A DNA stretch of 64,000 nt from Methanosarcina acetivorans C2A (GTDB lineage Archaea; Halobacteriota; Methanosarcinia; Methanosarcinales; Methanosarcinaceae): contig NC_003552.1 of assembly GCF_000007345.1 (NCBI RefSeq), positions 5,580,001 through 5,644,000 on the forward strand. Reading direction: 5' to 3'. The stretch's first letter is position 1; the number at the start of each line of letters is the position of its first letter. The notes beneath the pieces are model-generated. The model had not been told where the DNA came from. It worked only from the letters and a program-made list of their open reading frames with translations, and did not search any database. The translations under genes were made by a program, and so were the position numbers. Positions 1 to 64,000 of the stretch are shown here, one piece after another.

Positions 1-386
1 CCCACCACTGCAAGCGATTCCCTTGCAAGCTCCATATCTTCAGCACGGGGAGATGCAAACATGGAAAGATGAGGAGCCCGGCCCATCACCACAAAATCCA
101 GCACGGTAAAAGGAAAAACCACCTCGTTCTGCTGGGGCACATAACCTATATGCCGGGCAATTCCCTTTGCCCCGAGAGAAGTCGTATCCTCTCCCAGAAT
201 GCGAACAGACCCGGTAGAAGGTTTGAGAATCCCTGCAATGCATTTGATCAGTGTGGATTTTCCCGCCCCGTTGGGACCCAGGATGCACATAACCTCACCT
301 TTCTTTAAAGAGAAAGAAACGTTTTCAAAGACCAGCCCGTTTCCATAGGAAAAGGCAAGAGAGTTAACTTCCAGCATCAGTTCCAT
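1..386 (-). CDS. ABC transporter ATP-binding protein (partial, runs off left edge)
   Basis: Only the N-terminal ~128 codons are in the window. The translation begins MELMLEVNSLAFSYG and carries a Walker A motif, GPNGAGKST, followed by a Q-loop region (YVPQQNEVVFPF), which is the usual start of a FecE/BtuD-type ATPase that energises uptake of iron chelates or corrinoids. Two in-frame ATGs are possible: one at 386, overlapping the permease gene by 10 nt, and one at 377, overlapping its stop by 1 nt (TGATG). Either implies translational coupling to the permease. The signature motif and Walker B lie beyond the window. The substrate cannot be read from the ATPase. Confidence 0.9.
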   Translation of the reverse strand, partial: MELMLEVNSLAFSYGNGLVFENVSFSLKKGEVMCILGPNGAGKSTLIKCIAGILKPSTGSVRILGEDTTSLGAKGIARHIGYVPQQNEVVFPFTVLDFVVMGRAPHLSMFASPRAEDMELARESLAVV

Positions 387-1396
387 CCCATGCGCCCCCT
401 TCGAATCAGATATGCAAATAAAGGAGCACCTACAAGGGAAGTGAGGATCCCCAGGGGAATCTCCGTTGCGGCAATGGTCCTTGACAGGTCATCTACAAGC
501 AGCAGAAAAGAGGCACCGATAACCATGCTCATGGGCAGTAGACGGCTGTAGTTCGGACCGACTATCATCCTTGAGATATGAGGTACGACCAGCCCGACCC
601 AGCCAATAACACCGCTGATGCTGACCGCTGCTGAAGTTAAAAGGGTTGCACAAACAATGATAACCAGGCGCATTTTTTCCACGTTCATCCCGAGAGCTTT
701 AGCTTCCTCGTCTCCGAGGGACATGATATTGATCCTCCACCTGAGAAGGAACAACACCAGAGCCCCGACAAACATGGGCAACACTATGTAGAGCAGGTCC
801 CCGTACCTGACAGTAGCAAGGCTTCCCATGAGCCAGAATACTATTGCGGGAAGTTCGTCATAAGGGTCTGCCACATACTTTACCAGGGAGGTAAGCGCCG
901 TGAAAATAGAACTCACGATAATTCCGGAAAGCACAAAGACCAGAGTTCCTGTACCTTTGCTGGCTTTCCCCATACTTATGGCAAAAAACATGGCCAGGAG
1001 TCCGAAAGCAAAAGACATCAACTGTATAAGCAGGTAATTATCCCAGAGCAGTATTGCCAGGCATGCTCCGAAACCCGCACCTGCACCCACTCCCAGAATA
1101 TAGGGAGAGACAAGGGGATTCCTGAAGATCCCCTGAAAAGAAGCTCCGGCTGTGGAAAGTGCAGCCCCTACAAGCAAAGCTGCAAGTATCCTGGGCAGCC
1201 TTACATTGAACAGGACCGTGTGTTGAGTGGAAACCGAAGCAGGGGTGCCAAAAATGAGAGATGAAAAAGCTTTCATACTCTCGTCCACAACCGCCGAGAC
1301 AGGAGTCTGATATCTCCCCACGAAAAGGGAGCCTATTAATAAGACCAGGGGAAGAATGTACACCAGAGTGGTACGGGAATACCTGCATTCAGGCAT
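377..1396 (-). CDS. FecCD/BtuC-family ABC transporter permease
   Basis: A 339-aa polytopic membrane protein with about ten hydrophobic segments, the normal size for the FecCD family. Family hallmarks are the N-terminal VRLPRILAALLVGAALSTAG stretch (about residues 66-85), then FQGIFRNPLVSPYILG, and near the C-terminus VGLVVPHISRMIVGPNY and EIPLGILTSLVGAPLF. It forms the transmembrane channel of an importer for iron chelates, heme or cobalamin-type compounds. It overlaps the upstream radical SAM gene by 8 nt and the downstream ATPase gene, so it belongs to one operon. The substrate is not determined by sequence. Confidence 0.93.
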   Translation of the reverse strand: MPECRYSRTTLVYILPLVLLIGSLFVGRYQTPVSAVVDESMKAFSSLIFGTPASVSTQHTVLFNVRLPRILAALLVGAALSTAGASFQGIFRNPLVSPYILGVGAGAGFGACLAILLWDNYLLIQLMSFAFGLLAMFFAISMGKASKGTGTLVFVLSGIIVSSIFTALTSLVKYVADPYDELPAIVFWLMGSLATVRYGDLLYIVLPMFVGALVLFLLRWRINIMSLGDEEAKALGMNVEKMRLVIIVCATLLTSAAVSISGVIGWVGLVVPHISRMIVGPNYSRLLPMSMVIGASFLLLVDDLSRTIAATEIPLGILTSLVGAPLFAYLIRRGRMGWN

Positions 1397-3155
1397 GAGT
1401 GCACCTCAAAACATGCCAGGTCCCGGAAGTAGGCCTGTGAAAAGACCTGTTAGGTGTGGCTTTCCCATATGGCATGCCGTAAAACTGCCTGTAGAACTCA
1501 TCTGCTTCTTTTTCCAGGTCGATTCCTGAGTTTCCTGGATACAGTTTGTCTGCAATATACATGAGCCCCAGGATCCAGCGGGGGTTTCCGAAATCCCAGG
1601 ATGGAGGGACTTCATAGACCCGCTGCTGTTTTACAGCATCCGTCTCTATGCCATACTGTCGGCAGAGGGTATAGAATTCATCGAGGGGGCGGGAAAGGAA
1701 ACCGGAGATGAAAATTGTGTCCGGGTTATTTTCATTGATAAAAGAAGGAGAAACATTTATACCCGGTTTGCCTTCCTTTTGAAGCTGCTTATTGATGCTC
1801 AAGCCCCCGGAAAATGCCACAAGGTTGTTTTCCATTCTCCCGGCGTTCAGGGCAAAAAGAGGAGAGCCCATGCAGTAATACACCTTATGACCACTGTTTT
1901 CTGCTGCAAGGGACTTAACAAGCTCCAGGCGTGTATGGATAAAGGAAATAAGCTCTTCTCCTTTTTCCGGCATATTTGCCCTTTCCGCAATTAGCCTGAC
2001 AAAGTCAAGATAAGCGTAAGGCTGCTGGATCATATGGTGCACCTTCATAAGGGTCCCGGAATCGGAGATTTCTCTCCAGACATCTATTAACCTGGAATCG
2101 TCCAGTATTCCCAGACATGTAAGTACTCCATGGACCATCCCGAAAGCCCGGCTGATCCGATATCCGCCCATGAAACCTTCCTCATTGAAACGTTCAACGG
2201 CAGTTGTCCCTTTAACAGGCACAGTCTTCCCGCAATCACAGGAATAAGTTATCCAGGGCCTTACTGGTCTCGAACCCATGGGTCCGTAGAACTCCCGTTC
2301 TGCAAGGAGACTGCCGCATTCGGGACAGTAAGTATTCAATAGTTCCGTACCCGGAGAATTGAAAAGATAAACATAATCCACATACTTACGCAGATCAGCG
2401 CACAGGCTCTCCGCCTCTCCTACGGAGGGCTCAAGCTCAATAGGCGCATCCCCGAAGGGGATGAATCTCATGACCTGGACAGGAATGGTTGGAGAAATAT
2501 CGGATACAGCTTCTGCAACCTTTATCACATCGGCTTCATTTCCCCTTGAATAAACAACCGAAGTTTCAACATGCACTCCCATGTCAAAAAGCAGGGAAAT
2601 ATTGCGGAAAACGGGAGCTGATGAAGGGACTCCGCAGCTTATGTAACTTCTGTCAGAATAACCTTTGATTCCGACATTCATGAAATCCACAAGCTGCCCG
2701 AGCTTGTTCAAAGTCTCTTCTGTGAAATAGCAGTTTGTGGAACAGCCCACAAGCAAACCCTTTTCTTTTGCCTGCACTGCAAGGTCCCTGAAGAGATAAT
2801 AATTTGCAGCAGGCTCATTTAAGGTGGAAACCACACCCAGGCAATCCTGCTGCAGAGCTTTTTCCACGACCTGGGAGGGAGTTAAAGTGGTACTGGAAAG
2901 AGATTTTCCTGAAGCCAGCAGACGAGCCACGCACCCGGAACACTGGAAATTACAGCCCGTGCCGAAGACCTGGAGAAACTTACCTGAGGGATAATAATGA
3001 AGCAAGGGGATAGTTTCTATGGAGACTGGATATGCACCAAGGTATCCCATATCAGGGTCCTGGATAATGGTATCGCCGGTACAGACATAAGTCCTGCACC
3101 TGCCCCTGCTGTATTCATCGATTTCGCACCCGAACTCACACACATTGCACTGCAT
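1389..3155 (-). CDS. Radical SAM protein fused to a binding-protein-like C-terminal domain
   Basis: A 588-aa protein starting at an ATG preceded by AGGAGG. Domains seen in order: an N-terminal Cys cluster (Cys3, 6, 10, 20); a radical SAM core with CxxxCxxC at Cys68, 72 and 75; a zinc-ribbon-like section (CPEC at 277-280, CDC near 306-308); then about residues 335-560, which resemble the TroA/BtuF-type binding protein encoded at 3808-4920. Shared landmarks are the long helix after the first lobe (ELVKSLAAE), a VYYxxGxP strand, an NPDTIFISG strand, RVYEVPPSW, then GLMYIADKLYPG and EFYRQFYG. There is no signal peptide, so the binding-like domain should be cytoplasmic. The N-terminal part recalls the PflA/AmmeMemoRadiSam group. 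It sits inside an ABC-uptake operon, so it may chemically process or sense the imported compound (inference). The reaction is unknown. Confidence 0.8.
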   Translation of the reverse strand: MQCNVCEFGCEIDEYSRGRCRTYVCTGDTIIQDPDMGYLGAYPVSIETIPLLHYYPSGKFLQVFGTGCNFQCSGCVARLLASGKSLSSTTLTPSQVVEKALQQDCLGVVSTLNEPAANYYLFRDLAVQAKEKGLLVGCSTNCYFTEETLNKLGQLVDFMNVGIKGYSDRSYISCGVPSSAPVFRNISLLFDMGVHVETSVVYSRGNEADVIKVAEAVSDISPTIPVQVMRFIPFGDAPIELEPSVGEAESLCADLRKYVDYVYLFNSPGTELLNTYCPECGSLLAEREFYGPMGSRPVRPWITYSCDCGKTVPVKGTTAVERFNEEGFMGGYRISRAFGMVHGVLTCLGILDDSRLIDVWREISDSGTLMKVHHMIQQPYAYLDFVRLIAERANMPEKGEELISFIHTRLELVKSLAAENSGHKVYYCMGSPLFALNAGRMENNLVAFSGGLSINKQLQKEGKPGINVSPSFINENNPDTIFISGFLSRPLDEFYTLCRQYGIETDAVKQQRVYEVPPSWDFGNPRWILGLMYIADKLYPGNSGIDLEKEADEFYRQFYGMPYGKATPNRSFHRPTSGTWHVLRCTHA

Positions 3156-3181
3156 ATTTTAACCTCCTTTCTTAATCTCCA

Positions 3182-3805
3182 TTACTTTTCCTTGCTCAGG
3201 ACCACCCAAAAGCCAGAATCGTCCTTAACCACATGACAGGGGATTTCAGTCCGTTCCCCGGCTTCCCGTATAGCCCGAATCGTTTCCGGGCTGAGGCGCT
3301 ATTTAGAAGCAGTATGCCAGTCCGGGTCTATTTCAACCATTTTTTCAGAGATCTGGGCTTTCAACTCTTTTGTGCCAAAACCGCCCCCTATCCACGCCTG
3401 TCCACCCGGAGCAAGGACGCGGGAAATTTCCCTGAAAGCCACAGGCAGGTCTTTCCAGAAAAATACGGAGCCACGGCTTACTATGAGGACTGCGGAATTA
3501 TCCCTGAAGGGAAGCAGGTGGACATCAGCCTGCAAAGGAACAACCTTATCTGAAAGGAAGTGACGGTTAGCTTTGGCTTTTGAAAGCCTGCACATCTCCG
3601 TTGAAAAATCAACCCCATAGACCTGCATATCCGTGAGTTCCGCAACAGCGATCCCCAGGGATGCAATACCGCATCCCAGGTCCAGGCATATGCCCTGTTT
3701 TATCCCGCTTTCTTTGACGATGTGAGCTGCTATTACAGGGTAGATGGGAGCAAAGATGTGTTCGGCAATATAGGGAAAACCCGGAGATTTGCCCTTTTCA
3801 TCCAC
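3182..3805 (-). CDS. Class I SAM-dependent methyltransferase with an in-frame UAG (possible pyrrolysine protein)
   Basis: Translation from GTG at 3805 gives a methyltransferase with motif I LDLGCGIASLGIAVAEL, an acidic motif II (VYGVDFS) and the post-II strand EISRVLAPGGQAWIGGG. An in-frame TAG follows at codon 169 (3301-3299). The same frame then stays open for 38 codons to TAA at 3182-3184, reading SPETIRAIREAG and ending VVKDDSGFWVVLSKEK, which looks like a normal methyltransferase C-terminus. UAG is read as pyrrolysine in Methanosarcina, so the product is either a 207-aa Pyl-containing protein, a mixture, or a 168-aa truncated form. It lies 2 nt after the binding-protein gene and 26 nt before the radical SAM gene when the readthrough is counted, against 143 nt otherwise. 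The substrate is unknown. Confidence 0.8.
3299..3301 (-). other. In-frame UAG codon inside the methyltransferase reading frame
   Basis: The plus strand reads cta here, giving TAG on the coding strand between Lys168 and an Arg codon. Methanosarcina carries the pyl machinery (established knowledge; those genes are not in this window), so this codon may be decoded as pyrrolysine. It could equally be a simple nonsense change. The sequence alone cannot tell them apart. Confidence 0.85.
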
Positions 3806-3807
3806 GT

Positions 3808-4920
3808 TCAGGCCTCTGCTGCAGGGTTCAGTAGCGTATTCAGTTGTTCATCCGTAAGCTCATAGTGGAAGAATTCCAAGTAGAACTCACGGGTCAGCCC
3901 GGAGAGATCCATATCTGCAAAAAGATCCGGATATAGCATCTTTGCAGTCCAGGCAGTCCCTATAATAAGATGGGGGCCCTGTGGCCTGTCAATCCAGCAG
4001 AAGGGATTCTGAGGGGCAAGATACACCCGTTTGTTCCGGACAGCATCCACGCTTTCCCAGAGAGAGTCAGAATATACGGATGCGTAAAACTGCGGATTGG
4101 AGGTGATGATTATCTCAGGGTTCCAGTCCATGACCTGCTCTATTGAAACCTGGGTCATGCCGCTTCCCGGAGTTAGCGGACAGTCGGCAACATTGATACC
4201 CCCACAGATATCAATGACCTGGGAGTGCTGAGAACCGGAGGGATCGGTCATCAGGCCTTTCGGGCCTTCGGCATAGTAAACCCGTACCTTTTCATCTTCG
4301 GGAATATCTTTTACAGTGTTGTTGATCTCGTTGAGGATTGAACCGCGGAACTCAATCAGTTTTTCTGCCTGGGCTTCACAGTCAAGCAGCTTACCCACAT
4401 ATTCGATAGTGGGATCGGATTGTGTCACGAAGATAATAGAATCATCAACGGCAACCACCGGAATGCTGCCAAAACTTTCCTGCCTGCGTTCTATGGCTTC
4501 GTTGATTTGCCCGTCAGTGGTGTATCCTTCAATTACAATGTCAGGGTCCATGCTGATTATAGTTTCATAGTTCCCGGTCTGGGTCCCGAACCAGCCCCCT
4601 ATTACTGGCAGACTTGTGTAATTTTCATCCATAAAAGGTTGAGTAAAATTATTTTTGAAATTCCAGCCTGCAAGTTTGTCCGGTGCAAGCATATAAACGA
4701 GAATAGTAGAAGGAGGAGAAGTGGCTACTACCGAGGAGATCTCAGCCGGCACGGTTAGCTGCCTGTCCAGCATATCGGTGATCTGCACTTTATCCGAATT
4801 CTGGAGCACAGCGCTTGAGTTCGGAACAGCCTGCTGGCCCGTACTTTCCGTACATCCGCAGGAAGCAATAGCCAGAACCAGCAGAGAGAGTATTAACATT
4901 GTACCTATTTTTTCACGCAT
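3808..4920 (-). CDS. ABC transporter substrate-binding lipoprotein (TroA/BtuF/FepB type)
   Basis: About 370 aa. An ATG at 4971 is possible, but the ATG at 4920 is preferred because it gives a proper export signal: MREK, then a hydrophobic stretch ending ASCGCTEST, like a lipobox, followed by a Ser/Gln-rich linker. The mature part has the two-lobed clamp pattern: VVATSPPSTILVYMLAPDKL, then SMDPDIVIEG in lobe 1; a long connecting helix (AEKLIEFRGSILNEI); VYYAEGPKGLMTDPSGSQH, WNPEIIITSN and RVYLAPQNPFCWIDRP in lobe 2. It captures the ligand outside the membrane for the permease and ATPase encoded downstream. The CWIDRP segment resembles binding proteins for iron or tungstate/cobalamin-type ligands, but the ligand is not resolved. 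First gene of the operon. Confidence 0.9.
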   Translation of the reverse strand: MREKIGTMLILSLLVLAIASCGCTESTGQQAVPNSSAVLQNSDKVQITDMLDRQLTVPAEISSVVATSPPSTILVYMLAPDKLAGWNFKNNFTQPFMDENYTSLPVIGGWFGTQTGNYETIISMDPDIVIEGYTTDGQINEAIERRQESFGSIPVVAVDDSIIFVTQSDPTIEYVGKLLDCEAQAEKLIEFRGSILNEINNTVKDIPEDEKVRVYYAEGPKGLMTDPSGSQHSQVIDICGGINVADCPLTPGSGMTQVSIEQVMDWNPEIIITSNPQFYASVYSDSLWESVDAVRNKRVYLAPQNPFCWIDRPQGPHLIIGTAWTAKMLYPDLFADMDLSGLTREFYLEFFHYELTDEQLNTLLNPAAEA

Positions 4921-5397
4921 AGAAATCCCTACAGACTTTTGATGTTTTAATCGATATGTTCGGATAAACATAAAGATATAAAAGTATATTCAGTTGTTAA
5001 ATAGATATACAGTTACTGAGATTGGAAAACGCTAACGGGTCTGTTTTTTGGAAAACTTCTACGTTTTTACGGCTTACAGAGGGTTTTCAGCAAATAACCT
5101 CATTATCATTTTCCAGGGTATTCTCAGCGCAGCATATCAGGAAGACGGTAACCTATTTCCTAGTTATAAAATAAATAGATTTCTATTTCAAAACAATTCG
5201 AATTATTAAGAAAACATATCAAAATCCAGAAAAAAATAAAACTATATAGACTTCTTGTTACCGAATTTTCGGGACTCTAACCGGAGTGACAGGAAAAAAC
5301 GGTCCAATGCTTAAATAATGCTGAAAAAGCGATATGAAAACAGAAAAACACGGTACTGCACCGCATATTACCATTCCTTTAAATCGTCCGGCTTCAT
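4921..5397 (-). promoter_or_regulatory. Upstream region of the ABC operon (477 bp, no gene)
   Basis: AT-rich sequence without a convincing coding frame. On the minus strand, AT-rich hexamers at about 4965-4990 could act as a TATA element for the binding-protein gene. A stretch around 5195-5250 is almost pure A/T. No clear operator was identified. Confidence 0.3.
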
Positions 5398-6486
5398 TCA
5401 ACTCGCTTTTCCCTTTTCAAACTTTTTCCTCTTTTCGAACTCTTTCCTCACATCCACTGACACCCTGTTAAAAGGGCATCCAAAATAAATACAGCGGATG
5501 CACTCATACCGCCATATTGTCAGTAAGAAAAGCAAAATGGAAATGGAGTAAGCCCCGAGCAAGAAAGGCACTTTCAAAAGCCAGGGAAGCGGAAAGAGGA
5601 TAACGATTATGAACCCCAGTGTGGTAATAACGAGATCGAATTTGCCCGGAGGGTACGGCCTGGGCCTGAAATGCTTCGGCCAGCCCCAGTTCATCATGCA
5701 CCTCAAACTCTTTTCTCCTCTGACAAAATAAGGGCAATGAGTACAGAAAAAGCGCTGCTCCAGGATATCGAAATGGAAAAAAACTATGAAAATATAGGCA
5801 AGAAGCCACCCTGTTGAACTGATGCCAATTGCAAGCCCCGCCGAAAAGAGAAAAACAAGGGTCACAAAGTTCCAGTAAAGAAAATCCCTAAACTCATGTC
5901 TTACTCTAAGGGAAGAACACCTGTCTGAATACGATTCCCGAATCCCCTTTCCTGAAAGCTCAAAGTTCCCGGAAAGCCTATCCCCTTTCTCAAACTCCTC
6001 TTTCACGCCTGCAGGCACACGGTTCATAGGGCATTCAAAGTTAAGGCACCGTACGCACTCATACCGCCGGGCGGTCAGAAAAAAAAGTGCCCAGGAAACA
6101 CAATAAGCCCCCAGCAGCAGAGGGTCCCTGACCAGCCAGTAGACCGGAAAGAAAAACATGGGAAGAGCCCCGAGAATAGTCATCGCCTTTTCAAAAGGGC
6201 TGTGGGGACCCGGGCGGGCTTTGAAAATCTTGGGCACTCCCGAAAGCATCATGCATTTTACGCAGCCCCTGCTCCTTATGTAGTGAAGGCAGTGGGTGCA
6301 GGCAAAGCGAAATTCGATTACCAGAAAGAAAAAGAGAGCTATTCCGATGTAAACTGCAACCCACTTGAGGGAATCCCTGGCAATTGCTATGGAGCCAATG
6401 AGGAAAGGGATCATATTGAAAAAGTTCCAGTAAAGGCGGTCTCTGATAGAGTGGTCTGTTTTGAGGGGGATGCCTGGGGATGACAT
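5398..6486 (-). CDS. Internally duplicated Cys-rich integral membrane protein, function unknown
   Basis: About 362 aa from the ATG at 6486; the longer frame to 6558 starts at TTG with a low-complexity Phe-rich tail and is less likely. The protein is two copies of one module of roughly 170 aa. Each copy has RDxLYWNF at the start of a pair of membrane helices, then a CTHC motif, then a second Cys cluster ending in CMM, then KxFxxRPxPxxxF, two more hydrophobic helices, and a RYECxRCxxFxCPxNRV motif followed by a basic or acidic xKEEFEK tail. The Cys motifs sit next to the membrane helices and could hold metal or Fe-S clusters. I do not recognise the family. The gene is monocistronic on the minus strand as far as can be seen. 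Confidence 0.75.
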   Translation of the reverse strand: MSSPGIPLKTDHSIRDRLYWNFFNMIPFLIGSIAIARDSLKWVAVYIGIALFFFLVIEFRFACTHCLHYIRSRGCVKCMMLSGVPKIFKARPGPHSPFEKAMTILGALPMFFFPVYWLVRDPLLLGAYCVSWALFFLTARRYECVRCLNFECPMNRVPAGVKEEFEKGDRLSGNFELSGKGIRESYSDRCSSLRVRHEFRDFLYWNFVTLVFLFSAGLAIGISSTGWLLAYIFIVFFHFDILEQRFFCTHCPYFVRGEKSLRCMMNWGWPKHFRPRPYPPGKFDLVITTLGFIIVILFPLPWLLKVPFLLGAYSISILLFLLTIWRYECIRCIYFGCPFNRVSVDVRKEFEKRKKFEKGKAS

Positions 6487-6612
6487 GCAGGAGTTTTTGG
6501 TAAGGAAAGGTAAAAAGGTTATGATTAAAAAAGCAAAAAAGAAAAACAAGCTTAACAATCGAATAGGGCGATCCCTGAGTTCAGATATTCCGGAACATGG
6601 CCAATAAACATT

Positions 6613-7455
6613 TCAAAGAGTTTCGCATTTTGGATTTACTTCCAAAAAGAAGCCATTTTTTTCAAAGCCTTTCCTGTTAGGATTAGCCGGAATCCAGAAG
6701 TCATGATGTTTACCCTCGTTTAAAGCTAACTCTTTGAAGGTGATTCTTGCTCTTACATCCAGCTTAACAGGAGCTTTGATTTTCTCCGAACCAGAAGATT
6801 TTATGAACATAAGGCAAATTCCACCCATCAATCTGTTACCGATACTGTGAAAAGCTTTTCTGTCAATTGTCCACTCGACCCCGTTCAGGAGATTTCCCTC
6901 CTCATCTGTGGTTACAATTGTTTTCAAATACCAGGGGTAAGCATGAGAACTGGGCACCACATCTTTTTCTAGTTCACCAAGCATATCCATTACTTCCCCT
7001 ACCTGTGAAACCGAAGGGATTTTTGTGGTATCTCCAATGAGTTTTGCAGTTCTTCCCGTTATTTTCATCCAGGAGTCACAAAAGGTATCCCAGAGGTTTT
7101 TATTGGTCATAAGAGGAGGTTTTAAAGTTGCGGTCAGTTCCCGGACCGTATAGTTTGTATTCGAAGTACGGAAAAAAATCTGCACGATAATTGTGTTTGT
7201 TTTTTTCAAACATTTGATCCAATCGAGGGTCGGTCTCTCCCTTTTATCCAGATGAGACATGAAACTCAGTGTCCAGATATATTCATAGGCATAAAAATCA
7301 TACATCTCATTTTTTGGTGTAACAATGGGGAGACAGCTCAAAGATGGTTCAGTTTCACCCATAATTCTCAAGCATCCGCTCCTGATCAAACCTTTAAAAT
7401 ACTCATCATCCAGGGAATCGGTTTCAATTTTAAACGATTTTTCCATTATTGCCAT
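6613..7455 (-). CDS. Hypothetical protein, 280 aa
   Basis: Start chosen at the ATG at 7455, which has AAGGGG about 8 nt upstream; the frame is open back to 7545, but that extension is Cys-rich and lacks a good ribosome site. The protein appears soluble, with no membrane segments. Visible parts are a Lys/Glu-rich N-terminus (SFKIETDSLDDEYFKGL), a central WDTFCDSWMKITGRTAKLIG segment and a C-terminal half with alternating strands (VEWTIDRKAFHSIGNRL, ARITFKELALNEGKHHDFW). No motif is recognised. The codon pattern and length support a real gene. It may be a lineage-specific protein. Confidence 0.6.
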   Translation of the reverse strand: MAIMEKSFKIETDSLDDEYFKGLIRSGCLRIMGETEPSLSCLPIVTPKNEMYDFYAYEYIWTLSFMSHLDKRERPTLDWIKCLKKTNTIIVQIFFRTSNTNYTVRELTATLKPPLMTNKNLWDTFCDSWMKITGRTAKLIGDTTKIPSVSQVGEVMDMLGELEKDVVPSSHAYPWYLKTIVTTDEEGNLLNGVEWTIDRKAFHSIGNRLMGGICLMFIKSSGSEKIKAPVKLDVRARITFKELALNEGKHHDFWIPANPNRKGFEKNGFFLEVNPKCETL

Positions 7456-7733
7456 AAACAAACCCCTTAACCCATTTTCAGCCTGAATTCCATCCGTAAC
7501 GCCCGCTGACATGTCTACTTTACAAAAGCATGCTTTACAAAACACATTATGTAGCCCGATTACGTAAAGAAAAGATCTAAAACAGATCCTAAAAAAAGAT
7601 CTAAAAGACCGGGCAGGAAATTAATCCCACTTACAGGAAAGCTCCCAACCCACTTAAGTTTTTCAGAAAAATCCTGCTAGACCGGACCACCAGGAAAAGT
7701 CTCAAACAATAGCAAAAATTCATTCCCATGCAT

Positions 7734-8623
7734 TTACCAGGTTTTCAGTACCCACTTCCACAACGGCATGTACCTGACTCCATTTTCTTTTTTTTCAGTG
7801 TCTTTTGTGAGCAGAAGGAGTTCTTTCACCTGACCCCCGAATCCTTCAACCCCTGAAAACTCTTCCAGTGCCCGGATTTCCCTTTCTTCGATCCTATCGG
7901 TGTAGGAGACATTTATGGCTGTAAGAGAGATGTCTTTTTCCTTCACCACGAAATCCACCTCACCTTCATTTTTTCAGTAATATATCTCTTTTTCCCGGCG
8001 CATGAGTTCGAGGAAAACCAGATTTTCGGCAAGCCTGCCTTCATCCTTAGAAAAGGTGAAAGATACGGCATTCCGAAGTCCGTTGTCTATGCAGTAGACC
8101 TTTCGGGGGTTTATTGCCTGTGCCTTTAAAGAGTAGCTGAAGAGTGGCAGAAAATAGACAAGGGAGATGTCCTCCAGGTGAGAGATGTATTCGAGGAGAG
8201 TACCTTTTGAGACTTCCTGATCCTGTTTTATCGCTTTGTAGTAGGAAGTTACACTGAAAAGATTTCCGATGTTTGTGACCAGATATTTTGTGAGAACTTT
8301 GAGCAGGGTGGTATTCCGGATGGAGAAACGTTCCACAAGATCCCTGTAGATCATCATTTCAAAGTAATCCTGAAGAATCTTCTTCCGGAGCTCCGGAACT
8401 TCGAGCACGACTTCGGGAAATCCCCCTTCATAGAGATATTCCTTAAAGAGCTTCTTAAGTTCAAAACGCTGCTTGGAGTACTCAAAATCCTGAACAGGCT
8501 CAACTCCCCGAAAAGCCAGATACTCCCGAAAATCCAGGGGATAAAGAGGTAAAAGGAAAGAGTTCGGCCTCTAAGGCTTGTTGAAAAGCTCCTTTTTTTC
8601 CATGGTCTTTTATAAGAGACCAT
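7734..8623 (-). pseudogene. Remnant of an AAA/DUF4143-type archaeal ATPase
   Basis: Three pieces of one protein can be joined. Near 8530-8570 the frame reads TSLRGRTLSFYLF, then shifts to the frame reading LDFREYLAFRGVE, LKKLFKEYLYEGGFPEVV and VPELRKKILQDYFEMMIYRDLVERF. It continues to NLVFLELMRREKEIYY, then meets TGA at 7974-7976 where relatives have a Trp codon (a TGG to TGA change), and resumes in the same frame with KNEGEVDFVVKEKDISLTAINV to a normal end at 7734. The N-terminal AAA part with the Walker A and B motifs is missing. So there is one frameshift, one nonsense codon and an N-terminal deletion. These ATPases are common accessory genes in archaea, some associated with toxin-like or mobile loci. 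Confidence 0.8.
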
Positions 8624-8690
8624 TTTACTGAAAATTTGGTATTATATAGGAGACCAACTTTTCCTTATTCTGGTCTTCCATAAGAGACCA
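8603..8690. repeat. Three 20-bp near-palindromic repeats with exact 34-bp period
   Basis: Copies at 8603-8622 (TGGTCTTTTATAAGAGACCA), 8637-8656 (TGGTATTATATAGGAGACCA) and 8671-8690 (TGGTCTTCCATAAGAGACCA). Each is close to TGGTCTYTTATARGAGACCA, an imperfect inverted repeat. The spacers are 14 bp each and unrelated. They lie just upstream of, and touch, the truncated ATPase remnant. A partial fourth arm (GAGAGACC) occurs at about 8697-8704. The layout suggests binding sites for a dimeric protein or iterons. No function is shown. Confidence 0.8.
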
Positions 8691-8803
8691 TTATGAGAGA
8701 GACCTGCTGTTTCTCAGCTTAATTCGGTAAAAGAAGAGCAAAAAAATAAGAGCAAAAAACTTCATCCGAGCTACATAAATAGCTTATTCCCGTCTGTCCT
8801 GTC

Positions 8804-8821
8804 CCGTTCGCTTGCGAACGG
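8804..8821. other. Perfect 7-bp hairpin with CTTG loop
   Basis: CCGTTCG, loop CTTG, CGAACGG. It sits in the gap between the ATPase remnant and the RibD-like gene and is not followed by a T-run on either strand, so it is not a clear terminator. It could be an RNA hairpin in the leader of the RibD-like gene. Confidence 0.5.
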
Positions 8822-8910
8822 CCTGAACCATGAAACAACTGAAATGAAACAATAAATAAAAAGCAAAATCACATAAAATCAAGTAACAATCACTGAAAGG
8901 GGAAGGGGCA

Positions 8911-9507
8911 GTGAAAGAAAATAATCCCAGAATAAAACTCTACATCGCCTGCAGCCTCGACGGCTTCATCGCCCGAAAAGGCGGAAGCGTAGACTGGTTA
9001 ACCGAATACGAAAACAGTTCCGAAACCGACTACGGATATTCCGAATTTTACGCGTCGATCGGCACAGTCCTTATAGGCAGAAAGACCTATGAACAGGTCC
9101 TAGACTTCGGAGTATGGCCTTACGGGGAGAAGAAAACGTATGTTTTTACCAGACAAAAAGAACCCCTGCGCCGGGAAAAAAACGTAGAATTTGTTTCCGG
9201 AAACGTCGGGGAATTTGTGCGCCGGCTGAAGGAAAATACTGATGAGAATATCTGGCTCGTGGGCGGTTCACAGCTTATCAGGGTATTTCTCGAAGAAGAC
9301 CTTGTGCAGGATATGATTGTTTTCGTTGTTCCGGTTATTCTTGGGAGTGGGATTCCGCTTTTTGACCGGATTGGGAAGGAGGTCAGGCTCAGGATGATTG
9401 ACACGGAGAGGTATGAGAGTGGGCTGGTGAAATTGGAATATGAAATTGAAGGGCGACATAAGAAAATAGCAAACCATAAAAGGAAAGACATTCAAAAATT
9501 TGGATAA
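8911..9507 (+). CDS. RibD C-terminal / dihydrofolate reductase-like protein
   Basis: 198 aa starting at GTG, with GGGGAAGGGG just upstream. The N-terminal IKLYIACSLDGFIARKGGSV is the characteristic first strand and loop of the DHFR-like fold in the RibD_C family. TVLIGRKTYEQVLDFG, KTYVFTRQKE, IWLVGGSQLIRVFLEEDLVQD and VPVILGSGIPLFD follow in the expected order and bind NADPH in relatives. The protein is small and stand-alone (YwjB/YyaP type), so it is a probable NAD(P)H-dependent reductase of unknown substrate rather than a true riboflavin or folate enzyme. The Lys-rich end (about the last 20 residues) looks like an extension. It lies 23 nt before the Mrr gene. Confidence 0.85.
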   Translation: MKENNPRIKLYIACSLDGFIARKGGSVDWLTEYENSSETDYGYSEFYASIGTVLIGRKTYEQVLDFGVWPYGEKKTYVFTRQKEPLRREKNVEFVSGNVGEFVRRLKENTDENIWLVGGSQLIRVFLEEDLVQDMIVFVVPVILGSGIPLFDRIGKEVRLRMIDTERYESGLVKLEYEIEGRHKKIANHKRKDIQKFG

Positions 9508-9530
9508 GAAAATGACTTTTGAGTGGTTTG

Positions 9531-10442
9531 ATGGTAATTCCAGATTATCAATCCGTAATGCTCCCTCTGTTAAAGTATGCAGAAGACGGCAAAGAGCATC
9601 GAATCCGTGATGCAATTGAACAGTTAGCCGAAGAATTCAGACTGAGTGAGGAAGAAAGAAAAGAGCTACTGCCAAGCGGCCAGCAAGCTATTTTTAAGAA
9701 TAGAGTCGGATGGGCTAATACTTATCTGAAAAAGGCCGGACTGCTGGAATCCAGAAAAAAGGGATATTTTTCCATTACCCAGAGAGGAATGGATGTTCTT
9801 AGAGAAAAACCTCCTTCCATTGATGTTAATTTTTTGAAGCGGTATGAAGAGTTTAATGAATTCCGCAATCAAGGAAAACAGATAGAGACTATAGGCCCTA
9901 ACAAAATAGAACCTGAAAATTTAGACCCAAAAGAAACCCTCGAAATCGCATATCAGAAACTTCATAACGAGCTAGTCTCCGAGATTCTCTCCATTATAAA
10001 GAAATGTTCAGCCAGTTTCTTTGAATCACTGGTCGTAGATGTTCTTACAAAAATGGGCTATGGAGGTTCAAGAGCCGATGCCGGGAAAGCTGTTGGCAAA
10101 AGTCACGACGGCGGTATTGATGGCATTATAAAAGAAGACAGGCTCGGGCTTGATGTTATTTATATCCAGGCTAAGCGCTGGGAAGGTACAGTCACAAGGC
10201 CTGAAATTCAGAAGTTCGCCGGTGCTCTGATAGGAAGAAAAGCAAAGAAGGGAGTCTTCATAACGACCTCGAATTTTTCAAAAGAAGCTATTGAATATGC
10301 CGACTTTACAGGAAATATTGTCCTTATCGATGGGGAAATGCTTGCAAGGCTGATGATTGAATATGATGTTGGGGTTTCGAAGGTCAAATCATATGAAGTG
10401 AAGAAGACGGACACCGATTATTTTGAAGATGGAGTTATCTGA
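9531..10442 (+). CDS. mrr: Mrr-type restriction endonuclease
   Basis: About 303 aa from ATG 9531; a TTG at 9519 is an alternative start. Residues about 1-90 form a winged-helix Mrr N-terminal domain (YAEDGKEHRIRDAIEQLAEEF, then NRVGWANTYLKKAGLLESRK). The C-terminal catalytic domain has the PD-(D/E)xK pattern: FFESLVVDVLTKMGYGG, SHDGGIDGIIKED, YIQAKRW, then RPEIQKFAGAL and GVFITTSNFSKEA. These enzymes cut methylated or otherwise modified DNA. No modification methylase is nearby, which fits a solitary type IV system. It may be cotranscribed with the RibD-like gene. Confidence 0.9.
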   Translation: MVIPDYQSVMLPLLKYAEDGKEHRIRDAIEQLAEEFRLSEEERKELLPSGQQAIFKNRVGWANTYLKKAGLLESRKKGYFSITQRGMDVLREKPPSIDVNFLKRYEEFNEFRNQGKQIETIGPNKIEPENLDPKETLEIAYQKLHNELVSEILSIIKKCSASFFESLVVDVLTKMGYGGSRADAGKAVGKSHDGGIDGIIKEDRLGLDVIYIQAKRWEGTVTRPEIQKFAGALIGRKAKKGVFITTSNFSKEAIEYADFTGNIVLIDGEMLARLMIEYDVGVSKVKSYEVKKTDTDYFEDGVI

Positions 10443-11062
10443 ATGCTGAGCATTCAGCTTGAAAGAAGCATCCTTCTTTAGACACTGATTAGCCCCGGAA
10501 GTTAAGCATAAACATGTAACTTATTGAAACATGCAACTTGTTGAAACCGATAGGAATCAAAAATCTGCAATAATGAAGCTACAGTGATGGAAAAATCCAA
10601 GCTTCATTTACTTTCATCCAAAAAAGTTTGATAAAAATTTCTTTCAATAAATAATATATACTTGAAACTCCCATATAATAGTTTGAAATCGAACTAAAAA
10701 CAAATTTCGAAGATAAAATCAATACAATTATCTCTAAACCGGGACTCTAACGGCTGTTGCAACTTAAAATATGAGAGTTGCACCAGAAGATGGAATGAGA
10801 CTTTTTGTAAAAAAATAAAACTTCCCATTTGAGAAATAAATTTTCTATATTATGGAATTAAAATGTATTTTTGGATGAACCAGGAAACTAAAATGGCACA
10901 AAAGTACAAATCTCCCGGAAATGAGGTAAAAAATATATATCTGTAACCAAGAGATATATGTTTGATACTAACCAATCAAAATTACAGAAACAACTGCAAA
11001 ACATACGTATCAAAAGACCGAAAACCCAGACATTAGCCTGGGAGGACGTCGTGTGAGAAGTC
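10443..11062. other. 620-bp intergenic region upstream of htpX
   Basis: AT-rich, without a supportable gene. Several A/T runs with TATA-like character occur between 10650 and 10960 and probably include the htpX promoter. GGAGG at 11041-11045 lies 18 nt before the htpX ATG, too far to be its ribosome site; GAGAAG nearer the ATG is more likely. Nothing else is recognised. Confidence 0.4.
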
Positions 11063-11923
11063 ATGAAAAATATGCTTAGAACCACAGTTCTGCTCGCTTC
11101 CCTGACAGGGCTCCTCGTACTTATCGGAGATTACTTCGGGGGAACGGGCGGGATGATTATTGCCTTTCTTTTCGCAGTAATCATGAACTTTGGAAGTTAC
11201 TGGTACAGCGACAAGATTGTACTGAAAATGTACAGGGCAAGAGAAGTTACCCCTGCAGAGTCCCCGAACCTTCACAGGATTGTTGACGGGCTGGCTCTGA
11301 AAGCAAATATTCCAAAGCCCAAAGTATATGTTGTTGATTCCGGAATGCCAAACGCATTTGCAACGGGCAGGAACCCGCAGCATGCGGCTGTAGCTGTTAC
11401 GACCGGGATTCTCAACCTGCTCTCCTATGAGGAGATCGAAGGTGTGCTGGCACACGAGCTTGCACACGTAAAGAACAGGGACACCCTGATCAGTGCGGTG
11501 GCTGCAACCTTTGCAGGTGTAATTACCATGCTGGCTACCTGGGCTCGCTGGGCTGCAATCTTCGGCGGCTTTGGCGGTAGGGACGACGACAATGGAGGCA
11601 TCATCGGGTTTATCGTAATGGCAGTGCTTGCTCCGCTTGCTGCAACCCTGATCCAGCTTGCAATCTCAAGGTCAAGGGAATTTGCAGCTGACGAAGAAGG
11701 GGCAAGAATCTCTAAAAAACCCTGGGCTCTTGCCGATGCCCTGGAAAAGCTCGAATACGGGAATTCCCACTTCCAGCCAAGCATCAGGGACGTCCAGGCA
11801 AAAGAGACCAGTGCACACATGTTCATCGTAAACCCGCTCAAGGGTGGAACGCTCCAGTCTCTCTTCAGGACCCATCCCGTAACCGATGAGAGGGTAAAAC
11901 GCCTGAGGGCAATGAGATTCTAA
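11063..11923 (+). CDS. htpX: HtpX-family membrane zinc metalloprotease
   Basis: 286 aa. Two N-terminal membrane helices (about residues 7-22 and 28-45), then ARVTP-type linker sequence ([16 protein letters not shown]), [20 protein letters not shown], and the zinc-binding [10 protein letters not shown] (HExxH). Two more hydrophobic segments follow ([18 protein letters not shown] and [18 protein letters not shown]), then [13 protein letters not shown], whose Glu is the expected third zinc ligand. The C-terminus ends [17 protein letters not shown], as in the family. It degrades misfolded membrane proteins at the cytoplasmic face. The protein is full length and stands alone in its neighbourhood. 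Confidence 0.96.
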
Positions 11924-12476
11924 AGCCCTCTAAAACATTTTTTACTTTTACTTTCTCTTTTGTTCTTTGTCTTTCATTCTTGCATTTCATTTTTAATTTT
12001 TTTGACCCCCTGCATAATTTATTCATTTTTCCTGTCTCACCTCCTGCCTCGTTTCTTGTCTCGTTCCCTCTCTCGTTTCCTGTCTTGTTTCCAGCCTCAT
12101 TTTCTCTCTGGAAGTTTGCCCGGTATTTTTTTAAATCGAGCATGCTATATGTTATCAGATTACACGGAAAATTACCAGGCTTCGCATGAGAAAAAGCACT
12201 TATAAAAGAAAGTGATAGATAAAATGGAAAGGATGAATAGTCAATAAAAGACAGTCAGCAAAAGCATCAGTTTATGATGAATGTACTGACAAAAGGTAAG
12301 AAATCCGGACCCACCCGTACAGCAGATTTACCGGTTCTTATTTGCCATTTCTAAGAAAACGCTCGGGAAGGCAGATAAAAGATGTAGGGTCTGGAAAGTA
12401 TTTTCTCAATAACGATATATGTAAATTATTACGTTGATTGTCAATACCCTATCCTAATCTGATCCGGGGATTTTCT
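11924..12476. other. Intergenic region with pyrimidine-rich plus strand
   Basis: No gene is supported. The first half is strongly C/T-rich on the plus strand, starting with a T-run right after the htpX stop that may end its transcript. The second half is ordinary AT-rich sequence leading into thyA. Confidence 0.4.
12049..12108. repeat. Five degenerate 12-bp tandem units
   Basis: Units TCGTTTCTTGTC, TCGTTCCCTCTC, TCGTTTCCTGTC, TTGTTTCCAGCC and TCATTTTCTCTC lie head to tail without spacers. It is an all-pyrimidine-biased microsatellite downstream of htpX. It would encode a Gly/Asn/Glu-rich low-complexity peptide on the minus strand, which I do not believe is expressed. Confidence 0.75.
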
Positions 12477-13130
12477 ATGGAAGACAAATTTGAGATTGGC
12501 AGGATCATCAGGGCAAAGAATATCTCTGATGCATGGTACCGAGGGCTTAACATCATCTGGAACCACGGGCAGGTAATTACCGACGAAAGGGGGAGCCAGA
12601 TCCGGGAGTTTATGGACCTGATGGTGGTAATTGAAAACCCCTATACTGACAGGATTCCCGAAGATACAGCCTGGAACGAAGAAAGGCTCGAAGAGTATGC
12701 AAAACAGCTGATCTCGGGCGAAAACGCACAGGACTTTGAATACACCTACGGGCAACGCCTCAGGAACTGGAATGAAGAAGTAGACCAGATCGAATACGTA
12801 ATCGAGAAACTGCAGGAAAGCCCCACTTCCCGGCGGGCTACGGCTGTCACCTGGATCCCGCCTGTGGACACGAAAGTCAATGAAGTCCCCTGCATGATCC
12901 TGGACGACTTCAAGATCCGGGACGGGAAAGTCCACCTCACAACCCTCTTCAGGAGTCACGACTTCGGAGGAGCCTATCCTGCAAACCTTTACGGGCTCTC
13001 GAAACTCCTTGAATACGTTGCCGGAAGAGTTGGAGTAGAGCCGGGAATGATCACCACAGTCAGTATTTCAGCCCATGTCTATGACCACGACTGGGACATG
13101 GTAGAAAATATCGTGAAAGGCATAAACTGA
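12477..13130 (+). CDS. thyA: Archaeal thymidylate synthase
   Basis: 217 aa from the ATG at 12477, which follows GGGGA; a TTG at 12438 would add 13 residues and is less likely. Converts dUMP to dTMP using a methylene-pterin. Key sites: TSRRATAVTW with the paired arginines that bind phosphate, VPCMILDDF with the catalytic Cys, RSHDFGGAYPANLYGLSKL with the conserved Asn/Tyr region, and SAHVYDHD near the end. The protein is shorter than the bacterial enzyme (about 264 aa), as is usual for the archaeal branch, whose folate substitute is a tetrahydromethanopterin or sarcinapterin. It lies 100 nt before aroA. Confidence 0.9.
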   Translation: MEDKFEIGRIIRAKNISDAWYRGLNIIWNHGQVITDERGSQIREFMDLMVVIENPYTDRIPEDTAWNEERLEEYAKQLISGENAQDFEYTYGQRLRNWNEEVDQIEYVIEKLQESPTSRRATAVTWIPPVDTKVNEVPCMILDDFKIRDGKVHLTTLFRSHDFGGAYPANLYGLSKLLEYVAGRVGVEPGMITTVSISAHVYDHDWDMVENIVKGIN

Positions 13131-13230
13131 AACTGAAAAGTTTTCAAGCAAATTTTAATCAAAAAAGCAGGCATTTGAATCTCAGGAAAAAAAACCCGGA
13201 ATGAAAAAAATCGAAGAGCTCTGATTATAC

Positions 13231-14523
13231 ATGCGCGTTTCCATCAGCAAATCCTCGGTCAAAGGGGAAGTTTTTGCCCCTTCTTCAAAGAGTTATACCC
13301 ACAGGGCTATAACCCTGGCAGCCCTTTCAAACGAATCAATCGTTCGCCGCCCCCTGCTCTCAGCCGATACCCTTGCCACAATCAGAGCTTCCGAGATGTT
13401 CGGAGCCTCGGTTAAACGCGAGGAAGAAAATCTCATAATTCACGGATTTAATGGAAAACCCAATGTTCCCGATGATGTGATTGATGCTGCAAACTCAGGG
13501 ACAACCCTTCGACTCATGACCGCAATAGCAGGGCTCACGGATGGGATCACGGTACTTACCGGAGACTCTTCTCTCCGCACTCGGCCAAACGGGCCCCTTC
13601 TCAAAACCCTTAACCAGCTGGGAGCCAGTGCCTGTTCTACCCGGGGAAACGAAAAGGCCCCGCTTGTAGTCAAAGGCGGGCTTGAGGGAAAAAAAGTGAG
13701 CATTGAAGGCTCTATCAGTTCGCAATTTATCTCTGCCCTTCTTATAGCCTGCCCTCTTGCAGAAAACAGTACCACACTTTCCATTATAGGGAAACTGAAG
13801 TCAAGACCCTACGTAGACGTAACCATTGAGATGCTTGAACTGGCAGGAGTCAAAATCCACACCGATGAGAATAACGGCACGAAGTTCATCATCCCTGGAA
13901 AGCAGAAATACGACCTCAAAGAATATACCATTCCAGGCGACTTTTCTTCGGCGTCTTACCTGCTTGCAGCCGCAGCCATGACCGAGGGGTCCGAAATTAC
14001 CGTTAAAAACCTCTTCCCCTCAAAACAGGGAGACAAATTAATTATTGAAACCCTGAAGCAGATGGGAGCAGATATCACCTGGGACAGGGAAGCCGGTATT
14101 GTGACCGTCAGAGGAGGAAGAAAATTAAAAGCTGTTACCTTTGATGCCGGAGCAACCCCTGACCTTGTCCCGACTGTCGCCGTCCTGGCAGCAGTTGCCG
14201 AAGGGACAAGCAGGATAGAAAATGCCGAACATGTCCGATATAAGGAAACAGACCGTCTTAGCGCCCTTGCAACCGAACTCCCGAAACTTGGAGTCAAGCT
14301 TAAAGAAGAGAAGGATAGCCTGACCATCACCGGAGGAGAACTGAAAGGAGCAGAAGTTCACGGCTGGGATGACCACAGGATTGTTATGTCCCTTGCCCTT
14401 GCAGGGATGGTAGCAGGTAATACGACAATTGACACAACCGAGTCCGTAGCGATCTCTTATCCGGACTTCTTTGAAGATATGTCCAATCTTGGAGTAAAGA
14501 TTAAACAGATTTCGGAAGAATGA
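13231..14523 (+). CDS. aroA: 3-phosphoshikimate 1-carboxyvinyltransferase (EPSP synthase)
   Basis: 430 aa, the full family length. Joins shikimate 3-phosphate and phosphoenolpyruvate in the shikimate pathway to chorismate and the aromatic amino acids. Visible signatures: APSSKSYTHRAITLAAL at the N-terminus with the catalytic Lys, DAANSGTTLRLMTAIAG (the LxANSGTT phosphate site), GDSSLRTRPNGPLL, SSQFISALLIACPL, RYKETDRLSALATEL, and DDHRIVMSLALAG near the C-terminus. The two-domain repeat of beta-alpha-beta units is evident. It is cytoplasmic and lacks other aro genes beside it. Confidence 0.97.
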   Translation: MRVSISKSSVKGEVFAPSSKSYTHRAITLAALSNESIVRRPLLSADTLATIRASEMFGASVKREEENLIIHGFNGKPNVPDDVIDAANSGTTLRLMTAIAGLTDGITVLTGDSSLRTRPNGPLLKTLNQLGASACSTRGNEKAPLVVKGGLEGKKVSIEGSISSQFISALLIACPLAENSTTLSIIGKLKSRPYVDVTIEMLELAGVKIHTDENNGTKFIIPGKQKYDLKEYTIPGDFSSASYLLAAAAMTEGSEITVKNLFPSKQGDKLIIETLKQMGADITWDREAGIVTVRGGRKLKAVTFDAGATPDLVPTVAVLAAVAEGTSRIENAEHVRYKETDRLSALATELPKLGVKLKEEKDSLTITGGELKGAEVHGWDDHRIVMSLALAGMVAGNTTIDTTESVAISYPDFFEDMSNLGVKIKQISEE

Positions 14524-15441
14524 GTTGAAAATAGAATCCAGATTCCCAATTGCTGATTAGGTGCAGATTGGTGGTCCCGTATTAATCAGTTGATATTATT
14601 CAGATATCTGAAAACCGGGATCTTTTGTTTTTTGATTCTACTCCTTGCAGGGCTGAACTTTTCTCTTCTGCAACGCAAAAAAGGAACAGGTGAATTTAGA
14701 TCTTGACCTGGGGCATCTCATTAAAATTCATAGATAAATATAAGCGCCTCCGCCGGCTTGTCTGGCGGCCTTTCACAAAAAGCAGAAAAAGCAGAAAAAG
14801 CAGAAAAAGCAGAAATTAAAGAGAAATAAGATCAAAATTTCTACCTTTTGATGCTGTTATCTTTTACACTCACAAGCGTCTCAGAAGCTTTTACTTTCTG
14901 GCATGCTGTATTTTTATTTACGTTCTCTTTTTTGTCTTTTAAGGAAAGACCGCTCTCCTGCGTCTAACGGGACAAGAATGACTATGTATAGCAAATAAGG
15001 TTGTACAGGTGAGAGATATAGCAATTAGTCCTCTTGAGCGAGCAAAGCGAGCGAAAAGGACTTCGTGCTCCCGAAGCGAAACTCGGGAAGCAAAACTCGG
15101 GCGGGACAGGAACGATAAAGTACAGTAAATAAGGTTGTATGGGGAAGAATTCAGAAAATTGAGGCAGACTTGTTTTTCAAAAATATCAATCATGTAAAGG
15201 TGGACGACCTGCAGATTAAAAATCTATATTCACAAATGCAGATTAAATCCGGACTAATTCAGATTTTATTTAACTTTGAGAACTGATTATGAAAGAAATC
15301 CTCATCCTTTCAGCGTTTTCTTTTTTGAATTAACTTCCAATCAGTCAAAGAAATCATTTACCTTCTAAACGAATCCGGACCAGAATTTGGGAATAATAAG
15401 AAATGGCATAGTACTTATAGAAAATATCCATATTTAAGCAT
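14524..15441. other. 918-bp intergenic region
   Basis: No convincing gene. Contains a weak hairpin of GGTCCCG and CGGGATC arms followed by TTTTGTTTTTTG just after aroA (14570-14640), which may terminate its transcript. It also has a CCGCC/GGCGG stem near 14750, a 9-bp microsatellite, and a GC-richer patch at 15035-15110 with several short inverted arms (GAGCGAGC, CCCGA/TCGGG). The last 100 bp are AT-rich and should carry the mcmA promoter. Confidence 0.45.
14782..14817. repeat. Four copies of a 9-bp unit, GCAGAAAAA
   Basis: The GCAG starts at 14782, 14791, 14800 and 14809 show exact 9-bp spacing; the last copy decays to GCAGAAATT. A simple microsatellite in a non-coding gap. Confidence 0.8.
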
Positions 15442-16422
15442 ATGGAAATAAGATGTAGGTGTGGAGATACATGCATAATCCCTGTTTCGGAAGTACTGAA
15501 AGACCTTGAATTATTCTATAAACCATGCAACGATTGCAAAACAGAAAAAATAAGGAAATTCTCTCCTCTGGCAGAACAGATTAACCTGGATGAAATAGAT
15601 AACCATTTTGGAAGTTGTAAATGCGGGAAGAGGCAACTTGATATTGTAATGGCTCACGTGCTAAAAGTAATGATCGATGAAGGAATAAAAAATAAAAAAG
15701 CCAATTTGAGAAATGCCTGTGTTCCTCTTGTGACCCCTGGCTATCCGACCGATTCTGTTCCCTATTTGCCTGAGAATTCTATAGTAATATTATCCGACAG
15801 AGTAGATAAAAAATGTGCTGAAAGAATTGTAAAGGAAGTTGGAGAAGTTAAAGGGGTCTTAAAAGGAGATGCAAGAAAAACTGTGGGTATAAAAGATTCC
15901 GACTCCAATTCTCATGTATATGAACTTCTCGCCGGATGCGACTTGAGATGTGACATAATACAAACTCCTTACGGGGCTTTGGGGATATACAAATATCAGC
16001 ATGAAATTCATATAGAGTTTCCAACAGTAGAATCCCCCAAAATAGAGAGACTTAAAGAAGCTTTGAAAGATTACGATAGGCCTGCTGTTCTTGATTGCAC
16101 TTGTGGCCCCGGAACACTGGGAATAGCGTGCCTTAAAGCCGGTGCGCAAAAAGTTGTTTTTAATGATATATGGAAGCCTGCAATAGAAACCACTTTGATT
16201 AATCTGGAAACAAATGGATTTCCGGTCAAACTTTCAGGCAGCGGGGAAGAATTAATAGCATCCGGAGAGAAATTTGAAATTTATAGTATGGATGTAAGAG
16301 AATTAGCGAATTGTTTGGATGAAAAATTCGATATTTGTATTATAGATACGTTTCCCGGTGTGGATACAGCAGAATTTGTGGAAGCCGCAGGCAAATTAGG
16401 CAGAAAAGTTGTTGTGATTTGA
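15442..16422 (+). CDS. mcmA: SAM methyltransferase, probable McrA S-methylcysteine methylase
   Basis: 326 aa. The N-terminus carries metal-knuckle-like Cys motifs: CRCGDTC at 4-10, CNDC near 29-32, and CKCG near 59-62. The C-terminal third is a class I methyltransferase: AVLDCTCGPGTLGIACLKAG as motif I, VVFNDIWKPA as motif II, and FDICIIDTFPG later. It is convergent with mcrA, whose gene ends 252 nt away. In M. acetivorans the gene beside the mcr operon, mcmA, is required for the S-methyl group on McrA Cys472 (recalled from published work); position and family match. The middle section (about 90-200) is not recognised and may recognise the McrA peptide. Confidence 0.75.
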   Translation: MEIRCRCGDTCIIPVSEVLKDLELFYKPCNDCKTEKIRKFSPLAEQINLDEIDNHFGSCKCGKRQLDIVMAHVLKVMIDEGIKNKKANLRNACVPLVTPGYPTDSVPYLPENSIVILSDRVDKKCAERIVKEVGEVKGVLKGDARKTVGIKDSDSNSHVYELLAGCDLRCDIIQTPYGALGIYKYQHEIHIEFPTVESPKIERLKEALKDYDRPAVLDCTCGPGTLGIACLKAGAQKVVFNDIWKPAIETTLINLETNGFPVKLSGSGEELIASGEKFEIYSMDVRELANCLDEKFDICIIDTFPGVDTAEFVEAAGKLGRKVVVI

Positions 16423-16621
16423 AGGAAATTAACCTCCTCCCTTTCTTATTCTTCCTATTTCTAACGTTTACTGCCGTCTTTATTCCCTTTTTCTGTTATA
16501 TTTTTAAAAACAAATAAGCCCAAATTTAGAATTTGTACAGAATATTGTTTAGAGGTAGCTCTTAAATAAATAGAGATTTCCGGAAAAACAGTAAAGAAAA
16601 GCCAGTATGGAAAAAAGAGGG

Positions 16622-16645
16622 AAAAAAGCAGGCCCGAAGGCCTAC
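16622..16645 (-). terminator. Intrinsic terminator of the mcr operon
   Basis: On the minus strand, downstream of the mcrA stop: a 7-bp stem GTAGGCC/GGCCTGC closed by a TTCG tetraloop and followed immediately by TTTTTT and then a second T-rich stretch. The stem contains one G-T pair. It is a textbook hairpin plus U-tract. Confidence 0.8.
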
Positions 16646-16674
16646 TCTGTTTTAAAGTGTTTGATTTATTGAGT

Positions 16675-18387
16675 TTATTTTGCCGGGATGACGAGGGATC
16701 TCTCACCAGCAGGCATGAACTCTCTGATGGCACCGCGGCCGAACTCTCTCCTTGGCTCTGCGAAGTTGAAGGGCATGAGTTCGTCAGCGAAGCAGACCTT
16801 GAGGAGCGGGTTGACGGTGAATGCGTCGCCGCGGCCTGAGTGGGCTGCCTGAGCGATACCTGCGTATCCGCCCTGGTGACCGACGTTCATTGCGTAGTTC
16901 GGGTAGTTTGGACCACGGAGTTCGTCTGGGAGACCTTCGTCGCCCTGGTAGGACAGAACGTTTGTGGCACCACACTGGTCCTGCAGGTCGAAACCGAAGA
17001 AGCCGAGGCGGCCCCATGCTTCCTTGTGGACATACATGGAGAGGTACCAGCCGGAGAGACCAGCGTTGGCGTTTCCGGTTGCAAGGGCACATGCAACACC
17101 GGATGCAGCTGCGAGCACGGTTGCTCTCTGGGATCCACCGAAGTGGTCTTCAAGGGCAGTCGGGAATTTCTCGTAGGTCTCGATACCGTAGAGTGTGGAC
17201 TCGGTTGCGATGTCCTTTACGACGTCGAGGGTTGCCTTAACCTTGTTGTCAGTGCCCAGATTTGCAGCACCGTTGTACTTGTCGTTGATGTAGTCAACGT
17301 CATAGTAGGTGTTGTTGTCGAGGATGTCATCGGTGTATGCAGCAGTTGCATACTGGGTGAACCCGACACCACCGGACATGTAGGATCCGAGCCAGATCTG
17401 GTCGTAGAGCATACAGCCTGCGCCGACTACTTCAAGGGCAATCTTTGCGGGGTCTTTGGATACACGGCTTGTCTGGACGATGTCTGAGAGGTGACCGAAG
17501 GAAAGTCCACCGGGCTCGTTTGGTCCGCGGGCACGCCTTGCGGGGAGCATTTCACCCATGGAGACAAGGGCTGCGTGCTTTGCAGCGAAGGACAGGTCAG
17601 CGACGGCTGCTTCACCGGCGCACATTGCGTATGCGGAGATGAAGGACATACCGATCTGCATGGCTGCCCACCTGGAGGTCTGAGCACCGTCAGTTGTTCT
17701 GGAGACAATTGTTGGAATGTGGATTGCCTGCCAGGTTGTCTTGCCGATGGAGGCCTTAATCTGGGCTGCCTGTTCTTCAGAGAACATCTTGTTGACGTTG
17801 ATGACGTACTGCTTGTCGATTTCGTCTGCAAGTTCGTCGTCACCGGTGAAGATCTTTACATAACAGTCGTCCACAAGAGCGGGGTGGGTTTCGACCATCA
17901 TTTCCTGAACCACTGCTGCACCGGGCATGGCGTGGTTGAGGGTCTCTAAATAATGGTTGATGGTTTCAGGGGTAACTTCCTTACCAAGCCTCTTCTCAAG
18001 GGTCTCGTGAGCCATGTCAAGACCGACGATACAGGTTCTCCTGATGTCATCCCACATCTGCTGCATTGCAGCGTTGTTGACGTAGTGGAGGTCGTCAGGT
18101 TCTGCAACAATGTCAGTTCCGGAAATGGTGTAAGGAGTGATTGCACGCTGACCGAGAGGGGCACCCATGTGCATCATCGGGTTGTAGAATGCAATGCCTC
18201 TCTTCTCTGCGATTTCTTTCCCGGCCTTAATCATTTCCTGCTTTCTTGCATCCTGTTCAGGGCCGAGTCTCAGGAATTTTTCGGTCTTGCCGGTGATGTC
18301 GCCGCCAGCCTGCTTGTTTGAACCGTATTCCTGTGTGAACTTGACTTCCATTGACTTCTTGAATTTAGCGAAAATGTCTGCTGCCAT
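16675..18387 (-). CDS. mcrA: Methyl-coenzyme M reductase, alpha subunit
   Basis: 570 aa from ATG 18387 (GAGGTGATC upstream). The frame is open a further 23 codons, but the family starts at [15 protein letters not shown]. The alpha subunit of the nickel F430 enzyme that releases methane from methyl-CoM and coenzyme B. Counted positions: Gln161 in [10 protein letters not shown], the expected axial nickel ligand; His271 in AAKHAAL; Arg285 in [14 protein letters not shown]; Gly465 in LGFFGFD, the thioglycine site; Cys472 in QDQCGATN. These are the residues modified in the M. acetivorans enzyme. Gln420 occupies the site methylated in some other methanogens. Last gene of mcrBDCGA; codon use is highly biased, as expected of a very abundant protein. 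Confidence 0.99.
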
Positions 18388-18397
18388 TATGATCACC

Positions 18398-19144
18398 TCA
18401 TTTCGGCTGGAATCCGTAGCTTGTTCTCTGGTCGAATACTCTGTGTACCCATTCAATGACTTCTGCGTCGTCCCTGAAGGCTACATTGTCCACACGGTAG
18501 ATGGTGGTCCTCTTTGCGGCTTCTTCGCTGGACATTGGCTTGCCGAGGTTTACTTTCCTGTCGAGTGGGATTGCAACCTGGTCCTTATCCATAATAATGA
18601 CGCCACCTTCGAGTCTTCTCCTGTCAAGCATGTCGAACATTACACCGTCTTCCTGGAGACGGACAGAGTGACCGTGGACTGTTGCACCACGCATACCTGC
18701 GAGTGCGGGGTCAGTCATTTCGGTTTCCATCTGGACCTTGGCGCACTGTTCCATGTCTCTTTCACGGGCTTCAACAATCTGACGGCCGGAAAGGGTACCT
18801 GGGTCTACACCTCTGAAGTTGATTGCTGCGAAGTATGATCTGAAGTACGGGGTAGCCGGAGCGTTGTACATTGAGTCAGCGAACTGAACGTACCTGACCC
18901 TGTCTCCTGCTGCTGCACCGGGTGTTGCTGCTACAGCCTCGCGGATAGAACATGCAGGCTCGCCCATCTCTGCAAGTGGTGGGTGGGTGCTTGGGTAGTC
19001 GCTCCCTGGGGCACGGTGTCCGAGGACTGCAGTTAAGTCTTCGTCGGAAATTTCCCTGAGTTTCTCAAGTTTTCCGGACATGTGCTTTCTTCTGTTAGCG
19101 CCGACGGATGTAGCGCCTGGATAATACTGTGCTTCGTATGCCAT
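18398..19144 (-). CDS. mcrG: Methyl-coenzyme M reductase, gamma subunit
   Basis: 248 aa from the ATG at 19144, with AAAGGAG upstream; an in-frame TTG at 19153 is ignored. Starts [19 protein letters not shown] and contains [20 protein letters not shown] and [20 protein letters not shown], which are conserved in gamma subunits that help form the F430 pocket and the substrate channel. Part of the (alpha beta gamma)2 enzyme. It lies 1 nt after mcrC and 10 nt before mcrA. Confidence 0.98.
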
Positions 19145-19145
19145 C

Positions 19146-19766
19146 TCATGCAACTCCTTTATGATCTTCTAATTGGTCTAGTGTCGTCTTGACGTATTTA
19201 ACGATTGAATTTAGTTTATCCCTGGGACAGAAGTCACCACGTGTAACTCCACTTACCATATCCATTACAATTCCTTTGGTACGAATATTTTCATCCCTTG
19301 GCATCACTAATCTCGTCTTTATCCCTGCTTCTGCAAAATCCTCAAAATCCACCGGGATCTGGCTGACAACAATTGCCGGTATGTCAGCCTGGCTCAGGAT
19401 CTCCCTGGTTTTTCTGATTACGTGGTCCTTGATATTTCCGAGGTGAATAACAGCCAGCTTGTGCATTTCAATCTGTGCGACTTCTACCGGACTCAGAACA
19501 AATGATCCAGTCCTCATGCCAGATTCGGGTATTCCTGAACCTGAGTAGAGTACAAGCACACTCACCTGAATGTTTTCTCTCCTCATTCCGTATGTAATCT
19601 CACATACCGGCTTCGTGATATGCCTCTGTCCGGGACTCATGGCAATAGCAACCACGTCGGCACGCCCGGCTTCCGAAAGAGTGCCTCTTTGAGCAAGCCC
19701 TCCTCCCTTACCAAGTCCTGCGCCGCATCGGCAGTCAACTACCTGTGTTTCCCGGTCGATCATCAT
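19146..19766 (-). CDS. mcrC: Methyl-coenzyme M reductase operon protein C
   Basis: 206 aa. Has DCRCGAGLGKGGGLAQRGTL near the N-terminus and VVAIAMSPGQRHITKPVCEI, SVLVLYSGSGIPESGMR and RVGSFVLS-type strands typical of McrC. McrC is not a structural subunit of the purified enzyme; it is part of the ATP-dependent complex that reductively activates McrA's nickel (established for methanogens). Two adjacent ATGs at 19766 and 19763 are possible starts. It sits between mcrD (6 nt) and mcrG (1 nt), implying tight coupling. Confidence 0.96.
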   Translation of the reverse strand: MMIDRETQVVDCRCGAGLGKGGGLAQRGTLSEAGRADVVAIAMSPGQRHITKPVCEITYGMRRENIQVSVLVLYSGSGIPESGMRTGSFVLSPVEVAQIEMHKLAVIHLGNIKDHVIRKTREILSQADIPAIVVSQIPVDFEDFAEAGIKTRLVMPRDENIRTKGIVMDMVSGVTRGDFCPRDKLNSIVKYVKTTLDQLEDHKGVA

Positions 19767-19772
19767 ACTTAT

Positions 19773-20285
19773 TCACTCATCTTTATCAGTGTCATCTTCT
19801 TTCTCTCGTTTCTCGATGAAGACGAGCTGGTTTACCTTGGCTTTGGGATCTACCATACCAAGCAAGCGAGGGTCGGTTTCAGGACCAAGTTTTGCATAGT
19901 CAGTAACGGTCGGCTTTCTTCTGAGGAAATGCCCTTCCCTGAATTCAAAAGAGAACGGGAGCATCTTGTCGCATACTGACCTGACTTTTTCTTTAGTTTC
20001 GGCGTTTTCGATTTCAAGCCTGATCCTGCCTACACTGATCTTAAGCTCAATAACCTGATCTCCGATCTGAATAGGCTTCCTTAGGGGGTGTTCGACCTTT
20101 TCCCCGGTACCAGGACCCGCAGAAACCCTTTCCGGGAGTCTTGGGCCCTGAACCATAACGCGGATTATCCCGTCAACCTGATAGAGCTCAGAGATAAGTT
20201 TCTGAGCTGTTTCAGGAGACAGGATTCTACTGGGAAAGATTTCGATTTGTATGGAATCTTCCGTGTTTGAAGCAGAGTCTGACAT
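19773..20285 (-). CDS. mcrD: Methyl-coenzyme M reductase operon protein D
   Basis: 170 aa from ATG 20285 (AAAGGTC upstream). Contains QIEIFPSRILSPETAQKLI and VMVQGPRLPERVSAGPGTG, which mark McrD, and a C-terminal YAKLGPETDPRLLGMVDPK. It is an accessory protein of the mcr operon that associates with McrABG; proposed to act in assembly or F430 delivery. The C-terminus is highly charged (EKREKEDDTDKDE). It follows mcrB by 24 nt. Confidence 0.96.
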   Translation of the reverse strand: MSDSASNTEDSIQIEIFPSRILSPETAQKLISELYQVDGIIRVMVQGPRLPERVSAGPGTGEKVEHPLRKPIQIGDQVIELKISVGRIRLEIENAETKEKVRSVCDKMLPFSFEFREGHFLRRKPTVTDYAKLGPETDPRLLGMVDPKAKVNQLVFIEKREKEDDTDKDE

Positions 20286-20309
20286 CTTTAGACCTTTCAC
20301 TTAATTTGT

Positions 20310-21614
20310 TTAGAGCGCTCCTGCAACTGCCTTAATCGGCTGGCGGAATTCCTCGATCGATCCGAAAACGTCACCGATGAGGCCAGATGTTGATTCGATT
20401 GTGAACATCTGAGTACCTGCATCCAGAGCTACTGCTGCGCATACGCAGGGAATTGCGAATCCTCTGGAGTGCCTGGTAACGACGTGGTTACCGTTGAAGA
20501 CACCAGGTCCACCGCCACCATAGATTGAGTGGCTGAAGAATGAGAATCCTACTGCGACACCCTGTACTTTACCGTAGTCGCATCCTGGGAGACCGGTTTC
20601 CTTCTCAAGGATGTCGTTGAAGTACAGAAGTGTTGAGGAGACGTTCTGGGCTGCACGGCCTGCACCACAGTTTACAAAAGTAGCTGCAAGGGTACCGGCT
20701 GCGGCATAAGCGTTCCACATTGGGACGTCGTTTGCCTTGTAGAATTTGTATCCGGAAGGTGCGGTCTTGTCAACGGAGATTACACCGTCTTCAACTGCCC
20801 TGCCGACAATAGACTCGATAACGGTTCCGATGGTGCCGTCCTTTCCATTTTCCTTTACGATATCATAAACGACATTGTTGGCGTTGAGACCCTGGCAGGC
20901 AAGACCGAGGAGCTGGTGCCTCTCGAACATACCGACTGCGCCGCCCATCTCAAAGATACCGGACTGCTCATAGATTGAGGAGAGAGCTGCTGCGTTCATT
21001 GCACCGCGGCTGGTGATTGCTGCAATGTGGTTGGCCATGATGTTCCTGAGGGAGAAGCCAAGACCTTCGTTGTTCTGGGGGATGCTCAGAACACCCTGAA
21101 CGTTTCCGCCCATGAGGTCCATTGTCTGCGGGTAGCTACCCCAGACAGCTGACTTTGCAATGGGTGCATCGTACATGTCGGTTCCGAACATGTCAATAAT
21201 GGTCTGGGTGACTGCTGCTGCACCAACTGTGGTTGCGGACATGTAGTCAGCGCCGGCGGCAATTCTGGAAGATGGGGCCTGAATAAGCAGGCTCTTTCCG
21301 CCCTTAATGACCTTAACACTGGTGTCGTCGCCTTCATCGACCTGGACGAGATTCTTAACATTTTCTGCAATAGCATCAGCGTTGCCTACAAGATCGTAGT
21401 TGAGTCCGCGGCCTAAGATCTGACGGCCCTTTCCGCCCATCTTGCCGCTGGCAAGTGCGCCCTGAATACCTGCGAGGGAGACTGCAACTGACCTCTTGGT
21501 GTCCAAGATAATCTTTTTAATTGCTGCGTTTCTTGTTGGAGCAAGGGACATAATGTCGACATTGCTCTCGAGCAGTTTTCCTCTGTCGTCGTAGATGTCT
21601 ACTGTGTCAGACAC
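20310..21614 (-). CDS. mcrB: Methyl-coenzyme M reductase, beta subunit
   Basis: 434 aa from a GTG at 21614 with a strong AAGGAGGAAATT ribosome site 5-6 nt upstream. Starts [20 protein letters not shown]. Family landmarks: [79 protein letters not shown] and [15 protein letters not shown]. The SIYGGGGPG stretch lies in the coenzyme B and M binding region. First gene of the operon, so it sets the level of the most abundant methanogen enzyme. Confidence 0.98.
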
Positions 21615-21666
21615 TTTAATTTCCTCCTTAATTTATTAAAATCATTTTGGGACTGGTCACCTACTC

Positions 21667-21682
21667 GAGTGCAAAAGCACTC
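21667..21682 (-). other. Hairpin in the mcr leader
   Basis: A perfect 6-bp stem, GAGTGC/GCACTC, with an AAAA (or TTTT) loop, 53 nt upstream of the mcrB start. It would be transcribed as part of the mcr 5' leader and could affect RNA stability. Confidence 0.5.
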
Positions 21683-21833
21683 ACAAATCAAGTACCGCGT
21701 CGTTTTTAAGTGTCCACTTTCCCAATGAAATCTCATTCGTTTAGAAGGTACTTAAATCTTTTGTGTTCCCCGCTAGAGGAATTCATGGATTTTTTTAAAA
21801 ATCATTTTATTAAGATAAAATCTATTTTTCTTG

Positions 21834-21847
21834 TTTTATATAAAAAA
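21834..21847 (-). promoter_or_regulatory. Candidate mcr operon TATA box
   Basis: TTTTTTATATAAAA on the minus strand is the best archaeal TATA match in the mcrB-mmp10 gap. Start of transcription about 25 nt downstream would give a leader of roughly 195 nt before mcrB. Other A/T-rich elements in the 419-bp gap could serve instead, and the divergent mmp10 promoter probably lies near 21935-21960 on the plus strand. Confidence 0.45.
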
Positions 21848-22033
21848 ACGGTAGCAATGGAAAAAATAAATTTCAGGGTTACTCAAATCTACCAAAATTT
21901 TCCCCTAACACTTATTTAAGTATTTTTCTGAGAAAAAAGCAATATAATTTAATTTTCTTTAAAATGTAAGGATTATATCAGGAGAATAATACCAAAAAGA
22001 TTTAGTAATATCCTCTTAATACGAAAGTTTAAT

Positions 22034-23269
22034 ATGGAAGTAGTTGTCGACGTAGGCGGAAATCCCGGGGTAGACTGCAAAGGTTTTTGCAAATATTGTT
22101 ACTTTAAGAAGGTCAAAGACATTCAGCCCCTCGGCTGCAAGTATTGCCTCCCTTTTAAAAAAGGGTGCGATTACTGTACTCGCAGTGTAAAAGAATCGTA
22201 TTCAGGCTTCAAGTCCCTTCAGATGGTACTCGAAGAAACTGCAAACAAGCTTTACTTCACAAGCGGAGAGGTAAAAAAATTCACTGTCAGCGGGGGAGGA
22301 GACTTAAGCTGTTATCCCGAACTGAAGAGTCTCATTACTTTTCTATCTCAATTCAACACCCCGATACATCTGGGATATACCAGCGGAAAAGGCTTCAGTA
22401 AGCCTGATGATGCTCTTTTCTACATAGACAACGGGGTTACGGAAGTCAGTTTCACGGTCTTTGCGACAGACCCGGCTTTGAGAGCCGAATATATGAAAGA
22501 TCCCGAACCAGAAGCTTCCATTCAGGTTCTCAGGGACTTCTGTACCCACTGTGAAGTCTACGGAGCAATAGTGCTCCTTCCGGGAATAAATGATGGAGAA
22601 GTCCTCGAAAAGACCCTCTGTGACCTGGAAAATATGGGTGCAAAGGGAGCTATACTGATGAGATTTGCAAACTTCCAGGAAAATGGCTTGATTCTCAATA
22701 ATTCCCCCATCATTCCGGGAATAACTCCACACACGGTATCCGAATTTACTGAAATTGTACGCAGTTCCGCAGAGAAGCACCCTTCGATCAGAATCACAGG
22801 AACGCCACTGGAAGACCCGTTAATCGGCTCACCTTTTGCAATCCGTAACGTGCCTGAAGCCCTTTTAAAACTTCCCAGAGTAAGCAAAAAAGCAACCATC
22901 ATTACCGGGCAGGTAGCAGCCTCCAGGCTTACGGAAATATTTGAAGCCCTTGGAGGAACTGTAAACGTGATTCCAGTGAAAAAGGATATCGGCTGCCTTA
23001 TTACAATTGATGATTTCAAAGCTCTGGATCTTTCTGAGGTGACGGAAACGGTCTTTATTCCGGGAAGGGCTTTTGTCCATGATATGGAAATCAAAGAAGC
23101 CCTTAGAAGAGACGGGGTAGACAGGATCGTACGCAGAGGGCCTGAGCGGCTTTCCGTGGACGGGGAAATGTCCATAGGCATGACAAGGGAAGAAGTTCTG
23201 GAACTGGAAGTAGAAAACTTCACGGAGCTTATCGGTCAAATTAACTCTCTGGGATTGCCTCTAGAGTAA
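22034..23269 (+). CDS. mmp10: Methanogenesis marker 10, B12-dependent radical SAM arginine methylase of McrA
   Basis: 411 aa. The N-terminus reads [28 protein letters not shown] is the radical SAM CxxxCxxC triad. It is followed by extra Cys motifs (CKYC, CDYC) seen in this family. [13 protein letters not shown] follows in the core, and a C-terminal region (about 285-411) carries [19 protein letters not shown]. Mmp10 (MamA) adds the C5-methyl group to the McrA arginine (Arg285 here) using methylcobalamin and radical SAM chemistry (established). It is divergent from mcrB across 419 bp, so it can respond separately. Full length. Confidence 0.93.
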
Positions 23270-23445
23270 ACCCCCAAATCTACCGGAAAGACTTTAAGTC
23301 GAAATCTGGAAAAGAGCCAAACAGTAGTAAAAAAAAGATACCGATAAAGATATAGATATTAAAACAGATACTATATAAATCGAGGATCAATTATATAATT
23401 GGAGAAAAAATCGATAGAAGACTATTCAATTCAATAGTAGAGCTT

Positions 23446-23652
23446 TTGTCCCTAAAAAATGACCAGAAAATGAAAAGACTGCTTTTCCAGAAGAAAAAAA
23501 ATTCTGCATGGATCTTTGAAGGCATTATTAATAAACATTCCGATTTGCTTCGGTTTTTAGACTGCCCTATCCCCTCTCTGGAGATCATTAGAATTTTTTT
23601 TATATTCGTTAACGCTCTCAGTCTCTGCTTCAGCGCGCAGACCCGGACATAA
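23446..23652 (+). CDS. Small ORF of doubtful status downstream of mmp10
   Basis: 68 codons from a TTG. The same frame is open upstream to 23353 without a normal start, reading protein-like residues (INYIIGEKIDRRLFNSIVEL). It could be a degraded gene; the AT-rich TATA-like CTATATAAAT near 23370 would fit a promoter. It overlaps the 3' end of polC by 23 nt in convergent orientation. No family is recognised. Confidence 0.2.
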
Positions 23653-26600
23653 AATCTGAAAGTCCCAGCTGCTTAACCTTGTGGTTTTCAAACAGAGAAC
23701 AGATATCATAATCTAGCAGCTCGATCCTCTGCCTCGTGTAGCTGGAGACCCCATACCTTTCCCCGATCTCTTTTGAAATCTCAAGATATTTGCGGACAGC
23801 TCCCTCGTGCACGGTCAGTACCACATTACCTCCGCATTTAGGGCAGGCTCCGGTAAGAGGAGGACGCCTGAACTTCTCCCCGCACTTGATGCAGCGCATC
23901 CGCTGCCTGGAAAAAGAACGGAGATTCCCGATCAGGTCAGGAAGGAAATGGGATTTTAGAACCCTTTCTGCCACATCAGGTGCATCTACTGCCCTTATCC
24001 TGTTAGCAAGGGAGAGTTGAGCCTCCATCTTTTCAATCATGCTTCCAAGTGTCTTATATGAGGAATTCAAAGGACCTGCAGCAATGTCCGAGGTATCGTG
24101 GGTAAACATGAAATGTTCGTACTGCTCAGGGGTCCCAAGCCGACCACTGATAAGGTCCATAATACTTTCAAGTTCGGTGGGGTTTTTGATTTCCTGCGTA
24201 GCCCTGTAAAACTCAAGAGGATAACGCGCAGGAACGTCGATGTTATGGGCTTCCTTATCCACTTCCTTGGGGTCGATCCTGGTAGTCAATACCAGAGGAG
24301 CATCCATCTTTCCTCCTCTTTTGTCGGGCAGATACGACCTCGAAAAATTGAGAATCCCGTCCATAAGGAGCATTATGCAGTCTTCGTCCCCATCACAATT
24401 CCTGCGTTTTGAAGCATGGAAAAAAGGATGAGCATACCCTACGGAAGCTTTGGTAAACCCTATTAGGCGCCCGAGGACTCCTGCGGAAGTATGCGGAGCA
24501 AGCCCTATAAGCAGTACCCCCACCAGGTCCTGGATAGTTTCGGCATTGTAATAGGGCCCTACCTTATAATACTTCACAAGGAGGTCGTCCACATATTTTG
24601 CGGTACGCAGCATATACTCGCCTCCGTCATAGGAAATCACGAGGTCCTGCACCTTCAGGCAGACAACCTGGTCGTCCCTCTCAAGGGGGTTTCCATAAAT
24701 ATCCTCCCTGTAGCCGAGTTCCAGGAGTTTGGTTGCCGTAATCCCGAGTTCATCAGCCCGGATATGGGTAAGAGGAATATCGGACATGTCGTAGCGTACA
24801 GTCCCGTCCTTAAAAATGTAGACATCATGTTTTGCGCGCAGGATTCCTTTTTCCAGAGGCTCGGGAGTCATCTGCCCGTTCATTAGCCGCTTTACTCCCT
24901 TGATTAAATCCATTTTTTCCCTTTCGCCTACGTTCTCAAAAGCCTGCTTATAAACGGAACGGAAATCCAGTTTTACGTTTGCAACGGAAGTCGGTTTTCT
25001 CCCGCATTTGGGGCAGGTCTCAGCTCCCCTCACATCTATCTTGCAGCGGGGGCAGGAAAGTTTGGGATTAGTAAATTCTCCACATTCGCAGCGCCAGAAA
25101 TAAGTCTCTTTCCCGCAGGCAGGGCACTCTCTCAGCCCCAATTCCACTTCGATTTCCCCTATCTTCCCGTTCATACAGGAAGTGTAGTCAGAAGCGGAAA
25201 CAAGGTTTCGCGTAATTCCCCCGCAATTGTTTATAGGGAAGAGAACCTGGGCTGCAGGAGACATCTTGCGCAGGTCGGACTTTTCCGGCCTCCCCATGCG
25301 TGCCCCTATCCTCGAAGGAGCCCGCGGGTAAACCTTAAACCCGCTCAAAACACCTGCGGCTTCCACCATATCATCTGTGTCCGGCATGCCGGCTTTTTCT
25401 TTAAGGGAACTATCAAGCCCGAGACACAAAACAAACGGAAGCGCTTCTTCGACGAGGATTTTATCTTCTTTTACCCTGTGCAGTACGAGGAGCTTTTCAA
25501 GCAAAGGCTTTATTCCCTCTTCAAAGGAAGCTGTCAGAGGCAGTTTAAGGGTTCCTTCCCCGTCAAAGGTCCCTTTTTCAACCACGAACTTTCGAAGAGC
25601 TTCAAACTCATTCCGGTTTATGTCATGCCAGAGATAGGTAAACGTCGGGTGCAGTGGCACATTATACTCTTCCGCAAGCCTGAGGGCAAGGGCAGAAGAG
25701 GGATTTTTCAACTCTTCCTCCGGAGTTTTTTCGGGACAGGCTGCCTCGTAGTCGTACTGCCACCACTCAAAAACATAGGGGGAAGGCATGAGAGGGTGGT
25801 TATTTTCCAGAAAGTCCCCGTAATTGATCAGGATTTCCCCGATATCGACAATTGATTCAACCTGCGGGCGGAGTTCATATGCCTCCTTTATATTATCTAT
25901 ACGGACAAGATCTCCCGAAAAAAGCCTTACAGTCGGGCCCTCTATGGAGTCCACGGCAGACATGGCTGCGGCTTTTCCCGGCCTTTCGACTTTAAGCTGG
26001 GTCCCGTTAGTTATAAAATCGTCAAGCAAGACCATGCTGGCAGGATTGATCCCTGCCGAAGCAAAGGAAGTATTTCTTGACCGCCCGTACCGCAGCCTGA
26101 AACCTCCCGGCCTTGAAGGGTGAGAGAACACAGGCCTTCCGGCGATCAGGTCCCGGATATATTTGTCCTTTGGCTTGATCTTGCTTTTCTGCTCATCTTC
26201 AGCACTTCCCCCGCTTTTAGCCCCTCCGATGAGGGTTTCCAGCCAGTCCCAGCCGTCCATCTTCAACTTATTGACGTGTTTTTTGACCTTGGGGGCTTTG
26301 AGAGCAAGCCCTTCGGCAAGCACGAGGCACATCCCCCCCCGTACACGGTTCGTCCCTATCCTCTCGAGGTCCCTATGCCCTTCGACCTCGGCTTCTTCGG
26401 TCGGGTCTCCGTCAATACAGACAGGGCAGTTCCGGACTATAAGCCGGATTTCATCTTCGGAAGGCGTATACTGCAGGCTTGCAACCCTCTTGTAAAGCAG
26501 GATTTCTTCCACATAACGCTCTACTTCCTCTTCCCTTGGCTTGTAGCGGTCAATCCCGATCCCACGCCGCACATAGTCCCCGACAAGCACGGAAAGGGCC

Positions 26601-27067
26601 TGCGCAGTCCCTCCTGCGCTCCTTATGGGCCCGGAATAAAAGATCCGGATATACTGAGAGCCGTCGTCATTTTTCCCGAGTTCTACCTTATCAATTCCTT
26701 CGATAGGGGCTGCCACCACCCCTTCGGTCAGGGTTGCCATAGAAACACGGATAGCAGCTTCCACGGCGTCTTTTTTTGTCGGAAAACTTCCCACCACTCC
26801 TTCAGCGACCTGTTTCCCGATTTCAAGGGCAGCTTCTTCCCTGGACATCCGGGTCTCAAGTTCCCGGATCTTTGCAGCAACCCCCTGGACACCGATAAGG
26901 TTTTCGACTCTATCTGCAAGGTCTTTGGCAAGGGGAATTTCCACAGTGGGCTTTGGGTCTCCGCCCTGAGCCCGGGCCCTGTTTGCAATCTCAATTGCCT
27001 CTTTTAATCTTGCCTCAAGCCCATCGAAGTATTCATGCATTTCTTCACTTGCAATCGTTTCACCCAT
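23630..27067 (-). CDS. polC: DNA polymerase D (Pol II) large subunit DP2
   Basis: 1145 aa, full length and without an intein. DP2 is the catalytic polymerase subunit of the euryarchaeal heterodimeric replicase; the DP1 exonuclease is encoded elsewhere. N-terminal [71 protein letters not shown]; a zinc-binding block [18 protein letters not shown] with CPRCKI and CPKCGRKP; the catalytic aspartate motif [20 protein letters not shown]; and a last zinc finger [19 protein letters not shown]. It ends [17 protein letters not shown]. It is the third gene after sua5 and a small membrane protein, 33 nt apart. Confidence 0.98.
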
Positions 27068-27100
27068 AATGAAAAGCCCCTTTTGGAAAAGAAGGAAAAA

Positions 27101-27346
27101 TTATCTCTGCTTGCGCAGAGATCCCGCAGCAAAGAGCCCTGACATCGAAGTCACAAAGAAGATAGTAACCCCTGCCACGACAAGATAGTACCCTATATCA
27201 ACACCGAGTATAGTAATATTGAGAGTCATCAAGAGCAGACCAACAGCCAGAATTGAGAGGCTTATAGCCGTCACTTTTTTGTTCTGGTTCCGGACTTTTT
27301 TATAAGCCCGCGCTTTTTCCATTCTTTCTTTTTTTTCTGCGTTCAA
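27101..27346 (-). CDS. Small two-helix membrane protein
   Basis: About 81 aa. The start is uncertain: TTG at 27346 follows GGAG by 9 nt; ATG at 27322 lacks a clear ribosome site. A basic N-terminus (about 25 residues, KKERMEKARAYKKVRNQNKK) is followed by two hydrophobic helices, about SLSILAVGLLLMTLNITILG and YYLVVAGVTIFFVTSMSGLF, and a short basic tail. The size, basic end and position before polC are the only clues; the function is unknown. Confidence 0.7.
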   Translation of the reverse strand: MNAEKKERMEKARAYKKVRNQNKKVTAISLSILAVGLLLMTLNITILGVDIGYYLVVAGVTIFFVTSMSGLFAAGSLRKQR

Positions 27347-27439
27347 GAGGATCGCTCCAGGTATCTGAAAGATCAATAATATTAAAGCTGACTGTCAAAC
27401 TCTCACTTATACTATTGCAATTTAACCGGAAAATCCTAT

Positions 27440-28522
27440 TCAAACAGCATACCTTAGGGAGGCAGCTTCTCTTAACCGGTTAAGGAGGGCAGCTCCAAGA
27501 CCTGAAGGGGAAAAGGAACCGTCAACCAGAATCACGTCCAGACTCTTCGCATCCAGAACCCGGAGCCCCTCAAAAAGCCTTCTGGCAGCTTCTTCCGGCT
27601 CATCTCGGGACCCGAGTAAAAAGCATTCCTGTGCACTCAATCCTTCAGAAGCAAAAAAACCTGCGGTCTCATTGCTGAGCAGAAACCCTACTTTCTTCCC
27701 TTCTCTCAGGGAATTTTCGAGCAGGGAACCAATCTTTTCAGAAACCTTTTTTCTGTCCCCTTCCACAAGCACGACCTGTGTATCAGGGGTATAATGGTTA
27801 TATTTCTGTCCTGCCTGCTTTTCAGGCACAGCCCTGGAATCAGGTTCTCCATATGTGGGCCTGACTTTACCTATAACCTTTTCAAGCTCGGCAATACCCA
27901 CGGCTCCGGGCCGCAGCACTACCGGAGGTTCTACCGTCATATCGACAACAGTTGACTCAAGCCCTATGGCTGTCCCCCCTCCGTCGATGACCGCATCAAT
28001 TCTGCCTGTGAGGTCGGCCAGGACATGGGCTGCCAGGCTGGGGCTGGGTTTCCCTGAAAGGTTCGCACTCGGAGCAGCAAGAGGAGTGCCCGCCCTTTTT
28101 ACAAGCTCCAGAGGAATCCTGTGGTCAGGCATGCGAAGGCCTATCGAAGGCAAGTTTCCCGAGGTAATTTCCGGGACAATGTCTTTTTTCTCAAGCACGA
28201 TCGTAAGGGGACCGGGCCAGAAAGAGTCCATAAGCCTGAACGCTTTTTCAGGGATATTTTTTGCGACCTTTCCGACGTCTTCCCCGGAGTGGACAAGCAG
28301 GCTGAGAGGATTGCCGGGCGGCCGTTCCTTTGCTTCGAAGATTTTCCGGACAGCCTCAGGGTCCAGCCCATTAGCTCCAAGCCCGTAAACGGTTTCCGTA
28401 GGGAAGGCGACTGTCCCCCCTCTCCGGATAATTTCTGCTGCCTCATCAAGGACGGCGTCAAAGTTCTCTTCGGAGACCCTGAAAAGCCGGGTCTCTCTTT
28501 TATTTCCGTTTTCTGCCTGCAC
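27440..28522 (-). CDS. sua5: Threonylcarbamoyl-AMP synthase (Sua5/YrdC/YciO)
   Basis: 360 aa from a GTG at 28522. Makes threonylcarbamoyl-AMP from threonine, bicarbonate and ATP for t6A37 in tRNA. YrdC domain at about 20-215: GGTVAFPTETVYGLGANGLD, KERPPGNPLSLLVHS, FWPGPLTIVLEKK, IGLRMPDH, APSANLSGKPSPS and GLESTVVDMT. A linker SRAVPEKQAGQKYNHYTPD leads to a C-terminal Sua5 Rossmann-like domain, making this the long Sua5 form rather than the short YrdC form. It precedes the small membrane protein and polC on the same strand. Confidence 0.95.
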   Translation of the reverse strand: MQAENGNKRETRLFRVSEENFDAVLDEAAEIIRRGGTVAFPTETVYGLGANGLDPEAVRKIFEAKERPPGNPLSLLVHSGEDVGKVAKNIPEKAFRLMDSFWPGPLTIVLEKKDIVPEITSGNLPSIGLRMPDHRIPLELVKRAGTPLAAPSANLSGKPSPSLAAHVLADLTGRIDAVIDGGGTAIGLESTVVDMTVEPPVVLRPGAVGIAELEKVIGKVRPTYGEPDSRAVPEKQAGQKYNHYTPDTQVVLVEGDRKKVSEKIGSLLENSLREGKKVGFLLSNETAGFFASEGLSAQECFLLGSRDEPEEAARRLFEGLRVLDAKSLDVILVDGSFSPSGLGAALLNRLREAASLRYAV

Positions 28523-28658
28523 CAGAGGTGAACTCCTTACTGCTTATAATTCTGCTATTGTTTCTTTCACAGCCTGTAACCGGTATTTAGAAGTTTGTAT
28601 CTTAGCAACCTTTTTCTGAATAACCTGGACTTATTGTGCAGCCGCTCATTATGCAGCT

Positions 28659-29945
28659 TTATTTCTCCAGCCACTTCCCGAGAGCAGCTTCAAGTTCTTT
28701 GTGGTCCTTTGCATAGTCCTGCAGGCTGATGCCTTCAAGGCTTGCTTCAAGGGCCTGCCTGCAGGCAGCGGCTCCGGCTGCCGTGCCCATCGGGTGAGCA
28801 TGGATTCCTCCGCCGAACTGCATAATGACTTCTTTTCCGAAAATAGAGTAAAGGTCAGGGATCATTGTAGGGGCAAGCCCTCCGGATGCTACCGGAAACA
28901 TCGGTTTTAGCCCTCCCCAGTCCTGGGCAAGGACATGCTGTTCTGGATCTGCGGGTACGGTATCGAGCACGCATTCGTCCCTGATCGAAAGGACTTCGTC
29001 CTTATCCCCGTGCATCTTCCCGACCACGGTACCGATATGGAGCTGGTCAAGCCCGATCAGCCGGCAGAGTTTGGCTACGAGCAGCATACTGACCCCATGC
29101 CTTGGGTTCCTTGTGAATGCCGAATGCATGCAACGGTGGGCGTGGAGCGCCAGGCCTTCATCTGCGGCTGCTTCCCGGAGGGTCTGGAGGGCTGTCCAAC
29201 CCGTAGGCACGATGTCGATCATGGCGTAACTTGCCCCGAGGTCCTTTAGCACGTGCAGACGCCGGATCATTTCCTCGCAGGTAGGAGCCGTGATATTGCA
29301 CAGGTACATTTTCCGCTCCCCTGTTTCAGCTTCCGCTTTTTCCGCAATTTTCAGGGTGAGTTCCGCCCTCTTTTCAAACCCGTTGAACTTCTGGTCAGTC
29401 AGGTTCTCGTCGTCCTTTACAAGGTCGCAGCCCCCGGCAAAAGCATTGTATGCAACTTCAGCATGCATTTCCGAGGTCAGACCGACCTTAGGCTTGACGA
29501 TTGTCCCGACAAGGGGCCTGTCTTTAACCCCCACGATATCCCGAACTCCGGGAAGCCCGAAGTTTGGGCCCTCAAACTCCCGGAGCATGGATTTAGGGAA
29601 GGTGATATCCTGAAGACGCAGGTTGTCCACAATCTTCATGCTGAAAATGTTGCCTGCCACCGCGCTCAGAACCTGGGGGACGGATCCGAGTTCGAAGAGA
29701 TCCTCGGAATAAGCCACCCGAACAGTTTGGGTATCCGCATCCAGGTAAAAGACGTGAGGTTTCAACCTGGCTGCAAGCTCGGGGCTAAGAGTGGAAATTT
29801 CAGTCCAGGAATCGATGGAGCTTTCCCCTGCCATATGGGTGGAAGCTTCCTCAAAACTGATTCCTGCTGCCGGTTCAATATGGAATTCACAGATCAGGTC
29901 CGTGTCTTTCGGGCTGTAGCCCGGGTCTACGTAGTCCCTGCGCAT
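28659..29945 (-). CDS. rbcL: Ribulose bisphosphate carboxylase, form III large subunit
   Basis: 428 aa from ATG 29945, with AAGGAGATT 6 nt upstream; the frame is open far upstream but that part is low-complexity. Starts MRRDYVDPGYSPKDTDLICE. Catalytic motifs: VGTIVKPKVGLTSE with the loop lysine, GGCDLVKDDENLTDQKFN with the lysine that is carbamylated, HAHRCMHSAFTRNP, and a C-terminal FGGGIHAHPMGTAAGA. Archaeal form III enzymes act in AMP/nucleoside salvage, converting ribulose 1,5-bisphosphate and CO2 into two 3-phosphoglycerate molecules, not in a Calvin cycle. It is separated from sua5 by about 136 nt. Confidence 0.97.
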   Translation of the reverse strand: MRRDYVDPGYSPKDTDLICEFHIEPAAGISFEEASTHMAGESSIDSWTEISTLSPELAARLKPHVFYLDADTQTVRVAYSEDLFELGSVPQVLSAVAGNIFSMKIVDNLRLQDITFPKSMLREFEGPNFGLPGVRDIVGVKDRPLVGTIVKPKVGLTSEMHAEVAYNAFAGGCDLVKDDENLTDQKFNGFEKRAELTLKIAEKAEAETGERKMYLCNITAPTCEEMIRRLHVLKDLGASYAMIDIVPTGWTALQTLREAAADEGLALHAHRCMHSAFTRNPRHGVSMLLVAKLCRLIGLDQLHIGTVVGKMHGDKDEVLSIRDECVLDTVPADPEQHVLAQDWGGLKPMFPVASGGLAPTMIPDLYSIFGKEVIMQFGGGIHAHPMGTAAGAAACRQALEASLEGISLQDYAKDHKELEAALGKWLEK

Positions 29946-29958
29946 CTTTAATCTCCTT

Positions 29959-30007
29959 GTTTGTATAGAGTAAATTCTTTTCCTTCTCTTTGTTTGTATA
30001 GAGTAAA
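29959..30007 (-). repeat. Two 16-bp direct repeats in the rbcL leader, 33 bp apart
   Basis: GTTTGTATAGAGTAAA at 29959-29974 and again at 29992-30007 (plus strand). In the coding orientation each TTTACTCTATACAAAC is followed by an A/G-rich piece; the copy nearer the gene ends with the real ribosome site AAGGAG, the other with AAAGAGAAGG. It looks like a 33-bp tandem duplication of the leader. Confidence 0.8.
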
Positions 30008-30116
30008 CTTTTCTCCTATATGATAAAAATGAAGTTCTGGTTGAAGGAAGTACCTGAACATAAATAAAAATTTGTTCATTTGAAAGCTTTGGAAGCAGGG
30101 TAGAAGTGCAAGAAGA

Positions 30117-30227
30117 AGGAGAAGAACAGGAAAGAGAAGAGAAGGAGAGAAAAAGGAGAAGAACAGGAAAGAGAAGAAAAAGAGAGAGAAAGAAGAAGAA
30201 CAGGAAAAAGAATGAAGAAGAGAGAAA
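30117..30227. repeat. Three 37-bp tandem repeats, almost pure purine on the plus strand
   Basis: Units start at 30117, 30154 and 30191. The first two begin AGGAGAAGAACAGGAAAGAG and the third AGAAGAAGAACAGGAAAAAG; each has one C. The purine-rich tract as a whole runs about 30110-30254 with five pyrimidines. It lies between rbcL and the COG0523 gene and is probably in the upstream region of rbcL. Confidence 0.85.
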
Positions 30228-30283
30228 AAGATAGAAGGAGAGAAGGGAAAAAAATGTTATCCAACCACGAAAAGTTACAACAC

Positions 30284-31435
30284 TCAATGTTCGTGAGAAC
30301 TGGCAGCTGCATGCCAGACTTTTTTGATTTCCGTCTGCCCCTTTTCAAACTGCTCGGCTACAGCTTCATTGATGGCTTCACTCAGCGCTTTCTGGGATAC
30401 ATCCGTAATAGCGGAAAAAACCTTCATTTTCGAACCTGTATCACTTCCCCTTTTGAAGATCTCAATTTCAGGACTTGAGGAAGCAGAAGTCACACTGCCC
30501 CGGATAAGGGTGTCCAGGTGGCTGAAGGAAAGCTTTATGTGGCCCGTGAAGTCAGGGTTCAGGCTCCGGGTTCTGCTTTTTATACTTTCAAGAAGCTCCG
30601 TGGAGACAAATATCGCATCATCGAGGGTCATGCTATCGGAAAAAACTTCAAATTCCGAGGAATATGCCGAAACTCCGGACATTGCAACCGAGTTTCTCCC
30701 TTCCAGGGGTATTTTTTCGCCTACCTGTACCCTGCAGGCTACTGGAATCCTGTCGTACGGAGGAGTTCTTTCCGATGCAGAACTTTCCATTTGACCTCTT
30801 TTACTACTTTTGGAGATCGTAGATTTTTTGATGTTTCCGGTATTCCCCCCAAACAGTATTTCTACGAGCTCTTCTATCTCTCCATCTTCCCTGGCAGAAA
30901 AATGAATTATCCGGGCTTTTGGGTTCATTTTGCGCAGGAAAACACAGATTTCCAGAAGGCTCACCCGGTCTATGAGGTCGACCTTGTTGATACAGAGCAC
31001 TTCCGCATCCTCAATCTGGTATTTTATGAAATTCTGGAGGCTTTCTTCAGGCTTAAACCGGCTCGCATCAAGGATGTTCACTATGGGTGCCATGGAAATC
31101 CCCGGAATATTCATAGCTAAAATATTATCTTTTATCTGTTTCGGGAAAGCAATTCCCGTGGGCTCGATAATCACCGTTTCCGGACGGTAGTCTTGCATCA
31201 GGGATCTCAGGGTTTGTTCCAGGCTGATCCGAAGAGTACAGCAGATGCAGCCACTGGTGATCTCCCGGGTTTCTACCCCTCCGGCCGAAACCGTATCCCC
31301 ATCAATCCCGATTTCTCCGATTTCATTCACAATTACCGCCGTTTTTTCACCCTTTATTCCAGGAGTCTCCACGAGTTTCCTGATAGTTGTGGTTTTTCCG
31401 CTTCCAAGGAAGCCTCCCAGTATTATACATCTCAT
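30284..31435 (-). CDS. COG0523-type metallochaperone GTPase (CobW/YjiA family)
   Basis: 383 aa from ATG 31435. G1 loop GFLGSGKTTTIRKLVE, then VNEIGEIGIDGD, a CxCC metal site in SGCICCTLRISLE, VIIEPTGIAFP as the DxxG-like switch region and NKVDL as the guanine-specificity motif. The C-terminal domain ends HAAASSHEH, a His-rich tail common in the family. These GTPases deliver or guard metal ions such as zinc, cobalt or iron for enzymes. It lies upstream of rbcL on the same strand but 330 nt away, and near the corrinoid methyltransferase genes, so cobalt or zinc handling for those proteins is one possibility. The metal is not shown by sequence. Confidence 0.9.
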   Translation of the reverse strand: MRCIILGGFLGSGKTTTIRKLVETPGIKGEKTAVIVNEIGEIGIDGDTVSAGGVETREITSGCICCTLRISLEQTLRSLMQDYRPETVIIEPTGIAFPKQIKDNILAMNIPGISMAPIVNILDASRFKPEESLQNFIKYQIEDAEVLCINKVDLIDRVSLLEICVFLRKMNPKARIIHFSAREDGEIEELVEILFGGNTGNIKKSTISKSSKRGQMESSASERTPPYDRIPVACRVQVGEKIPLEGRNSVAMSGVSAYSSEFEVFSDSMTLDDAIFVSTELLESIKSRTRSLNPDFTGHIKLSFSHLDTLIRGSVTSASSSPEIEIFKRGSDTGSKMKVFSAITDVSQKALSEAINEAVAEQFEKGQTEIKKVWHAAASSHEH

Positions 31436-31613
31436 GTTCGCACAACCCTTTTCCTCGTTTCCTCTTTTACGCATAATAAGTATTGATAAAAAATCAATTG
31501 AAATTGACGATCAGGACTTCACGTACAGTAATTATAGCAACATATCTAGCAACATATAATAGAGTGGAAAATTCAAACCTCTGAAAAAATTCAGATGAGG
31601 AGATTCAGATGAG

Positions 31614-31810
31614 GAGAAGGTAAAGCCTCCAAACCCGTAAAAATGGCAAATACGGGTTTGAAGGGTACCACTCCCTGGTTCAGAAGGTGACGCCCTCTTA
31701 GCCTGGAGGTTACTGGGGCCCGGGCATCGAGTCCTATCTTTCGTTTTTGGCTATTGGTCCCGGTTTTTCGGACTGCTTTAAAAGCCCGTTAAAATGGCAA
31801 ATGCGAACTT
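31614..31810. ncRNA. GC-richer structured intergenic element
   Basis: In an AT-rich gap, 31614-31760 is GC-rich and holds a strong stem, CAAACCCGTA (about 31628-31637) against TACGGGTTTG about 11 nt later, extendable by CCTC/AAGG arms. A related stretch with AAAATGGCAAAT recurs about 150 bp on (31790), so the element is bounded by short direct repeats. No plausible protein is encoded on the plus strand. It may be a structured RNA or a dispersed genomic repeat; I cannot tell which. Confidence 0.4.
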
Positions 31811-32117
31811 TTCGCAGGTATCCTACCGGGAATTTTCTTTCTGAAATACAGACTCCATGTTTCCCTATGCACTGGAAAAGAAATATTAGTGCATAGAGAG
31901 GGGATTGGACGCTGAAGATTTTTCGAGGGATACATATGATAACAGTACCCTGAGAAAGGGAAAAAGTACTGTATCAATTTGATTTAGTTTATTGGAAATT
32001 TATCGGTCTGTTTAACTATTAGTATGGCCCCTATCCGCAAATCGCTGTTGAAGTTTTAGCGACAGAGGTTTCCGGTTTACGCAGGCAGGTGACTCAGGGA
32101 AGTCTCAGAGAACCGAA

Positions 32118-32507
32118 TCAAAATTCACTGATAATTTTCCTGAGCAGCATCTGCAGGTACGAAAATCCGGAAGCCAGCCTTTTCAAGGAAATTTTCTTTT
32201 CCTTATCGTTTTCATATATTTCTGCGAGAGCGGAATAAGTCATTCCCGCCTGGAAAGACGGCTTCCCGACTTTCGACGAAATATCCGTTTGCAGGGATCC
32301 TAGCTTTCCCATGCTTGAGGAACATGCCGTTTTCAGAGGGCTTCCGCAGATTTCATACCCCGGCAGGTAAAGCTCAAGAACCGAGTATCTGAAAGAAAAA
32401 CATTCTGAAGAGCAGTTGAAACCACGGTCATATGCCCCGAAAATGTTCCTCGAAACAGTTGTTGAGATCTTATTTTTTCCTGTTCGGGACTTTCCCGAAG
32501 TTTTCAT
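32118..32507 (-). CDS. Hypothetical protein, 129 aa
   Basis: ATG at 32507 with AGGTGGAAATGA upstream, which is a good ribosome site, and a TATA-like AATATATT close above. The protein has a basic N-terminus (MKTSGKSRTGKNKISTTVS), several Cys/Ser-rich stretches (NCSSECFSF, TACSSSMG) and a helical, charged C-terminus. No homologue is recognised. It may be a small lineage-specific gene; the tandem repeats just upstream argue that the area is changing fast. Confidence 0.45.
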   Translation of the reverse strand: MKTSGKSRTGKNKISTTVSRNIFGAYDRGFNCSSECFSFRYSVLELYLPGYEICGSPLKTACSSSMGKLGSLQTDISSKVGKPSFQAGMTYSALAEIYENDKEKKISLKRLASGFSYLQMLLRKIISEF

Positions 32508-32590
32508 TCATTTCCACCTCTCAACATCAATATATTATGATATAGGACTCTCCACTGATGTATAGGGTAATGGCGTTCCAGTGATCTTTT

Positions 32591-32754
32591 TGTAGGGCCG
32601 TTTTGCAGGTTCGCTTTGCACATTCGTATCACAGGGTCGTTTTGCAGGAGCGTTTTGTAGGGTCGTTTTGCAGGGTCGTTTTGCACATTCGTTTTGTAGG
32701 TCGTTTTGAAGGGTCGTTTTGCACATTCGTTTTGTAGGTCGTTTTGAAGGGTCC
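32591..32754. repeat. Tandem array of GGGTCGTTTTGCA-type units with two exact 38-bp copies
   Basis: A unit of about 15 bp, GGGTCGTTTTGCA plus two variable bases, repeats with decay through the region. Within it, 32673-32710 and 32711-32748 are identical 38-bp copies. Some units carry CACATTC. It lies upstream of the 129-aa hypothetical gene. There are no unique spacers, so it is not a CRISPR array. Confidence 0.9.
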
Positions 32755-32889
32755 GCTAGCACTTTCAGGAAGATTTTCCTGAAAGGGAGTTTCCTTACAG
32801 TTCAGTGAAGAGGCCGGATTATTCTGAAATTGGTTTTTCTGAAATACAAACCGGATTTTATGCAAGTAGCAGATTCTTTTGTGGAGGTA

Positions 32890-32913
32890 GGGACAGCCCC
32901 TGTGGGCTATCCC
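32890..32913. terminator. Hairpin downstream of mtsH
   Basis: GGGACAGCCC, loop CTGT, GGGCTATCCC: a 10-bp stem with one mismatch-type pair. On the plus strand GTTTTG and later TTTTTTT follow it; on the minus strand it lies about 55 nt after the mtsH stop. It is the likely 3' end of mtsH RNA, though a T-run right after the stem is missing on that strand. Confidence 0.5.
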
Positions 32914-32968
32914 GTTTTGTGTGGATTTTTTTAGGAAGCTTTTATTGGAAAAAGAAGATAGAATTTGT

Positions 32969-34909
32969 TTATCCTATCATCTTCTGGAGTTCTGGTCCGA
33001 GCTCCTTTACCACATCAACCATTGCTTTTGAGGTGTCAAGAGGTGCACCTGGCGGGATTTCACAGCCCGTGGACATTACGTACTTAGACTGGAAACCGTT
33101 CTCTTTAAGGGCCTGGATAGCGCCTCTCAGGTTGCTTTCCGTGTCATTTCTGATTTTCTGGATGCCTTCCGGCGAGTTGTCCAAGAACTGGATCGGGTCC
33201 ACTTCACCCATCATGCAGCAGGTTTTCCCGTACTTCGGGATGAGTTCGTCGTAACTGTAGGAACCCTTGCCCTTCCCGGAGGGATAGTAGGCATAGCTGT
33301 AAAGGGCTGTCCCGAACTTCGAAATCTGGATATCATAGTGGACAGCGTCGGCACAGTTGTGGATGATATAAGGCTGGTTGTATTCCTTGAAGACCGGGAC
33401 GTGCTTGTTGTACACGAACTGTCCGTCGAATTTCCAGTAGTCGTCCTGTCCCATGATGACATTGTTGGACCAGAGGTTGTCGATACAGAGGGCATCACAG
33501 GCGTCTTCCTCAAAGAAAGCCCTGGAAACCTCGGCGACGTAGTCTGCACATTTGTCCACGGCTTTGAGTACGACATCGGGGTTGGTGTTCATATCCCCGA
33601 GCACCCGGCTTGCGCCCATGAGCTGGGTCAGGGTAAGGAGGGGGCCTTCATGGAAACCCACCATCGGAGTTGCCAGTTCGCTGTTCAGTTTGGCTTTTGC
33701 AAGTTTTGTTGCTTTAATCAGTTCATAAGCCCTGGTCCCTTCCTTAACTTCGGGAACCTCGATCTTTTCATAGTCTTCGAGGTGACCCTCGGAGGAAGGA
33801 GTGTCTTCTTCAGGGAACTTAACCCCGCAGCCCAGATCTGCCGAAGTAATGGAAAGGTCGATCAGCCCGACGAACATATCGAGGTCAAGGTACTTCGACC
33901 CCAGGTAAGCGCTCTGGACAAAAGCATCCTCGTTTGTGGCATACTCTTTGTAGGTCACAGGAGCAAACTTCCTCAGGACTCCGCAGGCCAGAGGATAGAC
34001 AGGCAGGCGGTCGACCTTCTTGTCGGACATGGCAGAAACTGTCCTGTCCGCATGGGTCATGCTTTCCTTTGTCTTTACGCCCACGCTCTCAAACTCTTCG
34101 ATAATTGCCTTTGCAGTCTCAAGCCCGATATCCACGGCTTCAACCGTGCCCTTCTTAGCCAGCTCTTCCTTATATTTTACTTTGTTCAGGCTGATCTGTT
34201 TCTCACTCCACCTGAGATCAGCATCCGGAAGTTCGACAATAGCTCCTTTTAACCACTCGGTAGCTGCACTTGCATCATCCCTGGTTGCGTCAGCCCCTAT
34301 TTTTGCCGCATAGTCCGCATTGATGGGGGCGCCGCCTACCATGACCAGAAGAGAATCTCTTAACCCTTCTTCTTTGAGCTGTTCAATGACCTTTTCCATA
34401 CCCGGCATGGTTGTTGTCATGAGGGTGCTCATGGAAATAGCATCGGCTTTCTGGTCCCTTGCGCTGCTTACAAAACTGCTGAGAGGCACGTCCGATCCCA
34501 GGTCAATCATGTCAAAACCGGCTGCGGTCATCATGGTTTTAACAAGATTCTTGCCGATGTCGTGCACATCACCTTCGACGGTCCCGATAATGATCTTGGA
34601 AGGCTTGTTCGTGGAATCGCTCTTCAGGTAGGGGGAGAGGATATCCAGCCCTTCGTACATCGCACCTGCGGAAACCATCAGGTTCGGGACGAAGGCTTTC
34701 CCATTCTCATACATGTCACTTACAATGGACATGCCTTTGGTAAGCCCTTCAACAATTGCGGTATAGGGGTCGATGTTAAGCTCAAGTACCCTGTTTGCAA
34801 GTTCTTCTATGATCTCATCGTCTCCATCAACAACCGCTTCGGCCATCTGTCTGAATAGCTCTTCCTCGGAGATAGCGTCCGCTCCTTGATTTTCATTTTC
34901 AATTGCCAT
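32969..34909 (-). CDS. mtsH: Fused corrinoid protein/methyltransferase, methylthiol:coenzyme M methyltransferase
   Basis: 646 aa from ATG 34909 (GGAGGTTTAAT upstream). Residues about 15-235 are a corrinoid-binding domain with GTVEGDVHDIGKNLVK; His116 of DxHxxG is the lower cobalt ligand, and SMSTLMTTTM and GGAPIN are the other cobalamin contacts. Residues about 280-646 form an MtbA/MtaA-type TIM-barrel with zinc ligands His516, Cys518 and Cys615 (HNC and TGCEIPPGAP). The fusion is diagnostic of the MtsD/MtsF/MtsH group, which transfers methyl from dimethylsulfide or methanethiol-type compounds to coenzyme M. Gene order beside msmS and msrG points to MtsH. An element at 35085-35114 is the probable promoter. 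Confidence 0.9.
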   Translation of the reverse strand: MAIENENQGADAISEEELFRQMAEAVVDGDDEIIEELANRVLELNIDPYTAIVEGLTKGMSIVSDMYENGKAFVPNLMVSAGAMYEGLDILSPYLKSDSTNKPSKIIIGTVEGDVHDIGKNLVKTMMTAAGFDMIDLGSDVPLSSFVSSARDQKADAISMSTLMTTTMPGMEKVIEQLKEEGLRDSLLVMVGGAPINADYAAKIGADATRDDASAATEWLKGAIVELPDADLRWSEKQISLNKVKYKEELAKKGTVEAVDIGLETAKAIIEEFESVGVKTKESMTHADRTVSAMSDKKVDRLPVYPLACGVLRKFAPVTYKEYATNEDAFVQSAYLGSKYLDLDMFVGLIDLSITSADLGCGVKFPEEDTPSSEGHLEDYEKIEVPEVKEGTRAYELIKATKLAKAKLNSELATPMVGFHEGPLLTLTQLMGASRVLGDMNTNPDVVLKAVDKCADYVAEVSRAFFEEDACDALCIDNLWSNNVIMGQDDYWKFDGQFVYNKHVPVFKEYNQPYIIHNCADAVHYDIQISKFGTALYSYAYYPSGKGKGSYSYDELIPKYGKTCCMMGEVDPIQFLDNSPEGIQKIRNDTESNLRGAIQALKENGFQSKYVMSTGCEIPPGAPLDTSKAMVDVVKELGPELQKMIG

Positions 34910-35560
34910 ATTAAACCTCCTATATTCAGGAAAAACGGGCTTCTCATAAGTCTTCAGGCAAAAATGCCTTTCAAAGCCACCTGTTTGCGCCCGTCAAAAA
35001 AGTCTGAGATTCCTTCAGACATTACGGTTAACAGTAACACAGATTCTGTAAAACCGCACTTGCAATATTTAATATACACTGGCTAATATATAGCATAACC
35101 GATAGCGTTTTTCCTCATATATCTGATTTTCTCGGGCCTTTTGATAAGAACTTATTTCCCAATATTTTCGAAGCTTTTGATGTTAACAGGACTTCGAGGA
35201 TTCAAGGAGGTTTTGATATTGAAAGCACCCCTGAATAGCTCCAGACCCCTGACCTCGACAGGACCATGAATAAAGGAAGAAACCCGAAGATTATCAAACG
35301 CTTTGATAATATCAATGCCCTATTTCAGGAGCATAATGTTCTCAAAAACCTCAAAAACCTCAAAAACTACAGGAAAAATCCAGCTCTCTCAAAAAGGGAA
35401 AATAACCGACAAAGAGGATATTGTGGCAATGAGATTATTTGAGTGAAAAATTAAATAGAAAATTCAATGGGAAATTCAATGGAAATTAAATGGAAAATTA
35501 AATGAGAAATTCAATTCAGGTTAAGCAATTAAATTCAGATTATAAAAAAGGGCTTAAAGT
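34910..35560. other. 651-bp gap upstream of mtsH with AT-rich short repeats
   Basis: Holds the mtsH leader (about 150 nt) and promoter. Further up there are degenerate direct repeats: CTCAAAAAC three times at 35341-35370, and AAATTCAATGG/AAATTAAATGG-type units at 35449-35520. No gene is seen. Confidence 0.5.
35085..35114 (-). promoter_or_regulatory. Shared promoter element, mtsH copy
   Basis: In the coding orientation: AAACGCTATCGG, then TTATGCTATATATT. The TATATATT part fits a TATA box and the GC-richer half lies directly upstream where BRE or an activator would bind. The box ends 176 nt before the mtsH ATG, so a long leader is expected. The same sequence recurs upstream of 40642-42606, 42844-44799 and 46276-46458. 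Confidence 0.75.
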
Positions 35561-36667
35561 TTATTTTGAGTATGTTTTCCAGTATTTTGACTCATAACAT
35601 CCAGATTCATAACATTCGGACCTGCAGCCTTCGAAACTGGAAAAAGAGGAAACGTAATACTCATCTCTGGCCTCGACCAGCGCCTTCATATTTTCGAGAG
35701 GGGTAAGAGGAGCAATTCCACAGCTGGGAGCAAGGATATCAACCCCACCTTCCAGGGATTTTCTTGCTTCCGCCTTTACATCTTCAGGGCTGCCGAAAAG
35801 GAGGGTTGAGGAACTGGCAACGTTTCCTATAAGGCAGATCCCTTTTCCGAGGCTTTTCTTTGCACCTTTCAGATCCCAGACTTTTTCTTCGACACTAATG
35901 CCTTCAAAACCACATTCTGAGAGAGTTTCCAGAAAAGGGAAAGCATTCCCGCACATATGCAGTATTTTCATTCCTCTTGCCTTTTTACAAAAACGCCTGT
36001 AAGCAGGTTTTATTAAACGGTCAAAGATATCCAGACTTAAAAGGTCAGGGCCCGATATGCCGTCCGGGACACAGACCGCATCCGCACCTTCCTCAAAAAG
36101 GGCATTTGCATACTCAATGCAGGCTTCAGTATTGATTTCAAGGCATTCCCTGATATAGTCCGGGGATCTTAGAAGCTGTCCCAGGTAGTTATTCGCCCCC
36201 AGGAGCCTGGAACAAAGAGCAGCCGGGCTTTCTATCCCCACGATCAGGGGGAGGGACTCTTCGGTTTTATCTTTCAGGAGAGAGGTTGCTTTCAGGACTG
36301 TCGGGATCCTGCCCATTTCCAGCAAGGAATCCGGAATTTCCGGCAAGTTCCCGGATTTTCCAAGAGGAGGAACCTTTACATAGGGCTGGATCTCCTTTGT
36401 GCCCCTGCTGACCTCGCATCCCATCGCTTCGGAAAGTACCGTTACGCAGTAAGGGTACCTTACAGCCTCCAGCTTAGTAATTTCATGGGCAGCCAAGGAA
36501 AGAGCTGCCATTTTTTCAGGATTGCTGTGGGCTTCAGGCCAGAAAACCCCGCACTTTTCCATGAGAGAAACAGTTCCTGTCTGGGTAACGGAAAGTACCG
36601 GTACCCTATCCGCAGCTTTCCCTTTCAATACACTCAGGAAACGGTCTCTTAAGTTGTAGTCACTCAT
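35561..36667 (-). CDS. MtbA/MtaA-like zinc methyltransferase (uroporphyrinogen decarboxylase fold)
   Basis: 368 aa. N-terminal NLRDRFLSVLKGKAADRVPV is typical of the URO-D methyltransferase family. The zinc site is His237 and Cys239 (LHMCGNAF) plus Cys316 (APSCGIAPLTP), the HxC-Cn-C arrangement that binds coenzyme M thiol. SPAALCSRLLGANNYL and EEGADAVCVPDGISGPDLLS are also conserved. It has no corrinoid domain, so it should work with a separate corrinoid protein. The last 25 residues are an odd Ser/Cys/Tyr-rich tail (CRSECYESGCYESKYW). It lies between mtsH and the msmS-msrG pair; a role in methylated sulfur metabolism is likely but the partner is unproven. Confidence 0.85.
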   Translation of the reverse strand: MSDYNLRDRFLSVLKGKAADRVPVLSVTQTGTVSLMEKCGVFWPEAHSNPEKMAALSLAAHEITKLEAVRYPYCVTVLSEAMGCEVSRGTKEIQPYVKVPPLGKSGNLPEIPDSLLEMGRIPTVLKATSLLKDKTEESLPLIVGIESPAALCSRLLGANNYLGQLLRSPDYIRECLEINTEACIEYANALFEEGADAVCVPDGISGPDLLSLDIFDRLIKPAYRRFCKKARGMKILHMCGNAFPFLETLSECGFEGISVEEKVWDLKGAKKSLGKGICLIGNVASSSTLLFGSPEDVKAEARKSLEGGVDILAPSCGIAPLTPLENMKALVEARDEYYVSSFSSFEGCRSECYESGCYESKYWKTYSK

Positions 36668-36746
36668 GTGTCCCTATAATTTAAGATCTTTATAATTTAA
36701 TTAATTTGATTATTTTTTTAATTGAATTTATGTTTCTAATTTGATT

Positions 36747-37538
36747 TTAGAGTTCCGACGTGGTAATCTGCCGTGAATTTTTCCTGTAGTAAAAGAAAAG
36801 GCTCTCCCCCCAGCCTATCGAGTCTTTTTCTACGCTCATCAGTGCATGGTTGTGGTATATTCCGTTCTTATAAAAAAAAGAGAGGGCAAGAAAGCGGTCT
36901 GTTACGATGCTGGAGGCAAGTCCGATATTGCAGGTGCAGACAAACAAATTAGCATTTTCCTTATTGAGGTACTCTTCCAGAAGTTCAAAATATTCATTCC
37001 TGAACCTTTCAAAGACGGGGTCGGTAATAATTAAGGAGACATTGATTCCCTTTCTTATGAGTTCGATATACAGGGAAGGAAGAGCCGGGCTGAAATAGGA
37101 GGAGACTTCCATCAGGTACGTTGATTTAAAGAGTTCGGTTTCGATTCGCTTCGGGAGATCATACATCCGATCCAGTTCGGGCTCGACGAGTTCGCAGTGC
37201 CCCAGATCTTCGATCTGGTTAAGGAGGTAAGAAGGGACAGAGTTGACATTATGGTTTTGCCAGTAATCCCTATTTTCTTCGTATACGTTCAGGGTTTTCA
37301 GGAGGGGATCCATCTTATTTACGATCACTTCCCCCAAGCTCGAAAGTTTATACATTTCCCTCTCGTGGACAATTAGTCCCTGCCCTATCAGGATCTTGAT
37401 CTGGGCCATAATCGCACTCGAAGTTCCACCAAGAATATTCTTGATCTCTTCGATTTCTCTGGGCCTTTCAACCAACAGCAGCAGAAGGTCTTTTCTCTTA
37501 TCGGATAGGAATAAGGTTCCCAACAATTCCAGTTTCAT
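36747..37538 (-). CDS. msrG: Msr-family transcriptional regulator
   Basis: 263 aa. N-terminal winged helix of ArsR type, about residues 5-80 (LFLSDKRKDLLLLLVERPRE, IKNILGGTSSAIMAQIKIL, GLIVHEREMYKLSSLG), then a C-terminal DUF1724-like sensor region (ELFKSTYLMEVSSYFSPALP, INVSLIITDPVFERF, LFVCTCNIGLASSIVTDRF). Msr proteins activate genes for methanol or methyl-sulfide methyltransferases in M. acetivorans. It follows msmS by 22 nt, and MsmS is reported to act through the Msr regulator encoded beside it. It is the best candidate to bind the shared promoter element seen upstream of mtsH. Confidence 0.88.
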   Translation of the reverse strand: MKLELLGTLFLSDKRKDLLLLLVERPREIEEIKNILGGTSSAIMAQIKILIGQGLIVHEREMYKLSSLGEVIVNKMDPLLKTLNVYEENRDYWQNHNVNSVPSYLLNQIEDLGHCELVEPELDRMYDLPKRIETELFKSTYLMEVSSYFSPALPSLYIELIRKGINVSLIITDPVFERFRNEYFELLEEYLNKENANLFVCTCNIGLASSIVTDRFLALSFFYKNGIYHNHALMSVEKDSIGWGESLFFYYRKNSRQITTSEL

Positions 37539-37560
37539 TCCAGCTCACGCGCCATTTTGA

Positions 37561-40557
37561 TCACTTTGGGAGTTTCACATGCATAAGGTTACCCAAACCT
37601 TCTTCACTTTCGAACCAGATCTCCCCTTTGTGGGCATCGACAATATTTTTACAGATATAGAGCCCCGATTCAAGTCCCTGATACCTTCGAGTTATGGAGT
37701 CGTTGACCTGGTAAAGCCGGTCAAAAAGATAGGGTATAAGCTCTTTACTTATTCCCTTTCCGCTGTCTGCAATCACGATGTGGACATTACCTGCCTCTTC
37801 TTTTACTTCCAGTGCCAGCTTCCCCCCCTGCGGAGTGAATTTTATGGCATGGTCGATAAGGGCGGTAAAAAGGGCTGTCAGCTTTTCCCTATCACCCTTG
37901 ATTTCGGACAAACTGGCAGAAACTTCTTTTTTAACCTCCAGGGCTTTTTCACCGATCAGAAAAACGTTGTTTAAGAAGGCGTCCGAAAGGACATCTTTTA
38001 GCTGCGTTTCTTCGAAGGAATAATCGATCTTCCCTGCTTTTTCCAGGCTCTGGTAGAGAAGGGAATCGACAAGGCGGCGCAACTTTTCGGAATAATGGAT
38101 AAAAGTATTAACCGCCTTTTGCTGCTGACTGTCAATAGCATAAAGCGTCTCATAATCCATAATTTCCCCGTACTCCGCCTTTTCAGGAAACATCATTTCT
38201 TCCACGAATTCGGTTTTCATCATATTCACGGAACGGAGTTCCTCATTTGCCCTGGATAGTTCCCCGGAATAGGTCCTGAGGGCTTCTTCTAGCTGTTTTC
38301 TCTGGATAAGCTGCCACATACCCTGCATTAGCAAAGTTAGCTGCCGGACATCTGATTCATCGTAGTTTTCCTCTTTGTTTCCCACCCCAGCAACAGCAAC
38401 TATCCGCTTTCCGTCAAAGACCGGGATATTCAGATGCCTGATCAGGTGCACATGGTTTTTCGGATACCCTTTCTTCAAGGGGTTCGGGGCAGGATAGTCA
38501 TTGGTAATAATCGGTTTTCGCTGCCTTACAGCCTCTCCCCAGAGTCCCATACTCTTTACCGGGTAGACAAACTGCTTATCTTCAATCGAACACTCTTCCA
38601 TCGCACTGTCAGACCAGGAATGCATTACAAGGGTGCTTTCATATGCGTCCATAAAAGCCAGGTACCCGAGTTTACTGCCGGTCAACCGGACAGCTTCTTC
38701 CCTGGCAAAGTCCGTGATCTCTTTTAAGGAGGCACCCGCCATCTGGTCAAGTTTTACGAGGGCTTCAAGCCTAGACCCGTTGAGCCTCTGTGCAACTTCG
38801 GCTTTTTTACGTTCGGTGATGTCCCTGGAAACGGAAAAGATGGTCTTCTTACCTCCGTAGTCGATAATCCTGGCACTCACCTCAAGGGGGATGACAGTCC
38901 CGCCTTTGCAAACTGCCCCTGCTTCAAAAATCCTGGAACCCTCAGCCTTTATCTTCTGCATGTTTTCCCTGACCGAAGCCCAGTACTCGGAAGGAATGAT
39001 CTCTTCGGCTTTCATGTTCAGAATTTCTTCCTTGCTGTAACCAAGCCTATCCACAACAACCTGGTTCACATCCATATAGCTTATCCCGTCCGGCTCCCGG
39101 ATGTAAAGCTGGTCATTGATATTGTCAAAGATTGTCCTGAACCTGTTTTCCGATTCCTTTAGAGCGTCTGCGGCCTGAACATGTTCGATTGCAATGCCTG
39201 CAAGGTATGCATTTGTCCTGATAAACTCAAGTTCCTCTTCGCGGGGCTTCCTTGTTTCGCGCAGGTAAATAGTGAATACCCCGAGCACCTCACCCCCCGA
39301 AGAAAATATGGGTTCTGCCCAGCAGGCTTTCAAGCCTACTTTTTGCGCAATTTCCCGGCACTCCTCACAGAAAGGGTCTTTCATGATGTTGCCCACAATT
39401 ACGCGTTTTCCCGTCCCGGCAGCAGTCCCGGCAGTCTCGCTATTAACCTGTACCTGGATGCCGTTAATAGCTTTAGAATAAAGTTTCGGAAGGCTTGGGC
39501 ATGCCCCGTAAAAAAGACGTTTTTGCTCCCTGTCCAGAAGCATTACCGTACATAAAAGCCCTGGCTTCATTTCTTCGGCGTAGTTGACAAGTAGCAGGAG
39601 CACTTCATCCAGAGAAGCTCCGGAAGCTATCCTTTCAAGTACCCGATTCTGGCTCAGGATAAGCTCTTCGGCCTCTTTGCGTTGGGTGATATCCAGGAGT
39701 ATGCCCTGATAACAGGTAATTTCGCCTTTTTCATTTCTCCGGATCAGAGTCCTTTCGTCCACATAGCGGACTTCCCCGGATTTCGCCAGGACCCGGTATT
39801 CCTTGCTAAAATAATCCCGTCCCTCTTCGGTATTCTTTGAAACCTCAGCCCTTACATTGTCCAGGTCATCAGGGTGTATAATATCGGTATAAACAATGCG
39901 CCCGGAAGTGAAATCTTCAGGCGTATACCCTAATTCGGATATGTTTTCAGAGACAAAATCTACCGGCCAGCCAGGTTCGGCTCTCCAGAGGAAGACAATT
40001 ACATGCCCGCTGTTAATTATTCTCTTAAGTTCGTTTTCCGTATCCAGGGCGGCAGGCATCGCTTTTTCTGTATGTTTCCACCGGGAGATGTCAAAGACAG
40101 TAACCTGAAACAAACCTGCTTTCCCTTCCTCTTCTTCCAAAACCTTGATTTCGGCTTCGACCCACAGCACGTCCCCGGATTTATTCAGGAGCCTGTACTG
40201 CTGGGTAAAGGAGTCGTACCCTCCGCGATCTTTCCCGATATTTCCCTTTCCATTCCTTTTGTGCTCTCCGGCTTCCCCTTTGTATTCTCTGTATTCCACT
40301 TTGTAGTCCAGATCTTTTCCTATGTAATCTTTTTCTACATAAGAGAAAAACTGAGAAACGGCTATTTCCAGGTCTGCAGGGTATATAATATCAGCGTACC
40401 CGAGACCTCCTGAAATAAAATCTTTCGGGGAATACCCGAACCGTACAATGTTTGCCGTAACGGTTTCTACAGGCCAGCCGGTTTCTGCCCTGCAGAGGAA
40501 AATAACTGCAGGGCCATTATTGACAAGAGTTTCCAGTTTCATGTCAACACCTATCAT
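37561..40557 (-). CDS. msmS: MsmS-type heme-binding sensor histidine kinase
   Basis: 998 aa from ATG 40557; an ATG at 40542 also has a ribosome site. Domains: PAS (about 5-160), PAS (175-295, FVSENISELGYTPEDFTSG), GAF (305-460), PAS (465-585, RFRTIFDNINDQLYI), GAF (595-760) and an HATPase domain (about 880-998, with LTALFTALIDHAIKFTPQGG and VIADSGKGISKELIPYLFD). Cys656 in SAMEECSIED matches, by number, the cysteine that covalently holds heme in M. acetivorans MsmS; His702 follows in YPKNHVHLIRH. The protein is cytoplasmic and has no membrane segment. MsmS senses redox state through heme and controls methyl-sulfide methyltransferase expression. A conserved H-box is not obvious, so the phosphorylated residue is unclear. 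Confidence 0.93.
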   Translation of the reverse strand: MIGVDMKLETLVNNGPAVIFLCRAETGWPVETVTANIVRFGYSPKDFISGGLGYADIIYPADLEIAVSQFFSYVEKDYIGKDLDYKVEYREYKGEAGEHKRNGKGNIGKDRGGYDSFTQQYRLLNKSGDVLWVEAEIKVLEEEEGKAGLFQVTVFDISRWKHTEKAMPAALDTENELKRIINSGHVIVFLWRAEPGWPVDFVSENISELGYTPEDFTSGRIVYTDIIHPDDLDNVRAEVSKNTEEGRDYFSKEYRVLAKSGEVRYVDERTLIRRNEKGEITCYQGILLDITQRKEAEELILSQNRVLERIASGASLDEVLLLLVNYAEEMKPGLLCTVMLLDREQKRLFYGACPSLPKLYSKAINGIQVQVNSETAGTAAGTGKRVIVGNIMKDPFCEECREIAQKVGLKACWAEPIFSSGGEVLGVFTIYLRETRKPREEELEFIRTNAYLAGIAIEHVQAADALKESENRFRTIFDNINDQLYIREPDGISYMDVNQVVVDRLGYSKEEILNMKAEEIIPSEYWASVRENMQKIKAEGSRIFEAGAVCKGGTVIPLEVSARIIDYGGKKTIFSVSRDITERKKAEVAQRLNGSRLEALVKLDQMAGASLKEITDFAREEAVRLTGSKLGYLAFMDAYESTLVMHSWSDSAMEECSIEDKQFVYPVKSMGLWGEAVRQRKPIITNDYPAPNPLKKGYPKNHVHLIRHLNIPVFDGKRIVAVAGVGNKEENYDESDVRQLTLLMQGMWQLIQRKQLEEALRTYSGELSRANEELRSVNMMKTEFVEEMMFPEKAEYGEIMDYETLYAIDSQQQKAVNTFIHYSEKLRRLVDSLLYQSLEKAGKIDYSFEETQLKDVLSDAFLNNVFLIGEKALEVKKEVSASLSEIKGDREKLTALFTALIDHAIKFTPQGGKLALEVKEEAGNVHIVIADSGKGISKELIPYLFDRLYQVNDSITRRYQGLESGLYICKNIVDAHKGEIWFESEEGLGNLMHVKLPK

Positions 40558-40641
40558 TTTCTCTTTGTCCCCGGATATACTCCTGTTTTGCTTTTCCTGA
40601 TAAGGAAAAACTGGGCTGAAAAAATAAAAAAGAATTTATCC

Positions 40642-42606
40642 TCATTTCAGTTTCAAGGGGCTTCCGATTCCGATCCCCAGCAGCTTTGTTTCAAGGGGAG
40701 ACCCCGTTCCTTTTCGGGTATCTTTTCTTTCCAGGTTGAAAAAGACCTGTTCCATGTCAAGTCCGTAAACCTCCATGTGCTCGGAGATCAGGCGCTCGCT
40801 CAGCTCAAGCCCGTAATCCAGGGCTTCCTGGTAATTTCCGGATATTTTCCTTTCTTTTTCCGAAAATACCAGGTATTTTTCATTTCCAGCTCCTGCAGGG
40901 CGGATCAGAACCTCACTTCGCTTAATTATGCTCCCTACAAGGGCTCCGACGGCATTTCCGACCTCATGGTGTTCCGGAATCCGGATATCCGCATCTACAA
41001 ACTCAAGCAATTCGTCAACATACGCCCTGACCGGAGCCCCTATTAACACCACAGGGACGGTTATCTTAAATTTGGTATAAGCCGAGCTGTCCATTACTTT
41101 TTCAAGGTCACTTTTCCTGAGATCCTTTACAAAAAAAGCAATTAACTCCAGCGCAATATTCTTTGCAAACTTTTGTTTAACCGCCCTGCAAAAGTCCTCT
41201 GCTCCCTGCCCGAGCGCGCTGCCGAGGACCTTTGCACCCAAACAGGATGCCTTTTTCTCCCAGGCTTCGTACTCCCCAAGCACATGCAGGGCGTCTGTAG
41301 GGGTAAACCCTATCTGGTTTATGCAGCGTTTCTGGACAAGGGAACGCAGGGTTTTTGTAAAGAGAAGAGGATGATCCCCGGTTTTTTCGGAGAGCTCTGC
41401 TACGGAAACCGGTTCATTGCCGAGAGCATCAAAGATTTTCCTTTCGTACCTGTCCAGTTCGAATTCAACCGTATAATTAAAGGAAGAATAATCTTCATAA
41501 GTTTCGATCGGGTGGTTCTGGACAAAAAAACTTGTGGGCTGCAGGATGTCGTCCATGACCCTTTCCCGGAGTTTGCCGGTTCGGGAAAACTTATCGATAA
41601 GGTGCGGGAAACTCTCTGCTGCCAGACAGAGGGGGATAACCCTGTTAGGCCCTATGAAAAACTTATTCCGAATCCAGACATGGCTGTCTCCGCCCACTGC
41701 CGAGGTCCTCATCCTGATCGCCCTGACCATTGTTCTCCAGTCCCCGACAACCGCCCCGGTATCACTGATCTTCGGGACTCCGTCTTTGATAAAGGCGATA
41801 TCGGTACTTGTACCCCCTATGTCCACAGCTACGCAGTTTTTTAGCCCGCTTATGTGCGCAGCCCCGACAAGACTTGCTGCCGGACCGGAAAAAATGGATT
41901 CTACAGGTTTTTCCTCTGCTTCTTCCAGCCTGGCAAGGGAACCGTCACATTTCATAACCATGAGAGGAGCACTGATATTTTTCGCCCTCATTGCAGCCAG
42001 GACGGATCGGATAAACATGGAATTAATAGGAATCAGGCGAGCATTAAGAGTAGCCGTAACCGCCCTTTCGTAAGCCCCAAGGTCCATGGAAAGTTCGTGC
42101 CCGCATACGACCGGCTTTTCCGTAAGGTCCCGGATGCACTCTTTTACGGCAAGTTCATGTTCGGGGTTCCGGGCAGCAAAGTATGAAGAGATCGCATATG
42201 AAAAAACCCTGCCTTTTGTAGAATTAACAAAGTTCCTGACAGCTTCCAGGTCCAGCAGGTCTGCCTCACTCCCGTTAGCATCATGGCCGCCACTAACGGA
42301 AACCGTGTGCTGTACAGGCAGTTCCCTGTTAATCGAATACCCTGCAAGGACCAGGCCTGCAGGATGCCCTTTCCCTTCCAGGGTCGAGTTCGTTGCAAGG
42401 GTTGTGGAAACGGAAACAAGCCTGATATCTTTCAGATATCCGGGGTTCAGGCCGGAGATTACCCCTTCTATTCCCAAAAGGAGGTCCGAATGAGTTGTCA
42501 AAGTCTTATTCGTTTCAAGTACTCTTCCGTCCGAAAGGTCCATTATAACGGCATCAGTGTATGTGCCACCCGTATCAATCCCTAAACCAAGTTTCATATT
42601 ACTCAT
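40642..42606 (-). CDS. Hydantoinase/oxoprolinase-like ATPase (HyuA family), copy 1
   Basis: 654 aa. N-terminal GLGIDTGGTYTDAVIMDL and central VAVDIGGTSTDIAFIKDG are the two phosphate loops of the actin-like ASKHA fold; SVSTTLATNSTLEGKG and GAYERAVTATLNARLIPI are family strands, as is VGGDSHVW. The C-terminus ends LGIGIGSPLKLK. About two-thirds identical to the neighbour at 42844-44799 by eye. Hydantoinases and oxoprolinases use ATP to open cyclic amides; no HyuB partner is present. The start at 42606 is favoured because the shared promoter's TATA box ends 20 nt upstream, giving a leaderless transcript; ATG 42597 is an alternative. Its substrate is unknown; a link to corrinoid activation is discussed in the findings. 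Confidence 0.85.
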   Translation of the reverse strand: MSNMKLGLGIDTGGTYTDAVIMDLSDGRVLETNKTLTTHSDLLLGIEGVISGLNPGYLKDIRLVSVSTTLATNSTLEGKGHPAGLVLAGYSINRELPVQHTVSVSGGHDANGSEADLLDLEAVRNFVNSTKGRVFSYAISSYFAARNPEHELAVKECIRDLTEKPVVCGHELSMDLGAYERAVTATLNARLIPINSMFIRSVLAAMRAKNISAPLMVMKCDGSLARLEEAEEKPVESIFSGPAASLVGAAHISGLKNCVAVDIGGTSTDIAFIKDGVPKISDTGAVVGDWRTMVRAIRMRTSAVGGDSHVWIRNKFFIGPNRVIPLCLAAESFPHLIDKFSRTGKLRERVMDDILQPTSFFVQNHPIETYEDYSSFNYTVEFELDRYERKIFDALGNEPVSVAELSEKTGDHPLLFTKTLRSLVQKRCINQIGFTPTDALHVLGEYEAWEKKASCLGAKVLGSALGQGAEDFCRAVKQKFAKNIALELIAFFVKDLRKSDLEKVMDSSAYTKFKITVPVVLIGAPVRAYVDELLEFVDADIRIPEHHEVGNAVGALVGSIIKRSEVLIRPAGAGNEKYLVFSEKERKISGNYQEALDYGLELSERLISEHMEVYGLDMEQVFFNLERKDTRKGTGSPLETKLLGIGIGSPLKLK

Positions 42607-42625
42607 AATATATTTCGGGAATCCG

Positions 42626-42655
42626 AATATATAACATAGCCGATAGCGTTTTTTT
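42626..42655 (-). promoter_or_regulatory. Shared promoter element, hydantoinase-like copy 1
   Basis: In the coding orientation: AAACGCTATCGG, then CTATGTTATATATT. It is identical to the mtsH copy except at two C/T positions (24 of 26). The box ends 20 nt before ATG 42606. Confidence 0.8.
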
Positions 42656-42843
42656 CCAGGTTTAGATTGAATCAGCCGGTTTCACCTCGACAGGATCCCC
42701 GGAATAATCAAATGGAAGGAAATAATTAAAGGGTTTGAGATTATCAAAGCCCGTGACAAAATCAGGCCCGAAAGTTCAGGAAAAATTAAAGTGGGAAGGG
42801 AAAAAAGAAGAAGGTATTTAAGAACATAGTTATCGGTTGAGAT

Positions 42844-44799
42844 TTATTTAAGTTTCAGAGGGTTTCCGATGCCAAGTCCCATCAGGCGGGTCTCTTTTTG
42901 GGCTCCGAAACCCGGAGTGAAGTCCTTTCTTTCAAGGTCAAAACGGACCTGCTCTTTCTGAAGCCCGTACCCGTCCATATGGCCGAAAATCAGTTTTCCC
43001 ATAAGCTCCAGCCCATAGTCCACAGCCTCGTGATAATTATCTGCGACCTTCCGTTCTACTTCGGAGAATACATAATACTGCTCGGTTCCGGAACCTGCCG
43101 GCCTGATAAGAATTTCACTTCTCTTTATGATATTGCCGGCCAGGGCTCCTGCTGCATTGCCCACCTCATGGAATTCTGGAACCCGGATATCCGCATCGAT
43201 AAACTCCCTGAGTTCGGGCACGTAGGCTTTGACCGGAGCCCCGATCATTACGACCGGAATATCGATTTTGAACTTTGTGAAACGAGAGCTTGCCAGCAGT
43301 TTTTCAAGGTCTTCCCGCTTGAAATCTTTTGCAAAGAATGTCAGCAGGTCAAGAGCGATATTTTTTGCAAAACTTCTTTTTATTTCCCTGGAAAAACTTT
43401 CGGGATCCAGCCCGAGGTAGCCTCCAAGAAGTTCCGCACCCAGGAAAGAAGCGTTACCGTTCCACATTTCATACTCTCCGAGCACATGGAGGGCGTCCGT
43501 AGGGGTGAAACCTATATGATAGATGCAGCGCTTCTGGACCAGGGAACGCAGAGCCTTTACAAACTGCAGAGGATGTTTTCCAACCACTTCTGCAATATCG
43601 TATACTGAAACCGGTTCGTATCCTATAGCAGCAAAGATCTGGCGCTCATGGTTTTCCAGTTCAAATTCTATAGAGTAATTAAGGTCCTGTAGATCATCAT
43701 CGGATTCGCGGCTCCCACTCCTGACAAAAAAACTTGCTGGCTGGAAGATATCATCCATTAACCTGTCCGATATTCTTTCGGCTTTCCTCAACCTGTCTTC
43801 GAGGAAAGGATATTCTGAAGCTGCAAGGCATAGGGGAATTACCCTGTTAGGGCCGATATAGAGTTTCTTCTGTGCCCATACATGGCTGTCTCCTCCCATA
43901 GCTGAGGTCCTTATCCTGACAGCCCTGACCATGGTTTTCCAGTTCCCCACTACAGCCCCGTTTTCACTGATCTCGGGAACGCCGTCCTCTATCAGGGCAA
44001 TATCGGTGCTAGTGCCCCCCACATCCACAGCCACGCAAGTTTTCAAACCGCTGATATGGGCAGCCCCTACAAGGCTTGCGGCAGGGCCTGAAAAAATGGA
44101 CTCCACAGGCTTTTCAAGAGCTTCTTCGATGCATGCAAGGGAGCCGTCGCATTTCATCACCATCATCGGGGCTTTGATATTTCGTGCTTCCATTACCGAT
44201 AAAACAGCCCGGATGAACTGAGAAGTTATAGGGATTAGGCGAGCGTTCAGGACTGCAGTTACCGCCCTTTCGTAAGCTCCCAGGCTAAGGGAAAGTTCGT
44301 GCCCGCAGACTACGGGTTTATCGGTCAGCTGTTCTATTGTTTTTTTTACCGAAAGCTCGTGTTCCGGGTTCCTTGCGGAAAAATAAGAAGACACGGCATA
44401 TGAAAAGAGCTTGCCTCTTGTGCCGCTAACGAATTCTTCCACGGGTTTAAGGTCGAGGCAACTGACTTCGTTTCCTTTTGAATCGTGGCCGCCAACTATG
44501 GAGATCATCTCACGCGCCGGGATATCTCCGTTGACTGTATAGCCTGCCAGGATCAGTCCTGCAGGATGGCCCTTGCCTTCCAGTGTGGAGTTTGTAGAAA
44601 GGGTTGTGGATACCGAAACGAGTTTTATATTTTTCAGGTATTCCTGCCTTAAGCCTGCAACTACATTTTCAATTCCTTCAACCAGATTGGAATGGGTTGT
44701 TAATGCCTTGTTAAAATCAAGAATGCTGCCGTCTGCCAGGTTCATTAAGACGGCGTCGGTGTATGTCCCACCAGTATCGATTCCTAGGCCCAGTTTCAT
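42844..44799 (-). CDS. Hydantoinase/oxoprolinase-like ATPase (HyuA family), copy 2
   Basis: 651 aa, ATG at 44799. Same architecture as copy 1: GLGIDTGGTYTDAVLMNL, SVSTTLSTNSTLEGKG, GAYERAVTAVLNARLIPI, KTCVAVDVGGTSTDIALIED and MGGDSHVWAQKKLYIGPN, ending LGLGIGNPLKLK. The two genes are tandem paralogues 237 nt apart, and each has its own copy of the shared promoter, so the duplication included the promoter. The TATA box ends about 22 nt before the ATG, implying a leaderless transcript. Their pairing with the mts and msr genes suggests a role in the same metabolism; the substrate is unknown. Confidence 0.85.
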   Translation of the reverse strand: MKLGLGIDTGGTYTDAVLMNLADGSILDFNKALTTHSNLVEGIENVVAGLRQEYLKNIKLVSVSTTLSTNSTLEGKGHPAGLILAGYTVNGDIPAREMISIVGGHDSKGNEVSCLDLKPVEEFVSGTRGKLFSYAVSSYFSARNPEHELSVKKTIEQLTDKPVVCGHELSLSLGAYERAVTAVLNARLIPITSQFIRAVLSVMEARNIKAPMMVMKCDGSLACIEEALEKPVESIFSGPAASLVGAAHISGLKTCVAVDVGGTSTDIALIEDGVPEISENGAVVGNWKTMVRAVRIRTSAMGGDSHVWAQKKLYIGPNRVIPLCLAASEYPFLEDRLRKAERISDRLMDDIFQPASFFVRSGSRESDDDLQDLNYSIEFELENHERQIFAAIGYEPVSVYDIAEVVGKHPLQFVKALRSLVQKRCIYHIGFTPTDALHVLGEYEMWNGNASFLGAELLGGYLGLDPESFSREIKRSFAKNIALDLLTFFAKDFKREDLEKLLASSRFTKFKIDIPVVMIGAPVKAYVPELREFIDADIRVPEFHEVGNAAGALAGNIIKRSEILIRPAGSGTEQYYVFSEVERKVADNYHEAVDYGLELMGKLIFGHMDGYGLQKEQVRFDLERKDFTPGFGAQKETRLMGLGIGNPLKLK

Positions 44800-44819
44800 G
44801 ATTTATACTTTATTTTCAG

Positions 44820-44848
44820 AAAAATATAACATAGCCGATAAGGATTTT
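44820..44848 (-). promoter_or_regulatory. Shared promoter element, hydantoinase-like copy 2
   Basis: In the coding orientation: AAATCCTTATCGG, then CTATGTTATATTTT. The upstream half has diverged slightly (CCTTATCGG instead of CGCTATCGG). The box is 22 nt before ATG 44799. Confidence 0.75.
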
Positions 44849-45259
44849 GCAGGAGCCTCAGGTTTTGCAGGTGGTGAAATATTGAGGGGGCTGAAATAAT
44901 AGAAGGGATGAAATATTGAAAGAAAAGAATTATGCGGACGATAGAGGAAAGAGCAATAAAAAAGAGGAGGAGAGAGGGGGAACTGATAAAAGAAACGTGA
45001 AATGGAGGAAAAGACAAAAAGCGTAAGATGAAAGAGATTACGAAAAAATGTAATGTTGAAGTAACAAATCAAAGTTGCGCTGGCGCACCCCGCAGCAAGC
45101 TAGCGGGGTATTCGACTGAAATAAAAATGTAGGTTGAGGAAACAATAAAAGAAATCTGAAGTTCTCAGGGTTTTTCGGGTCTAAATTTCACATTAACTGT
45201 ACGGTTATTGTCGTCAACAATATTATCGCCAACAACATTATCGCCAACAACATATATCA

Positions 45260-46003
45260 TTAAATTATACTGTCAACAACTCTCTCTTTTTTCCCCCCAT
45301 AGAAAAACCTGTGAACCTGCAGGTGCCACCGAGTACAGTCGGATTCAGGCATTTCAAGCTCAATGTAGTTGTAACACTGTGTGGCTTTTCCCCGAACCTT
45401 GGAAGAACAGACTGTTCCTGCACTGACAACGAGCATATCATTTAATCTCCAAACCCAGGGAATATGCCAGTGCCCGCAGAGCACAAGGTTTACCCCCGAA
45501 CGATCCAGAAGCTCAAGGACGTCCCCTGCGTCCACAAGCACATTATTGCCCCTTCCTGTCCTGGGGATTGGGATCAGGTGGTGGTGAAGGGCAAAAACCT
45601 TGAAACCGGCTGTTGAGAAAGCTTCCTCTATCCAGCCGTAGTTTTCCCTTCCGATGTGCCCTTCTTCAAGTTCCGGCTGGGACGAATCAAGCCCTACGAC
45701 TGTGACTTCCCCAAAACTCCCGGAAGAAGACCTGGCCTTGAAAATGTCTTCGAAGAAGAGGTAACCTGCATTTCTGGAATCATGATTTCCGGGGACTATT
45801 ACCTTGTTTTTGCACTCGATCCTGTCAATGAAGTTTTTTGCCCCGTTATACTCGGCTGCGAGCCCGTTTTCTGTAAGGTCTCCTGTAATGACAACAATAT
45901 CCGGATTATTCTGATTGATTTTTTCAAGCATTGTATCTGCAATCTCAGGCATATAAAACGCTTCTGAGAAGTGAATGTCCGAAAGATGTACCAGTCTTAT
46001 AAT
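45260..46003 (-). CDS. Calcineurin-like metallophosphoesterase with no normal start codon
   Basis: About 247 aa. The metal ligands are all present: LVHLSDIHFSE (D and H), VVITGDLTENG, VIVPGNHDSR, ALHHHLIPI and LVLCGHWHIPWVW. The first ATG in frame, at 45952, lies after the DIH motif and would remove two metal ligands. Upstream the frame is open to a TGA near 46030 and contains no ATG, GTG or TTG, only GTA, ATA, GTT, ATT and ATA codons behind a good ribosome site (AGGAAAGAGAGGT). The start given, ATT at 46003, is therefore approximate. Probable cytoplasmic phosphodiesterase or nuclease-type phosphatase of unknown substrate. Confidence 0.82.
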   Translation of the reverse strand: MIRLVHLSDIHFSEAFYMPEIADTMLEKINQNNPDIVVITGDLTENGLAAEYNGAKNFIDRIECKNKVIVPGNHDSRNAGYLFFEDIFKARSSSGSFGEVTVVGLDSSQPELEEGHIGRENYGWIEEAFSTAGFKVFALHHHLIPIPRTGRGNNVLVDAGDVLELLDRSGVNLVLCGHWHIPWVWRLNDMLVVSAGTVCSSKVRGKATQCYNYIELEMPESDCTRWHLQVHRFFYGGKKERVVDSII

Positions 46004-46275
46004 AACTATTACCTCTCTTTCCTGCTTTCATATTTCTGGTATTTCAGGATTAGAATTCGCAAAGGGTAATATATAGTTATTCGATTTAGTCTATATGAAT
46101 AATAAAAAATACCTTCAAAATAAGTAATCTATATAAAACCAGTTTGAATCCCGAAAAATATTCCATCCGTGATTTTAATTCAAAAGATCTTCTTCAATGC
46201 GAATCATTTGTTAAAGGTGGTTCTGATTCATTTTTCGGTCCAATTTGACCCTTTTAAGACCATTTCTTTCCTTTT

Positions 46276-46458
46276 TCAGAACTTTTTCTGACTTAGAATT
46301 TTCCTTATTTTAAATTCGGTCTTGTTATCCTGTAGAGTCCTGTTCAGACCTGTTTTCAGATCCTGTTCTGACTCGCTTCCAAGCTGGTTCCCAAAAAAAA
46401 GCCCAGGTTCTTCGTACCTGACAAAGGAGACCTTAATTTCTCCGGGATTTACTGGCAT
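46276..46458 (-). CDS. Small 60-aa protein with the shared promoter
   Basis: ATG at 46458 lies 19 nt after the TATA part of the fourth shared promoter element, as in the two hydantoinase-like genes, so a leaderless mRNA is expected. The peptide starts MPVNPGEIKVSFVRYEEPGL and becomes highly charged (SESEQDLKTG, KTEFKIRKILSQKKF). No family is recognised. Support comes from promoter placement and frame, not homology. Confidence 0.5.
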   Translation of the reverse strand: MPVNPGEIKVSFVRYEEPGLFFGNQLGSESEQDLKTGLNRTLQDNKTEFKIRKILSQKKF

Positions 46459-46475
46459 AAATAGATGGAAAGTAA

Positions 46476-46508
46476 AAATATATAGCATAACCTGACGCCC
46501 TTTTTAGA
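46476..46508 (-). promoter_or_regulatory. Shared promoter element, small-ORF copy
   Basis: In the coding orientation: AAGGGCGTCAGG, then TTATGCTATATATT. The TATA half matches the mtsH copy exactly over 14 bases; the upstream half has changed (GTCAGG instead of CTATCGG). Confidence 0.65.
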
Positions 46509-46835
46509 AGGCAAGAAAGATTTTATTGTTTGGAAAAAACATTAACCTTCAATATCAAAATAAGCCTTTTTTTATGTCCGGGCTGATTTTCATCCTGCTG
46601 AAATAAACTCACTCATTCAAATTTTGAAACCCTCTACTTTTTTACCGTATTATCCGGGAAAAACAATATCTGAGAAAACGAAAAAGAAGCAGAAATAAAA
46701 CTTCGATTAACTCAAAAAACCGAATTGGAACTTGAGAAAAAGAAGCAAAAACCTTATCGAAGAATTATCAATCAGAAAAAACCCGATAAAAAAACAAAAA
46801 GATGAATGTGTTTCCCAAACACATTCATTACAGAT

Positions 46836-47207
46836 TCATTTTTTCTTCTTTGATACGCTCTGTGGTCCGCGTGATGGCCCGTATTCATCAATGCATGTGC
46901 CTTCACAGAGTTTTACACCGTGGCTGTAGGCTGCCTTGCCGATCATATGCCCTGATATGGGAGCTGTAAGCAGAATAAACATGGCTACAGTAAATGCCTT
47001 TACTCCCATAGGTGTATAACCCTCCTGGATGATAATGCTCAGCAGGACTCCGAGGGCACCCAGAGTTGCAACCTTGGTTGTTGCGTGCAACCTGTTGTAT
47101 ACATCAGGCAAACGCAGCAGGCCGAGCATTCCCAGACAGAGGAATAGGAGCCCTATCACAAGGGAAATAATACTGAGAATGTCCAGTACAGTGGAAATTA
47201 TATCCAT
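46836..47207 (-). CDS. mrpG: Mrp Na+/H+ antiporter subunit G
   Basis: 123 aa with three membrane helices. LGMLGLLRLPDVYNRLHATTKVATLG is the family signature (shown in part: LRLPDVYNRLHATTK). The soluble C-terminal tail after the last helix (HGVKLCEGTCIDEYGPSRGP) is Cys-containing and longer than in many bacterial MrpG. It is the last gene of the seven-gene operon and shares 1 nt with mrpF. Confidence 0.93.
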   Translation of the reverse strand: MDIISTVLDILSIISLVIGLLFLCLGMLGLLRLPDVYNRLHATTKVATLGALGVLLSIIIQEGYTPMGVKAFTVAMFILLTAPISGHMIGKAAYSHGVKLCEGTCIDEYGPSRGPQSVSKKKK

Positions 47208-47482
47208 TACAGCACCTCTCCCGTATCAAGATACTTTGCTACTATTACCGTTCCAACGAAGGAGATAATTGAAAGCAGCATGGCTACGTCCATGAGGTAG
47301 ATCGAACTCCCCTGGAAAGCATAGAGCGCAAATATCATCGCAAGGACGTTCCCCACGGCATCTGATGCCGCAATCCTGTCAGGGAGGGTCGGACCATACA
47401 GAACTCTGTACGTGCTCGGCACCAGGGCGACTACCATAACAACCAGTGCCAGGAAATTTGCCTGTTCCAGTGTAATAATCAT
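47207..47482 (-). CDS. mrpF: Mrp Na+/H+ antiporter subunit F
   Basis: 91 aa, three hydrophobic segments, and the signature YGPTLPDRIAASDAVGN. It is a small membrane subunit of the multisubunit antiporter. It overlaps mrpE by 4 nt and mrpG by 1 nt, so translation is coupled. Confidence 0.94.
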   Translation of the reverse strand: MIITLEQANFLALVVMVVALVPSTYRVLYGPTLPDRIAASDAVGNVLAMIFALYAFQGSSIYLMDVAMLLSIISFVGTVIVAKYLDTGEVL

Positions 47483-47976
47483 TCGAATGCCTCCAGTACA
47501 TAGTACTCAAGGTCGTCTCTTATGGAGTCACGAACGCCCTGTGGATCGGTTGAATCGATAGAGTGCACATAGAGAACCGACTTGTCATCCGAAATATCCA
47601 CGGTCAGGGTTCCGGGGGTAAGGGTAATTGTGTTGGCAATACCCGTAATTCCGATATTGGTTTTGGTCCGGATAGGAACCGCAATGATTCCGGGCTTGAT
47701 ATCGATCTTGGGTTTGATGACGATCTTTGCGACTACTATGTTGGCCTTTATGATCTCCTTGATTAAAACGTAAAAATACTTGAGTTTCTTCGGAATCTTT
47801 GAAATCCAGTCTCCAGTGGGGTGTACCACCTCATCCAGCCTGTAAAGCTCGCTGAAGGGAGCTACTACTACAACTCCAAAGATGAGACCGAGAAGCACAC
47901 TTCCAAGGGTTATTTGCCCACTAACAAGGCACCAAACTACAGGAAGTGCCATATAAGTAATTGTGCGACGCTTCAT
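47479..47976 (-). CDS. mrpE: Mrp Na+/H+ antiporter subunit E
   Basis: 165 aa. Two N-terminal helices (MALPVVWCLVSGQITLGSVL, then LIFGVVVVAPFSELY), a KYFYVLIKEIIKANIVVAK helix, and the conserved soluble end with TITLTPGTLTVDISDD and LYVHSIDS. Structural subunit of the Mrp complex. It overlaps mrpD by 4 nt. Confidence 0.94.
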   Translation of the reverse strand: MKRRTITYMALPVVWCLVSGQITLGSVLLGLIFGVVVVAPFSELYRLDEVVHPTGDWISKIPKKLKYFYVLIKEIIKANIVVAKIVIKPKIDIKPGIIAVPIRTKTNIGITGIANTITLTPGTLTVDISDDKSVLYVHSIDSTDPQGVRDSIRDDLEYYVLEAFE

Positions 47977-49541
47977 CTGATCACCCTCACTATTACCGCA
48001 TCAATATAAGGCTGCGGATCAATTATCTGGTTTGCAATGGTCTGTGAGAACTCCACAACTGGTTGGGGGTACAGTCCGACGATCAGCACAATCGCTGCCA
48101 GTATCAGGATTGGAGCTACAATCAGGGGGGACAGTTTGTGGTGAGAATATTCGCCATGCTGTGGATCCCTTTCTCCCCAGAATATAAGCATCCAGCCTCT
48201 GAACATGTAGAAGAGAGTAAAGATTGCAAAGATCAGAGCTATCCCTATGGGCAGGTAGAACTGCGCCCTAAGACCTGAATCAAAGAGCATGAACTTGGCG
48301 ATGAATCCTCCCATCGGGGGCACTCCGCCAATGGACATGGCTCCCACAAGGAAAGCAACACCCATCATAGGAGCTGTGTTGATCATGCCTCCCATCTGGC
48401 GCATATCCCTTGTATCGGCAGTGTGGATGATTCCACCCGAGGTAAGGAATAACATGCTCTTGGCAAGTGCATGGTTTATCATGTAGACCACGGATGCGCC
48501 AAGGATTAGAGTTGCAGCCGCAGTCTCCCCGGCTACGTTTGCCATTGCTGCCATCCCAAAGCCCAGGAAGATGTATCCTATCTGGGATACACTGGAATAA
48601 GCCAGCATGCGTTTTACGTCCGACTGCCCTACTGCCGAGGTTGCTCCAAGGGCCAGGGTGACCAGAGCCGTGAAAAGGATAACTGGCCCGTACACTGCCT
48701 GAAAAGGAGCAAAGACCATAAAGAGAACCCTGAGTATACCGTAAGCTCCGATTTTTATGATCACACCACTTAGCATTGCACTGATCGGGGACGGAGCTGT
48801 GGGGTGTACATCCGGAAGCCAGTAGTGCAGAGGGAACATTGCTGCCTTACCACCGAATACAATGATAAAGAGCAGACCCACCGCATACAGGTGCCATGGC
48901 ACAGCCCCTGTCTCGGCTAGCATCCTGATCTTAAGGGTAATGTCTGCCATGTTCAGGGAACCGATGGATGCATACAATGACGCGACTGCTATCAGCATCA
49001 CATTACCCCCGAGAATGTTCAGAACCAGGTACTTCATTGTGGCTTCCATCTTGTCCGAAATCTTCGTAACCTTTGAGGTTTCGTTTGCAACGATCAGAGC
49101 TGCCGAGGAAAGCAGCATTACTTCGAAGAAGACGAACATATTGAAGATATCACCCGTCAGGAAGATCCCGTTAATACCTGCAATCATCAGATTGTAAAGG
49201 GAGTGGTAGGTCTGGTTCAGGGATTGGTCTTCTATGTAATCATAGGAGTAAATTAAGCTCAAAAAACCAATAAAGCAGCTCAGAAGAACCATCCCTGCAC
49301 CCAGCAGATCGGCTACAAGTACAATCCCGTACTTTCCGAATTCTCCTACATCATATGCAATAATTCCGTTGTTCCAGACGGTTATGATCAGGAGCACGCT
49401 TAAGCACAATAAGACAAAGCCAACTACGATGTCGAGCACCTTTTGCAGCCCGGGATTACCTTTGATCAGGATTGTGACCGGAGCCATTAACAGAGGGATA
49501 GCAATCAGGAACATCGGCAGATTATCCATTAAGAAGCTCAT
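47973..49541 (-). CDS. mrpD: Mrp Na+/H+ antiporter subunit D
   Basis: 522 aa, about 14 membrane helices, homologous to the NuoN/NuoM proton-channel subunits of complex I. Signatures: NMFVFFEVMLLSSAALI with the membrane glutamate, FGGKAAMFPLHYWLPDVHPT, SAVGQSDVKRMLAYSSVSQI and MINHALAKSMLFLTSG with functionally important lysines. It forms an ion channel with MrpA. It overlaps mrpC and mrpE by 4 nt each. Confidence 0.96.
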   Translation of the reverse strand: MSFLMDNLPMFLIAIPLLMAPVTILIKGNPGLQKVLDIVVGFVLLCLSVLLIITVWNNGIIAYDVGEFGKYGIVLVADLLGAGMVLLSCFIGFLSLIYSYDYIEDQSLNQTYHSLYNLMIAGINGIFLTGDIFNMFVFFEVMLLSSAALIVANETSKVTKISDKMEATMKYLVLNILGGNVMLIAVASLYASIGSLNMADITLKIRMLAETGAVPWHLYAVGLLFIIVFGGKAAMFPLHYWLPDVHPTAPSPISAMLSGVIIKIGAYGILRVLFMVFAPFQAVYGPVILFTALVTLALGATSAVGQSDVKRMLAYSSVSQIGYIFLGFGMAAMANVAGETAAATLILGASVVYMINHALAKSMLFLTSGGIIHTADTRDMRQMGGMINTAPMMGVAFLVGAMSIGGVPPMGGFIAKFMLFDSGLRAQFYLPIGIALIFAIFTLFYMFRGWMLIFWGERDPQHGEYSHHKLSPLIVAPILILAAIVLIVGLYPQPVVEFSQTIANQIIDPQPYIDAVIVRVIR

Positions 49542-49963
49542 TCTCGAAGCCTCCTGAGTTCCTGGACATCAACAGTACCATATTCTTCATTGACGCGGTA
49601 GCAAAGAGTCAATACGAATGCGGTGGTTGCAAGCCCGATCACAATTGCCGTGAGCACGAGGGCCTGCACAAGAGGATCCACGAATTCTGTATACGGATTG
49701 GTTGTTATCGGCCCTAGAATTCCAGATGTCAGGTTATCGTTATAGATAAGCCCCTGGCCAAGACCTTCTAAAGCCTGTTCATGCTCCAGAATCGGTACAA
49801 GGGTACCTTCGGTGAAAACTCCGCTTCCAACGATATACAGGTTAATGGCATGGGAAATTATACCGAAACCGATGATAACTTTCATCATGTCCCTGCGGAG
49901 GACCAGGAAAGTTCCTATCCCGAAGAGCAGAGCGATTGTAAGCTCAAGGAAAAAATTATTCAT
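49538..49963 (-). CDS. mrpC: Mrp Na+/H+ antiporter subunit C
   Basis: 141 aa, three membrane helices, related to NuoK. VIIGFGIISHAINLYIVGSG and DPLVQALVLTAIVIGLATTA are conserved. The loop between helices 2 and 3 (about 30 residues, with EHEQALEGLGQG) is longer than in bacterial MrpC. It overlaps mrpB by 8 nt and mrpD by 4 nt. Confidence 0.95.
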   Translation of the reverse strand: MNNFFLELTIALLFGIGTFLVLRRDMMKVIIGFGIISHAINLYIVGSGVFTEGTLVPILEHEQALEGLGQGLIYNDNLTSGILGPITTNPYTEFVDPLVQALVLTAIVIGLATTAFVLTLCYRVNEEYGTVDVQELRRLRE

Positions 49964-50411
49964 GTTCTCCCTCCGGACCTTTATCGGCTCCTAATTTAGT
50001 TGCAATAAACAGCAGACCTCCGACAACTACGAAGTACACACCAAGGTCAAAGAACATCGATGAGACCAGTTCAAGCTCAAACAGGTGCATACCTCCTACT
50101 TCTACAGGAACGAAATCAAAGGCGCTTCTGAAGTATTTGTGACCTGCAAATAATGGGGACCAAGCAGTTATACTTGCGAACAGAAGCCCGTATCCAAACC
50201 ACATGTGCCAGTCCGGGTTCCAAATTTTCTTGATTGCATCATACCCGTATGCGACGTAGATAAGTCCAATTCCGGCTGCACACAGCACACCGCCAATGAA
50301 ACCTCCGCCTGGCCTGTTACCACCTATAAGCAGAAGATCGATCGAATACAGCATATCGATCATCAAACAGACCTTCGCGATTGTTTTGGTAATTACCGTG
50401 GTATCGGCCAT
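49956..50411 (-). CDS. mrpB: Mrp Na+/H+ antiporter subunit B
   Basis: 151 aa, four membrane helices. LLIGGNRPGGGFIGGVLCAAG is the MnhB signature (LLIGGNRPGGGFIGG), and FFDLGVYFVVVGGLLFI lies near the C-terminus. It shares 1 nt with mrpA. Confidence 0.95.
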   Translation of the reverse strand: MADTTVITKTIAKVCLMIDMLYSIDLLLIGGNRPGGGFIGGVLCAAGIGLIYVAYGYDAIKKIWNPDWHMWFGYGLLFASITAWSPLFAGHKYFRSAFDFVPVEVGGMHLFELELVSSMFFDLGVYFVVVGGLLFIATKLGADKGPEGEHE

Positions 50412-52831
50412 TATTCCTTACCTCCCTTCACCTTTTTTGCTCTGCTCAGGATAAGGCTGTATACGCCAAGGGCTGCCAGGGAAAGGACTGAGATTTCTCC
50501 GATGGTATCATACCCTCTGAAGTCCACGACTATCACGTTAACTACGTTAAGTCCGCCGGTCATTGCCAGAGCCTTCTCTATGAAGTAGTAATTGAAGGTC
50601 TCGAAGGGAGCCAGTACCCCCAGATTTGCATTTAACATTACGGCAAGGACTCCAAATGAAACAACACCTGAGATTAGCAAGTTCACCAGAACCTTGCCTG
50701 CCGGCATAGGCTCCTTGAATTTCTGTGGAATCTTTATGAGTACCAGGATGAAGATAATGGTGGACAGGGTTTCTACACAGACCTGGGTCATTGCAAGGTC
50801 AGGAGCTTTGAGGTATACGTAAAGCAGAGCTACCAGGAAACCAAGCTCGGAGAGGGATATGACCGCAGGCAGATACCTTGGGAGAAGCGCAGCACCAAGC
50901 GCTGCCAGAATCATCAGAGAGTAAAGTACGATTTCATAAGGTTGAGCATCGTAGATTATCCCTGCAGGCAGGAGGTCGCCAACGCCTATACCCAGGTTTA
51001 TACCAAACATATAAACCGGCCAGAATATCAGGAAAATCATGAAGAGCAGTGTCATCTTGACATATACTCCAATGGGTCCTGGTTGGGCAAAAGCTGCAAA
51101 CTTGTGGGTGATCCCCTTTGCGTTGTTTACTGTTGCATCGTACCAGTAGTTCACACTGATCCAGGGAAGCTTGTCGTTGAAGCTGTTCTGCCAGGCAGCA
51201 ATTGCATCATAGAACTTGTAAAGCACAAGACCGATGGCAAACGTTGCTATCGTCATCAGAAGCGGCGTGGTAACTCCGTGCCAGAGCGCTACATGCAGGT
51301 GATCCGCATGGGGAACAAGGCCGCTGTAGGCAGGCTGGATCAGGACGCTTATCGGGAACGTGGGGTAGAGCCCGAAGAAGATGATCAGACCTACAAGGAA
51401 AACTGCCGGAGCAAGCATAACCCAGGGAGCTTCATGAACGTGATGGGGAACATCGTGGTCGTGGGTCCTCTCTCCTAGGAAGATCCCATCTATCAGTTTG
51501 ATAGAGTACATAAGGGTGAATACACCACCGGCCACTGCAACAGCGGGGAAGATAATAGCCCAGGGGCCTCCATAGGTTTCTGAAACCAGTTCTCCGATTT
51601 CAAGAGATGTCTCGTAGAACATTTCCTTGCTGAGGAAACCGTTGAGGGGAGGAACCCCAGCCATCGAAGCTGCTGCGATTACCGCAACGATAAAAGTCTT
51701 TGGCATCTCCTTACGCAAACCACCCAGTTTTCTTATATCTCGAGTTGTCGCCTCGTGAGCCACGATACCTGCAACAAGGAAGAGGGTAGCCTTGAAGGTG
51801 GAGTGGTTCAGCAGGTGGAAGGTTGCTGCAGCAAAGCCCAGTCCCGGGTGTTCGGCCGTACTGTACCCGTACATGGTCATCAGGTAAGCCAGCTGGCTGA
51901 TCGTAGAGTAAGCCAGGATAGCTTTGATGTCTGTCTGCCGGAACGCCATGAAACCTGCCATCACCATGGTGATCATTCCTGTCCCTGAAACAAGGATTAA
52001 CCATTCGGGAGTTCCCGAAAGGATGGGGTGCATCCTTGCAACCAGGTAGACACCGGCCTTGACCATTGTGGCCGAGTGCAGGAAAGCGCTTACAGGGGTC
52101 GGAGCTTCCATTGCGTTGGGCAGCCATATATAGAACGGACCCTGAGCAGATTTGGAAGCAGCTCCTATAAAGATCAACACAAGGACTGCAACATAAAGCG
52201 GGCTTCCGTGGAGTGTTGACAGAAGTTCGGAACTCTGAGCAACTTCAGAGATTCCATAAGTACCTGTAACAACCCTGAGCATCAGGAAGCCTGCGAACAT
52301 GAAAAGTCCGCCACCGGCAGTTATCAAAAAAGCCTTGGTTGCGCCGTATACGGATTCCGGTCTTTCTCTCCAGTATCCGATAAGCATAAAAGATGTTATA
52401 CTGGTCAGTTCCCAGAAAATAAACATCTGGATCGTATTATCTGTATAGGCAATGCCCAGCATTGCACCCATGAAGAGCAGGAGCCACTGGTAGTACCTTG
52501 GCAGGTCTTCCTTTGTGGACATGTAACCGTTTGAATAGGACATGATGATAACACCAACGCCTGAAACGATTAGTGCAAGGAGAACGGCCATACCGTCTCC
52601 GTAAAAGTCCAGGGATAGACCAGCTGCCGGCAACCATGTAAACGAACCCGTCACAGGAGTGCCTGCCATAGTGTACGGGATTATCTGGGCATTCAACACA
52701 AAACACGTAAATGCGATGAGTGCCGAAATCCAGCCAATCCTCTGTTTGAATACACTATATAATACAGGTAATGTCCATGCGAGTATAAATGGTAAAAAGA
52801 CAGCTATTACTATTGCATTAAATGGATCCAT
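50411..52831 (-). CDS. mrpA: Mrp Na+/H+ antiporter subunit A
   Basis: 806 aa with about 20 membrane helices, homologous to complex I NuoL. FIFWELTSITSFMLIGYW holds the conserved membrane glutamate; ASKSAQGPFYIWLPNAMEAP the conserved lysine; LLNHSTFKATLFLVAGIVAH another. The C-terminal part after residue 630 (SLSELGFLVALLYVYLKAPD, AMTQVCVETLSTIIFILVLI) corresponds to the MbhD/MbhE-like extension of full-length MrpA. First gene of the operon. In M. acetivorans Mrp exchanges Na+ and H+ and helps set the ion ratio for ATP synthase, mainly during growth on acetate (recalled). Confidence 0.96.
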   Translation of the reverse strand: MDPFNAIVIAVFLPFILAWTLPVLYSVFKQRIGWISALIAFTCFVLNAQIIPYTMAGTPVTGSFTWLPAAGLSLDFYGDGMAVLLALIVSGVGVIIMSYSNGYMSTKEDLPRYYQWLLLFMGAMLGIAYTDNTIQMFIFWELTSITSFMLIGYWRERPESVYGATKAFLITAGGGLFMFAGFLMLRVVTGTYGISEVAQSSELLSTLHGSPLYVAVLVLIFIGAASKSAQGPFYIWLPNAMEAPTPVSAFLHSATMVKAGVYLVARMHPILSGTPEWLILVSGTGMITMVMAGFMAFRQTDIKAILAYSTISQLAYLMTMYGYSTAEHPGLGFAAATFHLLNHSTFKATLFLVAGIVAHEATTRDIRKLGGLRKEMPKTFIVAVIAAASMAGVPPLNGFLSKEMFYETSLEIGELVSETYGGPWAIIFPAVAVAGGVFTLMYSIKLIDGIFLGERTHDHDVPHHVHEAPWVMLAPAVFLVGLIIFFGLYPTFPISVLIQPAYSGLVPHADHLHVALWHGVTTPLLMTIATFAIGLVLYKFYDAIAAWQNSFNDKLPWISVNYWYDATVNNAKGITHKFAAFAQPGPIGVYVKMTLLFMIFLIFWPVYMFGINLGIGVGDLLPAGIIYDAQPYEIVLYSLMILAALGAALLPRYLPAVISLSELGFLVALLYVYLKAPDLAMTQVCVETLSTIIFILVLIKIPQKFKEPMPAGKVLVNLLISGVVSFGVLAVMLNANLGVLAPFETFNYYFIEKALAMTGGLNVVNVIVVDFRGYDTIGEISVLSLAALGVYSLILSRAKKVKGGKE

Positions 52832-53629
52832 GAATCATCAACCCAACCTCTTTTTGGTTATTAATAGTGAATAATAGTCAGGTTCAAAAGTTTCAATCCA
52901 GAATTCAATCCACATGGGAAATAAAGATATAATGTAATCTTATAATTTCCTCGCGTATACTCTTTTGTCATATAGTAAAAATGTTTCGGTTTTTACTGGA
53001 CGCATCTTCAGTATCAAGCAAACCCTTTTGCGTCTAAAATTGCATGCGAAATCTTCCCAGATTAGTCTCTGATTACAGTAAATACCTCCCTTTCAAAACT
53101 GCAGATTTTTACTTGATTTAAATCACATCCAACCTTTCTCATTAGGATTTTAGCTTTTCTCTGTTCTTAATGCTACCGATTTTGTCCTTATAGGGGTTTA
53201 ATGGAACTTATTGTAGTATTTTGAATCATAGACAATTAAATACAAAGATCAAAAACCGATAGCATCAGGTTCACTAATTTCCATGTGGATTCCCAAATAT
53301 TTGAAGATTTCCAAAAAACACTATCAAGAAAAATAGCAATTTCGAGAAAAAAAATATGAAAATAAAGGTCAGAGAAAAGTTTTTTACCTTAATGAGTAGC
53401 AATTTAATCGGAATAATTGATTAAATTAATTAAGAAGTTATCCCCCCTATCAGTACAATTTATTTGTACCATTAAAACTGTGGATCAAGAGGTTTAGTTT
53501 GGGAAAGCAACAGAGAATGATTCATTAGTGAGTTTATTTGAATTAATTCTATTTTAAAATATATATTATTGCATATCAAAAAATTGAAACTTTGGTATAA
53601 AATGAATTAAATAGATAAAAAAGAGAAAT

Positions 53630-53827
53630 ATGCTCTTTGAAAGTAAAAAAAATCAAAATAGAAATAAACCCGAAAGAAAGTTTTTCGTCAAAAAAAAGAA
53701 ATTCTGGACAAAAAAAGTTCACAAAAAGGAAAAGAGTATATTTAACATAATTCTTCGAAACCTTCCGTTTTTAAACTGTGAGAGAAAAATATTCAAGAAA
53801 TATTTTCAGGAATTGAGTTCTCGATAA
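53630..53827 (+). CDS. Doubtful Lys-rich 65-aa ORF
   Basis: Starts at ATG with only an A/G-rich upstream (AAAAGAGAAAT) and an AT-rich TATA-like box at about 53558-53568. The peptide is almost entirely Lys/Asn/Phe-rich (KKKKFWTKKVHKKEKSIF) and so may only reflect A-rich DNA. No homologue is recognised. Confidence 0.2.
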   Translation: MLFESKKNQNRNKPERKFFVKKKKFWTKKVHKKEKSIFNIILRNLPFLNCERKIFKKYFQELSSR

Positions 53828-53956
53828 AAGAATGAAAATTGAAAAGCGATCGGAACACATTAAAACTCCAGAACCCCCGTAAAAGGAAGACTAATCCAAA
53901 ATTGCTTTTGTTGAGTTAAAAAGGACAGGGTTGAACACAAAAACCCGTAAAATATC

Positions 53957-54033
53957 TCAGTAACCTGCAATGTCAGTAACCTGAATGTCAGTAATCTGCA
54001 AAATGTCAGTAATCTGCAAAAATGTCAGTAAAT
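53957..54033. repeat. Five degenerate copies of CAGTAAYCTGCAAAATGT
   Basis: Consecutive copies vary from 15 to 19 bp because the A-run differs in length: CAGTAACCTGCAATGT, CAGTAACCTGAATGT, CAGTAATCTGCAAAATGT, then one more A, then a truncated CAGTAAATA. A slippage-type tandem repeat upstream (3' side) of the hsp20 pair. Confidence 0.8.
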
Positions 54034-54196
54034 ACAAGTTTGTTGATAAAAAAGTTCGGAATTATTTTCTCTTCTGTAATAGAGAAGAAAAACAATATAA
54101 TTCTTCCATATAGCTGGTTCTGCACCCAGCATATTTGTCAGGGTTCAGGCTTTTGCTTCCTGTCCCTCCCCCTGAAACGGTCCTCTATCTGTTCGG

Positions 54197-54694
54197 TTAA
54201 TTGATCTCTATTTCTACAGGGCTCTCTTCAGAACAGCGCCTGAAGGTAACCTCAAGCACTCCATTTTTGTAACTTGCTTTTGCGCTTTTCGGGTCCACCC
54301 GGACAGGGAGATCCACGTCTTCAGTATATTCGGAAAGCCCGAGGACTTTTATTTCAAGATGCTGACCTGTAGCGTGCAGCAGGATATCTTCCTTTTCAAT
54401 CTCCGGGAACTCTGCAAGTACGTGCACCATATTCTCATTTTCAAAGATGTCAATTAAAGGTTCTTTTGTTTCTGAGGGAAAGAAGTTCTCTTCTTGTTGA
54501 GGGTATTCCGGAACGTTTCCGAATTCCCGGAGTTCTGGATCCTCCCCCGGGCGGTGAATGATAGAAAATCCGTAAACAAAGGGAACGGAATCTCCCATCT
54601 CTTCCAGGAGGGCTTCGATCATTTCTTCCAGGTTGTCAAAAAGTTCAGATCCGAAATCTTCAAAGAAATCCTTTCTTTTTCTTATGCCCACCAT
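54197..54694 (-). CDS. hsp20: Small heat-shock protein (Hsp20/alpha-crystallin), second copy
   Basis: 165 aa from ATG 54694 with GAGGTAATA upstream. Variable N-terminus (FEDFGSELFDNLEEMIEALL), then FVYGFSIIHRPGEDPELREFG, an alpha-crystallin core (KEPLIDIFENENMVHVLAEF, KEDILLHATGQHLEIKVLG, VDLPVRVDPKSAKASYKNGV) and a short end EVTFRRCSEESPVEIEI with an IxI-type motif. ATP-independent holdase that keeps unfolding proteins soluble. Tandem paralogue of the next gene, 33 nt away. Confidence 0.94.
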   Translation of the reverse strand: MVGIRKRKDFFEDFGSELFDNLEEMIEALLEEMGDSVPFVYGFSIIHRPGEDPELREFGNVPEYPQQEENFFPSETKEPLIDIFENENMVHVLAEFPEIEKEDILLHATGQHLEIKVLGLSEYTEDVDLPVRVDPKSAKASYKNGVLEVTFRRCSEESPVEIEIN

Positions 54695-54727
54695 TATTAC
54701 CTCTGATTTTCCTCACGCTCCCGAAGA

Positions 54728-55252
54728 TCAGTCGATATCGATTGAAGTTCGAGAACTGGACTCCAGCCTCTGAAAGGTAACTTCCAGAACACCGTTTTTA
54801 TATGTGGCTTTCGCGCTCTGAGGATCTACCTTTACTGGCAGTTCAACACGTTCGGAATATTTTGGATTCCCATTTAATGTTTCGATGTCAAGTATTAAAT
54901 CAGTTGCGTTCAGTTGAATATTTTCTTTCTCGATGCCAGGCATCTCGGCAATCACATGGACCTTTTCCTCGGTTTCCAGTACATCAATAAGGGGTTTTCT
55001 TATGTCAAGGTAACGTTTTTCTCCGGTTTCCGCCTGTTCGAACATTGGGATATTCCCGAATTCCCGGATTTCAGGCTCTTCCCCTGGACGCTGTGTTACG
55101 GAAAAACCGTACACAAACGGGTGCTGCCCGAAGTTATCCATGCTCATGTCCATATCACCGCTAAGGCGCTCGAACATTTCTTCCATATCCTTCAGTGGAT
55201 CAATTCCGAATATTTCATCGAAAAAACTTTTTTTTCTCCTGTCTCTGTCCAT
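54728..55252 (-). CDS. hsp20: Small heat-shock protein (Hsp20/alpha-crystallin), first copy
   Basis: 174 aa. N-terminal RDRRKKSFFDEIFGIDPLKD with a Met/Asp-rich loop, then FVYGFSVTQRPGEEPEIREFG and the alpha-crystallin domain (KPLIDVLETEEKVHVIAEMP, ENIQLNATDLILDIETLNG, VELPVKVDPQSAKATYKNGV), ending SSRTSIDID. About half identical to the second copy. The 159-nt gap to cdc48 contains no gene, so it may be read with cdc48 or from its own promoter. Confidence 0.94.
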   Translation of the reverse strand: MDRDRRKKSFFDEIFGIDPLKDMEEMFERLSGDMDMSMDNFGQHPFVYGFSVTQRPGEEPEIREFGNIPMFEQAETGEKRYLDIRKPLIDVLETEEKVHVIAEMPGIEKENIQLNATDLILDIETLNGNPKYSERVELPVKVDPQSAKATYKNGVLEVTFQRLESSSRTSIDID

Positions 55253-55411
55253 CTCATCACATCATTATTAAGTTATGCGTCTTGAGTTTCTTAAATGAGT
55301 ACTACTAAGGTAAGTATTGTTGTTCAAATCAGTAAGGTAATATTAATTCAGGGGTTTTTCCCACAAAAATTAAAAGGGCCGGAATTTACCGGCATTTCAG
55401 GCAAAGCCTCA

Positions 55412-57673
55412 TTAGACCTTAGGAAAATTCGGGACTTCTTTTCCCTCTATTTCCTTTTCTTCTTCTTTTGCTTCGGAAGATTCTTCCTCAAGCTCGGCTG
55501 CATACCTGGCAAAGAGCTCTGCACTCTTTTCGTAGGCGCTAAGGGTTTCTCTGGACGTTGTAGGCCTTACACGGCGGATTGCCCTTTCAAAATGCCTTTT
55601 TGAAAGGCGAACGTCTCCGGCCTTTTCCTTAATGCTCTTCCGGTCAGTGCCTGGAGTGACTATTTCCCTGAGGGCAAGCATTGCCGCTTCCCTGCAGATG
55701 CCTTCGATATCCGCACCCACATACCCTTCGGTCATTTCAGCCAGTTCGGAGAGTTTTACATCCTCTGCGAGGGGTTTTCCTTTTGTGTGGATCTCAAAGA
55801 TCTTCTCTCTGCCTTCTTTTCCGGGCGGCTTTATGTAAATGAGCCTGTCAAAACGGCCGGGTCTGAGGAGGGCAGGGTCTACCATATCCGGCCGGTTTGT
55901 AGCAGCAACTATGATCACGTCCTTGAGTTCCTCTACACCGTCAAGTTCTGTCAGGATCTGGCTTACCACCCTTTCGGATACGTGAGTGTCGGAAACAGAG
56001 CTCCTTTCAGGAGCAATGGAGTCGATCTCATCAAAGAAAATTACAGTCGGTGCAGCCTGCTTTGCTTTCCTGAACGTCTCCCTGATTGCACGTTCGGATT
56101 CACCCACATATTTACTGAGAAGTTCAGGGCCTTTTATACTTATAAAGTTGGCTTCACTCTCGCTTGCAACAGCTTTTGCAAGCAAAGTCTTCCCCGTACC
56201 CGGAGGCCCGAAGAGCAGGACACCTCTAGGAGGCTTTATATTGACGGCCTTGAACATTTCGGGATACTTGAGAGGCCATTCAACAGACTCGATAAGTTCC
56301 TGTTTTGCTTTGTCAAGTCCGCCGATATCGTCCCAGCCCACATGCGGAACTTCAACATAGACTTCTCGCATGGCTGAAGGCTCGATATTCTTCAGGGCTT
56401 CTCTGAAGTCTTCCTTCGTAACCACCAGGTTGTCAATGATTTCCTGTGGGATCTCTTCTTCGATATCGATTTCAGGGGTGATCCTTCTGAGGGCATGCAT
56501 TGCAGCTTCCTTACAGAGAGAGGAGAGATCGGCTCCCACAAAACCGTGGGTTACATCTGCAATTTCTCCAAGACTTACTTCATCTTCAAGAGGCATGCCT
56601 CTGGTGTGGATCAGGAGAATCTGTCTCCTGCCGTTCCGGTCAGGAATTCCGATTTCAATTTCCCTGTCAAACCTTCCGCCGCGGCGGAGGGCTTCGTCAA
56701 TGGAGTTCGGGCGGTTTGTGGCAGCTATGACAACGACTTCACCCCTGGACTTAAGCCCGTCCATCAGGGAGAGGAGCTGGGCTACCACCCTTCGTTCCAT
56801 TTCTCCGGTAACTTCACCGCGTTTGGGAGCAATGGAGTCGATTTCGTCTATGAAGATGATGGAAGGTGCATCCTTCTCAGCTTCGTCGAAGATCTCCCGG
56901 AGCTTCTGTTCACTTTCTCCGTAATATTTGGAAACGATTTCAGGGCCGCTGATTGTGATGAAATTGGCGTCGGTTTCACTTGCAACTGCCTTTGCAATCA
57001 TGGTTTTGCCCGTTCCCGGCGGCCCGTGAAGCAGGACCCCTTTGGGAGGCTCGATTCCCAGCTTCTGGAAGAGTTCAGGATGTCTCATTGGCAACTCGAT
57101 CATTTCCCTTACGAGCTGGATTTCCCGTCTAAGCCCCCCGATGTCCTCATACGAAATCCCTTCCGGGGTCTTGATTTCTTCGATTGATTTTTCCTTGATA
57201 ACAATTTCAGTGTCTTTGGTGACAACGACCGGCCCTGCAGGCCTTGTGGATGCCACTACGAAAGTCAGGGGATTATTTACGGTTTCAACTCTGATCTGCT
57301 GACCTTTGTTCAGAGGTCTGCCCTCAATTATCCTCAGGATGTAATGGGCTCCGCCCACAAGTCTGACAGGCTGGGATGGAGCAAGTGTGACCCTTTGAGC
57401 ATGTTTTGCCTGAACCTTCTGGATAGTAACTCTGTCATCAATTCCGACTTTTGCATTGCTGCGCAGGTTTCCGTCTATTCTGATCCTGTTCTCCTGTCCG
57501 CGCTCGACGTTAGGCCAGACTATTGCATAAGTCTTTGATCTGCCTGAGATTTCAATAATATCTCCGCTCACAAGACCCATTTCCTGCATAAGACGGGTAT
57601 CAATTCTTGCAATTCCTCTGCCCACATCTTTATGATAAGCCTCAGCTACTCTCAGATTCATTTCTTCAGTCAT
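55412..57673 (-). CDS. cdc48: Cdc48/VAT-type AAA+ ATPase
   Basis: 753 aa. N-domain (about 1-180) with double-psi barrel, starting [20 protein letters not shown]. Two AAA modules: D1 with [36 protein letters not shown] and [21 protein letters not shown]2 with [36 protein letters not shown] and [20 protein letters not shown]. Hexameric ATP-driven unfoldase that feeds the archaeal proteasome. The C-terminus is acidic ([15 protein letters not shown]). Its start overlaps the regulator gene by 4 nt (ATGA), so the two are cotranslated. Confidence 0.97.
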
Positions 57674-58362
57674 TTATTTTCAACCCCGGTCTCACATATT
57701 CTCCAGTACTGCTGGTTATTTTTAATTGTGTATTCAACAAAACCCCTTTCTGCAAGGTCCATAAGGTTAGAGGTTATAATGCTCGGGTGAAGGCGCAGGT
57801 TATAACAGAGGACAGCTGCTGTAGCCTCGTTTTTCAGAAGCTCGAACAGGAGCTCGCATTCTACAGGGTTTCTGGCAACCTCTTCGATCGAGTCCAGGCA
57901 TCTGTCCATCAGTTCCGTATATTCAACCTGTAGTTGTTTCTGCATCTGCACAAGTTCTTCCTGTCTCGCTTTAAGTTCCTGGAGCCTGTTGCTCAGTTTC
58001 AGGAAGAAGCAGGAGGATTCGTCTCTGGCAGCAGTTTCTTTTTTTTCGACAGCAGATTTTTCCCCTTTTTTCTCCCTGTCAAAATTAATGTCCTGAAGAG
58101 ACATCGTATAGGAATAAGGTGATACTGACACCTCAAGCCTCATATTATTTGCAATATTGAAGTACTTGCGCCTCTGCTCATCTACACTGCACTCGATCAG
58201 TCCTGCCTGTTCTAACAGGCTCAGATGACTGATAATTGCCTTTGGTCCTACCCCCAGCCTGCCTGAAATTTCACTGACATAGCAGGGGCGATTTGCAAGA
58301 AGCTGAATTATCTTCCTGCGGTTTTCATTCCCCAGGATGTCAAGTAGTTTCGCTGGGTCCAT
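57670..58362 (-). CDS. ArsR-type regulator, probable heat-shock regulator (HSR1/Phr type)
   Basis: 230 aa. N-terminal winged helix about 1-80 ([57 protein letters not shown]). A central coiled-coil-like region (about 120-155, [20 protein letters not shown]) likely mediates dimerisation, and a second winged-helix-like end ([36 protein letters not shown]). The order regulator-cdc48-hsp20 is the same as the Archaeoglobus fulgidus HSR1 heat-shock operon (recalled), so autoregulation and heat induction are inferred. First gene of this operon. Confidence 0.75.
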
Positions 58363-58851
58363 GTTTTTTCCCTCTGGTAATTATTGAAATTTTATGATGT
58401 ATATTGACGGTAAGTTTTGAATTTCGTATTTTATATATTTTTGCAGGAGTTATTATAATATGTACATTATATTATCATTTATATTTGACGCGGATTTAAT
58501 AGTGGCTCAGGTCCCTTCCGCGGTTTGTTGAAGTGTTTCTCTCCTGAGATTCGAATCCCAAGTAAGAGATTTCAAGAACCTGTATAGCAGGAGTTACAGG
58601 AAGTCCCTGCCCGAAATCCCCTGGCCAGATGCTAACTATTGCGCGTATGTAATAGTTAGTAACCATTAGTTAGCAATGATAATATATAAAGTTTGCTGAA
58701 GATATCAGTTTGCGTGAAAAATGCTGAAAAAGAAAAAGGAAAAGATGAGGGCAAAAAGAGGACAACAAAAGACGAAGACAAAAAGACCACAATAAGCAAA
58801 TAACGTAAGAAACTGATTTAAACTGTAAAGGATACTGGACGGAGGATTCAG
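58363..58851. promoter_or_regulatory. Divergent regulatory region between the heat-shock operon and the beta-helix gene
   Basis: No gene. Minus-strand TATA AATATATAAAAT at about 58429-58443 fits the regulator-cdc48 operon (leader about 40 nt). Plus-strand TATA AATATATAAA at 58681-58690 fits the beta-helix gene (leader about 140 nt). GTTAG/CTAAC inverted repeats lie between them. Confidence 0.5.
58631..58674. promoter_or_regulatory. CTAAC/GTTAG inverted-repeat cluster
   Basis: GCTAACTATT (58631-58640) pairs with AATAGTTAG (58651-58659), and a further TTAGTTAGC ends at 58674. GTAAC-CATTA-GTTAG at 58659-58673 matches CTAAC-N5-GTTAG at nine of ten bases; I recall that palindrome as the HSR1 operator in Archaeoglobus. 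It lies just upstream of the plus-strand TATA box. Confidence 0.5.
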
Positions 58852-60279
58852 TTGGATCTAAACCTGTATATGAAAGTCAAAATGTATCTATTCATCGGAT
58901 TCGTTTTTCTGGCACTTGCGGGTCCAGCATCGGCAGATACCATTACAGTGAACAATGGCGAGGAAGGAGATTACAAATCAATACAGAAAGCAATAAATAA
59001 TGCAAATCCCGGAGACACAATCCTCGTTTATCCCGGCACATATAAAGAGAATCTTGTCGTCGATAGGGAGTTAAGAATCATATCAAAGTCCGGAAATCCG
59101 GAAAATACTATTGTCCTGGCTGCCACTCAAAAAGAGCATGTTTTCAAAATTGCTTCGGATAACGTAACAATTAAAGGATTTAAAATAAAAGATGCCTCCG
59201 GAACTTCGGGGAACTATAAATATGGGATTTATCTTGAGGAGACAAAGAACTGCACAATTGATAACAACTACATCTCAAACAACAGGGAAGGTATTTTCCT
59301 AATTGATTCCAGCAATAACACCCTTATCAATAACAAACTTCCGAAAAACAATGATGCCGGGATTATACTCAGGTCTTCGGACCACAACACTATAATGAGC
59401 AATAATTTATCAGGAAATATCGCAGGAATCGTCATAATTTATTCTTCCTCCGATAACAGGGTAGATGGAAACACAGTCTTCGAAAACACAATAGGCATTG
59501 AAGTCCAGGGAAATAACAATACGATAAGGAACAATACCATATCGAATAACGACAAATGCGGAATAGATATTGAATCCTCTGCTGACAATGCAATAAGCGG
59601 TAACATAGTAAATTCGAATAAAAGAAACGGAATCGAAATTGGATTTTCGAAGAACAATACCCTGAAAAACAATACTATAAACTTTAATGGAATGGATGGA
59701 GTCTTTTTACTTTACTCAAACAATAACACATTAAACGGCAATAATGCTTCGAACAACGCAAACCACGGGATCAGTCTAATGGACTGTGACTATAATCTTC
59801 TCCGTAACAACCTTGTGAACCTGAATAATGCAAACGGGATTCAGCTGTGGAACAGAGGAACAGAAATCGACGATGATGCTATTTTTGAATGGGGAGGATC
59901 AGGCGATAATATCCTGAGCAACAACACTGCCTCAAATAACACGGCTTACGGCATCTATATCGGCATTTCAGGTGATAACAATAAGCTGAAAAATAATTCG
60001 ATGGGCTCAAACGGAAAATATGGAATTTTTCTTGCGGAAGCCAGCCGCAATAATGAGCTTGAAGGCAATAGAATGGATTCAAATCTGCTGGGGGACGTTC
60101 TTGTCAGTTCCGACGAGATTCTCATAGGCTCAAACGAACTCAGCACACCTGAAATCAGTTCGCAGGAAATGGAAGAAGATCCGGGAACGCGGTTAAGAGG
60201 AGTGCCATTCATCGGCTGCTTTATGACAACAGCCATTGTTGGGATTGCAGCAATAATCGTGAAAAGAAAACAGGAATAA
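58852..60279 (+). CDS. Secreted right-handed beta-helix (NosD/CASH-type) repeat protein
   Basis: 475 aa. A TTG start at 58852 sits 6 nt after GGAGG; ATG at 58870 is an alternative. Signal peptide MYLFIGFVFLALAGPASA, then KSIQKAINNANPGDTILVYP and GTYKENLVVDRELRI, the usual entry of parallel beta-helix surface proteins. About eight to ten coils of 22-24 aa follow with NxI/NNxISxNxxGI patterns (NNYISNNREGIFLIDSSNNT, NNTISNNDKCGIDIESSADN). The end has a PGTRLRGVPFIGCFMTTAIV hydrophobic anchor and a basic tail. It is likely displayed on the cell surface and may bind or cut polysaccharide; no catalytic residues are assigned. Confidence 0.85.
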   Translation: MDLNLYMKVKMYLFIGFVFLALAGPASADTITVNNGEEGDYKSIQKAINNANPGDTILVYPGTYKENLVVDRELRIISKSGNPENTIVLAATQKEHVFKIASDNVTIKGFKIKDASGTSGNYKYGIYLEETKNCTIDNNYISNNREGIFLIDSSNNTLINNKLPKNNDAGIILRSSDHNTIMSNNLSGNIAGIVIIYSSSDNRVDGNTVFENTIGIEVQGNNNTIRNNTISNNDKCGIDIESSADNAISGNIVNSNKRNGIEIGFSKNNTLKNNTINFNGMDGVFLLYSNNNTLNGNNASNNANHGISLMDCDYNLLRNNLVNLNNANGIQLWNRGTEIDDDAIFEWGGSGDNILSNNTASNNTAYGIYIGISGDNNKLKNNSMGSNGKYGIFLAEASRNNELEGNRMDSNLLGDVLVSSDEILIGSNELSTPEISSQEMEEDPGTRLRGVPFIGCFMTTAIVGIAAIIVKRKQE

Positions 60280-60366
60280 GATACTCTGATCCGAAAAACA
60301 AGATATAATGGATAAAAAGTACCGTAAATGAGTATAAAGTACCGGATAATGTTTACTATAAAGTCA

Positions 60367-61071
60367 TTAAAATGCTCTGATCATCAAAACTTCACTCCCG
60401 TAATTTGAGGTTTCAGCCGTGACTTCCCATGCAGGGTAATATGTGGTCTGACCGTCATATCTGTAGGGATAAGTATCAAAACCGTTGAAATAAACAAATT
60501 TGACATCAGTGATCCTGATCCTTCCCAGGGAAAACATTGGCAGGTTACCTTTCTGAGTGACGAAGTTCCTGTATCTTACCTGCTGAATTATGTATTTGTC
60601 CGATTCGTTGAAATCCACTGTCTGAAACCCTGCAATTTGCAGGTATTCCGGATCTGAAGCATTAGAGTCCAAGTTAAACCTGCTTTTTAAAATCTTATTA
60701 TCGATTAAATCAAACCTGCTATCCTCAATCTCTTGATCCGAGACCAGAAAATAGATTTCCCCGGGATATTCATTATTATAAGACCTATTATTGTAAGACT
60801 CGACGGAATTAATAAAACTGACATTCAGAGTGCTTGAGAAAGATTTTCCCTGATATAACGGGAGCTGATTTACGGGTATCGAAGGAATATCAGCGTCAAG
60901 GGTTACTCTTTGATTCGTAAGAGTGCTCCATATCTGTACAGTTTTTCCGTGAGGCATATCCTCTTCCATGGGAGGATAATAATTAAAAGTCTCATAGAAT
61001 AGAGGAAGAGCATAATATAAGAATACCAGAGCAAGGATTATTCCAATTACACCTTTTGATTTTTCCTGCAT
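60367..61071 (-). CDS. Membrane-anchored extracellular protein, function unknown
   Basis: 234 aa from ATG 61071. One N-terminal hydrophobic helix (GVIGIILALVFLYYALPLF) acts as a signal anchor; the rest is hydrophilic with many Asn-X-Ser/Thr sites (NNRSYNNEY, NASDPEY, NESDKY) typical of outside-facing archaeal proteins. It ends WEVTAETSNYGSEVLMIRAF. No family is recognised. It starts 17 nt after the stop of the gene at 61088, so the two form an operon. Confidence 0.7.
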   Translation of the reverse strand: MQEKSKGVIGIILALVFLYYALPLFYETFNYYPPMEEDMPHGKTVQIWSTLTNQRVTLDADIPSIPVNQLPLYQGKSFSSTLNVSFINSVESYNNRSYNNEYPGEIYFLVSDQEIEDSRFDLIDNKILKSRFNLDSNASDPEYLQIAGFQTVDFNESDKYIIQQVRYRNFVTQKGNLPMFSLGRIRITDVKFVYFNGFDTYPYRYDGQTTYYPAWEVTAETSNYGSEVLMIRAF

Positions 61072-61087
61072 ATGTGTTAAAACCCCC

Positions 61088-62140
61088 TCAGGTAGATTCA
61101 ATCCCGACTGCCAGCGGATATCCCGGGTGGTCTATGAGGCAGATGCACAGTTTTTCAGAGGAGCCGGACCCGGAAGCATGATCAGCTCTTACTTTCTGTT
61201 CAAAAGCAAAATTTCCGTCCAGAGTGAGCTCATATCTGTAAACTCCAAGATCCACACCAAGCTCAGGAGAAGAGATTTCCGTGCCCGGACTCAATGAGTA
61301 AGTCTCGTGGAATATTGATTCATTATAAAAGTCGAGAATTTCGATACAGATCTCGTGCACTTCTTTATCATCATATATAAGGAAGAACTGCAAAAGATCC
61401 GAAGAAAATTCCTGATCTAATTTTTCTTCAATACCCTCGCTATAATATCTGCATACAAGATGGACGGCCTTTCCATCACGCTTCTCAGCCATAGTTATCT
61501 CCTCAATCCCTGAAAAACTTCCTGCTGAACCGGAGATAAAAATGAATCTCAGGGGATTCAATGAACGTACCAATCTCTCTCGATCTTTTTTCCAGTCCAT
61601 TACAAATACCGTATGGACTGTTTTTCCATTATATGTCTCGGAAGTCACCGCAATATTATACATCAGGTCTTCAAACTCTACGGAGCCGCTAAATAGTTCT
61701 CCGCATACATAGAAAGTTGCCCTACTGTCAGGTATTCCTTTAACATACCCCGAATAACGATAAGATTTCCCTCCGTTAAGTCTGGAAATATCCTCGATTT
61801 CTATTTCAAAATCTCTCTCCAGTAACCTGAGGTGTACATTCCCATTTGCAGCGGCATTTTCGAATTCCTGAACATCTATTGTAACAGTTTCAAACCCGTC
61901 CCAGTACTCCTGGAACTCAAGCGAACTATCCTGAACCTCGATCTTCTGAATGATATTATTCCCAGGGATTCCTGAAACTGCCTTTAAGGAACTATCATCA
62001 GAAGCAATTTCATCAAGCTGCGCTCCAGAATATTTAGAAGTTTCAACTATGCTATTGCCTTCAGCGAAAACCAGAAATGCTGAAAAAGCAGCCAGAGCCA
62101 GAAAGGCGGCAAGTACTACGATGGTACTATTTACTTTCAT
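61088..62140 (-). CDS. Exported protein resembling a metalloprotease propeptide
   Basis: 350 aa from ATG 62140 with GGGGGAT upstream. Signal peptide (STIVVLAAFLALAAFSAFLV followed by FAEG). Residues about 80-200 (VHLRLLERDFEIEIEDISRL, YSGYVKGIPDSRATFYVCG, GSVEFEDLMYNIAV) resemble the N-terminal domain of secreted archaeal metalloproteases of the reprolysin-like group, but no HExxH zinc site follows; the C-terminal part has only a calcium-free looking beta-rich section (VDLGVYRYELTLDGNFAFEQ). It may be an inhibitor-like or lost-protease form. Function is uncertain. Confidence 0.55.
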   Translation of the reverse strand: MKVNSTIVVLAAFLALAAFSAFLVFAEGNSIVETSKYSGAQLDEIASDDSSLKAVSGIPGNNIIQKIEVQDSSLEFQEYWDGFETVTIDVQEFENAAANGNVHLRLLERDFEIEIEDISRLNGGKSYRYSGYVKGIPDSRATFYVCGELFSGSVEFEDLMYNIAVTSETYNGKTVHTVFVMDWKKDRERLVRSLNPLRFIFISGSAGSFSGIEEITMAEKRDGKAVHLVCRYYSEGIEEKLDQEFSSDLLQFFLIYDDKEVHEICIEILDFYNESIFHETYSLSPGTEISSPELGVDLGVYRYELTLDGNFAFEQKVRADHASGSGSSEKLCICLIDHPGYPLAVGIEST

Positions 62141-62425
62141 TCGAATCCCCCAACCCAGAGAAGACAAACAACAAACTCTCCAACCAAATATAAATCTGCA
62201 TTCTTCCTAGAAGAACTTTTTTCTTTTATTTCAATGTTTTGTGCATTGACACTATTAAGTCAATAAAAAAGATAAGGACTCTACTGTAAAATAAAAGAAT
62301 GATTATATAAAGTTATACTGAAAAAATAAATAATGAAGTAAAATTAAAGAGTCCTGAAGCCGGGTTTAAAATATGAAACCTTACAAAAAAAAGAAAAAAT
62401 ATGAATTAAAAGTAAAAAATATAAA
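62141..62425. other. AT-rich gap between two minus-strand genes
   Basis: Long A/T runs with a TTAAGTCAATAA stretch; it probably includes the terminator of the Zn-ribbon gene and the promoter of the exported-protein operon. No gene is seen. Confidence 0.35.
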
Positions 62426-62884
62426 TTATTTCTGCTTTTTTGGCTTTGATTTTTCTTTTTGCCTTTCCTTCTGCTGGTTAAAAACAGATGGCAAATGAAG
62501 GGCATATGAACCCTCCTCCCTGATTGCCATAACAAGTTCTTTTCGCTCTAAAAGGGAATCCAGATTAAGTTCGTAAGAGCCGGGACCAAGAATCCTTACA
62601 GATTCCACTCTCTCTTCATCAGTTTTGCTTTCATTTTCTGATTGCTGCTCCCTGTCTTCTTCTCCTGATGCTAGGGCCTCGTCAATATTCCTGACAACCT
62701 CATCCAGAGAGGCTTCTAGATCCAGTTTTTGTTCTTCCAGAGCGGGCCGTCCCTGGTTTTCCAGACCTTCTGGCTCTTTTTTCACATAAAGGAACTTATT
62801 CCAGCCGCAGTTAGGGCAGCCGCTGAGGATTACAGAATCCCCGTCTTCAAAAATAGTTCCGCATCTGGTACATCTATGGGGCAT
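62426..62884 (-). CDS. Zn-ribbon protein of the OapC/COG3364 type
   Basis: 152 aa from ATG 62884; the frame is open 6 more codons from a TTG. N-terminal zinc ribbon CTRCGTIF...CPNCGWNK (Cys near 5, 8, 23 and 26), an acidic linker (about 40-95, rich in Glu and Gln), and a C-terminal ESVRILGPGSYELNLDSLLE segment followed by REEGSYALHLPSVF. The end is a Lys/Gln run (QQKERQKEKSKPKKQK). The architecture matches the conserved archaeal Zn-ribbon family associated in some lineages with replication origin proteins; a direct role in DNA binding is inferred only. Confidence 0.75.
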   Translation of the reverse strand: MPHRCTRCGTIFEDGDSVILSGCPNCGWNKFLYVKKEPEGLENQGRPALEEQKLDLEASLDEVVRNIDEALASGEEDREQQSENESKTDEERVESVRILGPGSYELNLDSLLERKELVMAIREEGSYALHLPSVFNQQKERQKEKSKPKKQK

Positions 62885-63028
62885 GAGTTCACCGGTAATC
62901 AATAATAAGACTTAGTCGCTGTAAATTTTGATCGTACAGTAATAGCTTAATTAATATGTTGGATTAAACTGATTTTTAAATGACCAATTTAGAAGGTACT
63001 TTAACAGACGATGAGGTTTTCTCTTACA

Positions 63029-63172
63029 GGATTGGCACCTTAAGGGATTGACATATTATGGGAATTGACACATTATGGAATTGACACATTATGGAATTGA
63101 CACATTATGGAATTGACACATTATGGAATTGACACATTATGGAATTGACACATTATGGAATTGACACTTATA
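63029..63172. repeat. Nine-copy 16-bp tandem array
   Basis: Six perfect copies of GGAATTGACACATTAT cover 63061-63156. Two degenerate copies precede them (GGATTGGCACCTTAAG at 63029, GGATTGACATATTATG at 63045) and one follows (GGAATTGACACTTATA at 63157). Period exactly 16, no spacers. Probably a recent expansion by slippage or unequal recombination. Confidence 0.92.
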
Positions 63173-63242
63173 TTAGTATACCTTAAATGATATCTTAAAT
63201 AAATACCTTTAATAAATATGTATATTTGTATTTACAGTTTTT

Positions 63243-63386
63243 TTATTTAGTAACTTTGACGAAAGATTTGCCTTCAACCTCAAGGTTTTTTGCCCCTACC
63301 GGTTTAAACATCCGCCTTCGGGAGAAGGAAAACTCCATGTTCTTCTTTGGCATGGAAGTACTCAATTTGAAGAGTACTTTCGTCAT
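63243..63386 (-). CDS. Possible 47-aa basic protein
   Basis: ATG at 63386 with AGGTAC 4 nt upstream; ends at TAA 63243-63245. The peptide reads MTKVLFKLSTSMPKKNMEFS and later RRRMFKPVGAKNLEVEGKSF. It looks protein-like, with basic and hydrophobic alternation, but no family is recognised and the gene could be a fragment. It is the only reading frame of interest in this gap. Confidence 0.35.
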   Translation of the reverse strand: MTKVLFKLSTSMPKKNMEFSFSRRRMFKPVGAKNLEVEGKSFVKVTK

Positions 63387-63517
63387 TTTGTACCTGCTAT
63401 TTGAAGAACTTCATGTTTGTTTTTGGTTCTCTTGTTTCTACAATATAACCATTGATGTGCAAACTGCTGATACGGACTATGGCACACAATCATATCGAGA
63501 CATAAACATACAATAGA

Positions 63518-64000
63518 TTATAGAAGTTTCCAGTACTTCTTCCCGTCAATAACCTGAGAACTGGTTCTATGGGTTCGATCCATCTCTTCCAGAACTTCCG
63601 GGAGCCTGCCGGGCTGGGTAATTTCAAAAACTACCGGGTCGAGGGCATGGTTTATGTAAAGACTGTGTTTGAGATCTTCAAGGCTCCAGAGTTTTTCTGG
63701 GTCTTTTCTCATGTTTTTTGCCAGAATACTTATCATATCTTCCATAAAATTCCATGGATAGACGATCCATGCCCAGTCTTCAAGCCGCTCTCCCACATAA
63801 TCGGGGTCAATTTTCGAGCTCCCCAGATATTGTAAAGAAGCGGTTCGGACCTCTCTGGGATTCCTGGCTTCTACGTAAGCTTTAGCGCTGATCATACTTT
63901 CCCCTGTATCCACAATATCATCTACGATCAGCACTTTTTTGCCCTTAATCACATCGGCCGGAAGAGGGTATCGAATATAAGGCTCACCGGTGTCGATAGC
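63518..64000 (-). CDS. Phosphoribosyltransferase (partial, runs off right edge)
   Basis: Only the C-terminal ~160 aa are present; the frame continues past 64000. KKVLIVDDIVDTGESMISAK is the PRPP-binding signature, DDxxDTG. YVEARNPREVRTASLQYLGS and WAWIVYPWNFMEDMISILAK follow. The WIVYPWxxxE pattern and size fit the archaeal COG2236 group of purine (hypoxanthine/xanthine-like) phosphoribosyltransferases. The C-terminus contains PGRLPEVLEEMDRTHRTSSQ. The base specificity cannot be told without the missing part. Confidence 0.85.
   Translation of the reverse strand, partial: AIDTGEPYIRYPLPADVIKGKKVLIVDDIVDTGESMISAKAYVEARNPREVRTASLQYLGSSKIDPDYVGERLEDWAWIVYPWNFMEDMISILAKNMRKDPEKLWSLEDLKHSLYINHALDPVVFEITQPGRLPEVLEEMDRTHRTSSQVIDGKKYWKLL

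Follow-up and report, generated by a model that had tools for sequence, protein, structure and literature searches.

A radical SAM enzyme joined to half of a class III solute-binding protein within an importer operon of Methanosarcina acetivorans

What might a domain of the type that catches solutes outside the cell be doing at the end of a cytoplasmic radical SAM enzyme? The question is raised by one gene of Methanosarcina acetivorans C2A, located in the window considered here (the whole stretch of 64,000 nucleotides that was analysed, positions 5,580,001 to 5,644,000 of NC_003552.1), where five genes form an operon in the order exported solute-binding protein (SBP), methyltransferase, fusion, FecCD/BtuC-type permease, and ATPase (Table 1). 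The original prediction, made from the letters of the window, had placed the fusion gene, which is on the minus strand, correctly at 1389-3155, and the central idea of that prediction holds, namely that an SBP-type domain is carried on a cytoplasmic radical SAM core and that the gene lies within the operon of the matching importer. The reading favoured here, with a rough probability of 0.45, is that the fusion acts as a cytoplasmic processing enzyme in the uptake of a metal complex, most likely of molybdenum or tungsten, and in Methanosarcina perhaps also of vanadium or iron.

Table 1. Features of the fusion gene and its operon (positions in the window; residues are those of the fusion protein)
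Feature	Position	Strand	Basis
Fusion gene, 588 codons	1389..3155	-	ORF; 58 full-length relatives
Exported class III SBP of the operon	3808..4971	-	PF01497, E 4.1e-21
SAM-dependent methyltransferase (Methyltransf_11), reading frame split	3182..3805	-	
FecCD/BtuC-type permease	377..1396	-	PF01032, E 5.7e-90
ABC ATPase, runs past the window edge; 260 aa in the genome	3..386	-	
Cys-rich N-terminal stretch, residues 1-25	3081..3155	-	C3, C6, C10, C20 do not vary among 58 fusions
Radical SAM core, residues 59-264	2364..2981	-	PF04055; PFL-activase and NifB folds
CxxxCxxC motif, C68-C72-C75	2931..2954	-	Sequence; invariant in 58 fusions
Four-Cys ribbon, residues 277-308 (C277, C280, C306, C308)	2232..2327	-	Invariant in 58 fusions
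Helical stretch in the place of the SBP N-lobe, residues 318-395	1971..2204	-	Only helices in both models
SBP hinge helix, residues 396-419	1899..1970	-	Models and profile comparison
SBP C-lobe, residues 420-565	1461..1898	-	Profile comparison, structure matches, Foldseek

The two halves of the protein

The N-terminal half is a radical SAM enzyme of the PFL-activase/NifB-like kind. PF04055 matches residues 64-214 above its cut-off (E 6.6e-11), and the two marks of the superfamily are present, namely the CxxxCxxC motif of the SAM-binding 4Fe-4S cluster and a partial TIM-barrel fold, for which the nearest solved structures are the PFL-activating enzyme (3c8f, Z 18.2 over 216 residues) and NifB (Z 16.4). 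In addition, residues 1-290 score 80.8 bits against the AmmeMemoRadiSam model TIGR04337, which is under the curated cut-off of 220. The cysteines C3, C6, C10, C20, C68, C72, C75, C174, C277, C280, C306, and C308 are invariant across the 58 full-length fusions.

The C-terminal half is related to class III SBPs, and several comparisons agree on which part of such a protein it represents. PF01497 (Peripla_BP_2) is matched by residues 380-518 at 22.8 bits, below the cut-off of 27.5, and the match is confined to profile positions 93-233 of 235, the family's C-terminal half. A comparison between the profile of this domain and one of the operon SBPs gives a probability of 98.9% (E 3.1e-17, 193 columns), in which fusion residues from about 371 to 570 are aligned with SBP columns 188-392 and nothing is aligned before about residue 371. 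AlphaFold2 was applied both to the whole protein (pLDDT 86.9, pTM 0.86) and to residues 318-588 alone (46 sequences; pLDDT 87.1, pTM 0.87). The best SBP match of the whole model is 4hn9 (Z 21.1 over residues 337-564), with HI1472/MolA (3psa) at Z 18.1; for the domain alone, the corresponding values are Z 20.7 (217 residues, rmsd 2.6) and Z 17.6, and Foldseek matches this model to class III SBPs with an E value of 5e-10.

In both models, only helices and no strand precede the hinge helix, from which it follows that the N-lobe sheet has been lost and that half a clamp remains; as modelled, the fusion keeps only the hinge helix and C-lobe (about residues 371-570) of a class III SBP. Half a clamp would not close on a ligand in the style of a periplasmic receptor, and any ligand would sit between the C-lobe and the remaining protein. 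The fusion thus falls outside class III SBPs proper, since it scores below the PF01497 cut-off and has neither two alpha/beta lobes on a long helix nor an export signal. No signal peptide was found in it by hydropathy, the N-terminal maximum over 15 residues being 1.0 vs 2.7 in the operon SBP, and C3, C6, and C10 stand at the very start of the chain. Mean conservation is 0.59 in the SBP lobe and 0.63 in the radical SAM core, a closeness that argues against the lobe being decaying baggage; a conserved-loop test on the lobe, in which 9 of 146 shifts were equally good, is suggestive at most.

Most of what had been claimed for this domain is borne out by these results. The AlphaFold and Foldseek checks proposed in the original prediction returned the SBP fold, and the lack of a signal peptide stands. 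The statement that the last 230 residues follow the operon SBP strand by strand is right for the hinge helix and C-lobe and wrong for the N-lobe, whose sheet is missing; similarly, the periplasmic-type clamp pictured on the radical SAM core has the SBP fold and is only half a clamp. Chance similarity to SBPs is ruled out by the profile comparison and by hmmsearch against PDB sequences (4hn9, E 2.4e-18). An ordinary SPASM-like extension, which had been named as the competing outcome, is ruled out by the SBP C-lobe fold, and no Pfam or NCBIfam match to a SPASM domain was obtained on the C-terminal part.

Relatives and gene neighbourhoods

A survey for the same fusion and its neighbours, which had been suggested for other archaea, found it across archaeal genera and in bacteria as well: in Methanosarcinales, Methanomicrobiales, Desulfobacterota (16 of 241 genomes), and Firmicutes. 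The five-gene order is shared by Methanosarcina, Methanolobus, and other Methanosarcinaceae, and at least the methyltransferase-fusion pair is kept in Methanomicrobiales and in a Desulfobacula. SBPs aside, no neighbour of the fusion is commoner than the methyltransferase, and a FecBCD-type importer is often nearby. In a tree of the enzyme half, a branch with SH-aLRT support of 99 separates the 58 fusions from five radical SAM-only relatives, and archaeal and bacterial fusions are interleaved, a topology that fits one fusion event with lateral transfer afterwards. Since the fusion is conserved across archaea and bacteria, it serves a real function; a local gene-fusion artefact is ruled out by the 58 full-length members of the one clade. 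In one genome (G158, L070:6690-8427), residues 1-313 and 307-576 are matched separately in two overlapping frames, so the gene there is split or frameshifted.

Some details of the genes themselves deserve mention. The true start of the operon SBP is probably nearer 4920. Its methyltransferase neighbour has an in-frame TAG at 3299-3301 (minus strand), exactly at the Lys of two Methanosarcina relatives, past which the frame stays open to 3182 with conserved sequence. In Methanosarcina, TAG is readable as pyrrolysine, and the codon here either encodes that residue or truncates the protein. In-frame TAG also occurs in some Methanomicrobiales matches to the fusion, and at L073, the single example looked into, the TAG is simply where the gene normally ends. 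Farther along the window, 5398-6558 encodes a 386-residue protein that gave no Pfam or NCBIfam match and apparently is a tandem duplication, with CxxC-type motifs and hydrophobic stretches in both copies.

A second fusion copy in the same genome, 73% identical, lies beside the Fe-only nitrogenase genes (anfH, anfDGK), and such an adjoining second copy is present in all four sampled Methanosarcina genomes with a V/Fe nitrogenase (G000, G309, G330, and G380). Two of these copies (L057:7838-9631 and L059:7864-9765) are divergent to and beside a nifH-type gene of the V/Fe nitrogenase cluster; those at L103 and L104 have the same divergent arrangement beside a nifH-type gene, and the Methanosarcina second copies form a single clade. 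In the stretches covered, none has a methyltransferase neighbour, and three of the four also have no importer. Vanadium or iron is a possible metal for these copies; a strict link to nitrogenase is ruled out, because many carriers of the fusion have no nitrogenase and some diazotrophs have no fusion.

The identity of the imported metal is suggested by several kinds of neighbour. In five Firmicutes fusion operons from about three lineages (L106, L107, L108, L110, and L022), the Molybdenum/Tungsten riboswitch RF01055 precedes the first gene by 55-220 bp, on the same strand; it was absent from the archaeal and Desulfobacterota loci scanned, no riboswitch precedes the fusion operon at L109, and no Rfam family was found for the operon in the window. 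DUF364, a putative heavy-metal chelation family, lies within 8 kb of the fusion in 15 of 74 fusion genomes where 0.57 would be expected (P 3e-18). ModA-type genes do so in 6 of the 74 against 1.27 expected (P 1.6e-3), or 4 of 25 against 0.37 among bacteria alone; the independence of genomes assumed by both P values does not hold, so they overstate the strength. In the paper on its structure, DUF364 has been reported to adjoin genes for iron, tungstate, vanadium, and molybdate transport (PMC2954201). Single cases by the fusion include a TOBE gene with a CobW-type GTPase and ModA (L019) and a MoeA gene (L109). Moreover, the family profile of the operon SBP matches HI1472/MolA over its full length (E 2.4e-40), the two better matches, 4pag and 4ovk, having generic names only, and the operon thus combines a MolA-like SBP with a FecCD-type permease, as a MolBCA-like system does. 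Together, the riboswitch, the MolA-like receptor, ModA, and DUF364 make molybdenum or tungsten the best candidate. Molybdoenzyme genes (PF00384) were set aside as neighbour evidence, with one genome (G925) having them within 5 kb among the matches listed. Downstream of the riboswitch-led operon at L106 are two related large genes (L106:1566-6868), one of which is the gene for the tungsten-type enzyme aldehyde ferredoxin oxidoreductase.

In Desulfobacterota, several loci run permease, ATPase, SBP, TonB receptor, fusion, and methyltransferase, or a variant of this order, and some continue with TonB/ExbB/ExbD-type genes; the ligand presumably crosses the outer membrane there by energised import. 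Some Desulfobacterota (L112:4640-6850, L114:5225-7395, and L084:14217-16396) have an unfused radical SAM gene among importer genes, followed by a gene for a protein of 387-390 residues that gave no Pfam match.

A processing role weighed against its rivals

A scheme may be drawn from this context in which the lobe would bind the imported ligand, the ligand would be a complex of molybdenum or tungsten, and the chemistry would be processing and not synthesis. An exported MolA-type SBP would catch the metal complex outside the cell, and the FecCD-type permease with its ATPase would import it, a TonB receptor passing it through the outer membrane of Gram-negative bacteria. The cytosolic fusion would then bind either that complex or the organic molecule carrying it through the retained C-lobe, which, having no N-lobe to close on, would confer specificity and offer the ligand to the radical SAM part. 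The ligand would be altered by a 5'-deoxyadenosyl radical, and the partner methyltransferase would add a second SAM-dependent change, whereby the metal would be released or made usable. Of the two roles offered in the original prediction, modifying or sensing the imported ligand, modification is indirectly favoured by the conservation of the catalytic cysteines in the 58 sequences and by the methyltransferase as usual neighbour. That prediction named no ligand, for which gene context now indicates metal uptake of the molybdenum/tungsten type. The reading as a whole is supported by the homology of the lobe to the operon SBP and to MolA-like receptors, by the full-length MolA match of the SBP profile, by the recurrence of the SBP, permease, ATPase, and methyltransferase operon in many genera, and by the TonB receptor, ExbB, ExbD, RF01055, DUF364, ModA, and the invariant cysteines. 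The riboswitch-free archaeal and Desulfobacterota loci and the second copies lacking a methyltransferase, and in three of four cases an importer in the stretch covered, count against it.

Synthesis of a carrier, in place of its processing, remains a serious rival, even if it is judged unlikely. In that case the fusion would make a small metallophore or pterin-like carrier together with the methyltransferase and, at loci that have it, DUF364, and the lobe would hold the scaffold or product in place of an imported substrate. The gene-context data serve this explanation equally well, two adjacent SAM enzymes resemble a small pathway, and DUF364 has been proposed to make flavin- or pterin-like chelators (PMC2954201). 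However, a receptor lobe is more natural with an imported ligand, and an unsystematic look at the loci listed brought up no exporter, NRPS, or peptide precursor beside the fusion. It is less probable still that the fusion matures a cofactor, handling a metal or metal-sulfur precursor in a NifB-like manner for the V/Fe cofactor of nitrogenase or for Moco or the tungsten cofactor. NifB and the PFL-activase are indeed the nearest solved folds, Moco is linked with this family of riboswitches, and second copies stand by vnf/anf genes in every Methanosarcina genome sampled that has them; yet many carriers are without nitrogenase, the bacterial fusions are not adjacent to it, and the usual partner is an importer and not a set of cofactor genes. 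A sensor, in which the SBP lobe would detect the imported ligand and switch the enzyme or its partner, is very improbable: the fusion carries neither a DNA-binding domain nor a signalling one, half a clamp would make a poor switch, and the catalytic cysteines are invariant, even though regulators can carry SBP domains and the weak NCBIfam matches of the operon SBP include the transcription regulator Btr.

The processing of an imported metal complex, which remains the preferred reading, points to an undescribed step in the use of imported molybdenum or tungsten by anaerobes. A broader proposal, offered tentatively and with some doubt, is that of a widespread anaerobic pathway in which molybdenum or tungsten (in Methanosarcina also vanadium or iron for the alternative nitrogenases) would be imported as an organic complex and handled in the cytoplasm by the radical SAM enzyme, with the retained half-receptor serving to bind the substrate. 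If true, it would imply that there is a molybdenum or tungsten carrier so far unknown and that a radical SAM enzyme performs a new reaction upon it. Given the riboswitch and the gene context, the chemical form in which anaerobes take up scarce molybdenum, tungsten, or vanadium, and how the metal is freed, becomes a testable question, and Methanosarcina acetivorans is genetically tractable.

Comparison with known systems

Both halves of the fusion belong to known families; no description of a radical SAM-SBP fusion was found in the literature searched, which covered few subscription journals, and the combination, in which a radical SAM enzyme bears half a class III receptor within a molybdenum- or tungsten-linked uptake system, was likewise not found there and appears to be new. 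The neighbourhoods resemble those of DUF364 (PF04016), in which ABC importers stand with genes for iron, tungsten, vanadium, and molybdenum, whereas the fusion is another protein family and a radical SAM partner is not mentioned in that account (PMC2954201). The enzyme half aligns end to end with AmmeMemoRadiSam and PFL-activase-like enzymes, including the N-terminal Cys stretch and the Cys ribbon; unlike them, the fusion has an SBP lobe and sits in an importer operon. Its hinge helix and C-lobe match those of class III SBPs of the MolA/HI1472 (molybdate) group in fold and are significantly similar to them in sequence, but it has neither the N-lobe sheet nor the export signal and is joined to an enzyme. 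In its proposed way of working, the fusion has a parallel in ChuW/HutW, the radical SAM methyltransferase of anaerobic haem release, which acts in the cytoplasm to open a metal ligand imported by TonB and ABC systems; ChuW/HutW has no SBP lobe and acts on haem, whereas the context of the fusion is that of molybdenum and tungsten.

Follow-up and report, generated by a model that had tools for sequence, protein, structure and literature searches.

An in-frame UAG in a SAM-dependent methyltransferase gene of Methanosarcina acetivorans: a lysine-to-amber replacement probably tolerated through partial pyrrolysine decoding

Described genes with in-frame UAG and a probable earlier prediction

The methylamine methyltransferases MtmB, MtbB and MttB resemble the case considered here in that UAG lies inside a gene called a methyltransferase in a host possessing pyl genes. 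In these enzymes, however, pyrrolysine (Pyl) is catalytic, its position is conserved and the reaction is corrinoid-dependent; they are unrelated to the methyltransferase described below. A closer parallel is Thg1 (tRNA-His guanylyltransferase) of M. acetivorans, in which a non-essential, species-specific in-frame amber codon arose by neutral evolution (PMC2933860). Both genes carry UAG in one species with sense codons in the orthologues, and both are served by the same Pyl machinery. Published work on Thg1 reports that its codon is translated as Pyl and that the enzyme is active when Pyl is missing (PMC2933860), whereas the evidence on the methyltransferase comes from sequence.

In silico searches for such genes have been performed several times. 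Chaudhuri and Yeates (2005) list UAG read-through for thirteen methyltransferases of M. acetivorans, and entry 7 of their Table 2 names as homologue CAF30735.1, a "generic methyltransferase" of M. maripaludis (PMC1242214). Fujita and colleagues (PMC1914089) and Have and colleagues (PMC3639795) accepted only genes whose homologues or paralogues also carry an in-frame UAG, and their procedures would miss the present gene. Papers on Pyl across the M. acetivorans proteome were searched, and none of those covered reports peptides of this methyltransferase.

The closest solved relative of the methyltransferase is MMP1179 of Methanococcus maripaludis (PDB: 3dlc), a SAM-dependent methyltransferase about 40% identical over the full length including the part beyond the UAG; it differs in having no UAG. 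CAF30735.1 is taken here to be MMP1179, the protein of 3dlc. MMP1179 has one strong match in the M. acetivorans genome, the TAG-bearing methyltransferase gene (one TAG, E 1e-49); the next-best match (1e-11) is without a stop. Given this presumed identity and this sole strong match, entry 7 of the 2005 table is probably the gene described here, which would thus have been predicted already at that time.

Gene layout, operon and predicted fold

The window, i.e., the whole analysed stretch of 64,000 nucleotides (genome positions 5,580,001-5,644,000), carries the gene on its reverse strand. The read-through open reading frame (3182..3805) consists of 207 codons and a TAA, with the in-frame TAG as codon 169. 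It begins with a GTG start (3805-3803), and the pre-TAG part (3302..3805, 168 sense codons including the start) holds the SAM-binding motif DLGCG. The TAG occupies 3299..3301, the post-TAG tail of 38 sense codons 3185..3298, and the TAA terminator 3182..3184. The ATG of the next gene (3155) lies 143 nt past the TAG and 26 nt past the TAA. The first-pass annotation, made from the sequence without stating the strand, had described a TAG after codon 168, a further 38 codons ending at TAA, and a gap to the next gene of 143 nt without read-through or 26 nt with it; these positions and distances are reproduced exactly.

Separate initiation of the tail from a downstream start was considered and rejected. 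The only in-frame ATG, GTG or TTG codons within the tail are two GTG, both in its last 16 codons, and the tail could therefore hardly be made except via read-through.

The operon neighbours described here are encoded on the same strand. The preceding gene (3808..4971) encodes an ABC-transporter substrate-binding protein (Peripla_BP_2). The next gene (1389..3155) encodes an AmmeMemoRadiSam-like radical SAM protein with a periplasmic-binding-protein-like C-terminal part, and is followed in the same operon by a FecCD/BtuC-type ABC permease (377..1396). The start of the radical SAM gene lies after the methyltransferase in relatives too, and the order of these two genes is kept. The operon places a radical SAM domain fused to a periplasmic-binding-protein-like part beside a FecCD-type importer and a methyltransferase.

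The product belongs to the class I SAM methyltransferases. The Pfam profile Methyltransf_11 (PF08241) scores 72.2 bits against a curated cut-off of 21.2, and Pfam, NCBIfam and fold searches all point to this class with its Rossmann fold. Modelled with AlphaFold2 (mean pLDDT 93, pTM 0.90), the full-length protein of 207 residues matches 3dlc best among solved structures (TMq 0.92 over the full length); 3dlc is also the sole PDB sequence match at E < 1e-10. In the model, residue 169 is located at the end of helix 163-170, and the tail forms helix 173-184 and strands 190-195 and 198-204. The sheet of the Rossmann fold is complete in this model, its last two strands being provided only by the tail. 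The loss of a C-terminal strand-helix region without read-through, proposed from the sequence at the outset, agrees with the model, which puts the last helix and two strands beyond the TAG. A class I methyltransferase deprived of its last two strands should be severely impaired. A 168-residue fragment lacking them together with the last helix would probably be inactive.

Codon 169 and the tail in orthologues

The read-through protein was searched against 112 Methanosarcinaceae genomes, and 28 full-length orthologues were codon-aligned. Codon 169 encodes Lys (AAG/AAA) or Glu (GAA/GAG) in all 28 and is TAG in none. The three nearest orthologues have AAG at this site, so that a single A-to-T transversion of an ancestral Lys codon made the TAG. 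In each of the 28 the frame continues through the site into the same tail. Inspection of the codon in orthologues had been proposed in the first-pass annotation, with the remark that orthologues all ending at this position would favour true termination; every one continues, through a sense codon. The resemblance of the extension to a methyltransferase C-terminus, also claimed there, holds for the same reason.

The tail of the M. acetivorans gene contains no further stop and no indel. It is identical to that of the nearest relative at 31 of 38 residues, and its identity in most other orthologues is roughly half to three quarters. G198 and W200, the fixed residues of a G-x-W motif, never vary, and F199 and K205 are nearly invariant, including in bacterial homologues at 29-42% identity. 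The 38 codons past the TAG are, on this comparison, genuine ancestral coding sequence. The length of the open extension was rejected as evidence: in sampled sequence (0.8 Mb) at least 38 further codons precede the next TAA or TGA in 55 of 295 open reading frames that end in TAA and in 56 of 263 that end in TGA. About one in five such frames extends as far by chance, and the case for the tail is therefore its conservation, not its length.

Two further observations were made on the orthologues. That of relative G046 ends in TAG at the normal C-terminus, where read-through would add about 12 residues. That of relative G075 is split into two overlapping frames by a frameshift or an assembly error; a locus listed for Methanosarcina sp. 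ERenArc_MAG2 appears to be this same one.

The distribution of codons bears directly on a possible catalytic or binding role of Pyl169. The best-known functional Pyl enzymes are likewise called methyltransferases, and nothing else speaks for such a role. Unlike those corrinoid-dependent TIM barrels, the present one is a Rossmann-fold SAM enzyme, and Pfam, NCBIfam and fold searches did not place it in the corrinoid-dependent methylamine methyltransferase families. The position alternates between Lys and Glu, and TAG is conserved in none of the 28 orthologues. A function of Pyl itself is extremely improbable, given how the position varies and that a single species carries the TAG. The pattern is that of Thg1: a UAG limited to one species, at a variable position that relatives fill with sense codons. 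Because the relatives carry Lys or Glu, the methyltransferase is expected to work without Pyl at site 169. The first-pass annotation had left a choice between a further Pyl protein and a neutral UAG tolerated by the code. The neutral option is favoured over a further protein in which Pyl has a function, as relatives have Lys or Glu at this position, which falls at a variable helix end and is TAG in no other species.

Selection on the tail was compared with that on the body of the protein. Along the branch leading to M. acetivorans, the body has 13 synonymous and 3 non-synonymous assignable changes and the tail 1 of each kind, these counts being minimum values. Had the tail drifted freely throughout this branch, some 12 changes should have accumulated (two or fewer have a Poisson P of about 0.0004), a test powerless for the period after the TAG arose if the TAG is very recent. 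Against the nearest relative, the pairwise dN/dS is 0.34 for the tail and only 0.13 for the body. A raised tail dN/dS is also seen among relatives that lack the TAG (0.44), and for this reason the tail is regarded as a faster-evolving part of the protein.

Probable decoding of the UAG and its possible consequences

The genome encodes PylS (186,303-187,019; 423 bits) and, about 1 kb from it, tRNA-Pyl with the anticodon CUA. TAG is little used as a stop: in stretches totalling 0.8 Mb, after filtering out spurious antisense frames, 451 open reading frames of at least 200 aa ended in TAG (11), TAA (232) or TGA (208). Among 325 genes aligned with relative G083, the TAG of the methyltransferase is the sole internal one; other internal stops are near gene ends or in one doubtful frame. 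A survey frame split by TAG in both M. acetivorans and G083, presumably mtmB, served as a positive control. A second TAG-split frame occurs on the minus strand at about 5,460,693 (8670-10016 of sampled stretch L063), with 272 codons between the preceding stop and the TAG and 175 beyond it. The frame continues past the TAG as coherent protein sequence that ends in a membrane anchor at the C-terminus, and it probably corresponds to the CobN-like read-through listed for this species in PMC1242214.

In M. acetivorans, loss of pylT by deletion affects methylamine use only (PMC2933860). The organism reads an introduced reporter UAG as Pyl at 20-30% with no RNA element required, while UAG also acts as a stop in some genes, e.g., pylB (PMC2933860). 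Because of this ambiguity, the UAG of the methyltransferase could be a true stop, the 168-aa product being non-functional and the gene an incipient pseudogene. Such an outcome would agree with the predominance of termination in the reporter (PMC2933860), with the absence of the gene from many Methanosarcina genomes, which makes it dispensable in the genus, and with the higher pairwise dN/dS of the tail. Against it stand the lack of a second lesion in body or tail, the few changes of the tail on the M. acetivorans branch and the presence of the Pyl machinery. The 325 compared genes, moreover, contain no clear internal TAA or TGA lesion, the few such stops being those near gene ends or in the doubtful frame. 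True termination is accordingly considered unlikely, though it is the most serious of the alternatives.

The reading preferred here, with a probability of about 0.78 as judged from one reference genome, is that the Lys-to-UAG change is near-neutral, restricted to M. acetivorans and tolerated via partial decoding of UAG as Pyl. On this account, the A-to-T change from AAG to UAG at the variable helix end would be specific to the M. acetivorans lineage. A fraction of ribosomes would insert pyrrolysine, itself a lysine derivative, and produce the complete 207-residue enzyme, and the remaining ribosomes would terminate and release the 168-residue fragment. The UAG would persist because partial read-through yields enough enzyme, Pyl being unneeded for catalysis. 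The full-length methyltransferase is thus probably still made, at least in part. Read-through into a genuine C-terminus with the aid of the Pyl machinery, as originally suggested, is well supported at the sequence level by the 28 orthologues, PylS and tRNA-Pyl.

Partial suppression has a possible regulatory consequence. If Pyl supply rises during growth on methylamines, the amount of full-length methyltransferase could follow methylamine growth, and this dependence could now be under selection. The decoding of UAG as Pyl in Acetohalobium is tied to trimethylamine as growth substrate (PMC8211752). The UAG of the methyltransferase is present in a single species and so shows no mark of selection; the 120 nt around it fold no better than shuffles (z = -0.66), revealing no RNA structure of the PYLIS type; and no link of the operon, with its ABC importer and radical SAM protein, to methylamines was seen. 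That the UAG ties the level of the methyltransferase, and hence the work of the transporter and radical SAM operon, to Pyl supply and so to methylamine growth is improbable, and a selected switch of this kind is slightly less probable still. Such Pyl-dependent dosage, if true, would link an unrelated pathway to methylamine growth.

On the preferred reading of a tolerated Lys-to-UAG change, the gene would be a natural example of how an organism decoding UAG absorbs a Lys-to-amber mutation that elsewhere would be lethal to the gene. The example is clean: a single substitution, sense codons in all relatives and a tail needed by the fold. An annotation of 207 codons instead of 168 is suggested. 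Known pyrrolysine chemistry is not extended by this UAG, which instead offers a testable case of how often ambiguous UAG decoding may hide nonsense mutations.
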